Shown piece by piece: positions 1 through 64,000 of a stretch of 64,000 bases of DNA. Position 1 is the first letter of the stretch; each line of letters starts with the position of its first letter. The translations under genes and the position numbers were made by a program. The notes under the pieces were generated by a model that searched no databases, had not been told where the DNA came from, and was given only the letters and a program-made list of their open reading frames with translations. Source of the DNA: Rhodanobacter humi (GTDB lineage Bacteria > Pseudomonadota > Gammaproteobacteria > Xanthomonadales > Rhodanobacteraceae). The stretch covers positions 124,001 to 188,000 of the forward strand of contig NZ_JBGBPY010000001.1 in NCBI RefSeq assembly GCF_041107455.1, read 5' to 3'.

Positions 1-1109
1 TGCACCATCACCACCGGCACCACGCCGACCACGCCCACCAGCAGGCCGGCCAGCGCGTACAGCGGCAGGAAATGCGCGCCGCCCGCGGCGAGGTCGGCGA
101 ACAGCGCCCAGGTGCCGGCGATCAGCAGCAGCGAGCCGCCCAGCAAGGTGCGCAGCGTACCGCAGCGGTCGGCCAGCCAGCCACAGGCGATGCAGCCCAC
201 GGTGAGCCCGCAGGTGGCCAGCACGTTGCCGACGCTCGCCAGCCGTGGCGACAGCCCGAAGCTCTTCGGCGCCAGCGTGGGCAGCAGCAGGATCAGCACC
301 ACCACGGCGGCGGTGAGCATCCAGGTCACCAGCATCGACACCGCGACACCGCGTCGGTGCGCCGCCAGCACCACGCGCAGGGGCAACTCGCGGCTGAGCT
401 GCTTGCGCTCGCGCATTTCGGTGAACACCGGCGTCTCGCTGAGCCAGCGGCGCAGCCATACCGCCACGAGGCCGAACACGCCGCCGAGCAGGAACGGCAG
501 GCGCCAGCCCCAGTCCAGCAGCTGCGCCGCATCCAGCCGCACGTTGAGCCACGCCGTCAGCAGCGAGCCGATCAGGATGCCCACGGTGAGCCCCGCGGTG
601 AGGCTGCCGCAGGCGAAACCCGTGCGCTGCGGCGGCACGTGCTCGGCCACGAACACCCAGGCGCCCGGCACCTCGCCGCCCACCGCGATGCCCTGCACGA
701 TGCGCAGCAGCAAGAGCAGCAGCGGCGCCAGCATGCCGACCTGCGCGTAGATGGGCAGCAGGCCGATCGCCAGCGTGGGCAGCGCCATCAGGAACACGCT
801 GAGCGCGAACATGCGCTTGCGCCCCGAGCGGTCGCCGAAGTGCGCCATCACGATGCCGCCCAGCGGCCGCGCCAGATAGCCGGCGGCGAAGATGCCGTAG
901 ACCTTGAGCTGGGCCAGCCACGGCGCCGTGCCCTGCGGAAAGAACAGCTCGCTCAGCGGCAGCGCGAGGAACACGAACACCACGAAGTCGTAGAACTCGA
1001 GTGCCCCGCCCAGCGCGGAGAGCAGCAGGGTTCGCGCGTCGCGGCGATCCAGCGGACGCGCCGGCGCGGCTGTCACATCCGGTGCCGACAATGTCGTGGC
1101 TTCGCTCAT
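1..1109 (-). CDS. MFS transporter, metabolite:H+ symporter type (3' end cut by window)
   Basis: Major facilitator permease open for 369 codons and running off the left edge, so the C-terminus is missing. Reading the minus strand from the ATG at 1109 gives a hydrophilic start (MSEATTLSAP), then membrane segments with ALEFYDF in the first helix and the loop motif HFGDRSGRKRM near residue 90. Those features, and GIAVGGEVPGAW near residue 150, are typical of the metabolite:proton symporter (shikimate/proline/citrate) branch of the MFS. No frameshift is seen in the visible part. The substrate cannot be told from sequence. No clear Shine-Dalgarno precedes the start. It is divergent from the aquaporin gene. 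Confidence 0.85.
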   Translation of the reverse strand, partial: MSEATTLSAPDVTAAPARPLDRRDARTLLLSALGGALEFYDFVVFVFLALPLSELFFPQGTAPWLAQLKVYGIFAAGYLARPLGGIVMAHFGDRSGRKRMFALSVFLMALPTLAIGLLPIYAQVGMLAPLLLLLLRIVQGIAVGGEVPGAWVFVAEHVPPQRTGFACGSLTAGLTVGILIGSLLTAWLNVRLDAAQLLDWGWRLPFLLGGVFGLVAVWLRRWLSETPVFTEMRERKQLSRELPLRVVLAAHRRGVAVSMLVTWMLTAAVVVLILLLPTLAPKSFGLSPRLASVGNVLATCGLTVGCIACGWLADRCGTLRTLLGGSLLLIAGTWALFADLAAGGAHFLPLYALAGLLVGVVGVVPVVMV

Positions 1110-1376
1110 GGAGGGGTCGCGACCCGAGGCGGAAAGGGTTCGGCAACATAACGCAGCGCTCGGCACTACGCGATGCCGACCTGCATCCCCTATGCTCGCC
1201 CTGCCCGGCGGGATGCCGGGCCACACGGGCGACCCGGCCAGCCTGCGCGCGGCCCGCCCGGCGCCGTTTCACGGGGAGAGGAAACGTCGTTGCACCTGGC
1301 CGTGGGCCAGTGATCCAGAGTGCGTCGCATCGTCGCGACGCTCGCGTCCATCTACGCAATCGGGAAGGAGTCTTCG

Positions 1377-2108
1377 ATGAACCTGGGCAAACGCATGGCT
1401 GCCGAATTCTTCGGCACGTTCTGGCTGGTACTGGGCGGCTGCGGCAGCGCCGTACTGGCCGCGGGATTTCCGGAACTCGGCATCGGCTTCGCCGGCGTGG
1501 CGCTGGCCTTCGGCCTCACCTTGCTGACGATGTGCTACGCCATCGGCCACATCTCCGGCTGCCACATCAACCCCGCGGTGACCTGCGGCCTCGCGGCCGG
1601 CGGCCGCTTTCCGGTGAAGGAAGTGGTCCCGTACATCGTCGCCCAGGTGATCGGCGGCCTGGTGGCCGGCGCGGTGCTGTACACCATCGCCTCGGGCAAG
1701 CCCGGCTTCGATGCCGCGGCCAGCGGCTTCGCCTCGAACGGCTTCGGCGCGCATTCGCCGGGCGGCTATTCGATGGGCGCGGCGGCGGTGTGCGAGATCG
1801 TGATGACCGGCTTCTTCATCTTCATCATCATGGGCGCCACCCACAAGAGCGCGCCGGTAGGCTTCGCCGGCATCGCGATCGGCCTTGCACTGACCCTGAT
1901 CCACCTGATCAGCATCCCGGTCACCAACACCTCGGTGAACCCGGCGCGCTCCACCGGCGTGGCGCTGTTCCAGGGCGGCTGGGCGGTGGAGCAGCTGTGG
2001 TTCTTCTGGGTGATGCCGATCGTTGGCGGCATCATCGGCGGCCTGATCTACCGCTACCTGTGGAGCGACCGCCCCGCTCTGCCCGACATCAAGGGCGACC
2101 GGTCCTGA
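1377..2108 (+). CDS. aqpZ: Aquaporin Z
   Basis: Inner-membrane water channel of 243 residues, close to the E. coli AqpZ length of 231. The two half-helix motifs are present: HINPAVT near residue 62 and VNPARS near residue 187. Repeated hydrophobic segments fit a six-helix MIP fold. An upstream start at 1320 would add 19 residues unlike the family. The ATG at 1377 has AAGGAG at 1365-1370 and begins [15 protein letters not shown], as in AqpZ proteins. It stands alone, divergent from the MFS gene and convergent with the VOC gene. AqpZ rather than the glycerol channel GlpF is favoured by the length and the overall match. Confidence 0.93.
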
Positions 2109-2144
2109 GCTTCGGCGCCACGCGGCCTCCGGGCCGCGTGGCGC

Positions 2145-2540
2145 TCAAGCCTCGTAAAGCTCGATCGGCAGCCCGTCCGGATCGGCGAAGAAGACGAAGC
2201 GGCGGCCGGTGTGTTCGTCCAGCCGCACCGGTTCGCAGGCGACGCCGCGCGCCGTCAGCACGGCCACCGCCGCCTCCACGTCGGCCACGACGAAGGCGAG
2301 GTGGCGCAACCCCTGCGCCTCCGGCCAGGAAGGTCGCGGCGGCGCGCCGGGAAACGAGAACAGCTCCAGTTGCACGCCGGGGCTGACTTCCAGGTCGCAC
2401 TTCCAGGAATCACGCGCCTCGCGGTAGACCTCGCGCACGATGCGCAGCCCCAGCGTCCCGCTGTAGAACGCCTTCGAACGCGGATAGTCCGAGCAGATCA
2501 GGGCGACGTGGTGGATGCCGTGCAGCAAGGGAGCCGGCAT
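2145..2540 (-). CDS. VOC-family (glyoxalase I-like) metal-dependent protein
   Basis: A 131-residue protein of the vicinal oxygen chelate superfamily. The N-terminal HHVALICSD, a central LRHLAFVVAD and the C-terminal FFADPDGLPIELYE are the two beta-alpha-beta-beta-beta modules; the His and Glu residues in them are the usual metal ligands. It resembles the GloA2/SMU1112c subgroup, whose substrates are poorly known. It begins 3 nt after the epmA stop codon on the same strand, so the two are probably co-transcribed. The role could be aldehyde detoxification or ring cleavage; only the fold is certain. Confidence 0.85.
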   Translation of the reverse strand: MPAPLLHGIHHVALICSDYPRSKAFYSGTLGLRIVREVYREARDSWKCDLEVSPGVQLELFSFPGAPPRPSWPEAQGLRHLAFVVADVEAAVAVLTARGVACEPVRLDEHTGRRFVFFADPDGLPIELYEA

Positions 2541-2542
2541 GG

Positions 2543-3919
2543 TCAGGCTTCCGAAAAGGGGAACGCCAGCACGTCGGCGATCGTGTCGGTGCCGGCGAGG
2601 CACATCAGCAGGCGCTCCACGCCCAGCGCCACGCCGGCGCAATCGGGCAGCGCGTCGAGCACGGCCAACAGGTTTTCGTCGAGCGGAACCTCGCGCTGGC
2701 CGCGTTCGCGGCGGCGGGCGTTGTCGCGCTCGAAGCGCGCGCGCTGCTCGGCCGCGTCGTTGAGTTCGTGGTAGCCGTTGGCCAGTTCGTGGCGGCCGAG
2801 GTACAGCTCGAAACGCTCGGCCCGCGGCGGGTCGCCGGGGCGAATCCTCGCCAGCGCGCACTGGCTCGCCGGGTAATCGTGGATCACCGTGATGCGGTCG
2901 CGCGGAAACGCCGGCTGCAGCTTGTGGGTGAGCAGCAGGTCCAGCCAATCGTCGCGGGTGAGTCCCGCGGGATCGATGCCGAAGTCCGCCAGCGGCGCGC
3001 GCAATTCCCCGATCGAAGCATGCGCGGAATCGATGCCCAGCTCGTCGATGAACAGCTGGCGATAACCCTCGATCAGCACCTCGGCGCGACGGCCCCGCAA
3101 TGCCAGCGCTGCCTCCACCAGCTCGATGACCTCGTGCATCAGGCGGCGATGGTCCCAGCCCACCCGGTACCACTCCAGCATGGTGAACTCGGGGTTGTGC
3201 CTCCCGCCCGCCTCGCCGTTGCGGAACACCCGCCCCAGTTCGTAACAGTCGCCCACGCCCGCGGCGACGAGGCGCTTCAGCGGGTACTCCGGCGAGGTGC
3301 GCAGCCAGCGCTCGCGCGCGCCGGCATCGACGTGACCGCTGAACCCGGTGCTGAAACCCTCGATGTTCGGTTCGGTATTGCCGGCCGCCGAGAGGATCGG
3401 CGTCTCCACCTCCAGCACTTTGCGTTCGGCGAAGAAAGCGCGGACCAGGGCATAGAGGTCGGCGCGCAGATGCAGGGCGGCGAAAGTCTCTCTCTCTCCC
3501 CCTACAAGGTTGGGGGAGAGGGGGCCATTGGCGTGCAGTGTGCTTTTACCCCCTCTCCCCCGGCGATGCCGGGGGAGAGGGCTGGGGTGAGGGGGGCGCT
3601 CTTTGTTCATGGCTTGCACGATCGCTTCGAGTACATCGTCGGTACGCAACAAGGCATCGTCGTTCCAGAAGCGCAGCACGCGGAAACCGGCAGCTTCGAG
3701 GTCGCGCGTACGCTGCTCGTCGTAAGCACCCTGCTCTGCGTGCTGGCCACCGTCCAGTTCCACGATGAGCTGGCGTTCCACGCAACAGAAATCGGCGTAA
3801 TAGCCGGCGACCGGATGCTGTCGACGGAACTTCACGCCGAGCTGGTCGGCGCGCAAGCGCGCCCAGAGCCGCTGCTCGGCATCGGTCATGTGGCGGCGCA
3901 ATTCGCGGGCGCGCTGCAT
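2543..3919 (-). CDS. epmA: DUF559 nuclease-like domain fused in frame to EF-P beta-lysine ligase EpmA
   Basis: The frame is open from an ATG at 4048 down to 2543. Residues about 146-458 (from FAALHLRADLY) are EpmA, the class II LysRS-like enzyme that attaches (R)-beta-lysine to elongation factor P: RTSPEYPLKR, RVFRNGEAG, HNPEFTMLEWYR, ELANGYHEL and GVALGVERL are all present. The first ten or so usual EpmA residues and its start codon are absent. In their place is a complete DUF559 domain (KFRRQHP, VELDGGQH, RVLRFWND) followed by repeat-encoded Pro/Ser-rich sequence. The chosen ATG at 3919 follows a GGGAG ten bases upstream and gives 458 residues. Other in-frame ATGs are at 4048, 4036 and 3610; the last would give EpmA with a 48-residue leader. 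Which start makes active EpmA cannot be settled from sequence. ligA lies immediately upstream and the VOC gene downstream. Confidence 0.8.
   Translation of the reverse strand: MQRARELRRHMTDAEQRLWARLRADQLGVKFRRQHPVAGYYADFCCVERQLIVELDGGQHAEQGAYDEQRTRDLEAAGFRVLRFWNDDALLRTDDVLEAIVQAMNKERPPHPSPLPRHRRGRGGKSTLHANGPLSPNLVGGERETFAALHLRADLYALVRAFFAERKVLEVETPILSAAGNTEPNIEGFSTGFSGHVDAGARERWLRTSPEYPLKRLVAAGVGDCYELGRVFRNGEAGGRHNPEFTMLEWYRVGWDHRRLMHEVIELVEAALALRGRRAEVLIEGYRQLFIDELGIDSAHASIGELRAPLADFGIDPAGLTRDDWLDLLLTHKLQPAFPRDRITVIHDYPASQCALARIRPGDPPRAERFELYLGRHELANGYHELNDAAEQRARFERDNARRRERGQREVPLDENLLAVLDALPDCAGVALGVERLLMCLAGTDTIADVLAFPFSEA
3492..3522. repeat. Short palindromic repeat, tailless copy, inside the epmA reading frame
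   Basis: The arms CTCTCCCCC (3494-3502) and GGGGGAGAG (3512-3520) flank a nine-base loop. It belongs to the same family as the two palindromes bordering the DUF559 cassette but lacks the GGGGTGAGGGG tail. It is translated within the fused reading frame (PLSPNLVGGE) directly before the first conserved EpmA residues. Confidence 0.8.
3551..3596. repeat. Inverted-repeat end of the DUF559 cassette (epmA side)
   Basis: The arms CCCTCTCCCCC (3551-3561) and GGGGGAGAGGG (3571-3581) surround GGCGATGCC. They are followed at 3582-3596 by a CTGGGGTGAGGGG tail that points into the cassette. The copy at 3946-3990 is in the opposite orientation. Confidence 0.85.
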
Positions 3920-3945
3920 GGTCAGGACGCTCCCTGCCGGAAGTT

Positions 3946-3990
3946 CCCCCTCACCCCAACCCTCTCCCCCAACGAAGTTGGGGGAGAGGG
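3946..3990. repeat. Inverted-repeat end of the DUF559 cassette (ligA side)
   Basis: The tail CCCCCTCACCCCAA (3946-3959) is followed by arms CCCTCTCCCCC (3960-3970) and GGGGGAGAGGG (3980-3990) around AACGAAGTT. It is the mirror image of the copy at 3551-3596. It lies about 50 bp from the ligA stop codon. Confidence 0.85.
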
Positions 3991-4037
3991 AGTGTTTGCT
4001 TTCCAGGCTTTGCCGTGGGTACAGGGGACGCTCCATT

Positions 4038-6434
<2,397 letters not shown>

Positions 6435-6542
6435 TTAGCGATCCGCAAGTCGTGACGGACGATCGAAGTAAGCGAATCGAAAGCCTGCGGGGCTAGGCTG
6501 AACGATGGGCGGCCATGTCTCAGGCCGCAAGGGAGGCACCCC

Positions 6543-7169
6543 ATGCGCACGACACGTTACGCGTTGTTGCTGCTCGCCTTCACGCTGTCTGCACCGGCCT
6601 TCGCCGGCGGCGGTCCGCTCGGCATCGACCACCGCCTGCATTACGACAACAGCGGCATCTGGAAGCGCACCAACCAGAACATCCTGATGTACGGCACCAT
6701 CGTCACGGTGGCCGGCGGTGCGCTGGCCTTCGGCGACCAGGACAAGCTGGGCGACACGTTCTGGCGCTCGGTGGACGCGATGGTGATCTCCAGCATCGGC
6801 TCGGAGGCGCTGAAGTACACCTTCCGGCGCGAGCGCCCCTCGCAGACCTCCGACCCGAACCGCTGGTTCGAGGGCAGCCACGCGCAGAGCTTCCCCAGTG
6901 GTGAGGTCACCGCGATCACCGCCGCGGTGACGCCGTTCATCGTGAACTACGGCCCCGACCACCCCGCTGTGTACGCGCTGGCGCTGTTGCCGGCCTACGA
7001 CGCAGTGGCGCGCATGAAGACCCGCGGCCACTGGCAGACCGACGTGCTGGCCGGCGCCGCGCTGGGCGCGGGCGTGGGCATCTGGGCCGCCCACCGCAAC
7101 TCGCCGCTGATCATCGGTTGGCTGCCGGGCGGCTTCCAGGTGGGCTTCGTGCACCACTTCAAGCCGTAG
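6543..7169 (+). CDS. PAP2-family phosphatase, exported or membrane-associated
   Basis: A 208-residue protein with a signal peptide (cleavage likely after SAPAFA, residue 21). The PAP2 motifs are recognisable: KYTFRRERP near residue 95, SFPSGEV near 117 and ARMKTRGHWQTD near 155. The middle motif has Glu where the family normally has the catalytic His (PSGH). Members dephosphorylate lipid phosphates or polyprenyl diphosphates at the periplasmic face. A good ribosome site (AAGGGAGG, 6528-6535) precedes the ATG. The gene is followed by a hairpin shared with the convergent rnk gene. The substrate is unknown. Confidence 0.82.
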   Translation: MRTTRYALLLLAFTLSAPAFAGGGPLGIDHRLHYDNSGIWKRTNQNILMYGTIVTVAGGALAFGDQDKLGDTFWRSVDAMVISSIGSEALKYTFRRERPSQTSDPNRWFEGSHAQSFPSGEVTAITAAVTPFIVNYGPDHPAVYALALLPAYDAVARMKTRGHWQTDVLAGAALGAGVGIWAAHRNSPLIIGWLPGGFQVGFVHHFKP

Positions 7170-7182
7170 GCGACTGCAAGCC

Positions 7183-7210
7183 CGTCATTCCGGCGAAAGC
7201 CGGAATGACG
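7183..7210. terminator. Intergenic hairpin between the PAP2 and rnk genes
   Basis: Perfect 12-bp arms CGTCATTCCGGC and GCCGGAATGACG enclose a GAAA tetraloop. It lies between two convergent genes and could terminate both. It also looks like a common dispersed palindrome; a degenerate relative is at about 54585-54607. Confidence 0.6.
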
Positions 7211-7219
7211 TCGAGAGCA

Positions 7220-7630
7220 TCAGCGGTGCAGGTCTCCCGCCGCTTCCGGCTGGTAGTCGATAGCCAGCACGGTGAGGCGGCGCTTGCGGCCGTCCGGGGT
7301 GGGCCAGTCGATGTGCTTGCCCTTGGCGAGGCCCAGCAATGCGCTGCCCACCGGCGCCAGGATCGATACCGTGCCGGGCTTGCCGGCCGCGTTCGGGTAG
7401 ACCAGGGTCATCGTCGTCGGCTCGCCGCCGGCCTCGTCGGTGAAGCTCACGGTGGAGTTCATCGTCACCACGTTGCGCGGCATTTCCGCCGGCTCCAGCA
7501 CAGTGGCGCGGTCCAGTTCCTCGCGCAACGCGGCATGCGTCGCGGCCTGCGCGGGGGTCATGCGGTCGAGCATGGCCTCGATGCGCTCCAGGTCGAGGCG
7601 GGAAACGGTGATGGCGGGTTTGCGGCTCAT
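7220..7630 (-). CDS. rnk: Nucleoside diphosphate kinase regulator Rnk (GreA/GreB C-terminal fold)
   Basis: A 136-residue protein with a short N-terminal helical part (MSRKPAITVSRLDLERIEAML) and a GreA/GreB-like FKBP domain (FTDEAGGEPTTMTLVYP, SILAPVGSALLGLAKG). Rnk proteins contact RNA polymerase near the secondary channel but lack the long coiled coil of true Gre factors; the short N-terminal part here fits Rnk. The ATG at 7630 is the only plausible start: residues before it do not resemble the family. Single gene, convergent with the PAP2 gene and divergent from the exporter. Confidence 0.85.
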   Translation of the reverse strand: MSRKPAITVSRLDLERIEAMLDRMTPAQAATHAALREELDRATVLEPAEMPRNVVTMNSTVSFTDEAGGEPTTMTLVYPNAAGKPGTVSILAPVGSALLGLAKGKHIDWPTPDGRKRRLTVLAIDYQPEAAGDLHR

Positions 7631-7817
7631 GGTCCTTGTCCTGTCGCAAGCAAAGCGGGTCACGCAAAAGCGCGCGCCGGAGCGATGGGCACCCCGGCGC
7701 GCGCTGGTCTTGTTTGTATCGCCTTCCCGATCTGGGGGCGGCGATCGATGAAACAAGGCTGACTTTGCGCAGGATCGTCGCGAAAAGCAAGCTGTCGCAG
7801 CAGCTATCATTCGCACA

Positions 7818-9287
7818 ATGCCCCACGAAGCCGCCGAGCCACTCCCCCACGCCGATGCCGTCGCAGCGGCGACCGTGGCCGAGGCGGAACCCGAAATCTC
7901 CTCGCGCGAGCGCTACCGTGGCCTGCTCTGGCTGGTGGCCGCGGCGTTCTTCATGCAGGCGCTGGACTCCACCGTGGTCAACACCGCGGTGCCGGCGATG
8001 GCCGACGCACTGCACGAGACGCCGCTGGGCATGCGCAGCGCGCTGACCAGCTACGTGCTGACCCTGGCGGTCCTGATTCCGGCCAGCCCGTGGCTGTGCG
8101 ACCGCTTCGGCACGCGCCGGGTATTCGGCGCCGCGATCGTGCTGTTCGGCCTGGGCTCGCTGCTGTGCGGGCTCGCGCAGACGCTGCCCGAGCTGGTCGC
8201 CGCGCGCGTGCTGCAGGGCGTGGGCGGCGCCGCGCTGATGCCGGTGGGGCGCTACGTGCTGGTGCGCAGCATCGACAAGCGCGAGTTCGTGCGCGCGATG
8301 AGCACGGTGGCCACCTTCGGCCTGCTCGGTTCGGTGCTGGGGCCGCTGCTGGGCGGCGCGCTGGTGGAATACACCTCATGGCGATTGATCTTCCTGATCA
8401 ACGTGCCGGTGGCGATCGCCGGCGTGTGGATGAACCGGCGCGACATGCCGGAATACCGGCTGGACCGCGCCAATCCCTTCGACCTCACCGGTTTTCTGCT
8501 GTTCGCCGTCGCCTCCGCCCTGCTGCTCACCGCCTCGGAACTGGCCGGGGAGGATCCGGTGCCGTGGGCGGAGATGGGCGCGTGCGGCGGCATCGCCCTG
8601 CTGCTAGTCGTGGTCTACATCTGGCACAGCCGGCGCACCGCGCATCCGGTGGCGGATCTCGCCCTGTTGCGCGTGCGCAGCGTGTCGGTGTCGCTGGCCG
8701 GCGGCCTGTTCACCCGGCTGGGCATCTCGGGCATGTTCCTGCTGCTGATGCTGTTCCTGCAGGTGGGTTGCGGCTGGTCGCCGCTGGATGCCGGCCTGAT
8801 GATGGTGCCGCAGGCGCTGGGCTCGATCGCCGCGAAGTGGGCGATCAATCGCGCACTGGTGCACTTCGGCTATCGCCGCCTGTTGCTGGGCAATACCTTG
8901 ATCGTGGCCGCGTTGCTGGCCGCGTTCGCCCTGTTCGGGCCGGGCACGCCGCCTTGGCTGATCGCCCTGCTCACGTTCGGCTACGGCTGCTTCGCGGGTC
9001 TGCAGTACACGACCATGAACACGCTGATCTACACCGACCTGGACATCCAGCACGCCTCGATGGCCTCGTCGATGGCTTCCACCGTGCAATACCTGGCCAT
9101 GAGCTTCGGCATCGCGCTGTCCACGTTGCTGATGCAGGCGCTGCTGCGCGGGCACACGCCCGAGGATTTCGTGGTCGCGTTCCGCTGGACCGTGGTGCTG
9201 CTGGCCCTGATTACCGCCGCCGCCAGCCGCGTGTTCGGCCGGCTGCGCCCGGACCGCCCCACCGAAGCGCTGCCGGCGACGCGCTGA
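7818..9287 (+). CDS. MFS drug exporter, DHA2 (14-helix) family, HsrA/EmrB-like
   Basis: A 489-residue inner-membrane permease. After a 35-residue hydrophilic leader comes the DHA2 first helix ALDSTVVNTAVPAM. Loop motif A is CDRFGTRRVF, and motif C lies near GLLGSVLGPLLGGALV. Hydrophobic segments continue to residue about 475, consistent with 14 helices. No membrane-fusion partner (EmrA type) is nearby, so it probably works alone, as HsrA/MdtD-type proteins do. Export of toxic compounds by proton antiport is the family role. The substrate is unknown. Confidence 0.87.
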   Translation: MPHEAAEPLPHADAVAAATVAEAEPEISSRERYRGLLWLVAAAFFMQALDSTVVNTAVPAMADALHETPLGMRSALTSYVLTLAVLIPASPWLCDRFGTRRVFGAAIVLFGLGSLLCGLAQTLPELVAARVLQGVGGAALMPVGRYVLVRSIDKREFVRAMSTVATFGLLGSVLGPLLGGALVEYTSWRLIFLINVPVAIAGVWMNRRDMPEYRLDRANPFDLTGFLLFAVASALLLTASELAGEDPVPWAEMGACGGIALLLVVVYIWHSRRTAHPVADLALLRVRSVSVSLAGGLFTRLGISGMFLLLMLFLQVGCGWSPLDAGLMMVPQALGSIAAKWAINRALVHFGYRRLLLGNTLIVAALLAAFALFGPGTPPWLIALLTFGYGCFAGLQYTTMNTLIYTDLDIQHASMASSMASTVQYLAMSFGIALSTLLMQALLRGHTPEDFVVAFRWTVVLLALITAAASRVFGRLRPDRPTEALPATR

Positions 9288-9351
9288 GTGTCACGGCGCA
9301 GGCGCAGTCGGCATGTAGCATGCGGGTTTCGTACCCGCCCGGACGCGTTGC

Positions 9352-10539
9352 ATGCACCACGCCAGTGACATCCTGCTCACCCTGTTCATCGTGTTCGTCG
9401 CCGCCCAGGTCGGCGGCGAGATCGCGCAGCGGCTGAAGCTGCCGGGCGTGGTGGGCGAGATCGCCGCCGGCTGCGTGGTCGGCCCCTCGCTGCTGGGCTG
9501 GATCACGCCCGAGCAGATCGCCACCGGCACGCCGCTGGACGTGCTGGCCGAGGTCGGCGTGGTGCTGCTGCTGTTCTCGGTGGGCCTGGAAACGCGGCTG
9601 GAGGACTTGAAGAAGGTCGGCAAGGCGGCCTTCCTGGTCGGCGTGGTCGGCGTGATCGTGCCGTTCGGCATGGGCGCGTTGTGGGCGCACGGCAGCGGCT
9701 TCGGCTGGGACAAGGCGATGTTCATTGCCGCCGCCTTCGTGGCCACCTCGGCCGGCATCACCGCGCGCGTGCTGCAGGAGCTGGGCGCGCTGCAGCGCAC
9801 GGAGAGCAAGGTGATCCTGGGCGCTGCGGTGATCGACGACATCCTCGCCATGCTGCTGCTCGGCGTGGTGGTGTCGCTGCAGGGCGGCGAGAGCTTCCAG
9901 CCCGGCAACCTGCTGGTGGTGCTGGGCGAGGCGGTGGGCTTCATCGCGGTGATCGGCTGGGGCGGCGCGCGGGTGATGCGCTGGAACTCCAGCTGGCTGG
10001 ACAAGCCGCGCCACGCGCAGTCGCCGCTGCTGATCGCGCTGGCGCTGTGCCTGGGCCTGGCCTACATCTCCACCCTGTTCGGCCTCGCCGCGATCATCGG
10101 CGCCTTCCTCGCCGGCATGATCGCCTCCGAGACCCGTCAGCAGCACACGCTGGAGCGGCAGACCCAGCCGCTGCTGGCCCTGCTCACCCCGTTCTTCTTC
10201 GTGGTCACCGGCAGCAAGATCGACCTGCACGAACTGGCCAGCGCCGATGCAATGTGGATGTTGCTGGTGGTCACCGTGATCGCGATCGTCTCCAAGCTCG
10301 TCGGCGGCGGCCTCGGTGCGCTGTCGCTGGGCCGGCGCGGCGCCACCATCGTGGGTTTCGGCATGGTGCCGCGCGGCGAGGTGGGCGTGGTGATCGCCAG
10401 CCTCGGCCTCGCCGCCGGCGTGTTCAGCAACCGCGTCTACGCAGTCATCGTGGCGATGTCCCTGCTCACCGCGATGGTGACGCCGCCGGTGCTGGCCTGG
10501 CTGCTGCGGCACTCGCCGGAAACCACGCCGCCGCACTGA
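9352..10539 (+). CDS. Cation:proton antiporter, CPA2 (Kef/NapA-like)
   Basis: A 395-residue membrane protein covering the whole Na+/H+ exchanger domain: LKLPGVVGEIAAGCVVGPSLLG near residue 25, AAFVATSAGITARVL near 125 and the paired acidic residues VIDDILAM near 162. It ends soon after the last helix without an RCK/TrkA-N domain, so it is not a full KefB/C. Members exchange Na+ or K+ for H+. It begins 64 bp after the DHA2 exporter on the same strand and is followed by a clear terminator. Confidence 0.87.
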   Translation: MHHASDILLTLFIVFVAAQVGGEIAQRLKLPGVVGEIAAGCVVGPSLLGWITPEQIATGTPLDVLAEVGVVLLLFSVGLETRLEDLKKVGKAAFLVGVVGVIVPFGMGALWAHGSGFGWDKAMFIAAAFVATSAGITARVLQELGALQRTESKVILGAAVIDDILAMLLLGVVVSLQGGESFQPGNLLVVLGEAVGFIAVIGWGGARVMRWNSSWLDKPRHAQSPLLIALALCLGLAYISTLFGLAAIIGAFLAGMIASETRQQHTLERQTQPLLALLTPFFFVVTGSKIDLHELASADAMWMLLVVTVIAIVSKLVGGGLGALSLGRRGATIVGFGMVPRGEVGVVIASLGLAAGVFSNRVYAVIVAMSLLTAMVTPPVLAWLLRHSPETTPPH

Positions 10540-10561
10540 ACCGATCCGATCCGCAAAGACG

Positions 10562-10583
10562 AAACGCCCCGAATGGGGCGTTT
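10562..10583. terminator. Bidirectional Rho-independent terminator
   Basis: AAACGCCCC-GAAT-GGGGCGTTT is a perfect 9-bp stem with A and T tracts in the arms. It lies between the convergent antiporter and TonB-dependent receptor genes. Almost the same hairpin recurs at 14003-14024. Confidence 0.85.
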
Positions 10584-10603
10584 CGCAGCACGGAGCGGCC
10601 GGC

Positions 10604-13273
10604 TCAGAAGTTCGCCGTCACCCGCGCATACCAGAACGCGCCGTTGAAGCCGAACGGCGAGGTGAGCGCGTACTTCACGCCGAGGAGCCGCAGCGTGGCG
10701 TTCTGCTCCTTGCCCGGGTAGGTATCGAACACGTTGTTGCCGCCGATCGCCACCGAGAAGGTGTCGTTGAACTTGTAGCGCGCCTCCAGATCGAGCAGGG
10801 TCTTGCCGCTGTAGTGGTCCACGTCGTTCGGCGGGTTGTTGCTGCCGAACAGGCCGACCGTGGTGCTCCAGCCGCCGTACTGGTTGATCCGCGCGATGGC
10901 GTCGAACTGGTGCAGGTTGTAGTCGAAACTGAGCACCGCCCGGCTCTTCGGCACCTGGTGTTCGAGGTCGTACACGAAATCGTTGTTGAGCGTGTTTGGC
11001 TTGACCTTCACCACGTCCTGCTTGTTGTAGTTGTAGCGGAAGTCGATGTTGAGCGTGCCGCTGCCCAGCGGGTGCCGCGTGTCCACCACGAAGTCGAGGC
11101 CCTGGACGTGCGAGTCGAACGCGTTGCCGAAATAGCTGGCGTCGCTGCCGAGCAGCAGTTGCGCATTCGGGTAGCCGCCGGCGGCGAGCTGGTCGACGGT
11201 GGCCTGGGTCACGGTCTTGCTGACCAGGCCGATGCGGTTGGCGATACGGATGAGGTAGTAGTCCAGGCTCGTCGTGACGTTGTCGAGCGGTGTCCACACC
11301 GCGCCTACCGACAGGCTCTTCGAGGTCTCGGTCTGCAGCGGCGCCGAGCCCAGCGCGCGCGCCACCGGATTGTTCACCGGGTAGGTGCCGCTGGGGATCA
11401 GGCCGCCCTGCGCATTCGCGGTGGTGGTGACGTTCAAGGTGTTCGCCTGGCCCGGGGTCGGCGTGCGGAAGCCGGTGTTGAACGTGCCGCGCAGCGCGAA
11501 CGTGTCGGTGAACGCATAGCGGCTGGAAAGCTTGTAGACCACCTTGGAACCGTAGCCGTTCGCGTGCTCGTAGCGCACCGCCGCGGCGCCCGACCACTTG
11601 TCGGTAAGGTTCGTCTCGGCGTCGAAGTAGGCGGAATCGCTGTTCTGCGTGAACCGCCCCGCCGCATTGGTCGGAAAGCCCTGGAACGCGTCCGAGCCCA
11701 CGCCGAACACCGACGCGGTCGGCCCCACCTCGATCGAACCGGCATCACCTTGGTGGATGATGTAGCTCTCCTGGCGCCACTGCGCGCCGAAGGCCAGCGT
11801 GAGCGGCGAGTTGTCGAACGAGCGAACGAAATCCGCGCCGGCGCCCTGTTCGCGCTGGGTCAGCTTGCCGGGATGGAAGTTGGTGGGCGAAAGGATGCCG
11901 AGGCTTGGGTTGATCGAGCCCTGCAACTGGTAGTCGACCTCGTTGCTGCCGTTGCGGTAGTGCACGTCCCACTGGAAGTTGCTCTCGCCGCCGCCGCGCA
12001 CGCCGCCGACCAGCTGGTGGTCGGCGATGTCGGCGCCGAACAGCGGGCTGTAGCCGCCGGGGAACTGCTTGTAGATCGGGTTGAGCAGCTCCCAGCCGCT
12101 CGGGCTCGCGGCGTTGGCCGTGAGGTAGTTCGCCGGGTTGCCACCGCCGGCGGTGATGCTGTCCACCAGCGACTGCGGCGCATTCGCCGGCACCAGGGTG
12201 CCGTTCGCGTAGCTGACCAGGGTCGAACGGCCGCTGATGCCGTACTGCGCCGGCAGCACCGGGTTGCGGTAGAAGAAGCTGGACAGCACCTTCTTGTCCA
12301 TGAAGTCGCCGTAGCCGTACAGCTGCACGTCGCCGGCCAGCGGCAGGCCCGCGTTGACGAACAACTTGTTCGTCTTGGTCTGCGGGTCGCCCCAGCGCTG
12401 GCCCAGGCCGTCGTACGGCACCTGGTTCGCCCCCACCACTGCCGCGACGGCTGCTGCGCCCCCTTGCGGGATACCGCGCGAGGTAGGATCGGTGGTCTCG
12501 CGCTCGGCACTCACGTGCACGAAGCCTCCGCTGTTGCCAAGCGGAAACCCGGCATCGGCGTCGTAGCGCCGCAGGTCGCCGTCGCCCTTGCCGTACTCGC
12601 CCCACTCCGCGCTGACCGTCGCGCCCTTGGGGGCCTTCTTCAGGATGACGTTGACCACGCCGGCGATCGCGTCCGAGCCGTACAGCACCGAGGCGCCGTC
12701 GCGCAGTACCTCGACGCGCTCGATCGCGTTGGACGGAAACACCGAGAAATCCACCGCCTGCGCGCCCTGGTTGAAGGTGCCGAGCGGATCGATCTGCAGG
12801 TTGACCAGCGCCGAACGATGGAAGCGCACGCCGTCGACCAGCACCAGGGTCTGGTCGGGCGACAGGTTGCGCAACGACACCGGCCGCACGAACGCCGTGC
12901 CGTCGGCGATCGGGAAGCGCTGGGTGGTCAGCGAGGGCACGATGCTGGTCAACGTGTCGGTCAGGTCCGCCGAGGGCTGCTCCGCGATCTGCTTGCCGCT
13001 GAACGCGTCGATCGGCGAAATGGATTCGGTCGGCGACAAGCCCGCTCGATGCGTGCCGGTCACCACGACCTCCTGCAGGTTCGTGGTCGTCTTGGCCTTG
13101 TTCGTGCTGGCCTTGTTCGTGTTGCCCTGCTTGGCGGCCGTCGTCGCAGGTGGTGCCGTCTGCCCGTTGTCCGCCGTTCCCTGGTCCTGCGCCTGCGCCG
13201 ACCACGCCATCAGCAATGCGGTGGCCAGCGCCGTGCGCACGAGTACCACGTTGATACCTGTCTTGTTTGGCAT
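10604..13273 (-). CDS. TonB-dependent outer-membrane receptor
   Basis: An 889-residue outer-membrane transporter. A signal peptide (to about AWSAQA) is followed by a low-complexity Thr/Asn/Lys/Gln stretch to about residue 65. The TonB box-like LQEVVVTGT comes next, then the plug domain (LVDGVRFH, IERVEVLRDGASVLYGSDAIAGVVNVILK). A long beta-barrel ends in the aromatic residue F typical of outer-membrane proteins (YARVTANF). It resembles the large xanthomonad receptor families that take up carbohydrates, peptides or siderophores. No substrate genes lie next to it. The ribosome site GGGGAG lies just before the ATG. Confidence 0.92.
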   Translation of the reverse strand: MPNKTGINVVLVRTALATALLMAWSAQAQDQGTADNGQTAPPATTAAKQGNTNKASTNKAKTTTNLQEVVVTGTHRAGLSPTESISPIDAFSGKQIAEQPSADLTDTLTSIVPSLTTQRFPIADGTAFVRPVSLRNLSPDQTLVLVDGVRFHRSALVNLQIDPLGTFNQGAQAVDFSVFPSNAIERVEVLRDGASVLYGSDAIAGVVNVILKKAPKGATVSAEWGEYGKGDGDLRRYDADAGFPLGNSGGFVHVSAERETTDPTSRGIPQGGAAAVAAVVGANQVPYDGLGQRWGDPQTKTNKLFVNAGLPLAGDVQLYGYGDFMDKKVLSSFFYRNPVLPAQYGISGRSTLVSYANGTLVPANAPQSLVDSITAGGGNPANYLTANAASPSGWELLNPIYKQFPGGYSPLFGADIADHQLVGGVRGGGESNFQWDVHYRNGSNEVDYQLQGSINPSLGILSPTNFHPGKLTQREQGAGADFVRSFDNSPLTLAFGAQWRQESYIIHQGDAGSIEVGPTASVFGVGSDAFQGFPTNAAGRFTQNSDSAYFDAETNLTDKWSGAAAVRYEHANGYGSKVVYKLSSRYAFTDTFALRGTFNTGFRTPTPGQANTLNVTTTANAQGGLIPSGTYPVNNPVARALGSAPLQTETSKSLSVGAVWTPLDNVTTSLDYYLIRIANRIGLVSKTVTQATVDQLAAGGYPNAQLLLGSDASYFGNAFDSHVQGLDFVVDTRHPLGSGTLNIDFRYNYNKQDVVKVKPNTLNNDFVYDLEHQVPKSRAVLSFDYNLHQFDAIARINQYGGWSTTVGLFGSNNPPNDVDHYSGKTLLDLEARYKFNDTFSVAIGGNNVFDTYPGKEQNATLRLLGVKYALTSPFGFNGAFWYARVTANF

Positions 13274-13515
13274 TTGCGTCTCCCCTTGGTTTGCCCCGAA
13301 GGTCCCCTACACCGGCAAGCTACAACGGCGCGGATGCCGTGAAAAGCGCCGCACTCCCGGTTTCGACGCATGCGGGTGCATCCCGGCAACGCGGGCGGAA
13401 CAACGAACCCTCTCGATCTGTCGAAGCCGGAACCGCGGCGCGATGCCGTAACGAAATCTAGCGCTCGCGGGCTTCTACACTGGACAGCGGCACCACCACA
13501 CCCAAGGAGATCCCC

Positions 13516-13977
13516 ATGAAGATCCATCCCCTGCTCTCGCTCGCCCTGGTCGCCACGCTGGGCTTCACGGGCACCGGCGTCGCCAGCGCGCAAAGCAGCG
13601 GCGTACTGGTGCGCAACGACGGCATCTACCTGCGCTGCGACCAGTGCGGCACCGTGCAGCGCGTGGAACAGAACATCACCCAGGGCGGCGGCCACGGCAC
13701 TGCCGGCACCATCATCGGCGCCATCGCCGGCGGCGTGCTCGGCAACCAGGTCGGCAAGGGCAACGGCCGCAAGCTCGCCACCGTGGGCGGTGCGGTGGGC
13801 GGCGGCTTCGCCGGCCACGCGATCGGCAACAACACCGGCAGCAACACCAGCTGGCTCGTGCGCATCAAGATGGGCAACGGCAGCTACCAGAACATCCAGG
13901 TCAAGGACGCCAGCGGCATCCGCCAGGGCGACCTGATGCAGGTGGACGCGAACGGGAACATCGCGCGGATCCAGTGA
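13516..13977 (+). CDS. Glycine-zipper 2TM-domain protein, exported
   Basis: A 153-residue protein with a signal peptide (to about ASAQ, residue 26). Its glycine-zipper region (residues about 56-100: GTIIGAIAGGVLGNQVG, AVGGGFAGHAIG) has the small-residue spacing of the SlyB/17-kDa surface-antigen family. The C-terminal part (VRIKMGNGSYQNIQV) looks like the usual small beta domain. There is no lipobox Cys, although CDQC near residue 40 could form a disulphide. These proteins sit in the envelope and are often stress-linked; the exact function is unknown. AAGGAG lies 7 bp before the ATG and a terminator follows. Confidence 0.8.
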   Translation: MKIHPLLSLALVATLGFTGTGVASAQSSGVLVRNDGIYLRCDQCGTVQRVEQNITQGGGHGTAGTIIGAIAGGVLGNQVGKGNGRKLATVGGAVGGGFAGHAIGNNTGSNTSWLVRIKMGNGSYQNIQVKDASGIRQGDLMQVDANGNIARIQ

Positions 13978-14002
13978 GGGTTTGCCGGATTGCGGAAAGA
14001 CG

Positions 14003-14027
14003 AAACGCCCCGGCTGGGGCGTTTTGT
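14003..14027 (+). terminator. Rho-independent terminator after the glycine-zipper gene
   Basis: AAACGCCCC-GGCT-GGGGCGTTT followed by a T-rich tail (TTGTTT). It begins 25 bp after the stop codon. Confidence 0.9.
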
Positions 14028-14159
14028 TTGGATGGATAGCCAAGGGTCGACGTCCCTCCGGTGCTTTATGCCTCGGGGAGTGGACCGTGGCCATGACTGC
14101 GCCGTAACCGTTCCGGTCATGGTCCGATGTCGAAAGATTGAAGACTGGCGGAGAGTCCG

Positions 14160-14570
14160 ATGCTCAAGACTTATACCGGGAGCTGCCACTGCGGCGCCGT
14201 CCGCTTCGAGGCGGACCTCGACATCAGCGCCGGCACCGGCAAGTGCAACTGCACGATCTGCACCAAGATGCGGCTGTGGTCGGCCAATGCCTTTCCGGAG
14301 GCATTCCGCCTGCTGGCAGGCGAGAGCGATCTCACGGACTACCGGGGGCGTGGAAACCCGGTCGCGCATCACCAGTTCTGCAAACACTGCGGCGTCAGGG
14401 CGTTCGAATGGATCGACATGCCGAACATGAGCGGCAGCAAGTACTACAACATCAACGTCATGTGCCTTGATGGCGTCGACATCGACGAGCTGGCGTCCGC
14501 CCCGATAACGTATTACGACGGCCTCAACGACAACTGGGACGAAAGGCCTGCAGAAACGCGGCACCTGTAG
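14160..14570 (+). CDS. GFA-family (CENP-V/glutathione-dependent formaldehyde-activating-like) zinc protein
   Basis: A 136-residue protein with the GFA zinc ligands: SCHCGAVRF at residue 8, CNCTICTK near residue 30 and QFCKHCGVRAF near residue 78. The family is named for an enzyme once thought to condense formaldehyde with glutathione, a role that is doubtful for most members. GGAGAG lies just before the ATG. It stands alone. Downstream is an imperfect inverted repeat with a T-rich end that may terminate it. Confidence 0.85.
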   Translation: MLKTYTGSCHCGAVRFEADLDISAGTGKCNCTICTKMRLWSANAFPEAFRLLAGESDLTDYRGRGNPVAHHQFCKHCGVRAFEWIDMPNMSGSKYYNINVMCLDGVDIDELASAPITYYDGLNDNWDERPAETRHL

Positions 14571-14638
14571 GAATAAGGCCGTGACATAGGGGCGAAGGCA
14601 ATTAAACGCTGCTGGCGAAGTCAGATGACCGGAACGGC

Positions 14639-14687
14639 AACGGGGCCAGGCCACTTATTAGACTCTAGAAGTGAACCTGACCCCGTT
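14639..14687. repeat. Imperfect inverted repeat (REP-like)
   Basis: AACGGGGCCAGGCCACTT at 14639-14656 pairs imperfectly with AAGTGAACCTGACCCCGTT at 14669-14687 across a short AT-rich loop. It lies between the GFA gene and an AT-richer hypothetical gene and is followed by GGTTTTTG. It resembles dispersed REP elements but no second copy was found in this window. Confidence 0.55.
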
Positions 14688-14718
14688 TCGGTTTTTGTAG
14701 GTAATTCGCTTGGAGTAG

Positions 14719-15222
14719 TTAATGATGGTTGTGCTTTACCACGTACGCCCGGCCTTCGGCAGTAAGCCAGCAGAGTCGACCTGCATCCCCGTACATCGTA
14801 ACGAGCAAATTCATATTTGCTAGTTCGTCGACAGCGTGCTCTATCACCACCATCTGACTTTTCAAAGCTGCAGCAATCTGCACTGTCGCCGGGTGTCTCG
14901 CACCTTCATAGCAAGCTACAAGAGCCATGATTTCTGCCTCAACCTTGCTTAGCTTTCGTATTTTCCCGTGGGTAAAGAGGCCGAAGATTCGGAGTACTCG
15001 CAGCACAACGGTTGCCAACGAAAGCACTCCCGCGGCAGCAAGGAGCAAAACGAGCCAGACAGGCGCACCCGACCGTGATTGAAGGAAGGACCAGAAGCCG
15101 AGCGAAGTAGCCGACAAGTAGTGCCAGACCCAAGCCGATACGAGGCCTACAGCGGAGACAATCCCTACAGCTATGACTTTGCTCAGCACCGGATCGCGCC
15201 AAGCCGCCTTTATCCACCCCAT
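14719..15222 (-). CDS. Hypothetical membrane protein with a C-terminal winged-helix-like part
   Basis: Not recognised by name. The 167 residues start MGWIKAAWRDPVLSK at the ATG at 15222, behind a G-rich site; an upstream ATG at 15261 would add 13 residues. There are two membrane segments (residues about 15-37 and 55-78), then a soluble part (KVEAEIMALVACYEG, VIEHAVDELANMNLLV, LTAEGRAYVV). That soluble part looks like a helix-turn-helix fold but without clear motifs. Codon use is visibly more AT-rich than in its neighbours, suggesting recent acquisition. It sits just downstream of the tRNA-Ser 3' end, a common integration site. Confidence 0.6.
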   Translation of the reverse strand: MGWIKAAWRDPVLSKVIAVGIVSAVGLVSAWVWHYLSATSLGFWSFLQSRSGAPVWLVLLLAAAGVLSLATVVLRVLRIFGLFTHGKIRKLSKVEAEIMALVACYEGARHPATVQIAAALKSQMVVIEHAVDELANMNLLVTMYGDAGRLCWLTAEGRAYVVKHNHH

Positions 15223-15342
15223 TGCGCCCCCTGCGTGTTCTGTCCCGCGCAAAATATACATTGCTCGATGATCGTGGGTAGCTTCGTTGGGTGGAGCCGA
15301 CAGAAACGAAAATCCTGAGAATCAGGGGTATGCCGTATAAAC

Positions 15343-15432
15343 TGGCGGAGAGAGTGGGATTCGAACCCACGGTAGGCTTGCACCTACGGCAGTTTTCAAG
15401 ACTGCTGCCTTAAACCACTCGGCCATCTCTCC
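15343..15432 (-). tRNA. tRNA-Ser(UGA)
   Basis: A 90-nt class II tRNA with a 7-bp acceptor stem (GGAGAGA with TCTCTCC), discriminator G and an encoded CCA. The anticodon loop CTTGAAA gives anticodon TGA. The variable arm is long (CGTAGGTGCAAGCCTACCG) and the T loop is TTCGAAT. Two partial 5' copies lie immediately upstream in the direction of transcription. Confidence 0.97.
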
Positions 15433-15756
15433 GTTGTCGCTTCCCGCCAAGGCGCGCTACGCGCGCCGCTACGGCAGTTTGGTTCCGGGCATCCTGCCCT
15501 TCACCCCTTCGGGGCCAGCGGCTGCGCCGCTGTCCGCTTCGGCTTCCTGCCTACGCGTCAAGACTGCTGCCTTAAACCGCTCGGCCATCTCTCCGTTGTC
15601 GCTTCCCGCCAAGGCGCGCTACGCGCGCCACTACGCCAGTTTGGTTCCGGGCATCCTGCCCTCCACCCCTTCGGGGCCAGCGGCTGCGCCGCTGTCCGCT
15701 TCGGCATCCTGCCTACGCGTCAAGACTGCTGCCTTAAACCGCTCGGCCATCTCTCC
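15433..15756 (-). repeat. Two tandem 162-bp repeats each ending in a tRNA-Ser 5' half
   Basis: The units 15433-15594 and 15595-15756 differ at four positions by direct comparison. Each contains a 125-bp GC-rich spacer with small hairpins. Each also carries 37 bp (15558-15594 and 15720-15756) that match the 5' half of the adjacent tRNA-Ser from its first base through the anticodon TGA, with one difference in the D loop. The intact tRNA begins where a third half would stand. The array therefore reads half-spacer-half-spacer-complete tRNA on the minus strand. Confidence 0.9.
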
Positions 15757-15804
15757 GAATTGTCCTGCTGGCTGGTCACATACCCGCAGCCAGCGCGCAT
15801 CCTA

Positions 15805-17492
<1,688 letters not shown>

Positions 17493-17617
17493 TTATCGCC
17501 GCCTGGTGGCTGCAGTCGCAATGCAACGCACGGTTGACGCCCCACCCCGGCCCTCCCCTGCTGCGCGCCCCGCCAGGGGACTTCCTTCGCTCTCAGCAGA
17601 GGGACAAGGCGGCAAGC

Positions 17618-18196
17618 TCAACCGGCCAGCTTGCGTTCGCTGCGGCCCAGCCACCAGGCCATCGCGGCACCGGCAAGCAACCAGCCGACAAGCTGCTCCA
17701 CCAGCGCGGCCAGGGTGAAATCGAGCGGGAAGCGATACCAGTTCCAGTACGGCACCATGGTGCACAGCCAGGCGAATACCGCTGCCGCCGCGGCCAGCGC
17801 CACGCGCCGCCGGAAGCCCAGCCCGGCCAGCCCCAGCATGAAGGCCAGCGCCAGCGCGGCGAGCGTGTCGGACGCCCACTGCCGGCCGATCTGCGGGCCC
17901 ATCTGCATCATGTCCTCGCCCTGCGGCTGGTAGACCACGAAGGCATACGGCGACGTCGCCGCCTTTTCCGAATACGCCTTGAGCACCGCCTCGTCGCCCA
18001 TCTTCTTCGTATCCAGCGACGGCAGGATGTAGATGCCGGGCTGGGCACCCAGCCCATCGTGCAGGCTGCCCAGCACGGCGTTTTCGCCGACCGGCAGCTG
18101 GATGCCGACATTGCCCAGCCCCAGCGCCATGTGCGCCGCTACGCCCCACACGAACATCACGATGCCGCCGATCAGGCCTGTCACGAGTACGCGCAT
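17618..18196 (-). CDS. Hypothetical membrane protein between rarA and serS
   Basis: A 192-residue protein, not recognised by name. The ATG at 18196 lies six bases behind a strong GGGGGAGGG; a GTG two codons earlier is the alternative. Membrane segments are at residues about 5-25, 110-128, 133-152 and 160-183. Between the first and second is an extracytoplasmic domain of about 80 residues (YILPSLDTKKMGDEAV, FVVYQPQGEDMMQMGP). The layout resembles small xanthomonad inner-membrane proteins of unknown role. Confidence 0.7.
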   Translation of the reverse strand: MRVLVTGLIGGIVMFVWGVAAHMALGLGNVGIQLPVGENAVLGSLHDGLGAQPGIYILPSLDTKKMGDEAVLKAYSEKAATSPYAFVVYQPQGEDMMQMGPQIGRQWASDTLAALALAFMLGLAGLGFRRRVALAAAAAVFAWLCTMVPYWNWYRFPLDFTLAALVEQLVGWLLAGAAMAWWLGRSERKLAG

Positions 18197-18275
18197 GTTC
18201 ACCCTCCCCCGGTTGGTCCGGCGAATCTAGGCGAGGCTCCGGGGTGCCGGCAAGGGCGCGCGCAGCAGCCGGCGG

Positions 18276-19613
18276 CTACTTGCCGCGCGCCTTGCGGCGG
18301 GCTTCGCGCAGCGCCAGCAGCTTGTCGCGCAACTGCACCTCCAGCCCGCGTTCCACCGGCTCGTAGAACACGGTGCCATCCAGCGCGTCGGGCAGGCATT
18401 GCTGGTCCAGCGCGATGCCGCCCTCGGCGTCGTGGTCGTACTGGTAGCCCTTGCCGTAGCCCAGGCCCTTCATCAGTTTGGTAGGCGCGTTGCGCAGGTG
18501 CATCGGCACCTCCAGCGTGCCGGCTTCGCGCACCGCGGCGCGGGCCTGGTTCCAGGCCATGTAAGCGGCGTTGCTCTTCGGCGCCACCGCCAGCCAGATC
18601 GCCAGCTGGGCCAGGCCCAACTCGCCTTCCGGGCTGCCGAGGCGCTCGTAGGTGTCCCAGGCGTCCAGCGCCATGCGCCAGGCGCGCGGCTCGGCCAGGC
18701 CCACGTCCTCCACCGCCATGCGGGTCATGCGGCGCGCGAGGTAGGACGGATCGCAGCCGCCGTCGAGCATGCGCGCCAGCCAGTACACCGCGGCGTCGGG
18801 GTCGGAGGAACGCACGGACTTGTGCAGCGCCGAGATCTGGTCGTAGAACTGTTCGCCCTGCTTGTCGAAACGGCGGGTGCGGTCGGCCAGCACCTGTTCC
18901 AGCGTGGCCTGGTCGATGCGGTTGCCTTCGGCCAGTTCGGCGGCGATTTCCAGCAGGGTGAGCGCGCGACGCACGTCGCCGTCGGCGGCCTGGGCGATCA
19001 GCTGCAGCGAGGCGTCGTCCACGTCCAGTCGCTGCGCGCCGAGGCCACGTTCCGTGTCGGCCAGCGCGCGCTTGAGCGCGGCCACGATGTCGTCCGCCGA
19101 CACCGCCTCCAGCACGTGCACGCGGCAGCGCGAGAGCAGCGCGGAGTTCAGCTCGAACGAGGGGTTCTCGGTGGTGGCACCCACGAACAGGATCACGCCG
19201 CGCTCGATGTGCGGCAGGAAGGCGTCCTGCTGGGTCTTGTTGAAGCGGTGCACCTCGTCCACGAACAGCACGGTGCGCCGGCCCTGGGCGAAGTTCGCCT
19301 CGGCCTCGGCCAGCGCCTTGCGCACTTCGGGCAGGCCGGAGAGCACGGCCGAGATCGCCTTGAAGTCGGCGTCGGCGTACTGCGCCACCAGCAGCGCCAG
19401 CGTGGTCTTGCCGCAGCCGGGCGGCCCCCACAGCACCATGGAATGCAGCCGGCCGGCTTCCAGCGCACGACGCAACGCACGGTCCGGCGCCACCAGGCGG
19501 CGCTGGCCCACGATCTCGTCGAGATTGCGCGGGCGCATGCGCTCGGCCAGCGGCTTCAGCGCCTCGGGTTCGGCGAAGAGGGAGCTCGCCGGCTGGAAGG
19601 GGTTGCGGGGCAT
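18276..19613 (-). CDS. rarA: Replication-associated recombination protein A (RarA/MgsA)
   Basis: A AAA+ ATPase that acts at stalled replication forks and is related to clamp loaders. From MPRNPFQPASSLF it has 445 residues with Walker A GPPGCGKTT near residue 59, Walker B LFVDEVHRF, sensor GATTENPSFELN, and the C-terminal MgsA tetramer domain (SDPDAAVYWLARML, MKGLGYGKGYQYDHD). Upstream starts at 19622 and 19757 add unrelated residues. Its position near lolA and serS matches E. coli. It is divergent from the diguanylate cyclase. Confidence 0.95.
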   Translation of the reverse strand: MPRNPFQPASSLFAEPEALKPLAERMRPRNLDEIVGQRRLVAPDRALRRALEAGRLHSMVLWGPPGCGKTTLALLVAQYADADFKAISAVLSGLPEVRKALAEAEANFAQGRRTVLFVDEVHRFNKTQQDAFLPHIERGVILFVGATTENPSFELNSALLSRCRVHVLEAVSADDIVAALKRALADTERGLGAQRLDVDDASLQLIAQAADGDVRRALTLLEIAAELAEGNRIDQATLEQVLADRTRRFDKQGEQFYDQISALHKSVRSSDPDAAVYWLARMLDGGCDPSYLARRMTRMAVEDVGLAEPRAWRMALDAWDTYERLGSPEGELGLAQLAIWLAVAPKSNAAYMAWNQARAAVREAGTLEVPMHLRNAPTKLMKGLGYGKGYQYDHDAEGGIALDQQCLPDALDGTVFYEPVERGLEVQLRDKLLALREARRKARGK

Positions 19614-19792
19614 GGCCGCCATGATACGGCGTGCGGCCCAGCCCCGCCCCGGGAAAGCGCCACGCCAGTTATCATGTTGCCGGGAACAGCGCACCACGCA
19701 AGGAGCCAGCCGCGCATGTCCGGGGGGATCCACCGCCAGCTTGGCCTGCACCGCCATCGCCGAACGCGTGGCGGCGTGGCGGAGCGCTGCGC

Positions 19793-22700
19793 TTGAGGCG
19801 GGCTGCCGGCACGCGCGCGGCCCTGCTGGCCCTGCTGCTGATGCTGCTGCCGTGCGCGTGGCTGCACGCTGCCGACGGCACCGATCGCTGGCGCCCGCTG
19901 GAGCGGCAGTGGTTCGACAACATAGGCATGGCCGAGGGCCTGCCCCATTCCATCACCACCGCGCTGGCGCAGGATCGCGACGGCTTGCTGTGGATCGGCA
20001 CCATGGGCGGCCTGGTGCGCTACGACGGCTACCGCGTGCAGGTGTTCGAGCTGGCCGATGCCGCGGCCGCCGGCCTGCCCGACACTTACGTGCGCAGCCT
20101 GCTCGCACTGCCGGACGGCGGCCTGCTGGTGGGCACCAATGCAGGCGGACTGGCGCGCTTCGACCCGCAGACCGCCCGCTTCCGCAGCTACCCGATCGGC
20201 CCCGGCGGCACCGGCAACCGCAAGATCTACGCGCTGGCGGCGGACGGCGACAGCGGCGCGTGGATCGCCACCGACAGCGGGCTGGATCACCTGGACCTTG
20301 GCAGCGACCGCATCGCGCCGGTCGACACCGGGCCGGCCGCACCGCGCAACTTCGCCGTGTACCAGGACCGCGCCGGCAACCTGTGGCTGGGCAACGACAA
20401 GGGCCTGTTCGTGCGCTACGCGGGCCGCAAGGATTTCGTGCGGCCGGAGCACCCCGCGGGCGTGGTCGACCAGGTGCTGCACGACGAGATCTGGGCGGTG
20501 CGTGAAGACGCCGAGGGGCGGCTGTGGGTGGGCAGCGTGCAGATGGGCGCGATCTACCGCGACACCGACGGCCGCTGGCGCATGGTCCCCGGTTTCAGCG
20601 GTTACGACGGCACGGCACGGCAGGCCACCGTGCGCGACTTCCTGGAGGTGCGGCCGGGCCGGATGTGGATCGCCACCGACGGCGACGGCATCGTCACCTA
20701 CACCGCCGGTGATGCCGACACGCGCGTGCTCGATCACGACACCTCGCTGCCCTCCTCGCTACCCGGCAATTCCGTGCGCGCGCTGCTGCTGGGACGCGCC
20801 GGCAACGCCTGGGCCGCCACCGACCTCGGCGCGGCGCGCAGCAACGCCGGGGCGAACATCGCGTTCTCCATGCTGCCCTCGTCCGACCTCGCACACTCGC
20901 TGGCCAACCCGAACGTGCGCAGCATCCTGGTCGATGCGCGCGGCCGCGTCTGGCTGGGCATGGCGGCGGGCGAGATCGACATCATCGACCCGCTCACCGG
21001 CACCGTGCGCCACCTGAAGCTGACCGGCAAGCAGCTGCGCCGCGACGTGCAGAGCCTGGCCGAGGCGCCGGACGGCTCGGTCTGGGTCGGCACCCAGGGC
21101 CTGGCGCAGATCAATCCCGACACGCTGGCCGTGCGCGACGCGATCCTGCCCGCGCTGGGCGACAGTCCGGTGCTGAGCCTGCTGCGCATGGGGCCGTACA
21201 TGCTGATCGGCACCTACAACGGGGTGTTCCGCTACGACTCGCGCAACGGCCAGCTGGTCCACTACCGCCACATCGCCGGCCAGCCCGGCAGCCTGGTCAG
21301 CGACACCGTGCGGCAGATCGTGCGCGTGGGCACGGCGGTCTGGTACGCCACCAACAACGGCATCAGCGTGGCGCGCGATCCGATGCAGACCACCGGCTTC
21401 GTGAACCTGGTGCAGCACGAAGGCGATGCCGCCAGCCTGCCGCAGAACCTGGTGGACTCGATCGCCGTCGACACCCGCGGCCGCGTGTGGGCGGGCACGC
21501 TGGGCGGCCTCGCCATGCTGGCGCACGGCAACGACCCGCCTTACCGCTTCCAGCACCTCGGCACCGCCGCCGGGCTGGCCAGCGACAAGATCACCGCCCT
21601 GCTGCCCGACAACGACGGCAACCTGTGGGTGAGCAGCGCCAACGGCATCTCGGTGGTCGGCGGGCAGAGCCTGCGCATCCGCAACCTCGGCGTGCGCGAC
21701 GGCCAGCACATCTCCAGCTACATCTACGCCGCCGCCGCGCGCATGCCCGACGGCACCCTGCTGTTCGGCGGCCTCGGCGGCCTCACCGTGATCCGCCCGC
21801 TGTGGCGCGGTCCCGACGACCCGCAGGTGCCGCTGCGCATCACCAACGCGCTGGTGAACGGGCACCCGCTGCCGTTCGGCCGGCTGCCCGGCGACCGTGG
21901 CACGCTGGCGCTGTCCGCGCACGAACGCAGCCTGCGCCTGGACTTCGCCCTGCTCGACTACCAGGGATCGCAGGAGACCGCCTACAGCTACCGCATGGCC
22001 GGCTTCGACGACAGCTGGATCGAGGTGCCCAAGGGCGGCACGCCCAGCGCGATCTACACCAACCTGCCACACGGCCGCTACGTGCTGCACCTGCGTGCGG
22101 TGCCGCGCGGCCTGCACGCGCGCGCGGCCGAAAGCACGCTGGCGATCAGCGTGGCGCCGCTGTGGTACGAGACGCTGTGGGCGCGCCTGCTGGCCGTCGT
22201 GCTGCTGCTGGCGCTGATGGTACTGCTGGTGCAAATGCGCACGATCTACCTGCGTCGCCGCGCCTTGCAGCTGCAGAAGCAGATCGACGTGCACACCCGC
22301 GAGCTGATCGCCGCCAACCGGCGCCTCGACCTGCTGGCCGGCACCGACGAACTGACCGGCGTCTGCAACCGCCGCCGCTTCCTCGAACTGGCCGAGGGCG
22401 TGCGGCGCTACGCCGACACGGCCCCGGCCTGCATCGCCCTGCTCGACCTGGACCGCTTCAAGCGCGTCAACGACGAGTTCGGCCACCTCGCTGGCGATGC
22501 GGTGCTGCGCGCCACCGCCGGCGTGATCTGCCAGCAGTTGCGCGCCGGCGACCTGGTCGGCCGCTATGGCGGCGAAGAACTGGTGCTGTGCCTGCCGAAC
22601 AACTCCGGCGCCATGGCCATGGCGATCGCCGAGCAGATCCGCGTCGCGCTGCGCGGTACGCGCACCTGGCACGAAGGTCGCGCGATCACCATCACGGTGA

Positions 22701-22819
22701 GCATCGGCGTCGCCGAGCTGCGGCCCGGCGAGGGCATGACCTCGTGGCTGTCGCGCGCCGATGCGGCGCTGTACGAATCCAAGCACCGCGGCCGCGACTG
22801 CTGCACGCTGGCGGGCTGA
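19793..22819 (+). CDS. Propeller-type sensor diguanylate cyclase
   Basis: Makes c-di-GMP in response to a periplasmic signal. There is a signal peptide (ALLALLLMLLPCAWLHA), then about 650 residues of two-component-regulator propeller repeats (DGLLWIGTMGGLVRYDG, GNLWLGNDKGL, GRVWAGTLGGLAML). A Y_Y_Y domain (YSYRMAGFDDSWIEV) and one membrane helix (ARLLAVVLLLALMVLLV) follow. The C-terminal GGDEF domain has the active site GGEEL and the inhibitory I-site RAGD five residues before it. The frame is open from 19631, but no ATG sits near the signal peptide. TTG at 19793 with GGAG eight bases upstream is chosen, giving 1008 residues. Confidence 0.85.
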   Translation: MRRAAGTRAALLALLLMLLPCAWLHAADGTDRWRPLERQWFDNIGMAEGLPHSITTALAQDRDGLLWIGTMGGLVRYDGYRVQVFELADAAAAGLPDTYVRSLLALPDGGLLVGTNAGGLARFDPQTARFRSYPIGPGGTGNRKIYALAADGDSGAWIATDSGLDHLDLGSDRIAPVDTGPAAPRNFAVYQDRAGNLWLGNDKGLFVRYAGRKDFVRPEHPAGVVDQVLHDEIWAVREDAEGRLWVGSVQMGAIYRDTDGRWRMVPGFSGYDGTARQATVRDFLEVRPGRMWIATDGDGIVTYTAGDADTRVLDHDTSLPSSLPGNSVRALLLGRAGNAWAATDLGAARSNAGANIAFSMLPSSDLAHSLANPNVRSILVDARGRVWLGMAAGEIDIIDPLTGTVRHLKLTGKQLRRDVQSLAEAPDGSVWVGTQGLAQINPDTLAVRDAILPALGDSPVLSLLRMGPYMLIGTYNGVFRYDSRNGQLVHYRHIAGQPGSLVSDTVRQIVRVGTAVWYATNNGISVARDPMQTTGFVNLVQHEGDAASLPQNLVDSIAVDTRGRVWAGTLGGLAMLAHGNDPPYRFQHLGTAAGLASDKITALLPDNDGNLWVSSANGISVVGGQSLRIRNLGVRDGQHISSYIYAAAARMPDGTLLFGGLGGLTVIRPLWRGPDDPQVPLRITNALVNGHPLPFGRLPGDRGTLALSAHERSLRLDFALLDYQGSQETAYSYRMAGFDDSWIEVPKGGTPSAIYTNLPHGRYVLHLRAVPRGLHARAAESTLAISVAPLWYETLWARLLAVVLLLALMVLLVQMRTIYLRRRALQLQKQIDVHTRELIAANRRLDLLAGTDELTGVCNRRRFLELAEGVRRYADTAPACIALLDLDRFKRVNDEFGHLAGDAVLRATAGVICQQLRAGDLVGRYGGEELVLCLPNNSGAMAMAIAEQIRVALRGTRTWHEGRAITITVSIGVAELRPGEGMTSWLSRADAALYESKHRGRDCCTLAG

Positions 22820-22832
22820 GCGCGCCGCGTGC

Positions 22833-23522
22833 TCACCGGTCCGGCGGACCCGCCCTGCTCAGCGTGTATTGGCGATACAGGCCGTAGCCCAGGCCGCAGA
22901 CTCCGGTGAGCGTGGCGGGGATCAGCAGGCTGTGTTGCTGCAGCTGCCGGAACAAGCCGGCGCCGACGACGCTGCCGAGCATGAAGCTGGCCGCCACCAG
23001 CACGCAGACGCGCAGCCGCAGCCGGTCCACCGGCAGGCCGCGCAGCAGGTGGCCGAGATAGATGCCCAGGTCGGTGAAGATGCCGGTGACGTGGGTGGTG
23101 CGGATCACCGCGCCGCTGTAGGCGCTGACCATGCCGTTCTGCAGGCCCATGCCGACCGACGCCAGGTACAGGCCGGCGGAACTGGAGGCGTCGAGCAGGG
23201 GCACGGCGGCGAACAGCAGGGCCGACTCCAGCACCAGCGCCACGCCGTAGCGCCGCCCCAGCTGCAGCGTGCTCTGCTGCACGATCATGCCGCTCAACAT
23301 GGTGCCGAGCACGAAGGCCGCGATTGCCAGCGCCCAGTGCAGCGCCTCGCCAGTTTCACCCTGGCCCAGTGCGACGCCGAGCAGGCTGGTGTTGCCGGTC
23401 ATGTTGCTGATCGACTCGTGCCGGAAGCCGAGATAACCCACCGCATTGACCTGGCCGGCGATGAAGGCCAGCACGGCCGTGCCGAACCAGGCCCAGCGCG
23501 GCAATTGGCGCAGCACCGGCAT
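22833..23522 (-). CDS. YoaK/DUF1275 family membrane protein
   Basis: A 229-residue inner-membrane protein with the DUF1275 hallmarks: AGQVNAVGYLGF near residue 22, NMTGNTSLLG near residue 40, and GLQNGMVSAYSGAVIRTTHVTG near residue 130. Six hydrophobic segments are visible. The family has no established function. It begins 4 bp after the lolA stop codon on the same strand, so it is probably in one operon with lolA. Confidence 0.88.
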   Translation of the reverse strand: MPVLRQLPRWAWFGTAVLAFIAGQVNAVGYLGFRHESISNMTGNTSLLGVALGQGETGEALHWALAIAAFVLGTMLSGMIVQQSTLQLGRRYGVALVLESALLFAAVPLLDASSSAGLYLASVGMGLQNGMVSAYSGAVIRTTHVTGIFTDLGIYLGHLLRGLPVDRLRLRVCVLVAASFMLGSVVGAGLFRQLQQHSLLIPATLTGVCGLGYGLYRQYTLSRAGPPDR

Positions 23523-23526
23523 GGCG

Positions 23527-24189
23527 TCAGTTCTTCAGCGGCTGCACCTGCAGCACCGGTGCATCGCCGATCACGTCGGCACCCTTGGGCGGCACGAAGG
23601 TGAACACCGCAGGCGGGATCGCCACGTTGCGCTGCCAGTGCGAGAAGCGGATGTCGGTGGTGGAGCCGAGCTGGTCCTTGAACGTCATCCGCGCGAGGCC
23701 GTTCGCGTCGAAGCCGAGGTCCGCATAGGCGAACTGCGGGTCCTTCGCGGTGGAGGTGAGCCGCAGCCAGGCCAGGCCGTCGCGCTCGCCCTGCTCGCTG
23801 ACCTTGAACTCGCGGTCCATCTGCTTGAGGTCGGTGAGCACGGTGAGCGGGCTGTGCGCCTCCTCGCTGGACTGGATGCGCACGGTGACCTGCTCCAGTT
23901 CCGGGTCGTACATCCACACCCGGCTGCCGTCGGCCACGATGGTCTGCTTGTACGGCGCGGTGGTCTCCCAACGGAACTGCCGCGGCGCCTGCAGCGCCAG
24001 CGTGCCGGTGCTGGTCTTGCCAGCATTGCCGTTCGGGTCCACCAGGGTCTGGCTGAAATCGCCGGTGAGCGAATGCAGGCCGGTGGCGAAGGTGTCCAGC
24101 CGCGCGCGCGCGGCGCCGGTGGCGGCCTGGGCGGCGCTGCCCAGCGACAGCAGCGCGATGGCGGCCAGGACGAGCTTGAAACGTTTCAT
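23527..24189 (-). CDS. lolA: Outer-membrane lipoprotein chaperone LolA
   Basis: Periplasmic carrier that takes lipoproteins from LolCDE to LolB. From MKRFKLVLA it has 220 residues with a signal peptide (to GSAAQA), then the LolA fold: LTGDFSQTLVD, GTLALQAPRQFRWE, ADGSRVWMYDPELEQVTV and LGSTTDIRFSHWQRN. The start at 24189 is chosen because the 16 residues before it do not look like part of a signal peptide. In E. coli it follows ftsK; here lrp, dadA and alr lie between. Confidence 0.95.
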   Translation of the reverse strand: MKRFKLVLAAIALLSLGSAAQAATGAARARLDTFATGLHSLTGDFSQTLVDPNGNAGKTSTGTLALQAPRQFRWETTAPYKQTIVADGSRVWMYDPELEQVTVRIQSSEEAHSPLTVLTDLKQMDREFKVSEQGERDGLAWLRLTSTAKDPQFAYADLGFDANGLARMTFKDQLGSTTDIRFSHWQRNVAIPPAVFTFVPPKGADVIGDAPVLQVQPLKN

Positions 24190-24250
24190 CGGATTCCCCG
24201 CGACGTGACGATGGACATTATTGTGGCCGCTGCTCACTTAACCTGCACTC

Positions 24251-24730
24251 TCATTCGTTCACCGGCAGGCACAGCGTCTCCTTGACCTCTTCCATCACGA
24301 TGTAGCTCTTGGATTCGCGCACGTGCGGCAGGGTCAGCAAGGTGCTGCCGAGCAGCTTGCGGTAGGAGGCCATCTCGCTGATGCGCGCCTTGATCAGGTA
24401 GTCGAAGTCGCCGGAAACCAGGTGACATTCCAGCACGTTGGGCAGGCGCAGCGCGGCGCGGCGGAACTCCTCGAAGATGTCGCCGGACTTGTAGGCCAGG
24501 CTGATCTCCACGAACACCAGCAACCCCGCCTTGACGTACTGCGGGTCCAACCGGGCGTAGTAGCCGGTGATCACCTGCTCGCGTTCGAGCCGGCGCACGC
24601 GCTCGGTGCACGGCGTGGTGGACAGGCCGACGCGCTCGCCCAGTTCGGTGAAGGAAATCCGCCCTTCCTGTTGCAGGATCTTCAGGATTTTCCGGTCGAT
24701 CTTGTCCAGCTCGCGGGTGCGTGATGGCAT
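24251..24730 (-). CDS. lrp: Lrp/AsnC-family transcriptional regulator
   Basis: A 159-residue protein with an N-terminal winged helix-turn-helix ([42 protein letters not shown]) and a C-terminal RAM ligand-binding domain ([13 protein letters not shown]). It is close to Lrp itself in sequence feel. It is divergent from dadA with about 145 bp between the starts, which is the arrangement seen for Lrp-type activators of D-amino-acid catabolism. Control of dadA-alr is inferred from position and family. It also occupies the lrp position of the E. coli trxB-lrp-ftsK-lolA order. Confidence 0.9.
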
Positions 24731-24876
24731 GGGGTTCTGGCTCCGGCGGGTCGCAACGGGAAAATCTCCCGCCATTTTCGTTCAACACGGGAGAAACCAC
24801 CACCTGGTGGCGAATATACTGCGCGATTCATCCGCTGCGCAGCGCTTGGCGCAGGGAATGTGGCCAGGAGGAAACG

Positions 24877-26151
24877 ATGCGGATACTGATGCTCGGCAGC
24901 GGCGTGATCGGGGTGACCAACGCGTGGTACCTGCGCCAGGCCGGACACGAGGTGACCGTGCTGGACCGCGAGGCCGGCCCGGCGCTGGAAACCAGCTTCG
25001 CCAATGCCGGCCAGCTGTCGTTCGGCTACACCTCGCCGTGGGCCGCCCCCGGCGTGCCGCTGAAGGCGATCAAGTGGCTGTTCGAGGCACATGCGCCGTT
25101 GTCGATCCGCCCCACCGCGAACCCGGACCAGTACCGCTGGCTGTGGCAGATGCTGCGCAACTGCAGCGCCGCCCGCTACGCCGTCAACAAGGCGCGCATG
25201 GTGCGCCTGTCCGACTACAGCCGCGACTGCATCAACGAGCTGAGCCAGGCCACCGGCATCGACTATGAGGGGCGCCAGCTCGGCACCACGCAGTTGTTCC
25301 GCACCCGGCAGCAGCTCGACGCGGCGGCCCAAGACATCGAGGTGCTGCGCGAGTACGGCGTGCCCTACGAGGTGCTGGACCGCGCCGGCATCGTCAAGGC
25401 CGAACCCGCGCTGGCGGCCACCGTCGACAAGCTGGTCGGCGCGCTGCGCCTGCCGATGGACCAGACCGGCGACTGCCAGCTGTTCACGCGCAAGCTGGCG
25501 GCGCTGGCCGCCGAAGCCGGCGTCGAGTTCCGCTACGGCCAGGAAGTGGGCGGCCTGCAGCGCGAAGGCGACCGCATCGTCGGCGTGCGCATCGGCGACC
25601 GGCTGGAAAGCGCCGACGCCTACGTGGTCGCGCTGGGCAGCTGGTCGCCGCAGCTGCTCAAGCCGCTGGGCCTGCGCCTGCCGGTGTATCCGCTCAAGGG
25701 CTATTCGCTGACCGTGCCGATCACCGACCCGGACGGCGCGCCGACCTCGACCATCCTGGACGAGAGCTACAAGATCGCGGTCACCCGTTTCAACGACCGC
25801 ATCCGCGTCGGCGGCATGGCCGAGGTGGTCGGCTACGACCGCTCGCTGAACCCGCGCCGGCGCGCCACCCTGGAGAAGGTGGTCAACGACCTCTACCCGC
25901 GCGGCGGCGACCTCGCCCGCGCCACGTTCTGGACCGGCCTGCGCCCGGCCACGCCGGACGGCACGCCGGTGGTGGGCGCCACGCCGTACCGCAACCTCTA
26001 CCTCAACACCGGCCACGGCACGCTGGGCTGGACCATGGCCGCCGGCTCGGGCCGCTACCTCACCGACCTGATAGCCGGCAGGACGCCGGCGATCGACCCC
26101 GAAGGCCTGGACATCTTCCGCTACCTCGGCCAAGCGGCGGGGCGGCACTGA
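24877..26151 (+). CDS. dadA: D-amino acid dehydrogenase (small subunit)
   Basis: FAD enzyme of the inner membrane that oxidises D-alanine and other D-amino acids to 2-oxo acids. The 424 residues begin with the dinucleotide motif [18 protein letters not shown] and show [14 protein letters not shown] near residue 43 and [21 protein letters not shown] near the C-terminus, as in DadA. AGGAGG at 24866 precedes the ATG at 24877. The stop codon overlaps the alr start (TGATG), giving a dadA-alr operon like dadAX. Confidence 0.95.
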
Positions 26152-27227
26152 TGCGGCCCGCGCAAGCCCTGATCGATCTGGCCGCGCTGCGCCACAACTA
26201 CCGGCTGGCGAAGAAATTGGGCGGCGGCAAGGCGCTGGCGATCGTCAAGGCCGACGCCTACGGCCACGGCGCGGTGGCCTGCGCCCGCGCGCTGGAAACC
26301 GAAGCCGACGGCTTCGGCGTGGCCTGCATCGAGGAGGCGCTGGAACTGCGCGCGGCCGGCATCACCGCACCTATCCTGCTGATGGAGGGCTGCTTCGACG
26401 CCGGCGAACTGCCGCTGGTCGTCGAACACGACCTGTGGATCGCGGTGGCCTCGTCCGAACAGCTCGAAGCCGTGCTCGCATTCGAGACCCGCGCCACGCT
26501 GCACATCTGGCTGATGCTGGACAGCGGCATGCATCGGCTGGGCCTGTCGCCGGAGGATTTCCGCGCCGCGCACGCGCGCCTTTCCGCCTTGCCGCATGTC
26601 GCGCCGCTGGTGCTGATGAGCCACCTCGCGCGCGCCGACGAGCTGGACAGCCCGCGCACGCTGGAGCAGCTGAAGAACTTCCGCCGCGCCACCAACGGCC
26701 TCGCCGGCGAAACCAGCCTGTGCAACTCGGCCGCCGCGCTGGGCTGGCCGCAGCTGCGCAACGACTGGGCGCGCCCGGGGCTGATGCTGTACGGCGCCGA
26801 TCCCTTGCATGGACAGCCCCACGAGCACGCCGACGAACTGCAGCCGGTGATGACGCTGCAATCACGCGTGTTCCTGGTGCGCGAGATCGCCGCGGGCGAA
26901 CCGGTGGGCTACGGCGCGCGCTTCGTCGCCCAGCGCCCCACCCGCGTCGGCGTGGTGGCGATGGGCTATGCCGACGGCTACCCGCAATACGCCCCCAACG
27001 GCACGCCGGTGCTGATCGACGGCCAGCCCGGCCACACCATCGGGCGCGTGTCGATGGACATGCTCACCGTCGAGCTCACCGACCATCCGCAGGCCGGCGT
27101 GGGCAGCCTGGTGCAACTGTGGGGCGACACGCCGCGGGTGCCGGCGCTGGCGCCGCTGTGCAACACCAGCGCGTACCGCTTGCTGTGCGCGCTGAAGCGC
27201 GTGCCGCGCATTTACGTCAACGCCTGA
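26151..27227 (+). CDS. alr: Alanine racemase (catabolic, DadX-like)
   Basis: Interconverts L- and D-alanine with PLP; together with DadA it allows growth on L-alanine. It has 358 residues, with the PLP lysine in [11 protein letters not shown] near residue 34. The second catalytic base Tyr is probably in PVGYGARF near residue 252. The family motif GRVSMDML is near residue 300. Translation is coupled to dadA by a one-base overlap. It may also be the cell's only source of D-alanine for peptidoglycan, which cannot be judged from this window. Confidence 0.94.
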
Positions 27228-27292
27228 TTTGCGAACGGCGGGACACCGGCTGAACGTCGTATCCAATCAGGACGTCTGACCGACGGCACGCA

Positions 27293-29620
27293 TCAATCCC
27301 GCGGTGGCGGCGGCGCCAGCACCTCGCGGTTGCCGTTGTGCTGGGGGGCGCTGACCACGCCGTCCTGCTCCATCTGTTCGATCAGGCGCGCGGCGCGGTT
27401 GTAGCCGATGCGCAGATGCCGTTGCACGCCGGAGATCGAGGCACGGCGGGTCTGGGTGACGATGGCCACGGCCTTGTCGTAGAGCTGGGTGTCGGCGTCG
27501 CCGCCTTCCTCGCCTTCCTGCGGCAGGCCGGCGTCGTTGATGAACTTGCCGTCCGACGTGGCCTGCACTTCCTCCAGCACGCCCTCGATGTACTGCGGAC
27601 CGCCTTGCGCCTTCAGCCAGTTCACCACGCCATGCACCTCGTGGTCGTCCACGAAGGCGCCGTGCACGCGTTCGGGCGTGGCGGTGCCGGGCGGCAGGTA
27701 GAGCATGTCGCCGTGACCGAGCAGCGCTTCCGCGCCGGACTGATCGAGGATCGTGCGCGAGTCGATCTTGCTCGACACCTGGAATGCGATGCGGGTGGGG
27801 ATGTTCGCCTTGATGAGGCCGGTGATCACGTCCACCGACGGGCGCTGCGTGGCCAGCACCAGGTGCACGCCGGCGGCGCGCGCCTTCTGGGCGAGGCGGG
27901 CGATCAGCTCCTCCACCTTCTTGCCCACGATCATCATCATGTCGGCGAACTCGTCGATGATGATCACGATGTACGGCAGCGGCTCCAGCGGCTCCGCGGC
28001 GAGGTTCGGCATCTCGGGATTCGGACGGAACAGCGGATCGAGCAAGGGCTGTCCGGCGTTCTCGGCATCCTTGATCTTCTTGTTGAAGCCGCCGAGGTTG
28101 CGTACGCCCACCGCGGCCATCAGCTTGTAGCGGCGCTCCATCTCGGCCACGCACCAGCGCAGCGCGTTCGCGGCCTCCTTCATGTCCGTCACGACCGGCG
28201 CCAGCAGGTGCGGGATGCCCTCGTAGACGCTGAGCTCCAGCATCTTCGGGTCGATCATGATCATCCGCACGTCTTTCGGGCTGGCCTTGTACAACAGGCT
28301 CAGCACCATCGCGTTCACCGCCACGGACTTGCCCGAACCGGTGGTGCCGGCTACCAGCAGGTGCGGCATCTTGGCCAGATCCACCACCACCGGTTTGCCG
28401 CCGATGTCCTTGCCCAGCGCCAGCGCCAGCGGCGACTTCAGCTGGTCGTACTTGTCCGAACGCAGGATCTCCGACAGGTAGACGATCTGCTTGCGGGTGT
28501 TGGGGATCTCCAGGCCGATCACGTTCTTGCCGGGGATCACGTCCACCACGCGCACGCTGACCACGGACAGCCCGCGCGCGATGTCCTTGTCCAGGCTGGA
28601 CACCTGCGAGCCGCGCACGCCCGCGGCCGGCTCCAGCTCGAAGCGGGTGATCACCGGGCCGGGATACACGCCCACCACCTTGGCCTCGATGCGGAAATCC
28701 TTGAGCTTCAGCTCGACCTGGCGCGACAGCACCTCCAGCGTCTCTTCCGAGTAGCCCGGGCCCTGTTCCGGCGCCTCGTCCAGCAGCGACAGCGGCGGCA
28801 GCTCGCCGGGCGCGGAGGCGCCGGTGAACAGCGGGATCTGCGTTTCCAGCTTCGCGCGCTCGCTCTTCGCCACCGGCGCCGGCGGCGTCTCGATGCGCAC
28901 CGGCTCGCGCTTGGCCTGCTTCACCGCCTCGACCTTCTTCGCCGTCTCGCGCTCGGCGCGCGCCTGCTGCGCCTTGAGCGCATCGGGCGCCGCGCGCAGC
29001 TTGCCGCGCAGCCACTCGACCACGCGCAGCGTGGCCTGTCCGGTCCAATCCATCAGCTTGAACCAGGACAGCCCGGTAGCCAGCGTCACCGCCACCAGGA
29101 ACAGCGCCAGCAGCAGCAGCGGCGCGCCCTTCTCGCCGAACGCGGCAAGCAGGCCATGCGCCACCGCGCTGCCGATCACGCCGCCGGCGCCTTGCGGCTC
29201 CATCGTGCTCTGCCGGAAATTCAACCAGCACAGGCCCGGCGCGGTGATGAAGAAAAACACCGCGCCGATCAGGCGCAGCGAGGATTCCCAGGGATGCACC
29301 GGCTGCACGCCGCGCTGGCGCAGCACCTGCACGCCGAGCAGCAACAACAAGAGCGGGAAGAAATACGCCACGCCGCCGAACAGGTAGCGCAGCAGGTCGG
29401 CCACGTAGGCGCCCACCGTGCCGCCCAGGTTGTGCACGTGCGCCGCCGCGCCGACATGCGACCAGCTCGGATCCTGGGCGTCATAGCTGAACAGGCAGAC
29501 CAGCAGGTACAGCGCCAGCGGCAGCAGCACCAGGGCGCCCGCTTCGCGCAGGCGACGCTTCAGCTCGTCGCTGAGCGGGGTGCGTTCCTTTTTCTGTTTG
29601 ACGTTTGCGCTGCGCGCCAC
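27293..29620 (-). CDS. ftsK: DNA translocase FtsK
   Basis: Couples chromosome segregation to division. The 775 residues hold four N-terminal membrane segments (about residues 28-200) and a short charged linker rich in Lys, Ala and Glu. The motor carries Walker A GTTGSGKS near residue 420 and Walker [13 protein letters not shown]. The C-terminal gamma winged helix ([32 protein letters not shown]) reads polar sequences. The linker is much shorter than in E. coli FtsK (1329 residues), as in many Gram-negative relatives. It is convergent with alr and divergent from trxB. Confidence 0.96.
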
Positions 29621-29895
29621 CGGGACGGGCTTCCTTGAGTGCGAATTCCCGGCAAGTCTACACAGGGAATCCCGAAAAACCGCCCTGCTGGCGATTTTCG
29701 CGTCAGCAGGCCCGGTGCATGCCCCGCCCGCTTCGGCCGATCAAGCACTTGCGCGCCCGCCGCGGCGAACCATGCGACAAACGCATCCCTTGAATCGGCC
29801 GCCCGCCTTCCCCATCCTTGCGGATCGGCATCCCGACCGATGCAACCTTCGCGGCGGTCGCGGCGAACAGCCACGCAGACCGCCGACCACCCTGA

Positions 29896-30873
<978 letters not shown>

Positions 30874-30913
30874 TGCAGGACGCCCTGCCGCTCCGGTACG
30901 CCGGAGCGGCGCC

Positions 30914-32068
30914 ATGGATAGCTGGCATCATCGTGCCGTGATCGAAGCACGCTTCCACGAGAACATCGCCGACGTCCCGGCCGCCGACTGGGACGCGTTG
31001 CGCCCCGACGGCAACCCTTTCGTCGCGCACGCCTTCCTGCACGCGCTGGAAGACTCGGGTTGCATCCGCCCCGCCTGGGGCTGGCAAGCGCACCATCTCG
31101 GGCTGTACGAACACGGCCGGCTGCGCGCCGCCGCGCCGCTGTACCTCAAGGGCAACTCGCATGGCGAGTTCGTGTTCGACTGGAGCTGGGCCGCGGCCTG
31201 GGAGCGCGCCGGCGGCGACTACTACCCCAAGCTGCTGTGCGGCGTGCCCTACTCGCCGATCCCCGGCCCGCGCCTGCTCGCCCGCGGCGACGCCACGCTG
31301 CAGCGCGCGCTGGTCGCGGCGATGCGCCGCGAAGCCCAGCGCCTGCAGCTGTCCTCGGTGCACGCGAATTTCCTGTGCAACGACGAAGCCGCCGCCTTCG
31401 GCGCGGACTGGCTGGCCCGCGGCGACGTGCAGTTCCATTGGCACAACCGGAACTGGCGCGACTTCGACGATTTCCTTGCCGCGCTCAACCACAAGAAACG
31501 CGCGAACATCCGCCACGAACGCGCCCACGTCGCCGCCAGCGGGCTGCGTGTGGAATGGCGCGGCGGCGACACGCTGGACGCGGCCGAATGGGACACGGTG
31601 CATGCGCTCTACCTCGCCACCTTCGACGCCAAGGGCAACCACGCCGCGTTGACGCCTGCGTTCTTCCACCGACTCGGCACGCTGGGCGGCCTGGCGCAGC
31701 TGGCACTGGCGCACGATGCGGACGGCATCGCGGCGATGGCGCTGTTCCTCGAAGGCGATGGCGCGCTGTACGGCCGCTACTGGGGCAGCCGCATCGAAAC
31801 ACCCGGCCTGCATTTCGAGCTGTGCTACTACCGCGGCATCGAGCACGCGATCGCACGCGGCCTGCAGCGCTTCGAACCCGGCGCGCAGGGCGAGCACAAG
31901 CTGGCGCGCGGCTTCCTGCCCGTGCGCACGCAGTCGCGGCACCTGCTGCTGCACGAAGGCTTCCGAACCGCCGTGCGCGAGGCGCTGCGGCACGAAGCCG
32001 AATCGATGGACGATTACGCGCAGGAGCTGGCTGCGCGCAGCCCGTATGCGCAAGGCGGTGCGCGATGA
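30914..32068 (+). CDS. GNAT-fold protein of the COG3146 (DUF482) family
   Basis: A 384-residue protein with the features of this family: ENIADVPAADWDALR near the start, NPFVAHAFLHALE, KGNSHGEFVFDWSWA, the central RNWRDFDDFLAALNHKKRANIRHER and the C-terminal GAQGEHKLARGFLP. It is predicted to be an acyltransferase with a GNAT or FemAB-like fold; its substrate is unknown. The ATG at 30914 has GGAG seven bases upstream; a GTG at 30938 is the alternative. It overlaps aat by 4 bp (ATGA), a neighbour pairing common in proteobacteria. Confidence 0.87.
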   Translation: MDSWHHRAVIEARFHENIADVPAADWDALRPDGNPFVAHAFLHALEDSGCIRPAWGWQAHHLGLYEHGRLRAAAPLYLKGNSHGEFVFDWSWAAAWERAGGDYYPKLLCGVPYSPIPGPRLLARGDATLQRALVAAMRREAQRLQLSSVHANFLCNDEAAAFGADWLARGDVQFHWHNRNWRDFDDFLAALNHKKRANIRHERAHVAASGLRVEWRGGDTLDAAEWDTVHALYLATFDAKGNHAALTPAFFHRLGTLGGLAQLALAHDADGIAAMALFLEGDGALYGRYWGSRIETPGLHFELCYYRGIEHAIARGLQRFEPGAQGEHKLARGFLPVRTQSRHLLLHEGFRTAVREALRHEAESMDDYAQELAARSPYAQGGAR

Positions 32069-32802
32069 TCCGCCTGCACGAACTCGACCCCGCCGCCCCC
32101 GAACGCTTTCCCGATCCGCGCACGGCCTTGCACGAGCCGAACGGCCTGCTGGCGTTCGGCGGCGACCTCACGCCCGCGCGGCTGCTGGCCGCCTATGGCC
32201 AAGGCATCTTCCCGTGGTACGGCGAAGAGGAACCGATCCTGTGGTGGTCGCCCGACCCGCGCTGCGTGTTCCGCACCGGGGCGCTGCACATCAACCGCAG
32301 CCTGCGCCGGCAGCTGCGCGGCAAGCCGTGGCAGGTGAGCGTGGATCGCGCATTCGAGGCGGTGATCCATGCCTGCGCCGCGCCGCGCGACGGCCATGCG
32401 GGCACCTGGATTCTGCCCGAGATGATCGATGCCTACGTCGCGCTGCACCGGCTCGGCCACGCGCACAGTGTCGAGGTGTGGGACGGCACGCGGCTGGTCG
32501 GCGGTGTCTACGGCCTGGCCATCGGCCAGCTGTTCTGCGGCGAGTCGATGTTCAGCGCCGAGAGCGGCGGCTCCAAGCTTGCGCTGGTGGCGCTGGCCGG
32601 CCTGCTGCAGCAGTGGGGCTGGCCGCTGATCGACGCGCAGGTGGCGAATGCGCACACCCTGGGCCTGGGCGCCGAGGAGATCCCGCGCGAACGCTATCTG
32701 CATGAGGCCACGCGCCTTGCCGCCCTGCCCGGCCGTGTGAGTAGCTGGGCCGATGCCGCAGCGCTGCTGCCCCAGCCGGGCGCGACTCAGGCGACCTGCT
32801 GA
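32065..32802 (+). CDS. aat: Leucyl/phenylalanyl-tRNA--protein transferase
   Basis: Adds Leu or Phe from aminoacyl-tRNA to proteins with N-terminal Lys or Arg, marking them for ClpS-ClpAP. It has 245 residues with the family motifs FPDPRTALHEPNGLLAFGGDL, YGQGIFPWY, PILWWSPDPRC, GTWILPEMIDAY and GQLFCGESMFS. The start overlaps the preceding stop codon. The last 16 bases overlap the 3' end of the convergent HD-GYP gene. clpA and clpS, which complete the pathway, are at the right end of the window. Confidence 0.96.
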   Translation: MIRLHELDPAAPERFPDPRTALHEPNGLLAFGGDLTPARLLAAYGQGIFPWYGEEEPILWWSPDPRCVFRTGALHINRSLRRQLRGKPWQVSVDRAFEAVIHACAAPRDGHAGTWILPEMIDAYVALHRLGHAHSVEVWDGTRLVGGVYGLAIGQLFCGESMFSAESGGSKLALVALAGLLQQWGWPLIDAQVANAHTLGLGAEEIPRERYLHEATRLAALPGRVSSWADAAALLPQPGATQATC

Positions 32803-33602
32803 GCCGGCGCCGCCTGCTTCAACGTCGCGTAATGGGCGAGGAACAGCTCGACCAGACGCGGGTCGAGCTGGCTGCCGGCGACCTCGCGCAGGTAGTCGAG
32901 CACCTGCGCCTCCGGCCAGGCCGGCTTGTACGCGCGCTCGGTGATCAGCGCATCCCACACGTCGATCACGCTGAAGATGCGCGCGGCCAGCGGAATCGCC
33001 TCGCCGCGCAGGCCTTGCGGGTAACCGCCACCGTCCCAGCGCTCGTGATGGCCGTACGGCACCGCGCTGGAGCCGCGCAGGAAATCCACCTGCTGCAGCA
33101 GCTCGTGGCCGATCCGCGGGTGCTGGCGCATCAACGCGATCTCGCCCTCGTCCAGCGGGCCGGGCTTGGTGAGGATGGTATCGGGCAGCGCCAGCTTGCC
33201 GATGTCGTGCAGCAACGCGCCCAGCCGAAGCTCATCCAGCGCACGGCCGCGCACGCCGTCCAGCCGCGCCAGCTCGGTAGCCATGCGCGCCACGCGCTCG
33301 GAGTGATGACCGGTCTCCTGGTGGCGCACGTCCATCGCCGTCACCAGCACGCGCAAGGCCTGTTCGCGCCCCTGGCGCAGCCGACGGTTGCCTAGCTGCA
33401 GTCGTCGCACGTCCTTCCGGATCATCCAGTACAGCATCGCGCCGGTGACCAGCACGAAGACCCAGCCCTTCAGCGTCTGCAACTCCATGCGCAGGCCCAC
33501 GTCCGGCACCAGCGCATCCAGCGCGCGGTCGGAGCACCAGATCCAGATCGCCGCGAACAACACGTAAACACCCGCGATGCGCAGTGGCGGACTCATCCGC
33601 AT
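32787..33602 (-). CDS. Membrane-anchored HD-GYP domain protein (c-di-GMP phosphodiesterase candidate)
   Basis: Starting at the ATG at 33602 the protein has 271 residues: two membrane helices (about residues 7-25 and 45-62), a short coiled linker and an HD-GYP domain. The metal-binding residues are present in GHHSERVARMA, LLHDIGKLALPD, HPRIGHELL and HHERWDGGGYPQGL, and the GYP element is intact as GGYP. Such domains hydrolyse c-di-GMP. The ORF could extend to a GTG at 33725. GGGGGA just before 33602 supports the shorter form. Confidence 0.87.
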   Translation of the reverse strand: MRMSPPLRIAGVYVLFAAIWIWCSDRALDALVPDVGLRMELQTLKGWVFVLVTGAMLYWMIRKDVRRLQLGNRRLRQGREQALRVLVTAMDVRHQETGHHSERVARMATELARLDGVRGRALDELRLGALLHDIGKLALPDTILTKPGPLDEGEIALMRQHPRIGHELLQQVDFLRGSSAVPYGHHERWDGGGYPQGLRGEAIPLAARIFSVIDVWDALITERAYKPAWPEAQVLDYLREVAGSQLDPRLVELFLAHYATLKQAAPAQQVA

Positions 33603-33752
33603 GGCTGCGATTCCCCCTGTTGGAAGTGTGTATTCGGCCACGCCCCGGCGCGGCCGTCGAGGCGCGCCCACCGATCCTGCGATGAACCTCTCAACCGCCG
33701 CCCCCAGCTTGCCGGATTCGCTCACCGTATGCCCAGGTACAGGCGCGCCGGT

Positions 33753-34094
33753 TCAGGCCTTGCGCACGAACTCCGACTTCAGCTTCATCGGGCCGATGCC
33801 GTCGACCTTGCAGTCGATGTCATGGTCGCCTTCGACCAGGCGGATGTTCTTGACCTTGGTGCCGACCTTGACCACGAGGGACGAGCCCTTGACCTTGAGA
33901 TCCTTGATCACCGTGACTTTGTCGCCGTCGGTCAGCCGGTTGCCGTTGGCGTCCATCACCACCAGCTCGTCGCCTTCGGCGGCGGCGGCCGCTTCCCTCG
34001 ACCATTCGTGCGCGCACTCGGGGCAGACCAGCAGGCCGCCGTCCTCGTAGGTGTAGGCGGAGTTGCACATCGGGCAGTGGGGCAGATCGCTCAT
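33753..34094 (-). CDS. yjdM: YjdM/PhnA-family zinc-ribbon protein
   Basis: A 113-residue protein with an N-terminal zinc ribbon ([21 protein letters not shown], Cys at 7, 10, 24 and 27) and the PhnA C-terminal beta domain ([36 protein letters not shown]). It was named for proximity to phosphonate genes in E. coli but has no proven role there. No phosphonate genes are near here. Confidence 0.9.
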
Positions 34095-34145
34095 GCTCGG
34101 TTCCAGCGTGTCGTTGTCGGAATCTTGAAGCGGTACGCGCCGTGC

Positions 34146-35405
<1,260 letters not shown>

Positions 35406-35519
35406 GCAGGCAACCGGGGAAGATTCCGCCGCTCGACGTCGCGGCGCAGGCGCCAAGCATAGCGGAACGCCCATGACCGCACGGCGAAACCGGGTCGCGC
35501 GGCATGGCACACTCCCGCC

Positions 35520-36953
35520 ATGCCCGCGACTTCGCCATTGTCGTCTCCCGCCACCCGTCTGCTGGCCGAACAGGCGCTGAGCCGCAGCGCTGGCGCACCG
35601 CTGCTGGGTGGCAACGCAGTGGAGTTGCTGATCGACGCCGAAGCGCATTTCGCGTCCTGGCTGGCCGCGATCCGCGGCGCACAACGCTGCGTGCTGCTGG
35701 AGAACTACATCATCCGCGACGACCAGGTCGGCCGCGCGTTCCGCGATGCGCTGGCCGAGCGCGCGCGCTCTGGCGTGTTCGTGGCCGTGGTGGCCGACTG
35801 GATGGGCTGCCTGGGCGCCTCGGGTCGAGCGTTCTGGCAACCGCTGCGCGCGGCCGGCGGGCAGGTGCGCGTCTTCAATCCGCCGCATCTGGGCCGGCCG
35901 TTCGGCTGGATCAGCCGCGACCACCGCAAGCTGCTGGTGGTGGACGGCATGCAAGGCTTCCTCTCCGGCGTATGCATCAGCGCGAAATGGCTGGGCGACA
36001 CGCGACGCGGCGTACCGCCCTGGCGCGACACCGGCGTGGCGCTGCGCGGCCCCGTGGTGGCGGAGATGCAGGCGGCGTTCGCGCAGAGCTGGGCCGAGAC
36101 CGGTGCCGAGTTGCCGGCCTTCGCGGCGACCGGTGACAGCGCGGCCGGCAACGTGGCGCTGCGCCTGATCGCGACGCAACCCGCCAGTGCCGGCATCTAC
36201 CGACTCGACCAGATGATCGCCGCGCTGGCGCGCAAGACGCTTTGGCTCACCGACGCCTACTTCGTGGGCACCGCGCCCTACGTGCAGGCACTGACGGCCG
36301 CCGCGCGCGACGGCGTGGACGTGCGCCTGCTGGTGCCGGGCACCAGCGACATTCCCATGGTGGCCAGCCTGTCGCGCTCGGGCTATCGGCCGCTGCTCCA
36401 GGCCGGCATCCGCGTGTTCGAGTGGAACGGCTCGATGCTGCACGCGAAGACTGCCGTGGCCGACGGCCAATGGGCGCGGGTAGGTTCGTCCAACCTCAAC
36501 CTCGCCAGTTGGCTGAGCAACCGCGAGATCGACGTGGCGATCGAGGACGCCGGCTTCGCCGCGCAACTCGCCGCGCAGTACGAACAAGACCTGTGCCACG
36601 CCACCGAGATCGTGCTGAGCCCGCGCCGTCATCGTCGCGACAAGCTGCGCGGCGCCAGCGAACGACCACCGCGCGCCCATCACGACGGCGGCAGCTCCAG
36701 CCGCGCCGCCACCGGCGCGATCCGGCTCGCCAACCGCATGGGCGCGGCACTGATCGACCAGCGCGTGCTGGGCCGCGCCGACGCCGGCCCGCTTGCGTTG
36801 GGCGCGCTGACCCTGCTGCTGCTCGCCGTCGTGGGGTGGCGGTGGCCGGCCGTGCTGGCTTGGCCGCTGGGCGTGATCTGCGCGTGGCTGGCGCTGAACC
36901 TCGCCATCCGCGCCTGGCGCGAACGGCGCCGCAAGCCGGGTTCGACCGACTGA
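35520..36953 (+). CDS. Cardiolipin synthase-like phospholipase D family protein
   Basis: A 477-residue protein with two phospholipase D motifs: [10 protein letters not shown] near residue 137 and [10 protein letters not shown] near residue 306, each followed by the usual Gly/Ser region ([17 protein letters not shown]). It resembles ClsB-type cardiolipin synthases, which condense phosphatidylglycerol with another phospholipid. Instead of N-terminal membrane helices it has two at the C-terminus (about residues 422-465) after a His/Arg-rich linker. It is divergent from ispG. Confidence 0.87.
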
Positions 36954-37265
36954 CCGCTCACGAGACATCCCGATCAGCGTCGAAACTCAATCCATCGTTT
37001 CCCGTTCACCCTGAGCGTAGGCGCGTAGCGCCGAAGTCGAAGGGTATCCACGGGCGGTGCTTCAACTTCCTCGCTCCTCAAAGCCAGCGCCATCCATGGT
37101 GCTTCCAGCGTGCACTTGCTTATCGCAAGCTGCGCTCGGCACGAACGGATATTGGTTGCTGAGACTCGGTGCGAATCGGGTAAGACATTACCTGCACAAC
37201 CATTGCCAAACCACTGTTATGCAAGCCTCTGCGGCCAGTGCCAGACGTGCTAGGCTCGCGCTCTC
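36954..37265. other. Intergenic stretch between cls and xseA
   Basis: About 310 bp with no convincing gene on either strand. It holds one palindromic repeat (37008-37045) and a somewhat AT-richer segment (about 37140-37220) that may contain the xseA promoter. Confidence 0.5.
37008..37045. repeat. Palindromic intergenic repeat
   Basis: ACCCT (37008-37012) and AGGGT (37041-37045) bound a region whose core GGCGCGTAGCGCC (37020-37032) is self-complementary. It looks like the dispersed proteobacterial repeat that reads CCTGAGCG...CGAAGTCGAAGG. Only one copy is in this window. Confidence 0.5.
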
Positions 37266-38639
37266 ATGCACGCGCCCGACGACCACGCCGCCCCACCCCG
37301 CCACATCCTCACCCCCAGCACGCTGAACCGGCTGGTGCGCGGCCTGCTGGAAGATGCGCTGCCGCTGGTGTGGATCGAAGGCGAGTTGTCGAACGTCGCG
37401 CGCCCCGCCTCGGGGCATCTGTATTTCACGCTGAAGGACAGCGGCGCCCAGGTGCGCTGCGCGATGTTCCGCCCGAAGAACGCGGCGCTGCGCTTCAAGC
37501 CCGTCGACGGCATGCAAGTGCTGCTGCGTGCACGCGTGGGACTGTACGAACCGCGCGGCGAATTCCAGCTGGTGGCCGAATCCATGGAACCGGCCGGCGA
37601 AGGTGCGCTGCAGCGCGCCTTCGAGCAGCTGAAGGCCAAGCTCGACGCCGAAGGCCTGTTCGACCCCGCACGCAAGCGCCCCCTGCCCCGGTATGCGCGA
37701 CGCATCGGCGTGATCACCTCGGCCACCGGTGCGGCGGTCCGCGACGTGCTGAGCGTGTTGTCGCGCCGCTGGCCGCTGGCCGAAGTCGAAGTGCTGCCGG
37801 TGCCGGTGCAGGGTCGCGAGGCGCCACCCGCCATCGTGGCGATGCTCGACAAGGCCTCGCGCGCCGCGCTCCACGACGTGTTGCTCGTCACCCGCGGCGG
37901 CGGCTCACTGGAAGACCTGTGGGCCTTCAACGACGAGGCCGTGGCGCGCGCCATCCACGCCTGCGTGATCCCGGTGGTGAGCGCGGTAGGCCACGAGGTG
38001 GACTTCAGCATCGCCGACTTCGTGGCCGACCTGCGCGCGCCCACGCCCTCGGCTGCCGCCGAACTGCTGGTGCCCGATGCGCAGACCACGCTGCGCCACC
38101 TGCGCCAGCTGCAGCAACGCCTCGCCACGCTGGAGCAACGCCGGCTGCAGGCGCTGGGCCAGCGCGTCGATCACCAACTCGCACGCCTGCAGGCACAACG
38201 ACCGCAGGCGCGGCTGGCGCGCGACCGCGAACGCCTCGCCCACCTGCAACACCGCCTGCTCACCGTGCTGCGCGAACGCCGGCAAGGTGAACACGCCCGA
38301 CTGGATCGCCTGCATGCACGCCTGCTGGCACACCATCCCCGGCAGCGCCTGGCACTGCAGCAGCAGCGACTTGCCACCCAGTCGCAACGCCTGCGCCAGG
38401 CCATCACGCGCACGCTGGAACGCGAACGCCAGACACTGCAACAAGCCGCCCGCACCCTGCATGCGGTGAGCCCGCTGGCCACGCTGGAACGTGGCTACGC
38501 GATCCTGTTCGATAACGAGGGCAAGGTGCTGCGTTCGGTGCAAGGCGTCGAGCCTGGCAGCGAACTGCGGGCGCGGCTGGCGGATGGGGAGTTGGCGTTA
38601 CATGTAGATAAGCGCGAGCCTTCAAAGCCAAGCGGATAA
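37266..38639 (+). CDS. xseA: Exodeoxyribonuclease VII large subunit
   Basis: Catalytic subunit of the single-strand-specific exonuclease VII. It has 457 residues: an N-terminal OB fold (LPLVWIEGELSNVARPASGHLYFTLKD), the catalytic core (RIGVITSATGAAVRDVLSVLSRRWP, LLVTRGGGSLEDLWAFNDEAVARAI, VVSAVGHEVDFSIADFVAD), a long Gln/Arg/Leu-rich coiled coil (residues about 275-410) that binds XseB, and the C-terminal LERGYAIL motif. xseB is not adjacent. It is convergent with the DUF3883 gene, whose stop lies 19 bp away. Confidence 0.96.
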   Translation: MHAPDDHAAPPRHILTPSTLNRLVRGLLEDALPLVWIEGELSNVARPASGHLYFTLKDSGAQVRCAMFRPKNAALRFKPVDGMQVLLRARVGLYEPRGEFQLVAESMEPAGEGALQRAFEQLKAKLDAEGLFDPARKRPLPRYARRIGVITSATGAAVRDVLSVLSRRWPLAEVEVLPVPVQGREAPPAIVAMLDKASRAALHDVLLVTRGGGSLEDLWAFNDEAVARAIHACVIPVVSAVGHEVDFSIADFVADLRAPTPSAAAELLVPDAQTTLRHLRQLQQRLATLEQRRLQALGQRVDHQLARLQAQRPQARLARDRERLAHLQHRLLTVLRERRQGEHARLDRLHARLLAHHPRQRLALQQQRLATQSQRLRQAITRTLERERQTLQQAARTLHAVSPLATLERGYAILFDNEGKVLRSVQGVEPGSELRARLADGELALHVDKREPSKPSG

Positions 38640-38658
38640 GTGAGCCCAACCTTATTTC

Positions 38659-39717
38659 TTATTCATTCAAACAAATGATCGCGGCAGTTTTTTCGTGGAT
38701 GTCCAACGAGACCGCGGTCCGAGCCCGATCATCGGCCCAACCCGCCTCTACGCCTGCGTAGCGAAGGACACGCAATGTGGGGTTATTCGAGAGTGCATCT
38801 GTGACGACGCACAACCGGTAATGAGGCAAACCTCCGGCCATGTGCCTTCTGAGTGCGTCAAATTCGTTCGGCGTCATACCCACCTGAAAGTGCACTGAAG
38901 ACAAGCCTTTGACTTCAAGGACGAGTTCAGGCTTGCTTTTTCGGGGCGTGCTTTCGTTGGCGTACACCTCCAGATCCCAGCCGCAGTTTTCCTTCTCGAC
39001 ACTCTTGACCGCAAAGTCATTGAAATGCGCCTTGACGAAAGCAACAGCGGCTTCCTCGACACGTGAATTGCTTTCGGGATCAGTTTGGCCTCCCCACTTC
39101 CCGGCACTGTTCCTTTTTGCGGCGTTTCGCCCGACGCCTTCAAGTAGTTCTCGAACCTGCTTCAGGAATGTAGGAACGTCGGCGTGCTGACTTGTTTCAG
39201 GGAACCACCAACTGGCCTGACCAATCCAGCCAGGCCCCTTGCTTAACCGGATATTGCGTTCGCCCAAAGGAAGCAGGACAGCGTTGGCACTTTGTGCAGT
39301 CACCATATAGCTCTTGATATCGTCTGCGCGATGCTGCGCAGTCGGGCTCTTGGCGTGATGCTGGCGATTCCGAAAGACCGTGGCATCCAAGTAGTACCCG
39401 ATGACGCGACGGCCACGTTCCTGGGGATGTGTCGCGACCCAGACAACATCGACGTGCTCGATCTTTGCTGCGTTTGCGGGGGCGCCAAGCCGATCCAGAC
39501 TAACCCGCCGATCCTTTTCTTTTTTGATCGTCTCGAAATGACCAAAAACGGTACCGTCTTGGGTGGATAGGAAGTTGCAGCATTCATGCCCTCGTCCCTC
39601 GTCAATGACGTACTGCCCTCCACCAACGATCTTGTCGGGTTGGGCTACGAGGCCTTCGTATCGCGCCATCCAGCCAATGTTGCAGACCAGGATCGGCCTC
39701 TGTTCATGGTTTGCCAT
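38659..39717 (-). CDS. DUF3883 nuclease-like protein with an uncharacterised N-terminal domain
   Basis: A 352-residue protein. The C-terminal part (about 220-345) looks like DUF3883: VEEAAVAFVKAHFNDFAVKSVEKENCGWDLEVYANES followed by ELVLEVKGLS, giving the D...ExK pattern of PD-(D/E)XK nucleases. The N-terminal part (about 1-170) has CNIGWMARYEGL and WVATHPQERGRRVIGYYLDATVFR, recalling small sensor domains found in restriction-like proteins. DUF3883 is frequent in defence proteins. Base composition is lower in GC than in the flanking core genes. A defence role is inferred; no partner genes are seen. Confidence 0.7.
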   Translation of the reverse strand: MANHEQRPILVCNIGWMARYEGLVAQPDKIVGGGQYVIDEGRGHECCNFLSTQDGTVFGHFETIKKEKDRRVSLDRLGAPANAAKIEHVDVVWVATHPQERGRRVIGYYLDATVFRNRQHHAKSPTAQHRADDIKSYMVTAQSANAVLLPLGERNIRLSKGPGWIGQASWWFPETSQHADVPTFLKQVRELLEGVGRNAAKRNSAGKWGGQTDPESNSRVEEAAVAFVKAHFNDFAVKSVEKENCGWDLEVYANESTPRKSKPELVLEVKGLSSVHFQVGMTPNEFDALRRHMAGGLPHYRLCVVTDALSNNPTLRVLRYAGVEAGWADDRARTAVSLDIHEKTAAIICLNE

Positions 39718-39909
39718 TAGTTCCCCTTCAATCTACCCGCGCGATGATCCGTTGCTGGCGCCGAAAGTGCAGGCAACGGTCGAACGGAGTCAGGCTCACT
39801 TCCTCGCAAGCCATCGTACATGTGCCTGCGAACCGTTGGTCCATCTTCCCATCCCCTTCGTAGCACATCCGAGCTACATTCGCCCCCAAGCAGCCGCTTA
39901 ATCTCCCCC

Positions 39910-40194
39910 ATGGCCACCACAACCATTCGCCTACCCAATGCCCTGAAGTCTCGCGTTACCACCGCAGCGAAACAGATGGGTACGACGCCGCATGGCTTCA
40001 TTCTTGAGGCCATTGCCGAAAAGGCCGAGCTTGCCGAGCGCCGCGCCGGCTTCGACGCCGGAGCAGAACAGCGCTACGACCACATTGTCGCCACCGGCAA
40101 GACGATTTCATGGAACACGATGCGTGCCTATCTCGAAGGCAAAGCCGCCGGCAAGGTTGTGCGCCGCCCTACCCCACGCAGGCTCTCGAAGTAG
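39910..40194 (+). CDS. CopG/RHH-type antitoxin-like protein
   Basis: A 94-residue protein starting MATTTIRLPNALKSRVTTAAKQMGTTPHGFILEAIAEKAE, a ribbon-helix-helix DNA-binding domain at the N-terminus. The C-terminal half (AEQRYDHIVATGKTISWNTMRAYLEGKAAG) matches the toxin-binding tail of ParD/CopG-type antitoxins. Such proteins repress their own operon. The downstream partner is only a fragment. Confidence 0.8.
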   Translation: MATTTIRLPNALKSRVTTAAKQMGTTPHGFILEAIAEKAELAERRAGFDAGAEQRYDHIVATGKTISWNTMRAYLEGKAAGKVVRRPTPRRLSK

Positions 40195-40328
40195 CCTTGC
40201 CCCGCATCGAACTGGCACCCGAGGTCGGCCAACATGGCTACGTGGCCCTGTACCGCTACGTGGACAGCCTCGACATCGTGTTCATGCTGGCCGTGCGCGC
40301 GCAGCGCGAAGCTGGGTTCGTGCGTTAG
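40191..40328 (+). pseudogene. ParE/RelE toxin remnant (C-terminal part only)
   Basis: The frame reads LPRIELAPEVGQHGYVALYRYV, then DIVFMLAVRAQREAGF and a stop codon. This is the C-terminal third of ParE-type toxins, whose last strand usually reads VLAVRHQREAGY. The N-terminal helices are missing, and the frame upstream encodes only the out-of-frame antitoxin tail. The fragment follows the CopG-type antitoxin exactly where the toxin gene would be. Confidence 0.65.
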
Positions 40329-40443
40329 CGCTTGACTGCATCGGCACGGCGCATTGCCGCCGCACGTGGACGACGCATGACGCCCACTCACGCGCGCTGA
40401 ACGCAGCATCACGCATCCTGCCGCCTCCCCATGGAGGCCGTGC

Positions 40444-42087
40444 ATGAAAGCTGCATCGTTGTTCGTGAAGGCGCTGGAAGCCGAAGGCGTGCGCTGCATC
40501 TTCGGCGTGCCGGGCGAGGAGAATCTCGATCTGGTGGAGGCGCTGCGCGAATCGTCGATCAAGCTGATCGTCACCCGCCACGAGCAGGCTGCCGGCTTCA
40601 TGGCAGCCACCTGGGGCCGGCTCACCGGCGACGCCGGCGTGGCCTTGTCCACGCTGGGGCCGGGTGCGACGAACCTGGTCACCGCGGCGGCCTATGCGCA
40701 ACTCGGCGCGATGCCGATGCTGATGATCACCGGACAGAAACCCATCCGCCTGCACAAGCAGGGCCTGTTCCAGCTGGTGGATGTGGTGGACATGATGCAG
40801 CCGCTGACCAAGTACACGCGCCAGCTGGTATCCGCCGCGACGATCCCGGCTCGGATACGCGAGGCGTTCCGCCGCGCCGAGGAGGAACGCCCCGGCGCGG
40901 CACACCTGGAACTGCCCGAGGACGTCGCACGCGACGAGGTGGACGACGCGATCCTGCTGCCCACCGAATACGCACGCCGCCCCTCGCCCGACGACGCCGC
41001 GCTGGTGCAGGCCGGCGAGGCGATCAGCCAGGCGAGGCATCCGATCCTGATGATAGGCGCGGCGGCGAACCGCCAGCGCACCGCGGTGGCGCTGCGCGCC
41101 TTCATCGACAAGCTGGGCATCCCGTTCTTCACCACGCAAATGGGCAAGGGCGTGGTGGACGAGGATCACCCACTGTGGCTGGGCAACGCCGCGCTGTCCG
41201 ACGGCGATTTCGTGCACCGCGCGATCGACGCCGCCGACGTCATCGTCAACGCGGGCCACGACGTGGTGGAGAAGCCGCCGTTCTTCATGCACAAGGGACG
41301 GCGCACGGTGATCCACATCAACTTCGCCACGGCCGAGGTGGATGCGGTGTACTTCCCGCAGATCGAGGTGGTGGGCGACATCGCGCACACCATCGAGCGG
41401 CTCACCGATGCGCTGCAGAAACAGCCACACTGGGATTTCGGCTACTTCGACAAGGTGCGCAAGGCATTCCATGCGCAGCTGCAGGAACACGCCGACGACC
41501 CGCGCTTTCCGATGCATCCGGTGCGCATCGTCGCCGACACGCGTGCCTGCATGCCCGACGACGGCGTGCTGTGCCTGGACAACGGCATGTACAAGCTGTG
41601 GTACGCGCGCTACTACCGCGCCCGCCAGCCGAACACGATCCTGCTGGACAACGCGCTGGCGACCATGGGCGCCGGCCTGCCCTCGGCGATGGCGGCGAAG
41701 CTGGTGCATCCGCACCGCAAGGTGCTGGCGATCTGCGGCGACGGCGGCTTCATGATGAATGCGCAGGAGCTGGAGACCGCGGTACGGTTGAAGCTCGACC
41801 TGGTGATCCTGCTGCTGCGCGACGACGCCTACGGCATGATCCGCTGGAAGCAGGCGGACATGGGCTTCGCCGATTACGGCATGCAGTTCGGCAATCCCGA
41901 CTTCGTCATGTTCGCCGAGGCGCATGGCGCGCACGGCCATCGGCCGGACAGCGCCGAAGCCTTCCTGCCCACGCTGCGCGCGGCATTCGACGCCGGCGGC
42001 GTGCACCTGATCGACCTGGCCATCGACTATTCCGACAACCACCGCATTCTCGACGAACAAATCCGCCAGCTGAGCGCGGCGGTCTGA
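40444..42087 (+). CDS. Acetolactate synthase large subunit-like TPP enzyme
   Basis: A 547-residue thiamine-diphosphate enzyme with catalytic Glu in RHEQAAGFMA near residue 47 and the PYR-domain motif GVALSTLGPGATNLVTAAAYAQ. It shows the FAD-type middle domain and the TPP motif GDGGFMMNAQELETAVRLKLDLVILLLRDDAYGM near residue 435. No regulatory subunit (ilvN) is adjacent, and an aldehyde dehydrogenase follows after 13 bp. A catabolic acetolactate synthase or another decarboxylase that passes an aldehyde to its neighbour are both possible. Confidence 0.85.
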   Translation: MKAASLFVKALEAEGVRCIFGVPGEENLDLVEALRESSIKLIVTRHEQAAGFMAATWGRLTGDAGVALSTLGPGATNLVTAAAYAQLGAMPMLMITGQKPIRLHKQGLFQLVDVVDMMQPLTKYTRQLVSAATIPARIREAFRRAEEERPGAAHLELPEDVARDEVDDAILLPTEYARRPSPDDAALVQAGEAISQARHPILMIGAAANRQRTAVALRAFIDKLGIPFFTTQMGKGVVDEDHPLWLGNAALSDGDFVHRAIDAADVIVNAGHDVVEKPPFFMHKGRRTVIHINFATAEVDAVYFPQIEVVGDIAHTIERLTDALQKQPHWDFGYFDKVRKAFHAQLQEHADDPRFPMHPVRIVADTRACMPDDGVLCLDNGMYKLWYARYYRARQPNTILLDNALATMGAGLPSAMAAKLVHPHRKVLAICGDGGFMMNAQELETAVRLKLDLVILLLRDDAYGMIRWKQADMGFADYGMQFGNPDFVMFAEAHGAHGHRPDSAEAFLPTLRAAFDAGGVHLIDLAIDYSDNHRILDEQIRQLSAAV

Positions 42088-42100
42088 TCCGGAGAAACCC

Positions 42101-43528
42101 ATGCTAGCCAAGACCTACCCCTACTACCTCGCCAACCAGCCGCAGACCGCGAAGACCATGCTGGACGTCTACGACAAGTACAGCGGCAAGCTGGCCACCC
42201 GCGTGGCCATGCCCGACGCGAAGGTCACCGAAAAGGCGATCGCCGCCGCGGTGAAGGCAGCCAAGCCGATGCGCGAATTCAAGCCGTGGGCGCGGCAGGC
42301 GGTGCTGCAGCACTGCGCGGACCGTTTCAGCGCGCGGCGCGACGAGCTGGCCGAGGCGCTGTGCATCGAGGCGGGCAAACCGATCAAGGATGCGGCGGGC
42401 GAAGTAACGCGGCTGATCGAGACCTTCCGCATCGCGGCCGAGGAGGCGGTACGCATCAACGGCGAGACGATCAACCTGGAACTGGCCGCGCGGCTGGATG
42501 GCTACCACGGTTACACCAAGCGCGTCCCGATCGGGCCGGTGTCCTTCATCACGCCGTTCAACTTCCCGTTGAACCTGGTGGCGCACAAGGTGGCGCCGGC
42601 GATCGCGGCGGGCTGCCCGTTCGTGCTGAAGCCGTCGGAGAAGACCCCGATTGGCGCACTGATCATCGGCGCGGTGCTGGCCGAGACCGACCTGCCGAAG
42701 GGCGCGTTCTCCATCCTGCCACTGGACGGCGCGCACGCCGCGCCGTTGGTGGAAGACCCACGCTTCAAGCTGCTCTCCTTCACCGGTGGCCAGATCGGCT
42801 GGGACCTCAAGGCCCGCGCGGGGCACAAGAAGGTGACGCTGGAGCTGGGCGGCAACGCGGCCTGCATCGTCGATGCCGACCAAGGGCCGAAGCTGGACAA
42901 GGTCGTCGAGCGGCTGATCTTCGGCGCGTTCTACCAGTCCGGCCAGAGCTGCATCGGCGTGCAGCGCATCTATGCCCACACCGACGTCTACGACGCATTG
43001 AAGCGCAAGCTCGCCGCGGCCACGAAGAAGCTCAAGGCCGGCGATCCCAAGGACAAGAGCGTGTTCCTCGGCCCGATGATCGACGAGGCCGCCGCCGAAC
43101 GCCTGCATGGCTGGATTCTCGAAGCGAAGAAAGCCGGCGGCAAGATCCTTTGCGGCGGCAAGCGCCACGGCAACATGCTGGACGCCACGCTGATGGAATA
43201 CGTGCCGGCCGACGCCAAGGCGAACCGCATGGAGGCCTTCGGCCCGTTCGCCCTGCTCGCCCCGTTCAAGAAGTTCAGCGAAGCCGTCGCAATGGTCAAC
43301 GACTCCGACTACGGACTGCAGGCGGGCATCTTCACCGACAGTCTGGAGCACGCCATGCGCGCCTGGGACGAGCTGGAGCAAGGCGGCGTGGTGGTGAACG
43401 ACATCCCCAGCTTCCGCGTGGACAACATGCCCTACGGTGGCGTGAAGCTCTCCGGCCTTGGCCGCGAGGGCGTGCGCTACGCGATCGAGGACATGAGCGA
43501 GCTGCGGCTGATGGTGATGCGGCGCTAG
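42101..43528 (+). CDS. NAD(P)-dependent aldehyde dehydrogenase
   Basis: A 475-residue ALDH-superfamily enzyme with FITPFNFPLNLVAHKVAPA (Asn near residue 150), catalytic Glu in TLELGGNAA near residue 250 and catalytic Cys in QSGQSCIGVQRIY near residue 284. The C-terminal MPYGGVKLSGLGREGVRYAIEDM is typical of the succinate-semialdehyde/glyceraldehyde group. It is co-directional with the TPP enzyme 13 bp upstream, suggesting a two-gene operon that makes and oxidises an aldehyde. The substrate is unknown. Confidence 0.88.
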   Translation: MLAKTYPYYLANQPQTAKTMLDVYDKYSGKLATRVAMPDAKVTEKAIAAAVKAAKPMREFKPWARQAVLQHCADRFSARRDELAEALCIEAGKPIKDAAGEVTRLIETFRIAAEEAVRINGETINLELAARLDGYHGYTKRVPIGPVSFITPFNFPLNLVAHKVAPAIAAGCPFVLKPSEKTPIGALIIGAVLAETDLPKGAFSILPLDGAHAAPLVEDPRFKLLSFTGGQIGWDLKARAGHKKVTLELGGNAACIVDADQGPKLDKVVERLIFGAFYQSGQSCIGVQRIYAHTDVYDALKRKLAAATKKLKAGDPKDKSVFLGPMIDEAAAERLHGWILEAKKAGGKILCGGKRHGNMLDATLMEYVPADAKANRMEAFGPFALLAPFKKFSEAVAMVNDSDYGLQAGIFTDSLEHAMRAWDELEQGGVVVNDIPSFRVDNMPYGGVKLSGLGREGVRYAIEDMSELRLMVMRR

Positions 43529-43561
43529 CTTCGCGCCGCGACCGCTCCGCTGCGCCGACGA

Positions 43562-44329
43562 TCAGTGGGCGGGAGGCGCGGACGCTTCCGGCGAGGCTTC
43601 GGCGCGATGGCGCCACGCATACCAGCGGTACAAGGCCATGCCGGCGTACTCGTGCAGCGCGTGGTCGGTGAGGCTGAGGTTGCCGGCCAGCGGCAACAAG
43701 GACCACGCATTGCGCACATAGTCCGCCCGCACCGGCGTGACCGCGATGCCGAAGTGGCGAAACGCGAACTCCGCGCGCCGCAGGTGCAGCGCCGAGCTGA
43801 CCAGCCACACCCGCTGCGCGCCGATGCGCGCCAGCGGCGCGCGCGCGAACTCGGCGTTCTGCCAGGTGGTGCGGCTGCGCGATTCGAACACCATGTCGGC
43901 CGCCGGCAGACCGAGCCGCACCAGCGCCTTGCCGTAGACCTGCGCCAACGGCTCACCAGTGGAGTAAGCGTCCCCGCCGCTGACCAGCACCGTGCACCGC
44001 CTGCCGGCGGCACGGCAGGCGTTGTACAAGGACATCGTCTCGGCCACCCGCACGTAGCCGGCCAGGCCCGGCTCCGGCACGCCGGCGGGCGGATTGTTGG
44101 CGTTGGCGGTGAGCAGCACGATCGCGTTGCCGGGCGCCCAGTCCAGCGCCGGGCGATGCGCATACGGCGCCTGCCAGCCGCGCAGCAGCAGATTCGGCAC
44201 CGGGCCGCAGCCGATCGCGAACACGGCCGCCACCGCCAGCGCCACGCCGGCCAGCCGCAGCCGGCGCCAGCCCAGGTGCCCGGCCAGCCCAGCGCAGGCC
44301 AGCAGGACGATCAGCGCAAGCAGGATCAT
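43562..44329 (-). CDS. YdcF/ElyC-family (DUF218) membrane protein, copy 1
   Basis: A 255-residue protein with two N-terminal membrane helices and a DUF218 domain: NAIVLLTANANNPPAG, VLVSGGDAYSTGEPLA, SRTTWQNAEFARAPL and VWLVSSALHLRRAEFAF. The ATG at 44329 follows a GGAG. DUF218 proteins are linked to envelope integrity (ElyC) or are of unknown role. It lies 50 bp after a paralogue in the same orientation and is closely similar to it, so the pair arose by tandem duplication. Confidence 0.85.
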   Translation of the reverse strand: MILLALIVLLACAGLAGHLGWRRLRLAGVALAVAAVFAIGCGPVPNLLLRGWQAPYAHRPALDWAPGNAIVLLTANANNPPAGVPEPGLAGYVRVAETMSLYNACRAAGRRCTVLVSGGDAYSTGEPLAQVYGKALVRLGLPAADMVFESRSRTTWQNAEFARAPLARIGAQRVWLVSSALHLRRAEFAFRHFGIAVTPVRADYVRNAWSLLPLAGNLSLTDHALHEYAGMALYRWYAWRHRAEASPEASAPPAH

Positions 44330-44379
44330 GGATGCTCCAGCGACGGGCGACGCCGCCATTATGCCGATGGATCGCCATG

Positions 44380-45138
44380 TTACGGCGCGCCCGGCTCCGT
44401 CTCCTGCGCGTTCCAGCCCATCGCGTTGTAGACGTGGTAGCGCAGCACGCCCACGTATTCGTGCAGCGCCAGGTCGGTCACCGCGAAATTCCACGACTGC
44501 GGCCACCAGTCCATGCGCTCTTTCAGCCAGTCGCTGCGCACCGGTGTGGTCGCGATGCCGAAGTGCGCGAAATACAGGCTGGCGCGGCGCAGGTGCGTGG
44601 CCGAGGACACCAGCAGCACGCGCTGCGCGCCGTAGTCGTGCAACAGCGGCGCGCTGAACTGGGCGTTCTGCCAAGTGTTCATGCTGCGCGGTTCCAGCAA
44701 CAGGTCGCCGGCCGATACGCCCATGCGTTCCAGCGCGGCAGCGTATACCGCGGCTTCCGACTCGCCGATGTGTCGGGCATCGCCGCCGCTCACCTCCAGC
44801 TTGCAATCGTTGCCGCTGGCCTTGCACTCGCGATACAGCGCCAGCACCTCGTTGATGCGGCTGTGCGCGGGTTCGCCCGGCTCCGCCGTGCCATCCGCAG
44901 CGCGCTGTGCGCCGGCACCCAACAGCACGATGGCGTTGCGCGGCGCCCAGGCGATCGCAGGGCGCTGTGCATACGGCCCCTGCAGGCTGCCCAGCAGCCA
45001 CGCCGGCAACAGGCCGCAACCCGTTGCCAGAAACAGCAGCACGGCCAGCCCCAGCGCCACGCCGCCCGTGCGCCGCCATTTCAACGCACGCAAGGCCAGT
45101 CCCAGCAGCACCAGCACGATCAGCACATCCAGCGACAT
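44380..45138 (-). CDS. YdcF/ElyC-family (DUF218) membrane protein, copy 2
   Basis: A 252-residue paralogue of the downstream gene. It has the same order of motifs (NAIVLLGAGAQ, LEVSGGDARHIGESEA, SMNTWQNAQF, VLLVSSATHLRRASLYFAHFGIATTPVRSDWL) and the same C-terminal DLALHEYVGVLRYHVYNAMGW. GGAG nine bases upstream supports ATG 45138; in-frame starts at 45144 and 45156 are possible. It is divergent from the YigZ gene. Confidence 0.84.
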   Translation of the reverse strand: MSLDVLIVLVLLGLALRALKWRRTGGVALGLAVLLFLATGCGLLPAWLLGSLQGPYAQRPAIAWAPRNAIVLLGAGAQRAADGTAEPGEPAHSRINEVLALYRECKASGNDCKLEVSGGDARHIGESEAAVYAAALERMGVSAGDLLLEPRSMNTWQNAQFSAPLLHDYGAQRVLLVSSATHLRRASLYFAHFGIATTPVRSDWLKERMDWWPQSWNFAVTDLALHEYVGVLRYHVYNAMGWNAQETEPGAP

Positions 45139-45221
45139 CGGCATTTGCTCCAGCACGGCGCAAAGCCCGCAGCGTAAAGCAAACGCATGACGCGATGCCG
45201 TGCTTCACCTACCCTGCGCGC

Positions 45222-45818
45222 ATGAACGAACCGCTGCACACCCTCGTCGCCGCCTGTCGCCACGAGGAGTCCATCAAGAAAAGCCGCTTCCTGGCCCAAG
45301 CCGCACCGGTGGCCTCGCCGGAGCAGGCACTGGCCTTCGTGCGCGAAGTTTCCGCGGCGGACGCCACGCACAATTGCTGGGCGTACCGCATCGGGCAGGA
45401 CTACCGCTTCAACGACGACGGCGAACCCGGCGGCACCGCGGGACGGCCGATCCTGCAGGCGATCGAAGGCCAGGGCTTCGATCGCGTCGCGGTAGTGGTG
45501 ACGCGCTGGTACGGCGGCATCAAGCTCGGCGCCGGCGGCCTGGTCCGCGCCTACGGCGGCACCGCGGCGGAATGCCTGCGCACGGCCGAACGCGTGGCCA
45601 TCGTGACAATGGCGCGGCTGGGCTTCAGCTGCGATTTCGCGGAGCTGGCCCTGTTCAAGGCGCGCTTGCGCGAACTGGGGGCCGAAATCACGCGCGAGCA
45701 GTTCGATGCCGATGGCGTGACGCTGGCATTCGAGTTGCCCATGCAGCGCGTCGCCGAAGCCGAGGCGCGCATCGCCGACCTCAGCCGCGGCCGCATCGCG
45801 GTTCGTCGCATGGATTGA
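45222..45818 (+). CDS. YigZ/IMPACT-family protein
   Basis: A 198-residue protein with the IMPACT N-terminal domain (EESIKKSRFLAQAAPV, DATHNCWAYRIG, RFNDDGEPGGTAGRPIL, VVTRWYGGIKLGAGGLVRAYGGTAAE) and a C-terminal ferredoxin-like domain. The family is conserved from bacteria to yeast (Yih1). The bacterial function is not firmly known; ribosome or RNA association is suggested by the fold. Single gene. Confidence 0.92.
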   Translation: MNEPLHTLVAACRHEESIKKSRFLAQAAPVASPEQALAFVREVSAADATHNCWAYRIGQDYRFNDDGEPGGTAGRPILQAIEGQGFDRVAVVVTRWYGGIKLGAGGLVRAYGGTAAECLRTAERVAIVTMARLGFSCDFAELALFKARLRELGAEITREQFDADGVTLAFELPMQRVAEAEARIADLSRGRIAVRRMD

Positions 45819-45932
45819 ACGTCCTGCTGCAGCGCCGGCAAATCGCCATGTTCCGGGCTTGAGGAGCGCCGATGCCTTGCGCACACTGCGCGGCCATGCA
45901 CGCGCGCCGCGCCGACATCCACAGGGGAACCC

Positions 45933-47036
45933 ATGCCACGCCTGCCCGGCCTCGACCTGCTGCGCGCCATCGCCATCGTCTGGGTGATGCTGTTCCACTC
46001 GTGGATGATCGGCGGTCTCGGCGTACCTTGGTTCCAGCCCGTCGCCGACTACGGCTGGATGGGCGTGGACCTGTTCTTCGTGCTCAGCGGTTACCTGATC
46101 GGCCAGCAGTTGCTGGCACCGCTGAGCCGCGGCGAGCCGCTGCGCTTCGGCGCGTTCTACCTGCGCCGCGCGTTCCGCATCCTGCCGGTGTTTTTCGTCG
46201 TGCTGGCGGTGTACGTGCTGCTCCCCGGTTGGCGCGAGGCGCCGGGCATGCAGCCGGCGTGGCAGTTCCTCACGTTCGCGCTGAACCTGCTGATCGACTA
46301 CCGGCACAACCAGGCGTTCTCGCACGCATGGTCACTGTGCGTGGAGGAACACTTCTACCTGCTGTTTCCGCTGCTGGCGTGGTGGCTGGCGCGGCGTGCG
46401 TCGCGGGCACTGGTCGTCGGCGCCGTCGCGCTCGTGGTGCTGGCCGGTTTGGGGCTGCGCGCCTACGCCGTGCTGCACGGCAAGGACTGGCTGGAAAGCA
46501 TCTACTACCCGACCTGGACGCGGCTGGACGGCTTGCTGGCTGGCGTGCTGCTGGCGACGATCCAGGCGTACCGTCCGCGCTGGTGGGCTGCCGCACAGCG
46601 GCGCGCGAACACGCTCGCCGTCGCTGGCCTGCTGGTGGTCGGCGCATCCATCTGGCTGTTCCGCGACAAGACCGCGTTCGCCGCCAGCGTGTTCGGCTTC
46701 CCGCTGCTCGCGACGGGACTGGCCCTGCTGGTGGCTGCCGCGGCCGGCAGCACCGGCTGGATGGGCCGCTGGCGCATCCCCGGCGCAGGCTGGATCGCCG
46801 GTATCTCGTACAGCCTCTACCTGAGCCACAAGCTGGCCATGCACTCAGTGCACGATGCATTGTCGAACTGGTCTGCGGTGCATGGACTCATCGCCTTCGC
46901 CGTGTACGCGTTGGCGATCGCCGTCACCGGCGCGCTGCTGCACTACGCCATCGAGCGACCGTTCCTGCACCTGCGCACGCGACTGGCCCGCGGCACCTCG
47001 CGCCGGCTCGCCGAAACGCAGGCGGCGTCGGCCTGA
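45933..47036 (+). CDS. Acyltransferase 3 family (OafA/YrhL-like) membrane protein
   Basis: A 367-residue integral membrane protein beginning LPGLDLLRAIAIVWVMLFHSW with the family His near residue 22. YGWMGVDLFFVLSGYLIG, FYLRRAFRILPVFF and FSHAWSLCVEEHFYLLFPL follow. Ten or so hydrophobic segments are visible. The family O-acylates cell-surface sugars or lipids. It lies 68 bp before an ABC exporter in the same direction, so a shared envelope role is possible but unproven. Confidence 0.88.
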   Translation: MPRLPGLDLLRAIAIVWVMLFHSWMIGGLGVPWFQPVADYGWMGVDLFFVLSGYLIGQQLLAPLSRGEPLRFGAFYLRRAFRILPVFFVVLAVYVLLPGWREAPGMQPAWQFLTFALNLLIDYRHNQAFSHAWSLCVEEHFYLLFPLLAWWLARRASRALVVGAVALVVLAGLGLRAYAVLHGKDWLESIYYPTWTRLDGLLAGVLLATIQAYRPRWWAAAQRRANTLAVAGLLVVGASIWLFRDKTAFAASVFGFPLLATGLALLVAAAAGSTGWMGRWRIPGAGWIAGISYSLYLSHKLAMHSVHDALSNWSAVHGLIAFAVYALAIAVTGALLHYAIERPFLHLRTRLARGTSRRLAETQAASA

Positions 47037-47104
47037 TTGAATCGCCTCGCATCAACCCCATCTGGAACGGATCGCGGCCCGCCGCCCATCCTGCACGCCA
47101 GTCC

Positions 47105-48871
47105 ATGAGCGACTCCGCCACGCCCCGCCCCACCCGCCGTCTCGGCGCCTTGCGCCAGCTGTGGCCGTTCCTCAAGCCGCACTGGCGACTGGCCGTGGGC
47201 TGGCTGCTGTTCCTGGGCATCTCGTCCACCGCCACCCTGGTGCTGCCGATGGCGGCGCGGCAGATCATCGAGCACGGTTTCGAGCACACCGATCCCGCCG
47301 CGATCAACGCCACCTTCCTGGGCCTGTTCGCGGTGGCGCTGGTGCTGGCCGTCGCCACGGCGGCACGCTACTTCTGCATCACCTTGCTGGGCGAACGCGC
47401 GCTGGCCTCGCTGCGCAGCCAGCTCTACGCGCACGTGATCCGGCTGGACGTGGGCTTCTTCGAGAAGAGCCGCGTAGGCGAGCTGAACTCGCGCCTCGGC
47501 ACCGACACCGAGGTGGTGCAGGCGCTGATCGGCTCGGGCATCTCGGTGGCGCTGCGCAGCGTGGTGATGCTGCTGGGCGCCAGCGCGATGATGATCTGGA
47601 CCAGCCCGCGCCTCGCCGGCCTCACCGCGCTGGTGATCCCGGCCGTGATGCTGCCAATACTCGTGTTCGGCCGCCGCGTGCAAAAGCTGTCGCGCGCCAG
47701 CCAGGACCGCCTCGCCGACGCCGCGGCGATCGCCAACGAGACGCTCAACGCCGCACCCGCGGTGAAGGCCTATGCGCGCGAGGACATCGAGAGCACCCGC
47801 TATGCCGGTGCGATCACCCGTGCGCTGGCCTCGGCGCGCTCGCGCATCGGCATGCGCGCCTGGCTCACCGCCGCAGTGATCGTGCTGTTCTTCGGCGCGA
47901 TCACCCTGGTGCTGTGGGCCGGCGCGCGCGACGTGCTGGCCGGCACGCTGAGCGCCGGCGTGCTGGGCCAGTTCGTGCTGTACGCGATCTTCGCCGCGGG
48001 CTCGGTGGCAGGGCTTTCCGAGGTGTGGGGCGACGTGATGCGCGCGGCCGGCGCGATGGAGCGCATCGGCGAACTGTTCGCCGAGCACGCCGAGATCGCC
48101 AGTCCCGCGCAGCCGCAGGCGCTGCCGCGCCCGGTGAGCGGCGCGCTCTCCTTCGAGCACGTGCGCTTCCACTACCCCACCCGCCCCGACGCGCCGGCGC
48201 TGCACGACTTCAACCTCGACATCCGGCCCGGCGAGACGGTGGCCCTGGTCGGCCCCTCCGGCGCGGGCAAGAGCACGGTGCTGGCGCTGCTGCTGCGCTT
48301 CTACGATCCGCAGTCCGGCCGCATCACGTTCGATGGCGTGGATCTCACCGCACTGGCGCTGCCCGAGCTGCGCGGCGCGATCGCGCTGGTGCCGCAGGAG
48401 ACCGCGATCTTCGCCGGCAGCGCCGCCGACAACATCCGCTTCGGCCGCCAGGACGCCGGCGACGACGAGGTGACCGAGGCCGCCCGCGCCGCCGAGGCGC
48501 ACGACTTCATCCGCGCCCTGCCCGAAGGCTACGCGGCGGAACTCGGCGAACGCGGCGTGCGCCTCTCGGGTGGCCAGCGCCAGCGCATCGCGATCGCCCG
48601 CGCGATCCTGCGCGACGCGCCGCTGCTGCTGCTCGACGAAGCCACCTCGGCGCTGGACGCGCAATCCGAGGCCGCGATCCAGCAGGCGCTGGCGCGGCTG
48701 GAACAGGGCCGCACCACCCTGGTCATTGCCCACCGCCTCGCCACCGTGCAGCGCGCCGACCGCATCGTGGTGCTGGATGGCGGCCGCATCGTGGCGCAGG
48801 GCACGCACGAGAGCCTGCTGGCCGAGGGCGGGCTGTATGCGGAGCTGGCGCGGTTGCAGTTCGTGGCGTGA
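47105..48871 (+). CDS. ABC exporter with fused permease and ATPase (MsbA-like)
   Basis: A 588-residue half-transporter. Six membrane helices (residues about 25-310) are followed by an ATPase with Walker A GPSGAGKST near 388, Q loop VPQETAIFAG, signature LSGGQRQR near 491, Walker B LLLLDEATSALD and the H-loop His in VIAHRLATV. The permease signature DVGFFEKSRVGELNSRLGTDTEVVQ is typical of lipid or drug exporters working as homodimers. The essential msbA normally neighbours lpxK, which is not here, so this is probably an accessory exporter. Confidence 0.9.
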   Translation: MSDSATPRPTRRLGALRQLWPFLKPHWRLAVGWLLFLGISSTATLVLPMAARQIIEHGFEHTDPAAINATFLGLFAVALVLAVATAARYFCITLLGERALASLRSQLYAHVIRLDVGFFEKSRVGELNSRLGTDTEVVQALIGSGISVALRSVVMLLGASAMMIWTSPRLAGLTALVIPAVMLPILVFGRRVQKLSRASQDRLADAAAIANETLNAAPAVKAYAREDIESTRYAGAITRALASARSRIGMRAWLTAAVIVLFFGAITLVLWAGARDVLAGTLSAGVLGQFVLYAIFAAGSVAGLSEVWGDVMRAAGAMERIGELFAEHAEIASPAQPQALPRPVSGALSFEHVRFHYPTRPDAPALHDFNLDIRPGETVALVGPSGAGKSTVLALLLRFYDPQSGRITFDGVDLTALALPELRGAIALVPQETAIFAGSAADNIRFGRQDAGDDEVTEAARAAEAHDFIRALPEGYAAELGERGVRLSGGQRQRIAIARAILRDAPLLLLDEATSALDAQSEAAIQQALARLEQGRTTLVIAHRLATVQRADRIVVLDGGRIVAQGTHESLLAEGGLYAELARLQFVA

Positions 48872-48910
48872 CGCACACCCACGCGAATACAAGCCACGGC
48901 TCAAGCACAG

Positions 48911-48928
48911 GTCGGGCTTCAGCCCGAC
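48911..48928. repeat. Small hairpin after the ABC exporter
   Basis: GTCGGGCT-TC-AGCCCGAC forms a perfect 8-bp stem 40 bp after the stop codon. It looks like a dispersed palindrome and may also attenuate read-through into the convergent hydrolase gene. Confidence 0.5.
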
Positions 48929-48989
48929 ATCCGGCAGAAGTCGGGATAAATCCAGACCTGCGTGCTTGGCGAGCAAACAGGCCACAGGC

Positions 48990-50186
48990 CTACGGCTTGC
49001 GCTCCGCATCCACCGCCTGCTTGATCGCCGCCACGAATGCGCGCCGCCCGGCCACCAGTTCCTTCGAGGTCGCGGCAGGCCACGAGGCCACCTGCGCAAT
49101 CACCAGCTTGCGCGCGGGATCGACATACACCATCTGCCCGAAGATGCCGATGGCGGCGTAACTGCCGTCGGTGTCGGTCCACCACAGGAAACCGTAACCG
49201 CGATCCGGCGCGTCGGTGGCGGCGTGCTGCCGCGTGGCGCCGGCCAGCCAGGCCTTCGCGATCACCGGCTTGCCGGCTATGCGGCCGCCGTCCAGCATGA
49301 ACTGCCCCAGCCGCGCGTAATCGCCCAGCGTGGCCGAGAGGCCGCTGCCGCCGGTGTCGCTGCCATCGCACTCGTCCTTGATCCAGTACGCGTCGGAAGC
49401 CATGCCGTACGGCTTCCAGAGCGTGTCGGAAAGGTAGGCCGCCAGCGAACGGTGCGTGGCCCGCTGCACCAGGATGCCGAGCAGGTCGGTCTCCGCGGTG
49501 TTGTAGTTCCAGTGCGTGCCGGCCGGCCACTGCCGCGGCAGTTTCTTCAGGTACGACAGCACGTGCGCCTCGCCGTCGACGCAGGCGCCGAGATACATCT
49601 GCGCCACGTCCGACTTCGCGTCGTCGTAGTCCTCGTTCCAGCGCACGCCGGAAGTCATCGTCAGCAGCTGCTCCACCGTGACGTCGGCATAGGCGCTGCC
49701 GCGCAGTTCCGGGATGTAGCGGCCGAGCCGGTCGTCCATGCTGCGGATATCGCCCTGTTGCAAGGCGATCCCCAGCAGGACGGAAGTCACCGACTTGGCC
49801 ACCGAGAACGAGATCCAGCGCTGCGTCGGCCCGAAGCCCAGCGCGTAGCGTTCCAGCCGCACGCGGCCATCCTGCAGCACCATCACGCCGGCGACGTGAT
49901 GCTGCTCCATATAGTCGGCCAGCCACGCCGCCCCATCGCGCCCATCCACTGCCAGCGGCTTGCCCGTGGGCAATGCATGCACCTGCGTGCCGCGCGCCGC
50001 GCGGTCGCTGGGAAAGCGCTCGTACATCCGCCGGAACTGCGCATCGCGCTCGGCCTGCGGCCAGAACAGCACGCCTTCGAGCTGCTGGCCGATGGAGGGT
50101 TTGGCCGCATCGGCTGCGGCTGAAGGCAGCGCGGCACCCAGGCACAGGGCGATGGCGAACAGGCAGATACGGAGGTTTGCGGGCAT
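48990..50186 (-). CDS. Exported serine hydrolase (class C beta-lactamase/PBP-like fold)
   Basis: A 398-residue protein with a signal peptide (to about PSAAADA). The catalytic motif is S128-V-A-K131 in SFSVAKSVTS, the second motif YNT is at 228-230, and FLWWTD follows near residue 328. The layout fits beta-lactamase family C/6-aminohexanoate hydrolase-type enzymes, which include esterases and peptidases. It does not look like a true AmpC. No ampR-like regulator is adjacent. Confidence 0.88.
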   Translation of the reverse strand: MPANLRICLFAIALCLGAALPSAAADAAKPSIGQQLEGVLFWPQAERDAQFRRMYERFPSDRAARGTQVHALPTGKPLAVDGRDGAAWLADYMEQHHVAGVMVLQDGRVRLERYALGFGPTQRWISFSVAKSVTSVLLGIALQQGDIRSMDDRLGRYIPELRGSAYADVTVEQLLTMTSGVRWNEDYDDAKSDVAQMYLGACVDGEAHVLSYLKKLPRQWPAGTHWNYNTAETDLLGILVQRATHRSLAAYLSDTLWKPYGMASDAYWIKDECDGSDTGGSGLSATLGDYARLGQFMLDGGRIAGKPVIAKAWLAGATRQHAATDAPDRGYGFLWWTDTDGSYAAIGIFGQMVYVDPARKLVIAQVASWPAATSKELVAGRRAFVAAIKQAVDAERKP

Positions 50187-51094
50187 GTCGGCGCGGGATG
50201 CAAGGCAGCGAAGCCATGATTCTAATGGTCGCCACCCGGCGCAGGTCGTCCATGCACGGGCTGCGCACGGCCAATTGATCGCCGAGCGCGCTCCGAAGGC
50301 ATGGATCGACTACACCGGCGTGGGACGCGTGGTGTTCAACATCTTCAAGCGGGAACGCGTGCCGCACATCATGCCGGCGACGATCATATCCGGCGCCCGG
50401 GAGGCCCGACGATCGCGGCGGGCACAACGTGCCGAAGCCGTCGTTGCAGAGCAGGCTGCAGGCGCTCCCGCATGCCCGGCGCCTGCACATGCCCGACACG
50501 CTGCCACTGGCGAAGACGTCTCGGCGCGCGCTGCCGGATTGTCGCGTGAGCCATTCCGCCACCGGCAACGCCACGTTCGGCGTGCGCGGGTGCATACGGC
50601 GACTTGGTCCTCGCGGTCGCGCTGGCGGCCTGCCGGACAGCGGCCGCGAGATCATCGTGGAGCCGTTGCGGTTCGCGCAGGGGTGGGTTGATCGGATGCC
50701 CCGCCGATCAGCTGCGATGGCTGCCCTTCGGATTCCTGGGATTCAAGGGTGCCTGGCCGGTGTGTGCGGGATCGCGCGCAAAGCGCTTCGTCGAATGGAA
50801 CTGCGTTGCATGCTCGGCTACGGAATCGACTTTCTTGCTGGAATACACCGCGTGGATATCGGCGGCAGTCAGGATCTCGGGCGTTTTGCTCATTCGGGCG
50901 GCTCATGATGAGGGTATGTCCGACCACCATACTCCCTAACTGTCGATCGCATGGCGTAGCGTCATGTCATCGGTTCGCGCTGATCGCCGTGTCCATGCAA
51001 CAGAACGCGCCGCCACGACCGGATACCTGACGGATGCAGCCCGCAATACCAAATCGCCCGCTCTCGAAATTCACTCGCAATCCATTGTTTCCAT
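50187..51094. other. About 0.9 kb with no recognised gene
   Basis: Between the serine hydrolase and the tRNA cluster several short open frames exist on both strands, but none matches a family. The composition at about 50800-51090 is more AT-rich than the neighbours. It may be decayed accessory DNA. Only one short frame (50708-50893) is listed separately, with low confidence. Confidence 0.5.
50708..50893 (-). CDS. Doubtful short hypothetical protein
   Basis: A 61-residue open frame beginning MSKTPEILTAADIHAVYSS. It has no ribosome-binding site, membrane segment or recognised motif. It is recorded because the sequence is less repetitive than the usual shadow frames and lies in otherwise empty DNA. 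It could equally be chance. Confidence 0.25.
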   Translation of the reverse strand: MSKTPEILTAADIHAVYSSKKVDSVAEHATQFHSTKRFARDPAHTGQAPLNPRNPKGSHRS

Positions 51095-51181
51095 TGGTGC
51101 CCGGGGCGGGGATCGAACCCGCATGGCCGCGAGGCCGAGGGATTTTAAGTCCCTTGCGTATACCAGTTTCGCCACCCGGGC
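51095..51181 (-). tRNA. tRNA-Leu(UAA)
   Basis: An 87-nt class II tRNA. The acceptor stem GCCCGGG pairs with CCCGGGC, with discriminator A and an encoded CCA. The anticodon loop CTTAAAA gives TAA, and the variable arm is long (CGGCCTCGCGGCCAT). It is the last tRNA of the uvrC-pgsA cluster and corresponds to leuZ in E. coli. Confidence 0.97.
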
Positions 51182-51261
51182 GGCGAGCGGAATGCCTGCG
51201 CGCAGGCGGCGCGGATCGTAGCATGCACGCGCAGCGCGACTGTCGCGAAACATGCGCACAC

Positions 51262-51283
51262 AAAAAACCCGCCATTCGGCGGG
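51262..51283 (-). terminator. Rho-independent terminator after tRNA-Cys
   Basis: On the minus strand CCCGCC-GAAT-GGCGGG is followed by six T residues. It separates tRNA-Cys from tRNA-Leu. Confidence 0.85.
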
Positions 51284-51314
51284 CTTCTGGCTGGCGCAGT
51301 CGCCAGCGGGACTA

Positions 51315-51388
51315 TGGAGGCCGAGGTCGGAATCGAACCGGCGTACGCGGATTTGCAGTCCGCTGCATGACCACTCTGCCACCCGGCC
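51315..51388 (-). tRNA. tRNA-Cys(GCA)
   Basis: A 74-nt tRNA with acceptor stem GGCCGGG paired to CTCGGCC (one G-U), discriminator U and an encoded CCA. The anticodon loop CTGCAAA gives GCA. It corresponds to cysT in the E. coli glyW-cysT-leuZ order. Confidence 0.97.
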
Positions 51389-51435
51389 AGATGGCGCAGC
51401 CGCGATCCGCGGGGATCATCGGCTGCCGATAAAAC

Positions 51436-51459
51436 AAAACCCCGGCAACGCGAGGTTTT
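51436..51459 (-). terminator. Terminator-like hairpin after the second tRNA-Gly
   Basis: On the minus strand AAAACCTCG pairs with CCGGGGTTTT, with one bulge, and is followed by GTTTTAT. Confidence 0.7.
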
Positions 51460-51469
51460 GCTGGAAAAC

Positions 51470-51545
<76 letters not shown>

Positions 51546-51647
51546 TTGGTGAGCCGCGAATCATAGCAGAAGAACGGCGGATGTGAAGCCCTCGGGCCGT
51601 GCATCGCTGCACCGAATACCGCGCACGGCGGACGGCCCGGAAACGGC

Positions 51648-51671
51648 GAAGCCCCGGCGAACCGGGGCTTC
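51648..51671 (-). terminator. Hairpin between the two tRNA-Gly genes
   Basis: GAAGCCCCGG and CCGGGGCTTC form a perfect 10-bp stem with a 4-base loop. The T-tract after it is weak (GCCGTTTCC), so it may only attenuate transcription or serve as a processing site. Confidence 0.6.
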
Positions 51672-51682
51672 GTGCGTGAATC

Positions 51683-51758
<76 letters not shown>

Positions 51759-51816
51759 TTGGGAGGGCGCATTCTAATACGCGAGCGCGCGGCGTCAAGA
51801 CTTGCCCGCGCCCCGT

Positions 51817-52425
51817 TCAAGCGTCGCCGTGCGTGCCCGGATGCCGCTGCGCATCGCCGCGCAAGGTGGGCCATGCCGCGTGCAGGTAGTACAGGCCCGA
51901 CCAGATGGTGAGCACGCCGGCGATCACCAGCAGTGCCTCGCCGATGTGGTACAGGCGCAGCGCGGTGGCCTCCTTCTCGTGCTGCACGATCAGCACCACC
52001 AGCGCCACGATCTGCATCACCGTCTTCAGCTTGCCGATGAACGCCACCTTGACCGTGGCACGCATGCCGACTTCGGCCATCCATTCGCGCAGCGCCGAGA
52101 TGCTGATCTCGCGTCCCACGATCACCGCCGCGGTCACCGCCATCACGATGCTGGACCAGCCTTCCGGGTGCGACTCCACCAGCAGGAACAGGGTCACCGC
52201 CACCATCAGCTTGTCGGCCACCGGGTCGAGGAAGGCGCCGAAAGCCGAGGTGAGGTTCATCCGCCGCGCGAGGAAGCCGTCCAGCCAGTCGGTGACCGCG
52301 GCGAGCAGGAACACGATCGCGGCGGTGATGTTGTGACCGTGGAACGGCAGGTAGAACACCAGCACCATCACCGGCAGCAACAACACGCGGAACAGGGTCA
52401 GCCAGGTGGGAAGGTTGATGTGCAT
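51817..52425 (-). CDS. pgsA: CDP-diacylglycerol--glycerol-3-phosphate 3-phosphatidyltransferase
   Basis: Makes phosphatidylglycerol phosphate at the inner membrane. It has 202 residues beginning MHINLPTWLTLFRVLLLPV, with the CDP-alcohol phosphatidyltransferase motif D-G-x2-A-R-x8-G-x3-D-x3-D (TDWLDGFLARR through LDPVADK, about residues 46-71). Several membrane helices and a basic C-terminus follow. It comes after uvrC on the same strand, as in most gammaproteobacteria, and precedes the tRNA genes. Confidence 0.95.
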   Translation of the reverse strand: MHINLPTWLTLFRVLLLPVMVLVFYLPFHGHNITAAIVFLLAAVTDWLDGFLARRMNLTSAFGAFLDPVADKLMVAVTLFLLVESHPEGWSSIVMAVTAAVIVGREISISALREWMAEVGMRATVKVAFIGKLKTVMQIVALVVLIVQHEKEATALRLYHIGEALLVIAGVLTIWSGLYYLHAAWPTLRGDAQRHPGTHGDA

Positions 52426-52496
52426 GGGAGCGCCTGCGGATTTGCCACAGTGTCGCATGCCGCCGTGCCGCTGCGCAGCGCGACGATGCGAAACAT

Positions 52497-54338
52497 TCAG
52501 CCGTGCAACGCGCCGTAGATGCGTTCGGCCAGGCCGCGGTCGATACCCTTCACGCGCATCAGTTCCTCCACGCCGGCGGCCTCCACACCGGCCAGGCCGC
52601 CGAAGGTTTTCAGCAGCGCGGCGCGGCGGCGCGCACCCACGCCGGGCACGTCCTCCAGCACGCTGCGCTCGCGCGCCTTCTCGCGCCGCTTGCGGTGGCC
52701 GCTGATCGCGAAGCGGTGCGATTCGTCGCGCACCGCCGCCACCAGATGCAGCGCCGGTGAAGTCGGGCCGGGGTGGATCTCGCGGCCGGGACTGCCCGGC
52801 GGCCGGTCGGCCAGGATCAGGGTTTCCTCGCCTGCACGCCGCGCCGGCCCCTTGGCCACGCCGACCACGTGGATGCCGGTGACGCCGAGTTCCTGCAGCA
52901 CGTCCAACGCCTGCGCCACCTGGCCGCCGCCGCCGTCGATCAGCAGCACGTCGGGCTTCGCGCCCTCGCCTTCGGCGACCTTGCGGAAGCGCCGGGTCAG
53001 CGCCTGGTGCATCGCCGCGTAATCGTCGCCGGGCGTGATGCCGGCGATGTTGAAACGGCGGTAGTGCGACTTCTCCGGCCCCTCCGGCCCGAACACCACG
53101 CAGGAGGCCACGGTGAGCTCGCCGCGGGTGTGGCTGATGTCGAAGCACTCGATGCGCCGCGGCGGCTCGGGCAGCTCCAGCAGTTTCTGCAGGTCCTCGA
53201 AGCGCGTGCCCAGGGTCTGCCGACTGGCAAGGCGCTGGGTCAGCGAAGCCTGCGCGTTGCGCTCGGCCATCTGCAGGAAGCGCGCGCGTTCGCCGCGCAC
53301 GCGGCTCTTGAGTTCCACCGCGTGACCGCTCTGTTCCGTCAGCACCTCGGCGAGCACGGCCTGTTCGGGCAGTTCCTCACCCAGGATCAGCTCGCGCGGC
53401 ACCGGGCGATCGAGGTAGTACTGCGCCACGAACTGGGCCAGCACATCGGCCGGCTCGGCATCCAGCGGCAGGCGCGGGAAGAAATCGCGCGTGCCCAGGC
53501 TGATGCCGTCGCGGAAGAACAGCACGCTGACGCAGGCCAGGCCAGCCTCGATGCGGCAGGCGACCACGTCCATGTCGGCGCTGGCGCCCTGCACGTGGTG
53601 CTGCGCCTGCAGTTGCCGCAGCGCTGCCACCTGGTCGCGCAGCGCGGCGGCACGCTCGAAGTCCAGCTTCACGCTGGCCTGCTCCATCGCCACAGCCAGC
53701 TCGTCGATCACCGCGCTGCTGCGCCCTTCGAGGAACATCTCGGCGTGGCGCACATCACCGGCGTAATCCTCTTTCGAGATCAGTCCCACGCAGGGGGCGG
53801 TGCAGCGGCCGATCTGGTACTGCAGGCAGGGCCGCGAGCGGTTGCGGAAATAGCTGTCCTCGCACTGGCGTACCTTGAACAGCTTCTGCATCAGGCCGAG
53901 GCTTTCGCGCACCGCGAAGGTGCTGGGATACGGTCCGAAATAGCGCCCCGGTAGGTTCTTCGCGCCGCGATGGAAGGCCAGCCGCGGATAGTCTTCGCCG
54001 CCGGAAAGATAGATGTACGGGTAGCTCTTGTCGTCGCGCAACATGATGTTGTAGCGCGGCTTCAGCGACTTGATCAGCTGCGATTCCAGCAGCAGCGCCT
54101 CGCCCTCCGTGCGCGTGACGGTGATATCGCAACGTGCGATCTGCGCAATCATCGCGGCGATGCGCGGCTCCAGCCGGGGCTTCAGGAAATAGCTGCCCAC
54201 GCGCTTCTTCAGGTTGCCGGCCTTGCCCACGTACAGCAACTCGCCGGCCGCGTCGAAATAGCGGTAGACGCCGGGCGAGGTGGTCAGGGTACGGACGAAG
54301 GCCTTGCCGTCGAAGGCGGGCGGCGTGTCGGATGGCAT
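52497..54338 (-). CDS. uvrC: Excinuclease ABC subunit C
   Basis: Makes both incisions in nucleotide excision repair. It has 613 residues with an N-terminal GIY-YIG nuclease (PGVYRYFDAAGELLYVGKAGNLKKRV), the UVR motif (VKLDFERAAALRDQVAALR), the RNase H-like nuclease half (FDISHTRGELTVASCVVF, PDVLLIDGGGGQV) and a C-terminal tandem helix-hairpin-helix (LEDVPGVGARRRAALLKTFGG). The ATG at 54338 gives the usual length. Confidence 0.97.
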   Translation of the reverse strand: MPSDTPPAFDGKAFVRTLTTSPGVYRYFDAAGELLYVGKAGNLKKRVGSYFLKPRLEPRIAAMIAQIARCDITVTRTEGEALLLESQLIKSLKPRYNIMLRDDKSYPYIYLSGGEDYPRLAFHRGAKNLPGRYFGPYPSTFAVRESLGLMQKLFKVRQCEDSYFRNRSRPCLQYQIGRCTAPCVGLISKEDYAGDVRHAEMFLEGRSSAVIDELAVAMEQASVKLDFERAAALRDQVAALRQLQAQHHVQGASADMDVVACRIEAGLACVSVLFFRDGISLGTRDFFPRLPLDAEPADVLAQFVAQYYLDRPVPRELILGEELPEQAVLAEVLTEQSGHAVELKSRVRGERARFLQMAERNAQASLTQRLASRQTLGTRFEDLQKLLELPEPPRRIECFDISHTRGELTVASCVVFGPEGPEKSHYRRFNIAGITPGDDYAAMHQALTRRFRKVAEGEGAKPDVLLIDGGGGQVAQALDVLQELGVTGIHVVGVAKGPARRAGEETLILADRPPGSPGREIHPGPTSPALHLVAAVRDESHRFAISGHRKRREKARERSVLEDVPGVGARRRAALLKTFGGLAGVEAAGVEELMRVKGIDRGLAERIYGALHG

Positions 54339-54366
54339 GCGGGGATTTTAGCCGGTTCGCCTGGCC

Positions 54367-54573
54367 GTGACCGGTATCATCGACGCCACTGTCGATGGCT
54401 TTGCGGAAACGTGCATGGGCTGCCTGCCGATACCGATATTGTTCGTGCTTGGTGTGCTGGTCGGTGATTGGCTGGGAGGTGACCGCGGCGCATTGTGGGG
54501 CGCCGGCATCGGCCTGCTGTTCGGCGCGGTCCTGTTCGGCATCTTCATCGTGAAGCTGCGCCGGCGTCGCTGA
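54367..54573 (+). CDS. Small hypothetical membrane protein
   Basis: A 68-residue frame from a GTG at 54367. There are two hydrophobic segments (about residues 17-35 and 43-62) with a small Gly/Asp loop (DWLGGDRGALWGAG) and a basic tail (KLRRRR), which suggests a two-helix protein. No family is recognised. A palindromic repeat remnant follows it. Gene status is likely but not certain. Confidence 0.55.
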   Translation: MTGIIDATVDGFAETCMGCLPIPILFVLGVLVGDWLGGDRGALWGAGIGLLFGAVLFGIFIVKLRRRR

Positions 54574-54644
54574 GCTGGTTCGTCCTCCCGGCCTTCGCCG
54601 GAATGACGAGCAGAAACCCGATTGGCCGGACGATTCCTGGTGCT

Positions 54645-55121
54645 TCAGCTATTGACGTCGCGCAAGCGCTCGACCAGGCCGGCGACGCCGCGTTCGGCCA
54701 GTTTCACCGCTGCGGCAAAACCGGCGGCGTCGCCATGCCAGGGATCGGGAAACTCCAGTGGAGGTGTCGCGCCGACCCACTCCAGGAACAGCGCAGTCCG
54801 CTCCGTCTGTTCAGGCGTGGCAGCGAGCTTGTGCAACTCGCGCAGGTTGTCGCGATCCATCGCCAGCAACAGGTCGTAATCTTCGAAATCACGCTCATGC
54901 AGTTGGCGAGCGCGATGTTGCGACAAGTCGTGGCCGGCGGCGTGCGCCGCCGCAATCATGCGCGAGTCGGCACCCTCGCCCGCATGCCAGCCGCCGGTGC
55001 CGCAGGAAGCCACGACCACGTCCAGCCCGGCTTCGGCCAGGCGCTTGCGCGCCACTGCCTCCACCAGCGGCGAACGGCAGATGTTGCCCAGGCAGACGAA
55101 CAGCACGCGCCGCACACTCAT
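54645..55121 (-). CDS. Low-molecular-weight protein-tyrosine phosphatase
   Basis: A 158-residue enzyme with the P-loop [10 protein letters not shown] (Cys12 to Arg18 in the CX5R pattern) and the general-acid Asp in FPDPWHGD near residue 127. Such enzymes act on protein tyrosines or on capsule tyrosine kinases (Wzb type). The start ATG overlaps the kdsB stop codon as ATGA, so the two are translationally coupled. No wza/wzc genes are present. Confidence 0.93.
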
Positions 55122-55891
55122 CCCTGCGTTCGCAGCCATTGCTCAGCGCGTGCGAGGTCGGCCTCGGTGTCGATGCCGGGCGGGAACGGTTCGGGCGTGA
55201 GTCGCACCGCGATCGCATGGCCGTGTTCCAGCACGCGCAACTGTTCCAGCGATTCGGCCTGCTCCAGCGGTGTGCGCACCAGCCGCGCGTACTGTGCGAG
55301 GAAACCCGCGCGGTACGCGTAGATGCCGATGTGGCGCAGGAACGGTACGCCGGCCGGCAGCGCCTCGCGGTTCGCGGCGAAGGCGTCGCGCGCCCACGGC
55401 AGCGGTGCGCGGCTGAAGTACAGCGCACGGCCGTTCGCGCCACGCACCAGCTTCACCACGTTCGGATCGAACAGCTCGTGCGCGTCGACGATCGGGGTCG
55501 CCAGCGTGGCCGTCGGCGCGTCGTCCTCGGCCAGCGCGCGCGCCACTTCGCGGATGCCGGCAGCGGGCGCAAAAGGTTCATCGCCCTGCAGGTTCACCAC
55601 GATGGCGTCGTCGGGCCAGCCGCACAACACCGCGCATTCGGCGAGTCGATCACTGCCGGAAGCATGGTCGGCGCGCGTCATGCAGACCTTCACGCCCTGC
55701 CCGGCCAGCGCCTCGGCGATGCGCGCATCGTCCGTCGCCACCACCACGTCTGCCGCTCCCGCCAGCAAAGCCCGCTGCGCCACGCGCACCACCATCGGCA
55801 CGCCGGCGATCTCGCGCAGCGGCTTGGCCGGCAGGCGGGTGGAGCCGTAGCGGGCGGGGATGGCGACGATGAAGGGCGGGACGGCGGACAT
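55118..55891 (-). CDS. kdsB: 3-deoxy-manno-octulosonate cytidylyltransferase (CMP-KDO synthetase)
   Basis: Activates KDO with CTP for lipopolysaccharide core synthesis. It has 257 residues with the nucleotidyltransferase start [47 protein letters not shown] and the C-terminal [12 protein letters not shown]. It is upstream of and coupled to the phosphatase gene. A large hairpin repeat separates it from aroA. Confidence 0.96.
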
Positions 55892-55940
55892 GGCGACCTC
55901 TCGACAAGGTCGCCAAGCCTAACCCGCACGCCCCTTCATG

Positions 55941-56043
55941 TGTAGGAGCGCACCCTGTGCGCGAATGCTCTTGGCTTTGTCCAGCACCAGAGCATTCGCG
56001 CACAGAGCCTGCCCCGGACTTGATCCGGGGGTGCGCTTCTACA
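55941..56043. repeat. Nested inverted repeat forming a large hairpin, overlapping the aroA stop codon
   Basis: The outer arms TGTAGGAGCGCACC (55941-55954) and GGTGCGCTTCTACA (56030-56043) enclose perfect 17-bp inner arms (55955-55971 and 55989-56005, CTGTGCGCGAATGCTCT and its complement). A small CCCCGGA-type hairpin lies between 56010 and 56029. The aroA stop TAG (56039-56041) is within the right outer arm. It resembles the dispersed GTAGGAGCGC repeats of pseudomonads and xanthomonads. Confidence 0.85.
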
Positions 56044-57349
56044 CGGAGACGGTCAGGTCGAAACCGCAGCCGTTGGCCAGTTCCATGAAACCGGGGAACG
56101 AGGTGGCGACATGGCGACAGTCGTTGATGCGCACCGGCGCCTGCGCCACCAGACCGGCCACCGCGAAGCTCATCGCGATGCGATGGTCGGTGAGGCTTTC
56201 CACCGTGCCGCCGGCGAGCGTGCCGCCGTGGATGGTCGCGCCGTCAGGGGTTTCGTCCACCGTGATGCCCAGGGCGCGCAGTCCGGTGGCCATCGTGGCG
56301 AGACGGTCGGATTCCTTGACACGCAGTTCGGCGGCGCCACGGATGACGATGTTGCCCTTGGCCACCGCCGCGGCGACGAACAGCGCCGGGAACTCGTCGA
56401 TCATGTCGGGCACCAGCGCCTCGGGCAGCTCGACGCCATGCAGCGGCGCGTGGCGCACCAGCAGGTCAGCCACCGGTTCGCCGCCGCTCGCGCGCGGGTT
56501 CTCGATGCGGATGTCCGCACCCATCAGACGCAGCGCTTCGAGCAGCCCGGTGCGGCGCGGGTTGAGGCCCACCGCCGGCAGGCGCAACTCGGAACCGGGC
56601 ACGATGCTCGCCGCGACGAGGAAGAACGCCGCCGAGGAGAAATCCGCCGGCACGTCCACATCGGTGGCGCGCAGCACGTGTCCGCCGGAAAGCCTCGCAC
56701 GGCCGGGTTCGAATGCGATCGGCCAGCCGAACGCGGCCAGCATGCGCTCGGTGTAGTCGCGCGTCGGATGCGGCTCGATCACTTCGGTCTCGCCTTCCGC
56801 ATACAGGCCCGCCAGCAGCAGCGCGGACTTCACCTGCGCGCTGGCCACCGGCAGCTCGTAGCGGATGCCGTGCAGGCGCTGGCCGCCGCGCACGACGAGC
56901 GGCGGCAGGCCGTCCTGTATGTCGATGCGCGCGCCCATCGCGGCCAGCGGATCGGTGACACGGCGCATCGGCCGCTTCGACAACGAGGCGTCGCCGACCA
57001 GGGTGCTGTCGAAGGCCTGCCCGGCCAGCAGGCCGGCCAGCAGGCGCATGCCGGTGCCGGCATTGCCGCAGTCCAGTGCTTGCGCGCTGGCGCGCAGGCC
57101 ATGCAGGCCCACGCCGTGCACCACGCGCTCGCCTTCGGCCGGCGTGTCGATGCGCACGCCAAGCTGCTGCAACACGGCGGCGGTGGCGCGGGTGTCCTCG
57201 CCTTCGAGGAAACCGCGGATATGCGACACCCCGTCGGCCAACGCGCCGAACATCAGCGCGCGGTGCGAGACGGACTTGTCGCCCGGCACGCCCACGCTCC
57301 CACGCAGCGGGCCGGCCGGGCCGCTGCGCCAGTCCAGCCGCCCGCTCAC
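56039..57349 (-). CDS. aroA: 3-phosphoshikimate 1-carboxyvinyltransferase (EPSP synthase)
   Basis: Sixth step of the shikimate pathway. It has 436 residues from a GTG at 57349 that overlaps the pheA stop codon (GTGA), with GSVGVPGDKSVSHRALM near residue 16, the LDCGNAGTGMRLLAG motif near 88 and MLAAFG near 200. The C-terminal RVKESDRLATMATGLRALG and DHRIAMSFAVAGL match the family. The Gly-rich NAGTG segment is of class I/II type. It belongs to a serC-pheA-aroA operon. Confidence 0.96.
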   Translation of the reverse strand: MSGRLDWRSGPAGPLRGSVGVPGDKSVSHRALMFGALADGVSHIRGFLEGEDTRATAAVLQQLGVRIDTPAEGERVVHGVGLHGLRASAQALDCGNAGTGMRLLAGLLAGQAFDSTLVGDASLSKRPMRRVTDPLAAMGARIDIQDGLPPLVVRGGQRLHGIRYELPVASAQVKSALLLAGLYAEGETEVIEPHPTRDYTERMLAAFGWPIAFEPGRARLSGGHVLRATDVDVPADFSSAAFFLVAASIVPGSELRLPAVGLNPRRTGLLEALRLMGADIRIENPRASGGEPVADLLVRHAPLHGVELPEALVPDMIDEFPALFVAAAVAKGNIVIRGAAELRVKESDRLATMATGLRALGITVDETPDGATIHGGTLAGGTVESLTDHRIAMSFAVAGLVAQAPVRINDCRHVATSFPGFMELANGCGFDLTVSV

Positions 57350-58434
57350 GGCAGCGCCACCGGGTAGGAGCCGAGCACGCGCAGCTGCGCCACCGACTGC
57401 TCGATCTCCTTCACCGCCGCCTGCAACGCCTCGTCCTGGATGTGGCCGGAAACGTCGATGAAGAACGCGTACTGCCACTTGCCGCTGTGCGCGGGACGCG
57501 ACTCGATGCGATTGAGGCTCACGCCGTGCGCGGCGAACGGGCTCAGCACGTGGTACAGCGCGCCGGGCTGGTCGTTCACCGTGATCAACAGCGAGGTGCG
57601 GTCGTTGCCCGAAGGCGGGAACAGGCTGCGGCCGATCACCAGAAAGCGGGTGGTGTTGTCGGCGCGATCCTCGATGCCGGTGGCCAGGGTGCGCAGGCCG
57701 TAGACCTTGCCCGCGATCTCGCCGGCGATGGCACCCGCGTCATCGGCGTGGCGCGCCAGCCGCGCCGCCTCGGCGTTGCTGCCCACCGCCTCGCATTCCA
57801 CGTTCGGCAGGTTCATGCGCAGCCAGGTCTTGCACTGCTGCAGCGATTGCGCGTGGGCGTAGACGCGCTGGATGTCCTCCAGCCGCGCCGCCATCGAATG
57901 CAGGCACTGGTGCACACGCAGCTCGATTTCGCCGCAGATGCGCGCGTCGGAGGTGAGGAACATGTCCAGCGTCACCTGGATCATGCCCTGGCCGGAGTTC
58001 TCCACCGGCACCACGCCGAAGTCGGCATGGCCGGCGGCGACTTCCTGGAACACTTCCTCGATGCTGCCCAGCGGCAAGCCATAGGCGGCATGGCCGAAAT
58101 GCTTGCGCACCGCCTGCTCGCTGAAAGTGCCCTCGGGGCCGAGGTAGCCGATCTTCAACGGGTCTTCCTGCGCGAGGCAGGAGGACATGATCTCGCGGAA
58201 CAGCCGCACCATCTCGGCATCCGGCAGCGGCCCCTTGTTGCGGTCCACCACCATGCGCAGCACGTGCGCCTCGCGCTCGGGGCGGTAGTAGTCGATCGCG
58301 GACAGGCCCTCGCCCTTCACCCGCGCCACTTCCTGCGCCCAGTTCGCACGCTCGGAGATCAGCTCCTGGATCTGCCGGTCGATGCTGTCGATGCGCTCGC
58401 GCACATCGGCCAGCGAGGTCTTGCTTTCGGTCAT
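57346..58434 (-). CDS. pheA: Bifunctional chorismate mutase/prephenate dehydratase (P-protein)
   Basis: Converts chorismate to phenylpyruvate in phenylalanine synthesis. It has 362 residues: an AroQ chorismate mutase domain (DVRERIDSIDRQIQELISERANWAQEVARVK, residues about 8-85), a prephenate dehydratase domain (IGYLGPEGTFSEQAVRKHFG, FGVVPVENSGQGMI, DNTTRFLVIG) and a C-terminal ACT domain (SLLITVNDQPGALYHVLSPF, NRIESRP) for feedback inhibition by phenylalanine. The ATG at 58434 is chosen because upstream residues are unlike the family. Confidence 0.96.
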   Translation of the reverse strand: MTESKTSLADVRERIDSIDRQIQELISERANWAQEVARVKGEGLSAIDYYRPEREAHVLRMVVDRNKGPLPDAEMVRLFREIMSSCLAQEDPLKIGYLGPEGTFSEQAVRKHFGHAAYGLPLGSIEEVFQEVAAGHADFGVVPVENSGQGMIQVTLDMFLTSDARICGEIELRVHQCLHSMAARLEDIQRVYAHAQSLQQCKTWLRMNLPNVECEAVGSNAEAARLARHADDAGAIAGEIAGKVYGLRTLATGIEDRADNTTRFLVIGRSLFPPSGNDRTSLLITVNDQPGALYHVLSPFAAHGVSLNRIESRPAHSGKWQYAFFIDVSGHIQDEALQAAVKEIEQSVAQLRVLGSYPVALP

Positions 58435-58483
58435 GGCGATGATATGGACGGATGGAAGGCCAAATGCATGATGCCCGAAACGC

Positions 58484-59569
58484 TCAGCCGTGTCGCGTCG
58501 CGAAGTCGCGCATGAACGTGACCAACACGTCCACCGCTTCCGGCGGCACCGCGTTGTAGAGCGAGGCACGCATGCCGCCGAGCGCCTTGTGCCCCTTCAG
58601 CGCGAACAGGCCGGCGGCCTCGGATTCGGTCAGGAATGCGGCATCCAGTGCGCTGTCGTGCAGGGTGAAGCGCACATTCATCCGCGAGCGCGCGGCCGGA
58701 TCGACCGGGTTGCGGTAGTAGCCGCCGGAACCGTCGATGGCCGCGTACAACCGCTCGGCCTTGACACGGTTGCGCTCGGCCATCGCGGCAAGGCCACCCT
58801 GCGCCTTCAGCCACTGGAAGGTGAGCCCGGCCAGGTACCAGCCCCAGGTGTTGGGCGTGTTGAGCATGGAGTCGTTCGCCGCATGCTCGGCATAGCGGAA
58901 GATCTTCGCCATCGGCCGCGTGGCGCGTGCCAGCAGGTCGCGGCGAACGATCATCAGCACCAGGCCGGATGGGCCGATGTTCTTCTGCGCGCCGGCGTAG
59001 ATCAGGCCGAAACGGCGCACGTCCAGCGGCGCCGAGAGGGTGTCGGAGGACATGTCCGCCACCAGCGGCACCTCGCCCACGTCGGGGACATCGTGGTGCT
59101 GCACGCCGTGGATGGTTTCGTTGGGCGTGTAGTGCACATAGGCGGCGCGCGGGTCGAGCTTCCATTCCCCGCGCGGCGGCAGGCGACGGTAATCGTCGGC
59201 TTTGCTGTCGGCGGCCACGTTCACCCTGACATAGGGCGCCGCCTCGCTGGCCGCCTTGGCGCCCCAGTGGCCGTTGACGATGTAGTCGGCGCTGTCGCCC
59301 TCGCCCGCCAGGTTCATCGGGATCTGCGCGAAGTGCTGGGTGGCGCCGCCCTGCAGGAACAGCACGGCGTAGTCGTCGGGGATCGCGGCCAGTTCGCGCA
59401 GGTCGGCCTCGGCACGGGCGGCCATCGCGATGAAGCGCTTGCCGCGGTGCGACTGCTCCATCACCGACATGCCGCTGCCGTCCCAGTCCAGCAGTTCGCG
59501 CTGCGCGCGCTCGAGCACCTCGCGCGGCAGCGCCGCCGGACCCGCACTGAAATTCCACACCTGGCTCAC
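58484..59569 (-). CDS. serC: Phosphoserine aminotransferase
   Basis: PLP enzyme of serine (and pyridoxine) synthesis. It has 361 residues, as in E. coli: NFSAGPAALPREVLERAQ at the start, SVMEQSHRGKRF, LQGGATQHFAQIPMN, the PLP lysine in YAGAQKNIGPSGLV near residue 195, and NTPNTWGWYLAGL. It is first in the serC-pheA-aroA run, an arrangement widespread in proteobacteria. Confidence 0.97.
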   Translation of the reverse strand: MSQVWNFSAGPAALPREVLERAQRELLDWDGSGMSVMEQSHRGKRFIAMAARAEADLRELAAIPDDYAVLFLQGGATQHFAQIPMNLAGEGDSADYIVNGHWGAKAASEAAPYVRVNVAADSKADDYRRLPPRGEWKLDPRAAYVHYTPNETIHGVQHHDVPDVGEVPLVADMSSDTLSAPLDVRRFGLIYAGAQKNIGPSGLVLMIVRRDLLARATRPMAKIFRYAEHAANDSMLNTPNTWGWYLAGLTFQWLKAQGGLAAMAERNRVKAERLYAAIDGSGGYYRNPVDPAARSRMNVRFTLHDSALDAAFLTESEAAGLFALKGHKALGGMRASLYNAVPPEAVDVLVTFMRDFATRHG

Positions 59570-59647
59570 CGAGCTATCCCCGTGACTGCGTCCGCCGCAT
59601 TATGCCGCGCCGCAGCATGGAACCGTCAATGAGATTTTATTGAGTAG

Positions 59648-59700
59648 TGCGGCCAGGGATGGCCGCTCGTTTGACGTTCGCGATCAAGGATGATCGCAAG
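59648..59700. repeat. Paired-hairpin repeat, copy 1
   Basis: GTGCGGCCAGGGATGGCCGC is followed after about 12 bp by GCGATCAAGGATGATCGC. Both are short palindromes with a GGAT-type centre. The same two-hairpin unit recurs at 59712 and 61271. Confidence 0.85.
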
Positions 59701-59711
59701 GGTGTCGAGCA

Positions 59712-59765
59712 GTGCGGTCAAGGATGGCCGCTCACTTGACTCTCACGATCATGGATGATCGCAAG
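59712..59765. repeat. Paired-hairpin repeat, copy 2
   Basis: Second unit directly after copy 1. The first hairpin has one mismatch (GCGGTCAAGGATGGCCGC), and the second reads ACGATCATGGATGATCGC. It lies just before the FHA gene stop codon. Confidence 0.85.
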
Positions 59766-59767
59766 GA

Positions 59768-60535
59768 TCAGAAGCGGATCCACAGCACCAGCGCGATGCC
59801 CAGTGCCAGCACAGCAGCGGTGACGATCAGCCACCACACCTCGCCGCGCGGGCCGGCGGCATCCTCGGGCAGGATCGGCGCCGGCAGCTCGGACGGCACG
59901 ATCGCGGGTTCCGCTTCCATGCCCGGCGCATCCAGCACGAAGCGGTGCGGCCCCAGGCTCAGCTGGTCGCCGGGCTGCAGCGCCACGCGCTGCACCGGCA
60001 CGCCGTTCAGCCGCAGCGGATAAGTCATCGACGCCTGCGCCGTTTCCAGCATCAGGCAATCGTCCTGCCAGCCCAGTTTCAGGCTGGCCACCTCGCCTTG
60101 CGGCAGTTCCAGCGGGCAGCGGCCGTACGGCCCCAGTTCCAGGCCATCGCCAATCGGCAACACGCGCCCGGACAGGGCGCCGGCCAATGCCCGCAAGGCG
60201 GCGGTGCAGCGCGCCTGCACCGGGGCTGGCGCCGCCTCGCGCTGCTCCGGCGAAACGGCGTCGCGCAGCAGCATGCGGCAATCGCCCACGCTCAGCATGT
60301 CGCCGGGGCGCAGCAGGGCGCGTTCGCGCACCGGCCGCGCGTTCACGTACACGCGGGTGGCCGAGGGCAACACCTGCAGCACCCAGCCGCGGCTGTCCTG
60401 CTCGATGCGCAGGTGCCGAGGCGCGGCCTGCGCCGCCGACAGCACCAGGTCGTTGTCCGCCGCACTGCCGATCCGCAATTGTGGTTCGGCCCACAGGAAA
60501 TCTTCGCGGGCGGAATGGAGAAACTCGATGCGCAT
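59768..60535 (-). CDS. FHA-domain membrane protein
   Basis: A 255-residue protein whose first 90 residues form a forkhead-associated domain (LRIGSAADNDLVLS, PRHLRIEQD, RVYVNARPV, LRPGDMLSVGD), which binds phosphothreonine peptides. A second FHA-like segment (about 128-205: LELGPYGRCPLEL, YPLRLNGVPV, LQPGDQLSLGPHRF) follows. There is one membrane helix at the C-terminus (about 232-252). The start at 60535 begins MRIEFLHSA. No kinase gene is adjacent. It may recruit phosphorylated proteins to the membrane. Confidence 0.8.
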   Translation of the reverse strand: MRIEFLHSAREDFLWAEPQLRIGSAADNDLVLSAAQAAPRHLRIEQDSRGWVLQVLPSATRVYVNARPVRERALLRPGDMLSVGDCRMLLRDAVSPEQREAAPAPVQARCTAALRALAGALSGRVLPIGDGLELGPYGRCPLELPQGEVASLKLGWQDDCLMLETAQASMTYPLRLNGVPVQRVALQPGDQLSLGPHRFVLDAPGMEAEPAIVPSELPAPILPEDAAGPRGEVWWLIVTAAVLALGIALVLWIRF

Positions 60536-60669
60536 TGCCGTACCAATCCATTGACCACGGCACTCTAGCATGCGATTCCTGAGCACCCGTTCACGCTTTT
60601 GCGCCGATGCACGCCACGTCGAATCGCGGCGCGCGAAGGCTTATCATGCCCGCCCCGACGGAGCCCCGC

Positions 60670-60945
60670 ATGCCCAGCATCGACATCCACCGCCCCCACC
60701 GCCTGCCGCTGCCGGAAGCCCGCGCCGTGGTCGAGAAAGTGGCTGCGCGCATGCACGAGAAGTTCGATCTCGAAGGTCGCTGGCAGGGCGACACCCTGCA
60801 CTTCTCCCGTCCTGGCGTGAAGGGCCAGATCGCCGTGGAAAGCGATGCGATACGAGTGCGCGCCGAGCTGGGCCTGCTGCTGTCCCCGCTCAAAGGCATG
60901 ATCGAGCAGGAGATCCGGCGCAAGCTCGACGAGCACTTCGCCTGA
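60670..60945 (+). CDS. Polyhydroxyalkanoic acid system-type small protein (PHA_gran_rgn)
   Basis: A 91-residue protein beginning [25 protein letters not shown] and ending [19 protein letters not shown]. It matches the family found with PHA granule genes and also as single genes in species without PHA synthesis. It is probably a small alpha-beta protein of unknown role. The ATG at 60670 is chosen because the 21 residues before it are not part of the family. Confidence 0.8.
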
Positions 60946-61027
60946 CGGCCTGATTTTGATCGCAGGCCCGACCGTGGCATACTTGCCGGCTTACGCGGTC
61001 ATCACGGCCGCGCGCGACCCGGACCAC

Positions 61028-61246
61028 ATGGCCAAAGACGACGTCATCGAAATGGAAGGCACGGTCCTGGAGACCCTGCCCAACACCATGTTCCGCGTGC
61101 AGCTGGAGAACGGGCACGTGGTCATCGCCCACATCTCCGGGCGCATGCGCAAGCATTACATCCGCATCCTCACGGGCGACAAGGTCAAGATCGAAATGAC
61201 CCCGTACGACCTGAGCAAGGGGCGGATCACGTATCGCATGAAATAA
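61028..61246 (+). CDS. infA: Translation initiation factor IF-1
   Basis: A 72-residue S1/OB-fold protein that binds the ribosomal A site during initiation: [39 protein letters not shown] and [10 protein letters not shown] are nearly as in E. coli. It is convergent with clpA, as in E. coli, with a terminator between. Confidence 0.98.
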
Positions 61247-61270
61247 GGCGGCAACCGCATCGGATGAAAA

Positions 61271-61324
61271 GTGCAGCCATGGATGGCTGCCCGTGTGACG
61301 TTCGCGATCAAGGATGATCGCAAA
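61271..61324. repeat. Paired-hairpin repeat, copy 3
   Basis: GTGCAGCCATGGATGGCTGC and GCGATCAAGGATGATCGC are separated by CCGTGTGACGTTC. It has the same order and spacing as copies 1 and 2 about 1.5 kb away. It lies between infA and the shared terminator. Confidence 0.85.
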
Positions 61325-61332
61325 AGATTATG

Positions 61333-61359
61333 AAAAGGCCGCGCATCGCGCGGCCTTTT
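61333..61359. terminator. Bidirectional terminator between infA and clpA
   Basis: AAAAGGCCGCGC-ATC-GCGCGGCCTTTT is a perfect 12-bp stem with an A tract on one side and a T tract on the other. Confidence 0.92.
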
Positions 61360-61386
61360 GTGTTGCCCGGTGTTGCCGGCCGACGA

Positions 61387-63660
<2,274 letters not shown>

Positions 63661-63725
63661 CCGGACCGTCTCCGTTGCAATGGCATGGGCGGCGGGCTGC
63701 CGCGATGGCTACAAAGTGGGGTCGC

Positions 63726-64000
63726 TCAGAGCTTTTCCATAGTGCACAACAGAGGGTGCTGATGCGAGCGTGAATATTCGTTGACCTGGGTGACCTTGGT
63801 CTCGGCCACCTCCCGGGTGAACACGCCGCACACGCCCTTGCCGCGGGTATGCACGTGCAGCATCACCTGCACCGCGCGCTCCTGGTCCAGGCCGAAGAAG
63901 CCGCGCAGCACCTCGACCACGAAATCCATCGGGGTGAAGTCGTCATTGAGCAGTACCACCTGGAACAGCGGTGGTTTTGCGACCTCCGGCTTCGCGGTCT
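63726..64000 (-). CDS. clpS: Clp protease adaptor ClpS (5' end beyond window)
   Basis: N-recognin that binds N-terminal Leu, Phe, Trp and Tyr and delivers them to ClpA. Ninety codons are visible, open to the window edge: the flexible tail [20 protein letters not shown], the binding-pocket motif [14 protein letters not shown], and [21 protein letters not shown]. The C-terminus ([15 protein letters not shown]) is intact. The GTG at 63959 is not needed as a start, because the usual N-terminal tail continues past it. Confidence 0.94.

Follow-up and report, generated by a model that had tools for sequence, protein, structure and literature searches.

Why would a bacterium keep two incomplete copies of a tRNA directly in front of the intact gene? 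The tRNA-Ser(UGA) gene of Rhodanobacter humi (15343..15432; called by ARAGORN and matched by Rfam RF00005 with 62.7 bits) raises this question, as it is preceded by a proximal (15433..15594) and a distal (15595..15756) unit of 162 nt each, all on the reverse strand; coordinates are those of the window, the whole stretch of 64,000 nt that was analyzed. A sequence-only reading of this DNA had described two tandem units carrying 5′ halves of tRNA-Ser(UGA) ahead of the intact gene, which ARAGORN and a repeat search of the window confirm. In particular, the repeat search, reporting in its own register, finds two 162 nt copies that are 97% alike (15396-15557 and 15558-15719) and three 38 nt copies of the tRNA's start (15396-15433, 15558-15595 and 15720-15757). 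The first 37 nt of each unit (15558..15594 in the proximal and 15720..15756 in the distal unit, reverse strand) equal the tRNA with one mismatch to the intact gene, and reach through CTTGA to their last base, anticodon base 36. Further upstream on the same strand are serS, the seryl-tRNA synthetase gene (16179..17459; Pfam PF00587 and PF02403), and, between serS and the array, a 125-codon reading frame without a Pfam match (15805..16182), whose GTG start is our choice.

The units had been taken for tRNA halves cut at the anticodon and separated by 125 bp spacers. The 37 nt identity does end there, but the resemblance to the tRNA resumes after about 77 nt, and the spacer consists of a structured element of that length, the 3′ anticodon strand and a hairpin resembling a variable arm. 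The insert (15481..15557 in the proximal and 15643..15719 in the distal unit, reverse strand) separates positions 36 and 37 of the anticodon loop, and is followed by AAACTGCC in the proximal unit and by AAACTGGC in the distal unit, which are the 3′ side of the anticodon arm. Read in the sense direction, a unit is composed of the acceptor 5′ strand, the D arm, the anticodon 5′ strand, CTTGA, the insert of about 77 nt, the 3′ anticodon strand, GTAG, a hairpin at the place of the variable arm, and a short linker that leads to the next GGAGAG. The variable-arm-like hairpin, GGCGCGC-GUA-GCGCGCC, is identical in the distal (15613..15629) and proximal (15451-15467) units, again on the reverse strand. 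Judged by this order of parts, each unit is a tRNA copy that has an interrupted anticodon loop and stops short of the T arm. Since what a unit presents is a tRNA-like fold broken by a conserved insert, the proposal that the locus yields tRNA-half-like RNAs is not the best reading of it. Two other identities for the intervening sequence were rejected: an anonymous spacer, because the insert has homologues in relatives and covariance-model matches across the class; and a group I intron in the anticodon loop, as the insert is only 77 nt long, has no Rfam intron match and, unlike an intron with its intact 3′ exon, is not followed by a T arm and 3′ acceptor strand. Separately, a tRNA-like gene at another locus (L271) apparently has, judged by eye, a long group I intron-like insert in its anticodon loop.

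The origin of the insert becomes apparent from covariance models. R1, a model of the insert trained on 33 insert sequences from units of tRNA-Ser(UGA), with E-values that are rough, matches the array at 15474-15557 (proximal, 104.1 bits, the span taking in the 3′ anticodon strand) and at 15636-15719 (distal, 103.3 bits, this element being one of R1's training sequences). When applied to 821 bases of E. coli K-12 tyrT-tyrV with filters off, R1 matches both complete rtT repeats (34.3 bits, E = 6.5e-8 and 27.0 bits, E = 2.8e-6), and its matches fall inside those of RF00391, the RtT RNA family; rttR is annotated at 1287066-1287236 in that genome. In the reverse direction, RF00391 matches relatives of the insert in loci L262, L265 (4 times) and L272 at 31.8-37.8 bits (E = 0.0002-0.008; cut-off 45), and finds no match in the locus of this array or in L274 at E = 5, nor any in the Rhodanobacter humi genome at E ≤ 1e-3. 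Since R1 matches E. coli rtT and RF00391 matches the insert's relatives, comparison shows the repeats to be units of what is very probably the rtT family, in a new position, the insert being a homologue of the E. coli rtT repeat. The earlier analogy with E. coli tyrT was therefore right, with the qualification that RF00391 reaches the insert's relatives below its cut-off, and not this array. Across 274 genomes of the class, RF00391 reaches its cut-off in 18 and an E-value of 0.001 in 50, and R1 finds 57 genomes at E = 0.0001, including that of Rhodanobacter humi; across the phylum, R1 finds 27 of 200 genomes. To our knowledge, rtT has so far stood alone as a peculiarity of tyrT operons in enterics; in E. 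coli, it is processed into a stable 171 nt RNA. Among the matches listed by a search of titles and the starts of abstracts, mostly in literature outside subscription, no paper concerns rtT-like inserts outside enterics. RtT is mentioned in the available part of PMC7657543.

To account for the array, we propose that a truncated copy of tRNA-Ser(UGA), holding an rtT-homologous element of about 77 nt in its anticodon loop, was duplicated in tandem. The position of the units, together with a promoter-like box in part of the relatives, suggests that the tRNA's promoter would lie upstream of the array, so that the units would form the leader of the pre-tRNA-Ser transcript, and RNase P maturation of the tRNA would set this leader free. 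Each element presents two hairpin loops of the A(N)GGA type; the leader would most likely be bound by an RNA-binding protein that reads such loops, RsmA/CsrA would be the best candidate partner, and the availability of RsmA/CsrA could in this way be tied to stable-RNA synthesis. The probability of this whole explanation, rtT-family units as a pre-tRNA leader that probably binds RsmA, is roughly 0.5. Its parts differ in strength: a transcribed leader with a selected RNA structure is rather likely, and RsmA/CsrA as its partner is a tentative prediction of binding. The main rival is a tolerated dispersed palindromic element. According to this account, a small piece of palindromic DNA that lodges in the loops of hairpins came to sit in the anticodon loop of an extra tRNA-Ser copy, the copies have since stayed alike through tandem duplication and through gene conversion with the intact gene, and the array has no host function; we consider it a serious possibility, at somewhat below even odds. 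The evidence on structure, distribution and loop sequence bears on both accounts.

The structural evidence disfavors a tolerated palindrome, as compensatory changes occur in most helices across 43 units. When these units are laid out on a 31-pair structure, 95.9% of the pair cells are standard, and both-side changes occur in 15 of the 31 pairs as compared to 7.2 in shuffles, which ignore relatedness. If the partner columns are offset by 1 to 3, pairing falls to 29-45% (at most 44.7%), in a comparison that favors the original because the structure was drawn from one member. The variable-arm-like hairpin (helix 7) has both-side changes in 5 of 6 pairs and 86.1% of its cells paired; RNAalifold recovers the same core without this hairpin. 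Further, two hairpins with GGA in their loops retain it in most members despite changes in their stems (gggcAGGATgccc, ggcgcAGGATgcgcc, gggacAGGATgtccc, gggcGGGACgccc and cgcaATGGAtgcg), and GGA stays as both stems and loop lengths vary (AGGAT, AGGGAT, CAGGAAG, CTGGATG and CCGGGAG). In this array, these are the first hairpin of each element (helix 3 of the covariation structure), GGC-AGGAU-GCC in the distal (15703..15713) and GGC-AGGAA-GCC in the proximal element (15541..15551), and the last hairpin (helix 6), which is GGGC-AGGAU-GCCC in both the distal (15649..15661) and the proximal element (15487..15499), all on the reverse strand, yielding four GGA-loop hairpins, two per unit.

The sequence-only reading had also suggested looking for the spacer beside the tRNA genes of relatives, and homologues are found upstream of tRNA-Ser(UGA) in related genomes. 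A DNA pattern spanning the tRNA half and the insert locates the same junction in 38 named contigs, one of them a complete genome, from Rhodanobacter, Dyella, Dokdonella, Oleiagrimonas, Fulvimonas and unclassified bins; therefore, the array is neither a product of chance nor a one-off assembly error, and both candidates were rejected. Among these 38, the unit is upstream of the intact tRNA-Ser(UGA) in 29 of the 29 contigs whose examined sequence reaches that tRNA. The maintenance of a one-locus junction across genera argues against a dispersed palindrome, though its regularity is in favor of one, with GA before the insert in 26 of 39 cases and C as the first base in 34 of 39. The patchy presence of the units is likewise in favor: among 81 family loci with at least 200 nt upstream, picked by tRNA similarity and spread over genera rather than at random, 25 have anticodon-loop units in 1 to 4 copies each, another 5 carry tRNA copies whose interruption is in the T loop, and the remaining 51 lack a unit, and in family f2 the unit is present at 1 of 16 loci and missing at 15. 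Moreover, units follow their own tRNA, as the palindromic account would have it through gene conversion. Out of 60 distinct units, 36 have no mismatch to their own tRNA in the first 36 nt, 12 have one and 12 have two to six; and where the tRNA has the anticodon stem CCGGT/ACCGG, many units are changed likewise, a tracking that would reflect either gene conversion or selection.

Several loci depart from this pattern. At L125, L130, L137, L142 and L156, in other Rhodanobacteraceae, the upstream tRNA-Ser(UGA) copies are interrupted in the T loop, not in the anticodon loop; the copies of the first four are without clear pairs of GGA hairpins, and that of L156 has one. The unit at L098 has decayed, with both GGA loops lost. 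A second palindrome, GAGCCTGTCC(T/C)GGACTTGATCC..., is nested inside element hairpins at L082, L093 and L081. In the units of L082 and L093, this second and unrelated palindrome occupies a GGA hairpin, which is what elements settling in hairpin loops would produce.

Beyond the family, 22 of the 39 genomes sampled have, by raw count, the element no more than 600 nt from a tRNA gene, and the tRNAs concerned are for Gln (8), Ser (5), Arg (5), Tyr (2), Pro (1) and Lys (1). It is on the tRNA's strand in 22 of these 22, and in 52 of the 52 elements with a tRNA in the stretch among 83 elements collected, which counts against the palindromic account, although strand is not independent evidence where the element sits inside a tRNA fragment. 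In 18 of the 22 genomes, the joined flanks of the element align to that tRNA clearly better than shuffles do, and are read as a tRNA fragment. In the other 17 of the 39 genomes no tRNA is near the element, a point against our proposal; because 20 of the 39 loci span only about 400 nt per side, some tRNAs may be missed. Some copies away from tRNAs sit inside larger dispersed repeats. For example, near-identical dispersed copies, all 7 in genome G540 and the 6 examined of 14 in genome G664, lie inside larger repeats with shared flanks, consistent with a dispersed palindrome; set against this, the nucleotide-level comparisons identified no autonomous relative or transposase.

The tRNA-associated elements occur in two layouts. 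Upstream of a tRNA, the element interrupts the D or anticodon loop of a 5′ fragment; downstream, it interrupts the T loop of a 3′ fragment (GGTTCGA, the element, then AATCC...CCA), and in L262, L265, L266, L267, L272 and L280 an inverted copy of the same 3′ fragment precedes it, by eye. By its arrangement, E. coli rtT is the downstream, 3′-fragment layout. Since the Rhodanobacter humi array has the upstream layout with an opened anticodon loop, its earlier description as the mirror case of rtT stands as to position, with 5′ fragments upstream, but it is one of several such cases: in other families (L297, L298 and L301), ARAGORN calls an intact tRNA-Ser(GCU) downstream of 5′ fragments of that tRNA with an opened D loop. 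In these three gammaproteobacterial loci and in L296, element-opened tRNA-Ser fragments lie between csrA and tRNA-Ser(GCU); at L296, whose contig breaks off within the array, the tRNA-Ser 5′ fragments with a D-loop insert stand in tandem next to csrA with a period of about 162 nt. The proximity of arrays to csrA in seven genomes was rejected as a link between the two, as tRNA-Ser(GCU) is present in the same stretch in six of them (ARAGORN) and the seventh, L296, ends inside its array; arrays near csrA are read as the neighborhood of tRNA-Ser(GCU). At L043, a long palindrome is made up of the tRNA-Ser(GCU) 3′ end together with the terminator of that gene, and beyond it, on the opposite strand, there is a further copy of the element.

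The loop sequences are the reason for proposing RsmA/CsrA. GGA in a hairpin loop is a CsrA/RsmA site, according to the available part of PMC8144298. In 33 sampled elements with four hairpins, GGA is present in the loop of the first hairpin in 30, the second in none, the third in 3 and the last in 29, counts that are biased upward because R1 was trained on GGA-bearing inserts, though R1 still finds the GGA-free copies of E. coli. The retention of GGA only in the outer hairpins is evidence against a palindrome without function. Against RsmA/CsrA as the partner, the E. coli rtT elements have no GGA loop, and the motif is also missing from the first hairpin in L275, L304 and L322, from the last hairpin in L268, L306, L321 and L322, and also from units 1 and 3 of L265 and from L256, a locus of the Rhodanobacter humi genome. 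In favor of the palindromic account, GGA is kept where no tRNA is visible near the element (in 12 and 11 of 13 copies) and in genomes without a csrA match. Among the matches listed, there is none to csrA for 9 of 57 element-positive genomes (G427, G431, G487, G511, G517, G541, G613, G632 and G677, with completeness from 73 to 100) and for 30 of 217 others, and elements from eight of those nine csrA-negative genomes keep a GGA loop in at least one hairpin. Co-occurrence of the element with csrA is not supported across the 274 genomes, and this result both lowers the CsrA step of our proposal and leaves CsrA unsupported as the class-wide reason for the GGA loops. Rhodanobacter humi itself has two csrA genes, the second at C2:44918-45073 on a small second contig.

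Hairpins with such loops are frequent elsewhere in the Rhodanobacter humi genome. Over 864 kb, 40 hairpins outside predicted genes have A(N)GGA(N) loops, more than in any other of the 64 A(N)xyz(N) classes, of which the next has 19 and the median is 5; a further 27 are inside genes. The excess stems in good part from another dispersed repeat, a double hairpin (AGTGCGGCCANGGATGGCCGC ... CGCGNTCANGGANGANCGCA) with A(N)GGA loops spaced by about 31 nt, which occurs in the window at about 59650-59760 and 61275-61320 and elsewhere in the genome, and which looks like a set of ready-made CsrA/RsmA sites. Between co-directional genes, 14 A(N)GGA hairpins are sense and 5 antisense, a bias that is only suggestive given that several come from the same spots and that the gene finder was home-made. 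Among known sponge RNAs, no Rfam family exceeds its cut-off in the window or in 18 related loci, and none matches the locus of the array at E ≤ 5; a relative (L274) has a weak RsmY match of 22.3 bits (cut-off 57). CsrB has no match in the Rhodanobacter humi genome at E = 1, and the best PrrB/RsmZ match there, 29.6 bits with a cut-off of 44 at C1:729084-729218, could be an ordinary RsmA sponge RNA.

A primary transcript over the repeats, as had been supposed, is plausible. The box TGATAGGAT, which resembles an extended -10 element, is located upstream of the array (15799..15807, reverse strand), where it overlaps the stop codon of the preceding reading frame; as a plain consensus scan yields no sigma-70 promoter, the box is weak evidence. 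Across relatives, TGNTANNAT is present within 150 nt upstream of the first unit at only 22 of 57 unit loci, as compared to 15 of 70 loci without units, which makes the box only suggestive; it occurs inside the array at 0 of the 57 (some genomes being counted twice).

If the units are transcribed with the tRNA, they could also act on its processing, as the sequence-only reading had raised in calling them processing decoys. Extra 5′ acceptor strands would then compete for the single 3′ strand, and delay or regulate the folding of pre-tRNA-Ser and its cleavage by RNase P. When 15343-15795 is folded thermodynamically (minimum free energy -207.5, z = -2.43), the 3′ acceptor strand prefers the distal unit (P = 0.82) over its native strand (0.16) and the proximal unit (0.02), which makes misfolding possible, though such a fold ignores co-transcriptional folding, tertiary structure and proteins. 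The part of the decoy idea that stands is thus that a unit's 5′ strand can compete in the predicted fold; against it, the units have no T arm or 3′ acceptor strand, and RNase P recognition rests on the T arm. Moreover, because relatives downstream of other tRNAs carry 3′ ends, competition for the 3′ strand is not a common feature, and we regard the decoy explanation as improbable. Less probable still are attachment-site remnants of elements integrated at the tRNA: anticodon and T loops are known crossover places of such elements, but these elements normally leave 3′ fragments, and here tandem 5′ halves with a structured insert are alike in several genera.

Returning to rtT-family units as a putative leader of pre-tRNA-Ser, its consequences extend beyond this locus. 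The comparison makes rtT part of a family that spans the class and repeats one arrangement, in which the element opens the D, anticodon or T loop of 5′ fragments ahead of a tRNA or of 3′ fragments behind it; two mostly conserved GGA loops give it a testable function, and the sequence beside bacterial tRNA genes is seen to hold an overlooked structured RNA. In the widest form of this idea, which we hold to be unlikely, rtT would be one local member of a widespread element kept in the loops of tRNA fragments on either side of tRNA genes, and the leaders and trailers of pre-tRNAs would form a hidden reservoir of CsrA/RsmA decoys that couples the regulator to tRNA synthesis; in Rhodanobacter, where CsrB and RsmZ are below their Rfam cut-offs, the element could then serve as a main sponge. 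Xanthomonas, of the same order as Rhodanobacter, is a further case. The available part of PMC7694677 states that sequenced Xanthomonas genomes have no significant homologue of known sponge families; if RsmA binds the element, it would supply candidate sponges for an order without reported classical homologues, as far as that part of the source describes Xanthomonas (PMC7694677).

Among known systems, RtT RNA (RF00391) is the closest, as both have tandem units beside a tRNA gene in which a homologous structured element interrupts a loop of a tRNA fragment. They differ in that E. coli has 3′ ends with CCA, opened in the T loop, downstream of tyrT/tyrV and without GGA loops, whereas here 5′ halves are opened in the anticodon loop, upstream of the tRNA and with GGA loops. 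The array shares several GGA-loop hairpins with the sponges CsrB, CsrC and RsmX/Y/Z, but would be situated inside a pre-tRNA, has few sites per RNA and does not match these Rfam families. According to the available part of PMC7694677, RsmU of Xanthomonas campestris is an RsmA-binding RNA with GGA motifs, to which the array may be likened, but RsmU derives from the comEA 3′ UTR, is reported only in Xanthomonas, and its binding persisted after GGA changes. A precedent may be seen in RrA, RrB and RrF, sRNAs in the E. coli rRNA transcript that, according to the available part of PMC8144298, bind CsrA in vitro, and do so more weakly when their GGA motifs are changed. These RNAs sit between the two terminators of rRNA operons (PMC8144298), which distinguishes them from the array; what the two would have in common is that each is part of a stable-RNA transcript with GGA motifs in its loops, as read and predicted for the array.
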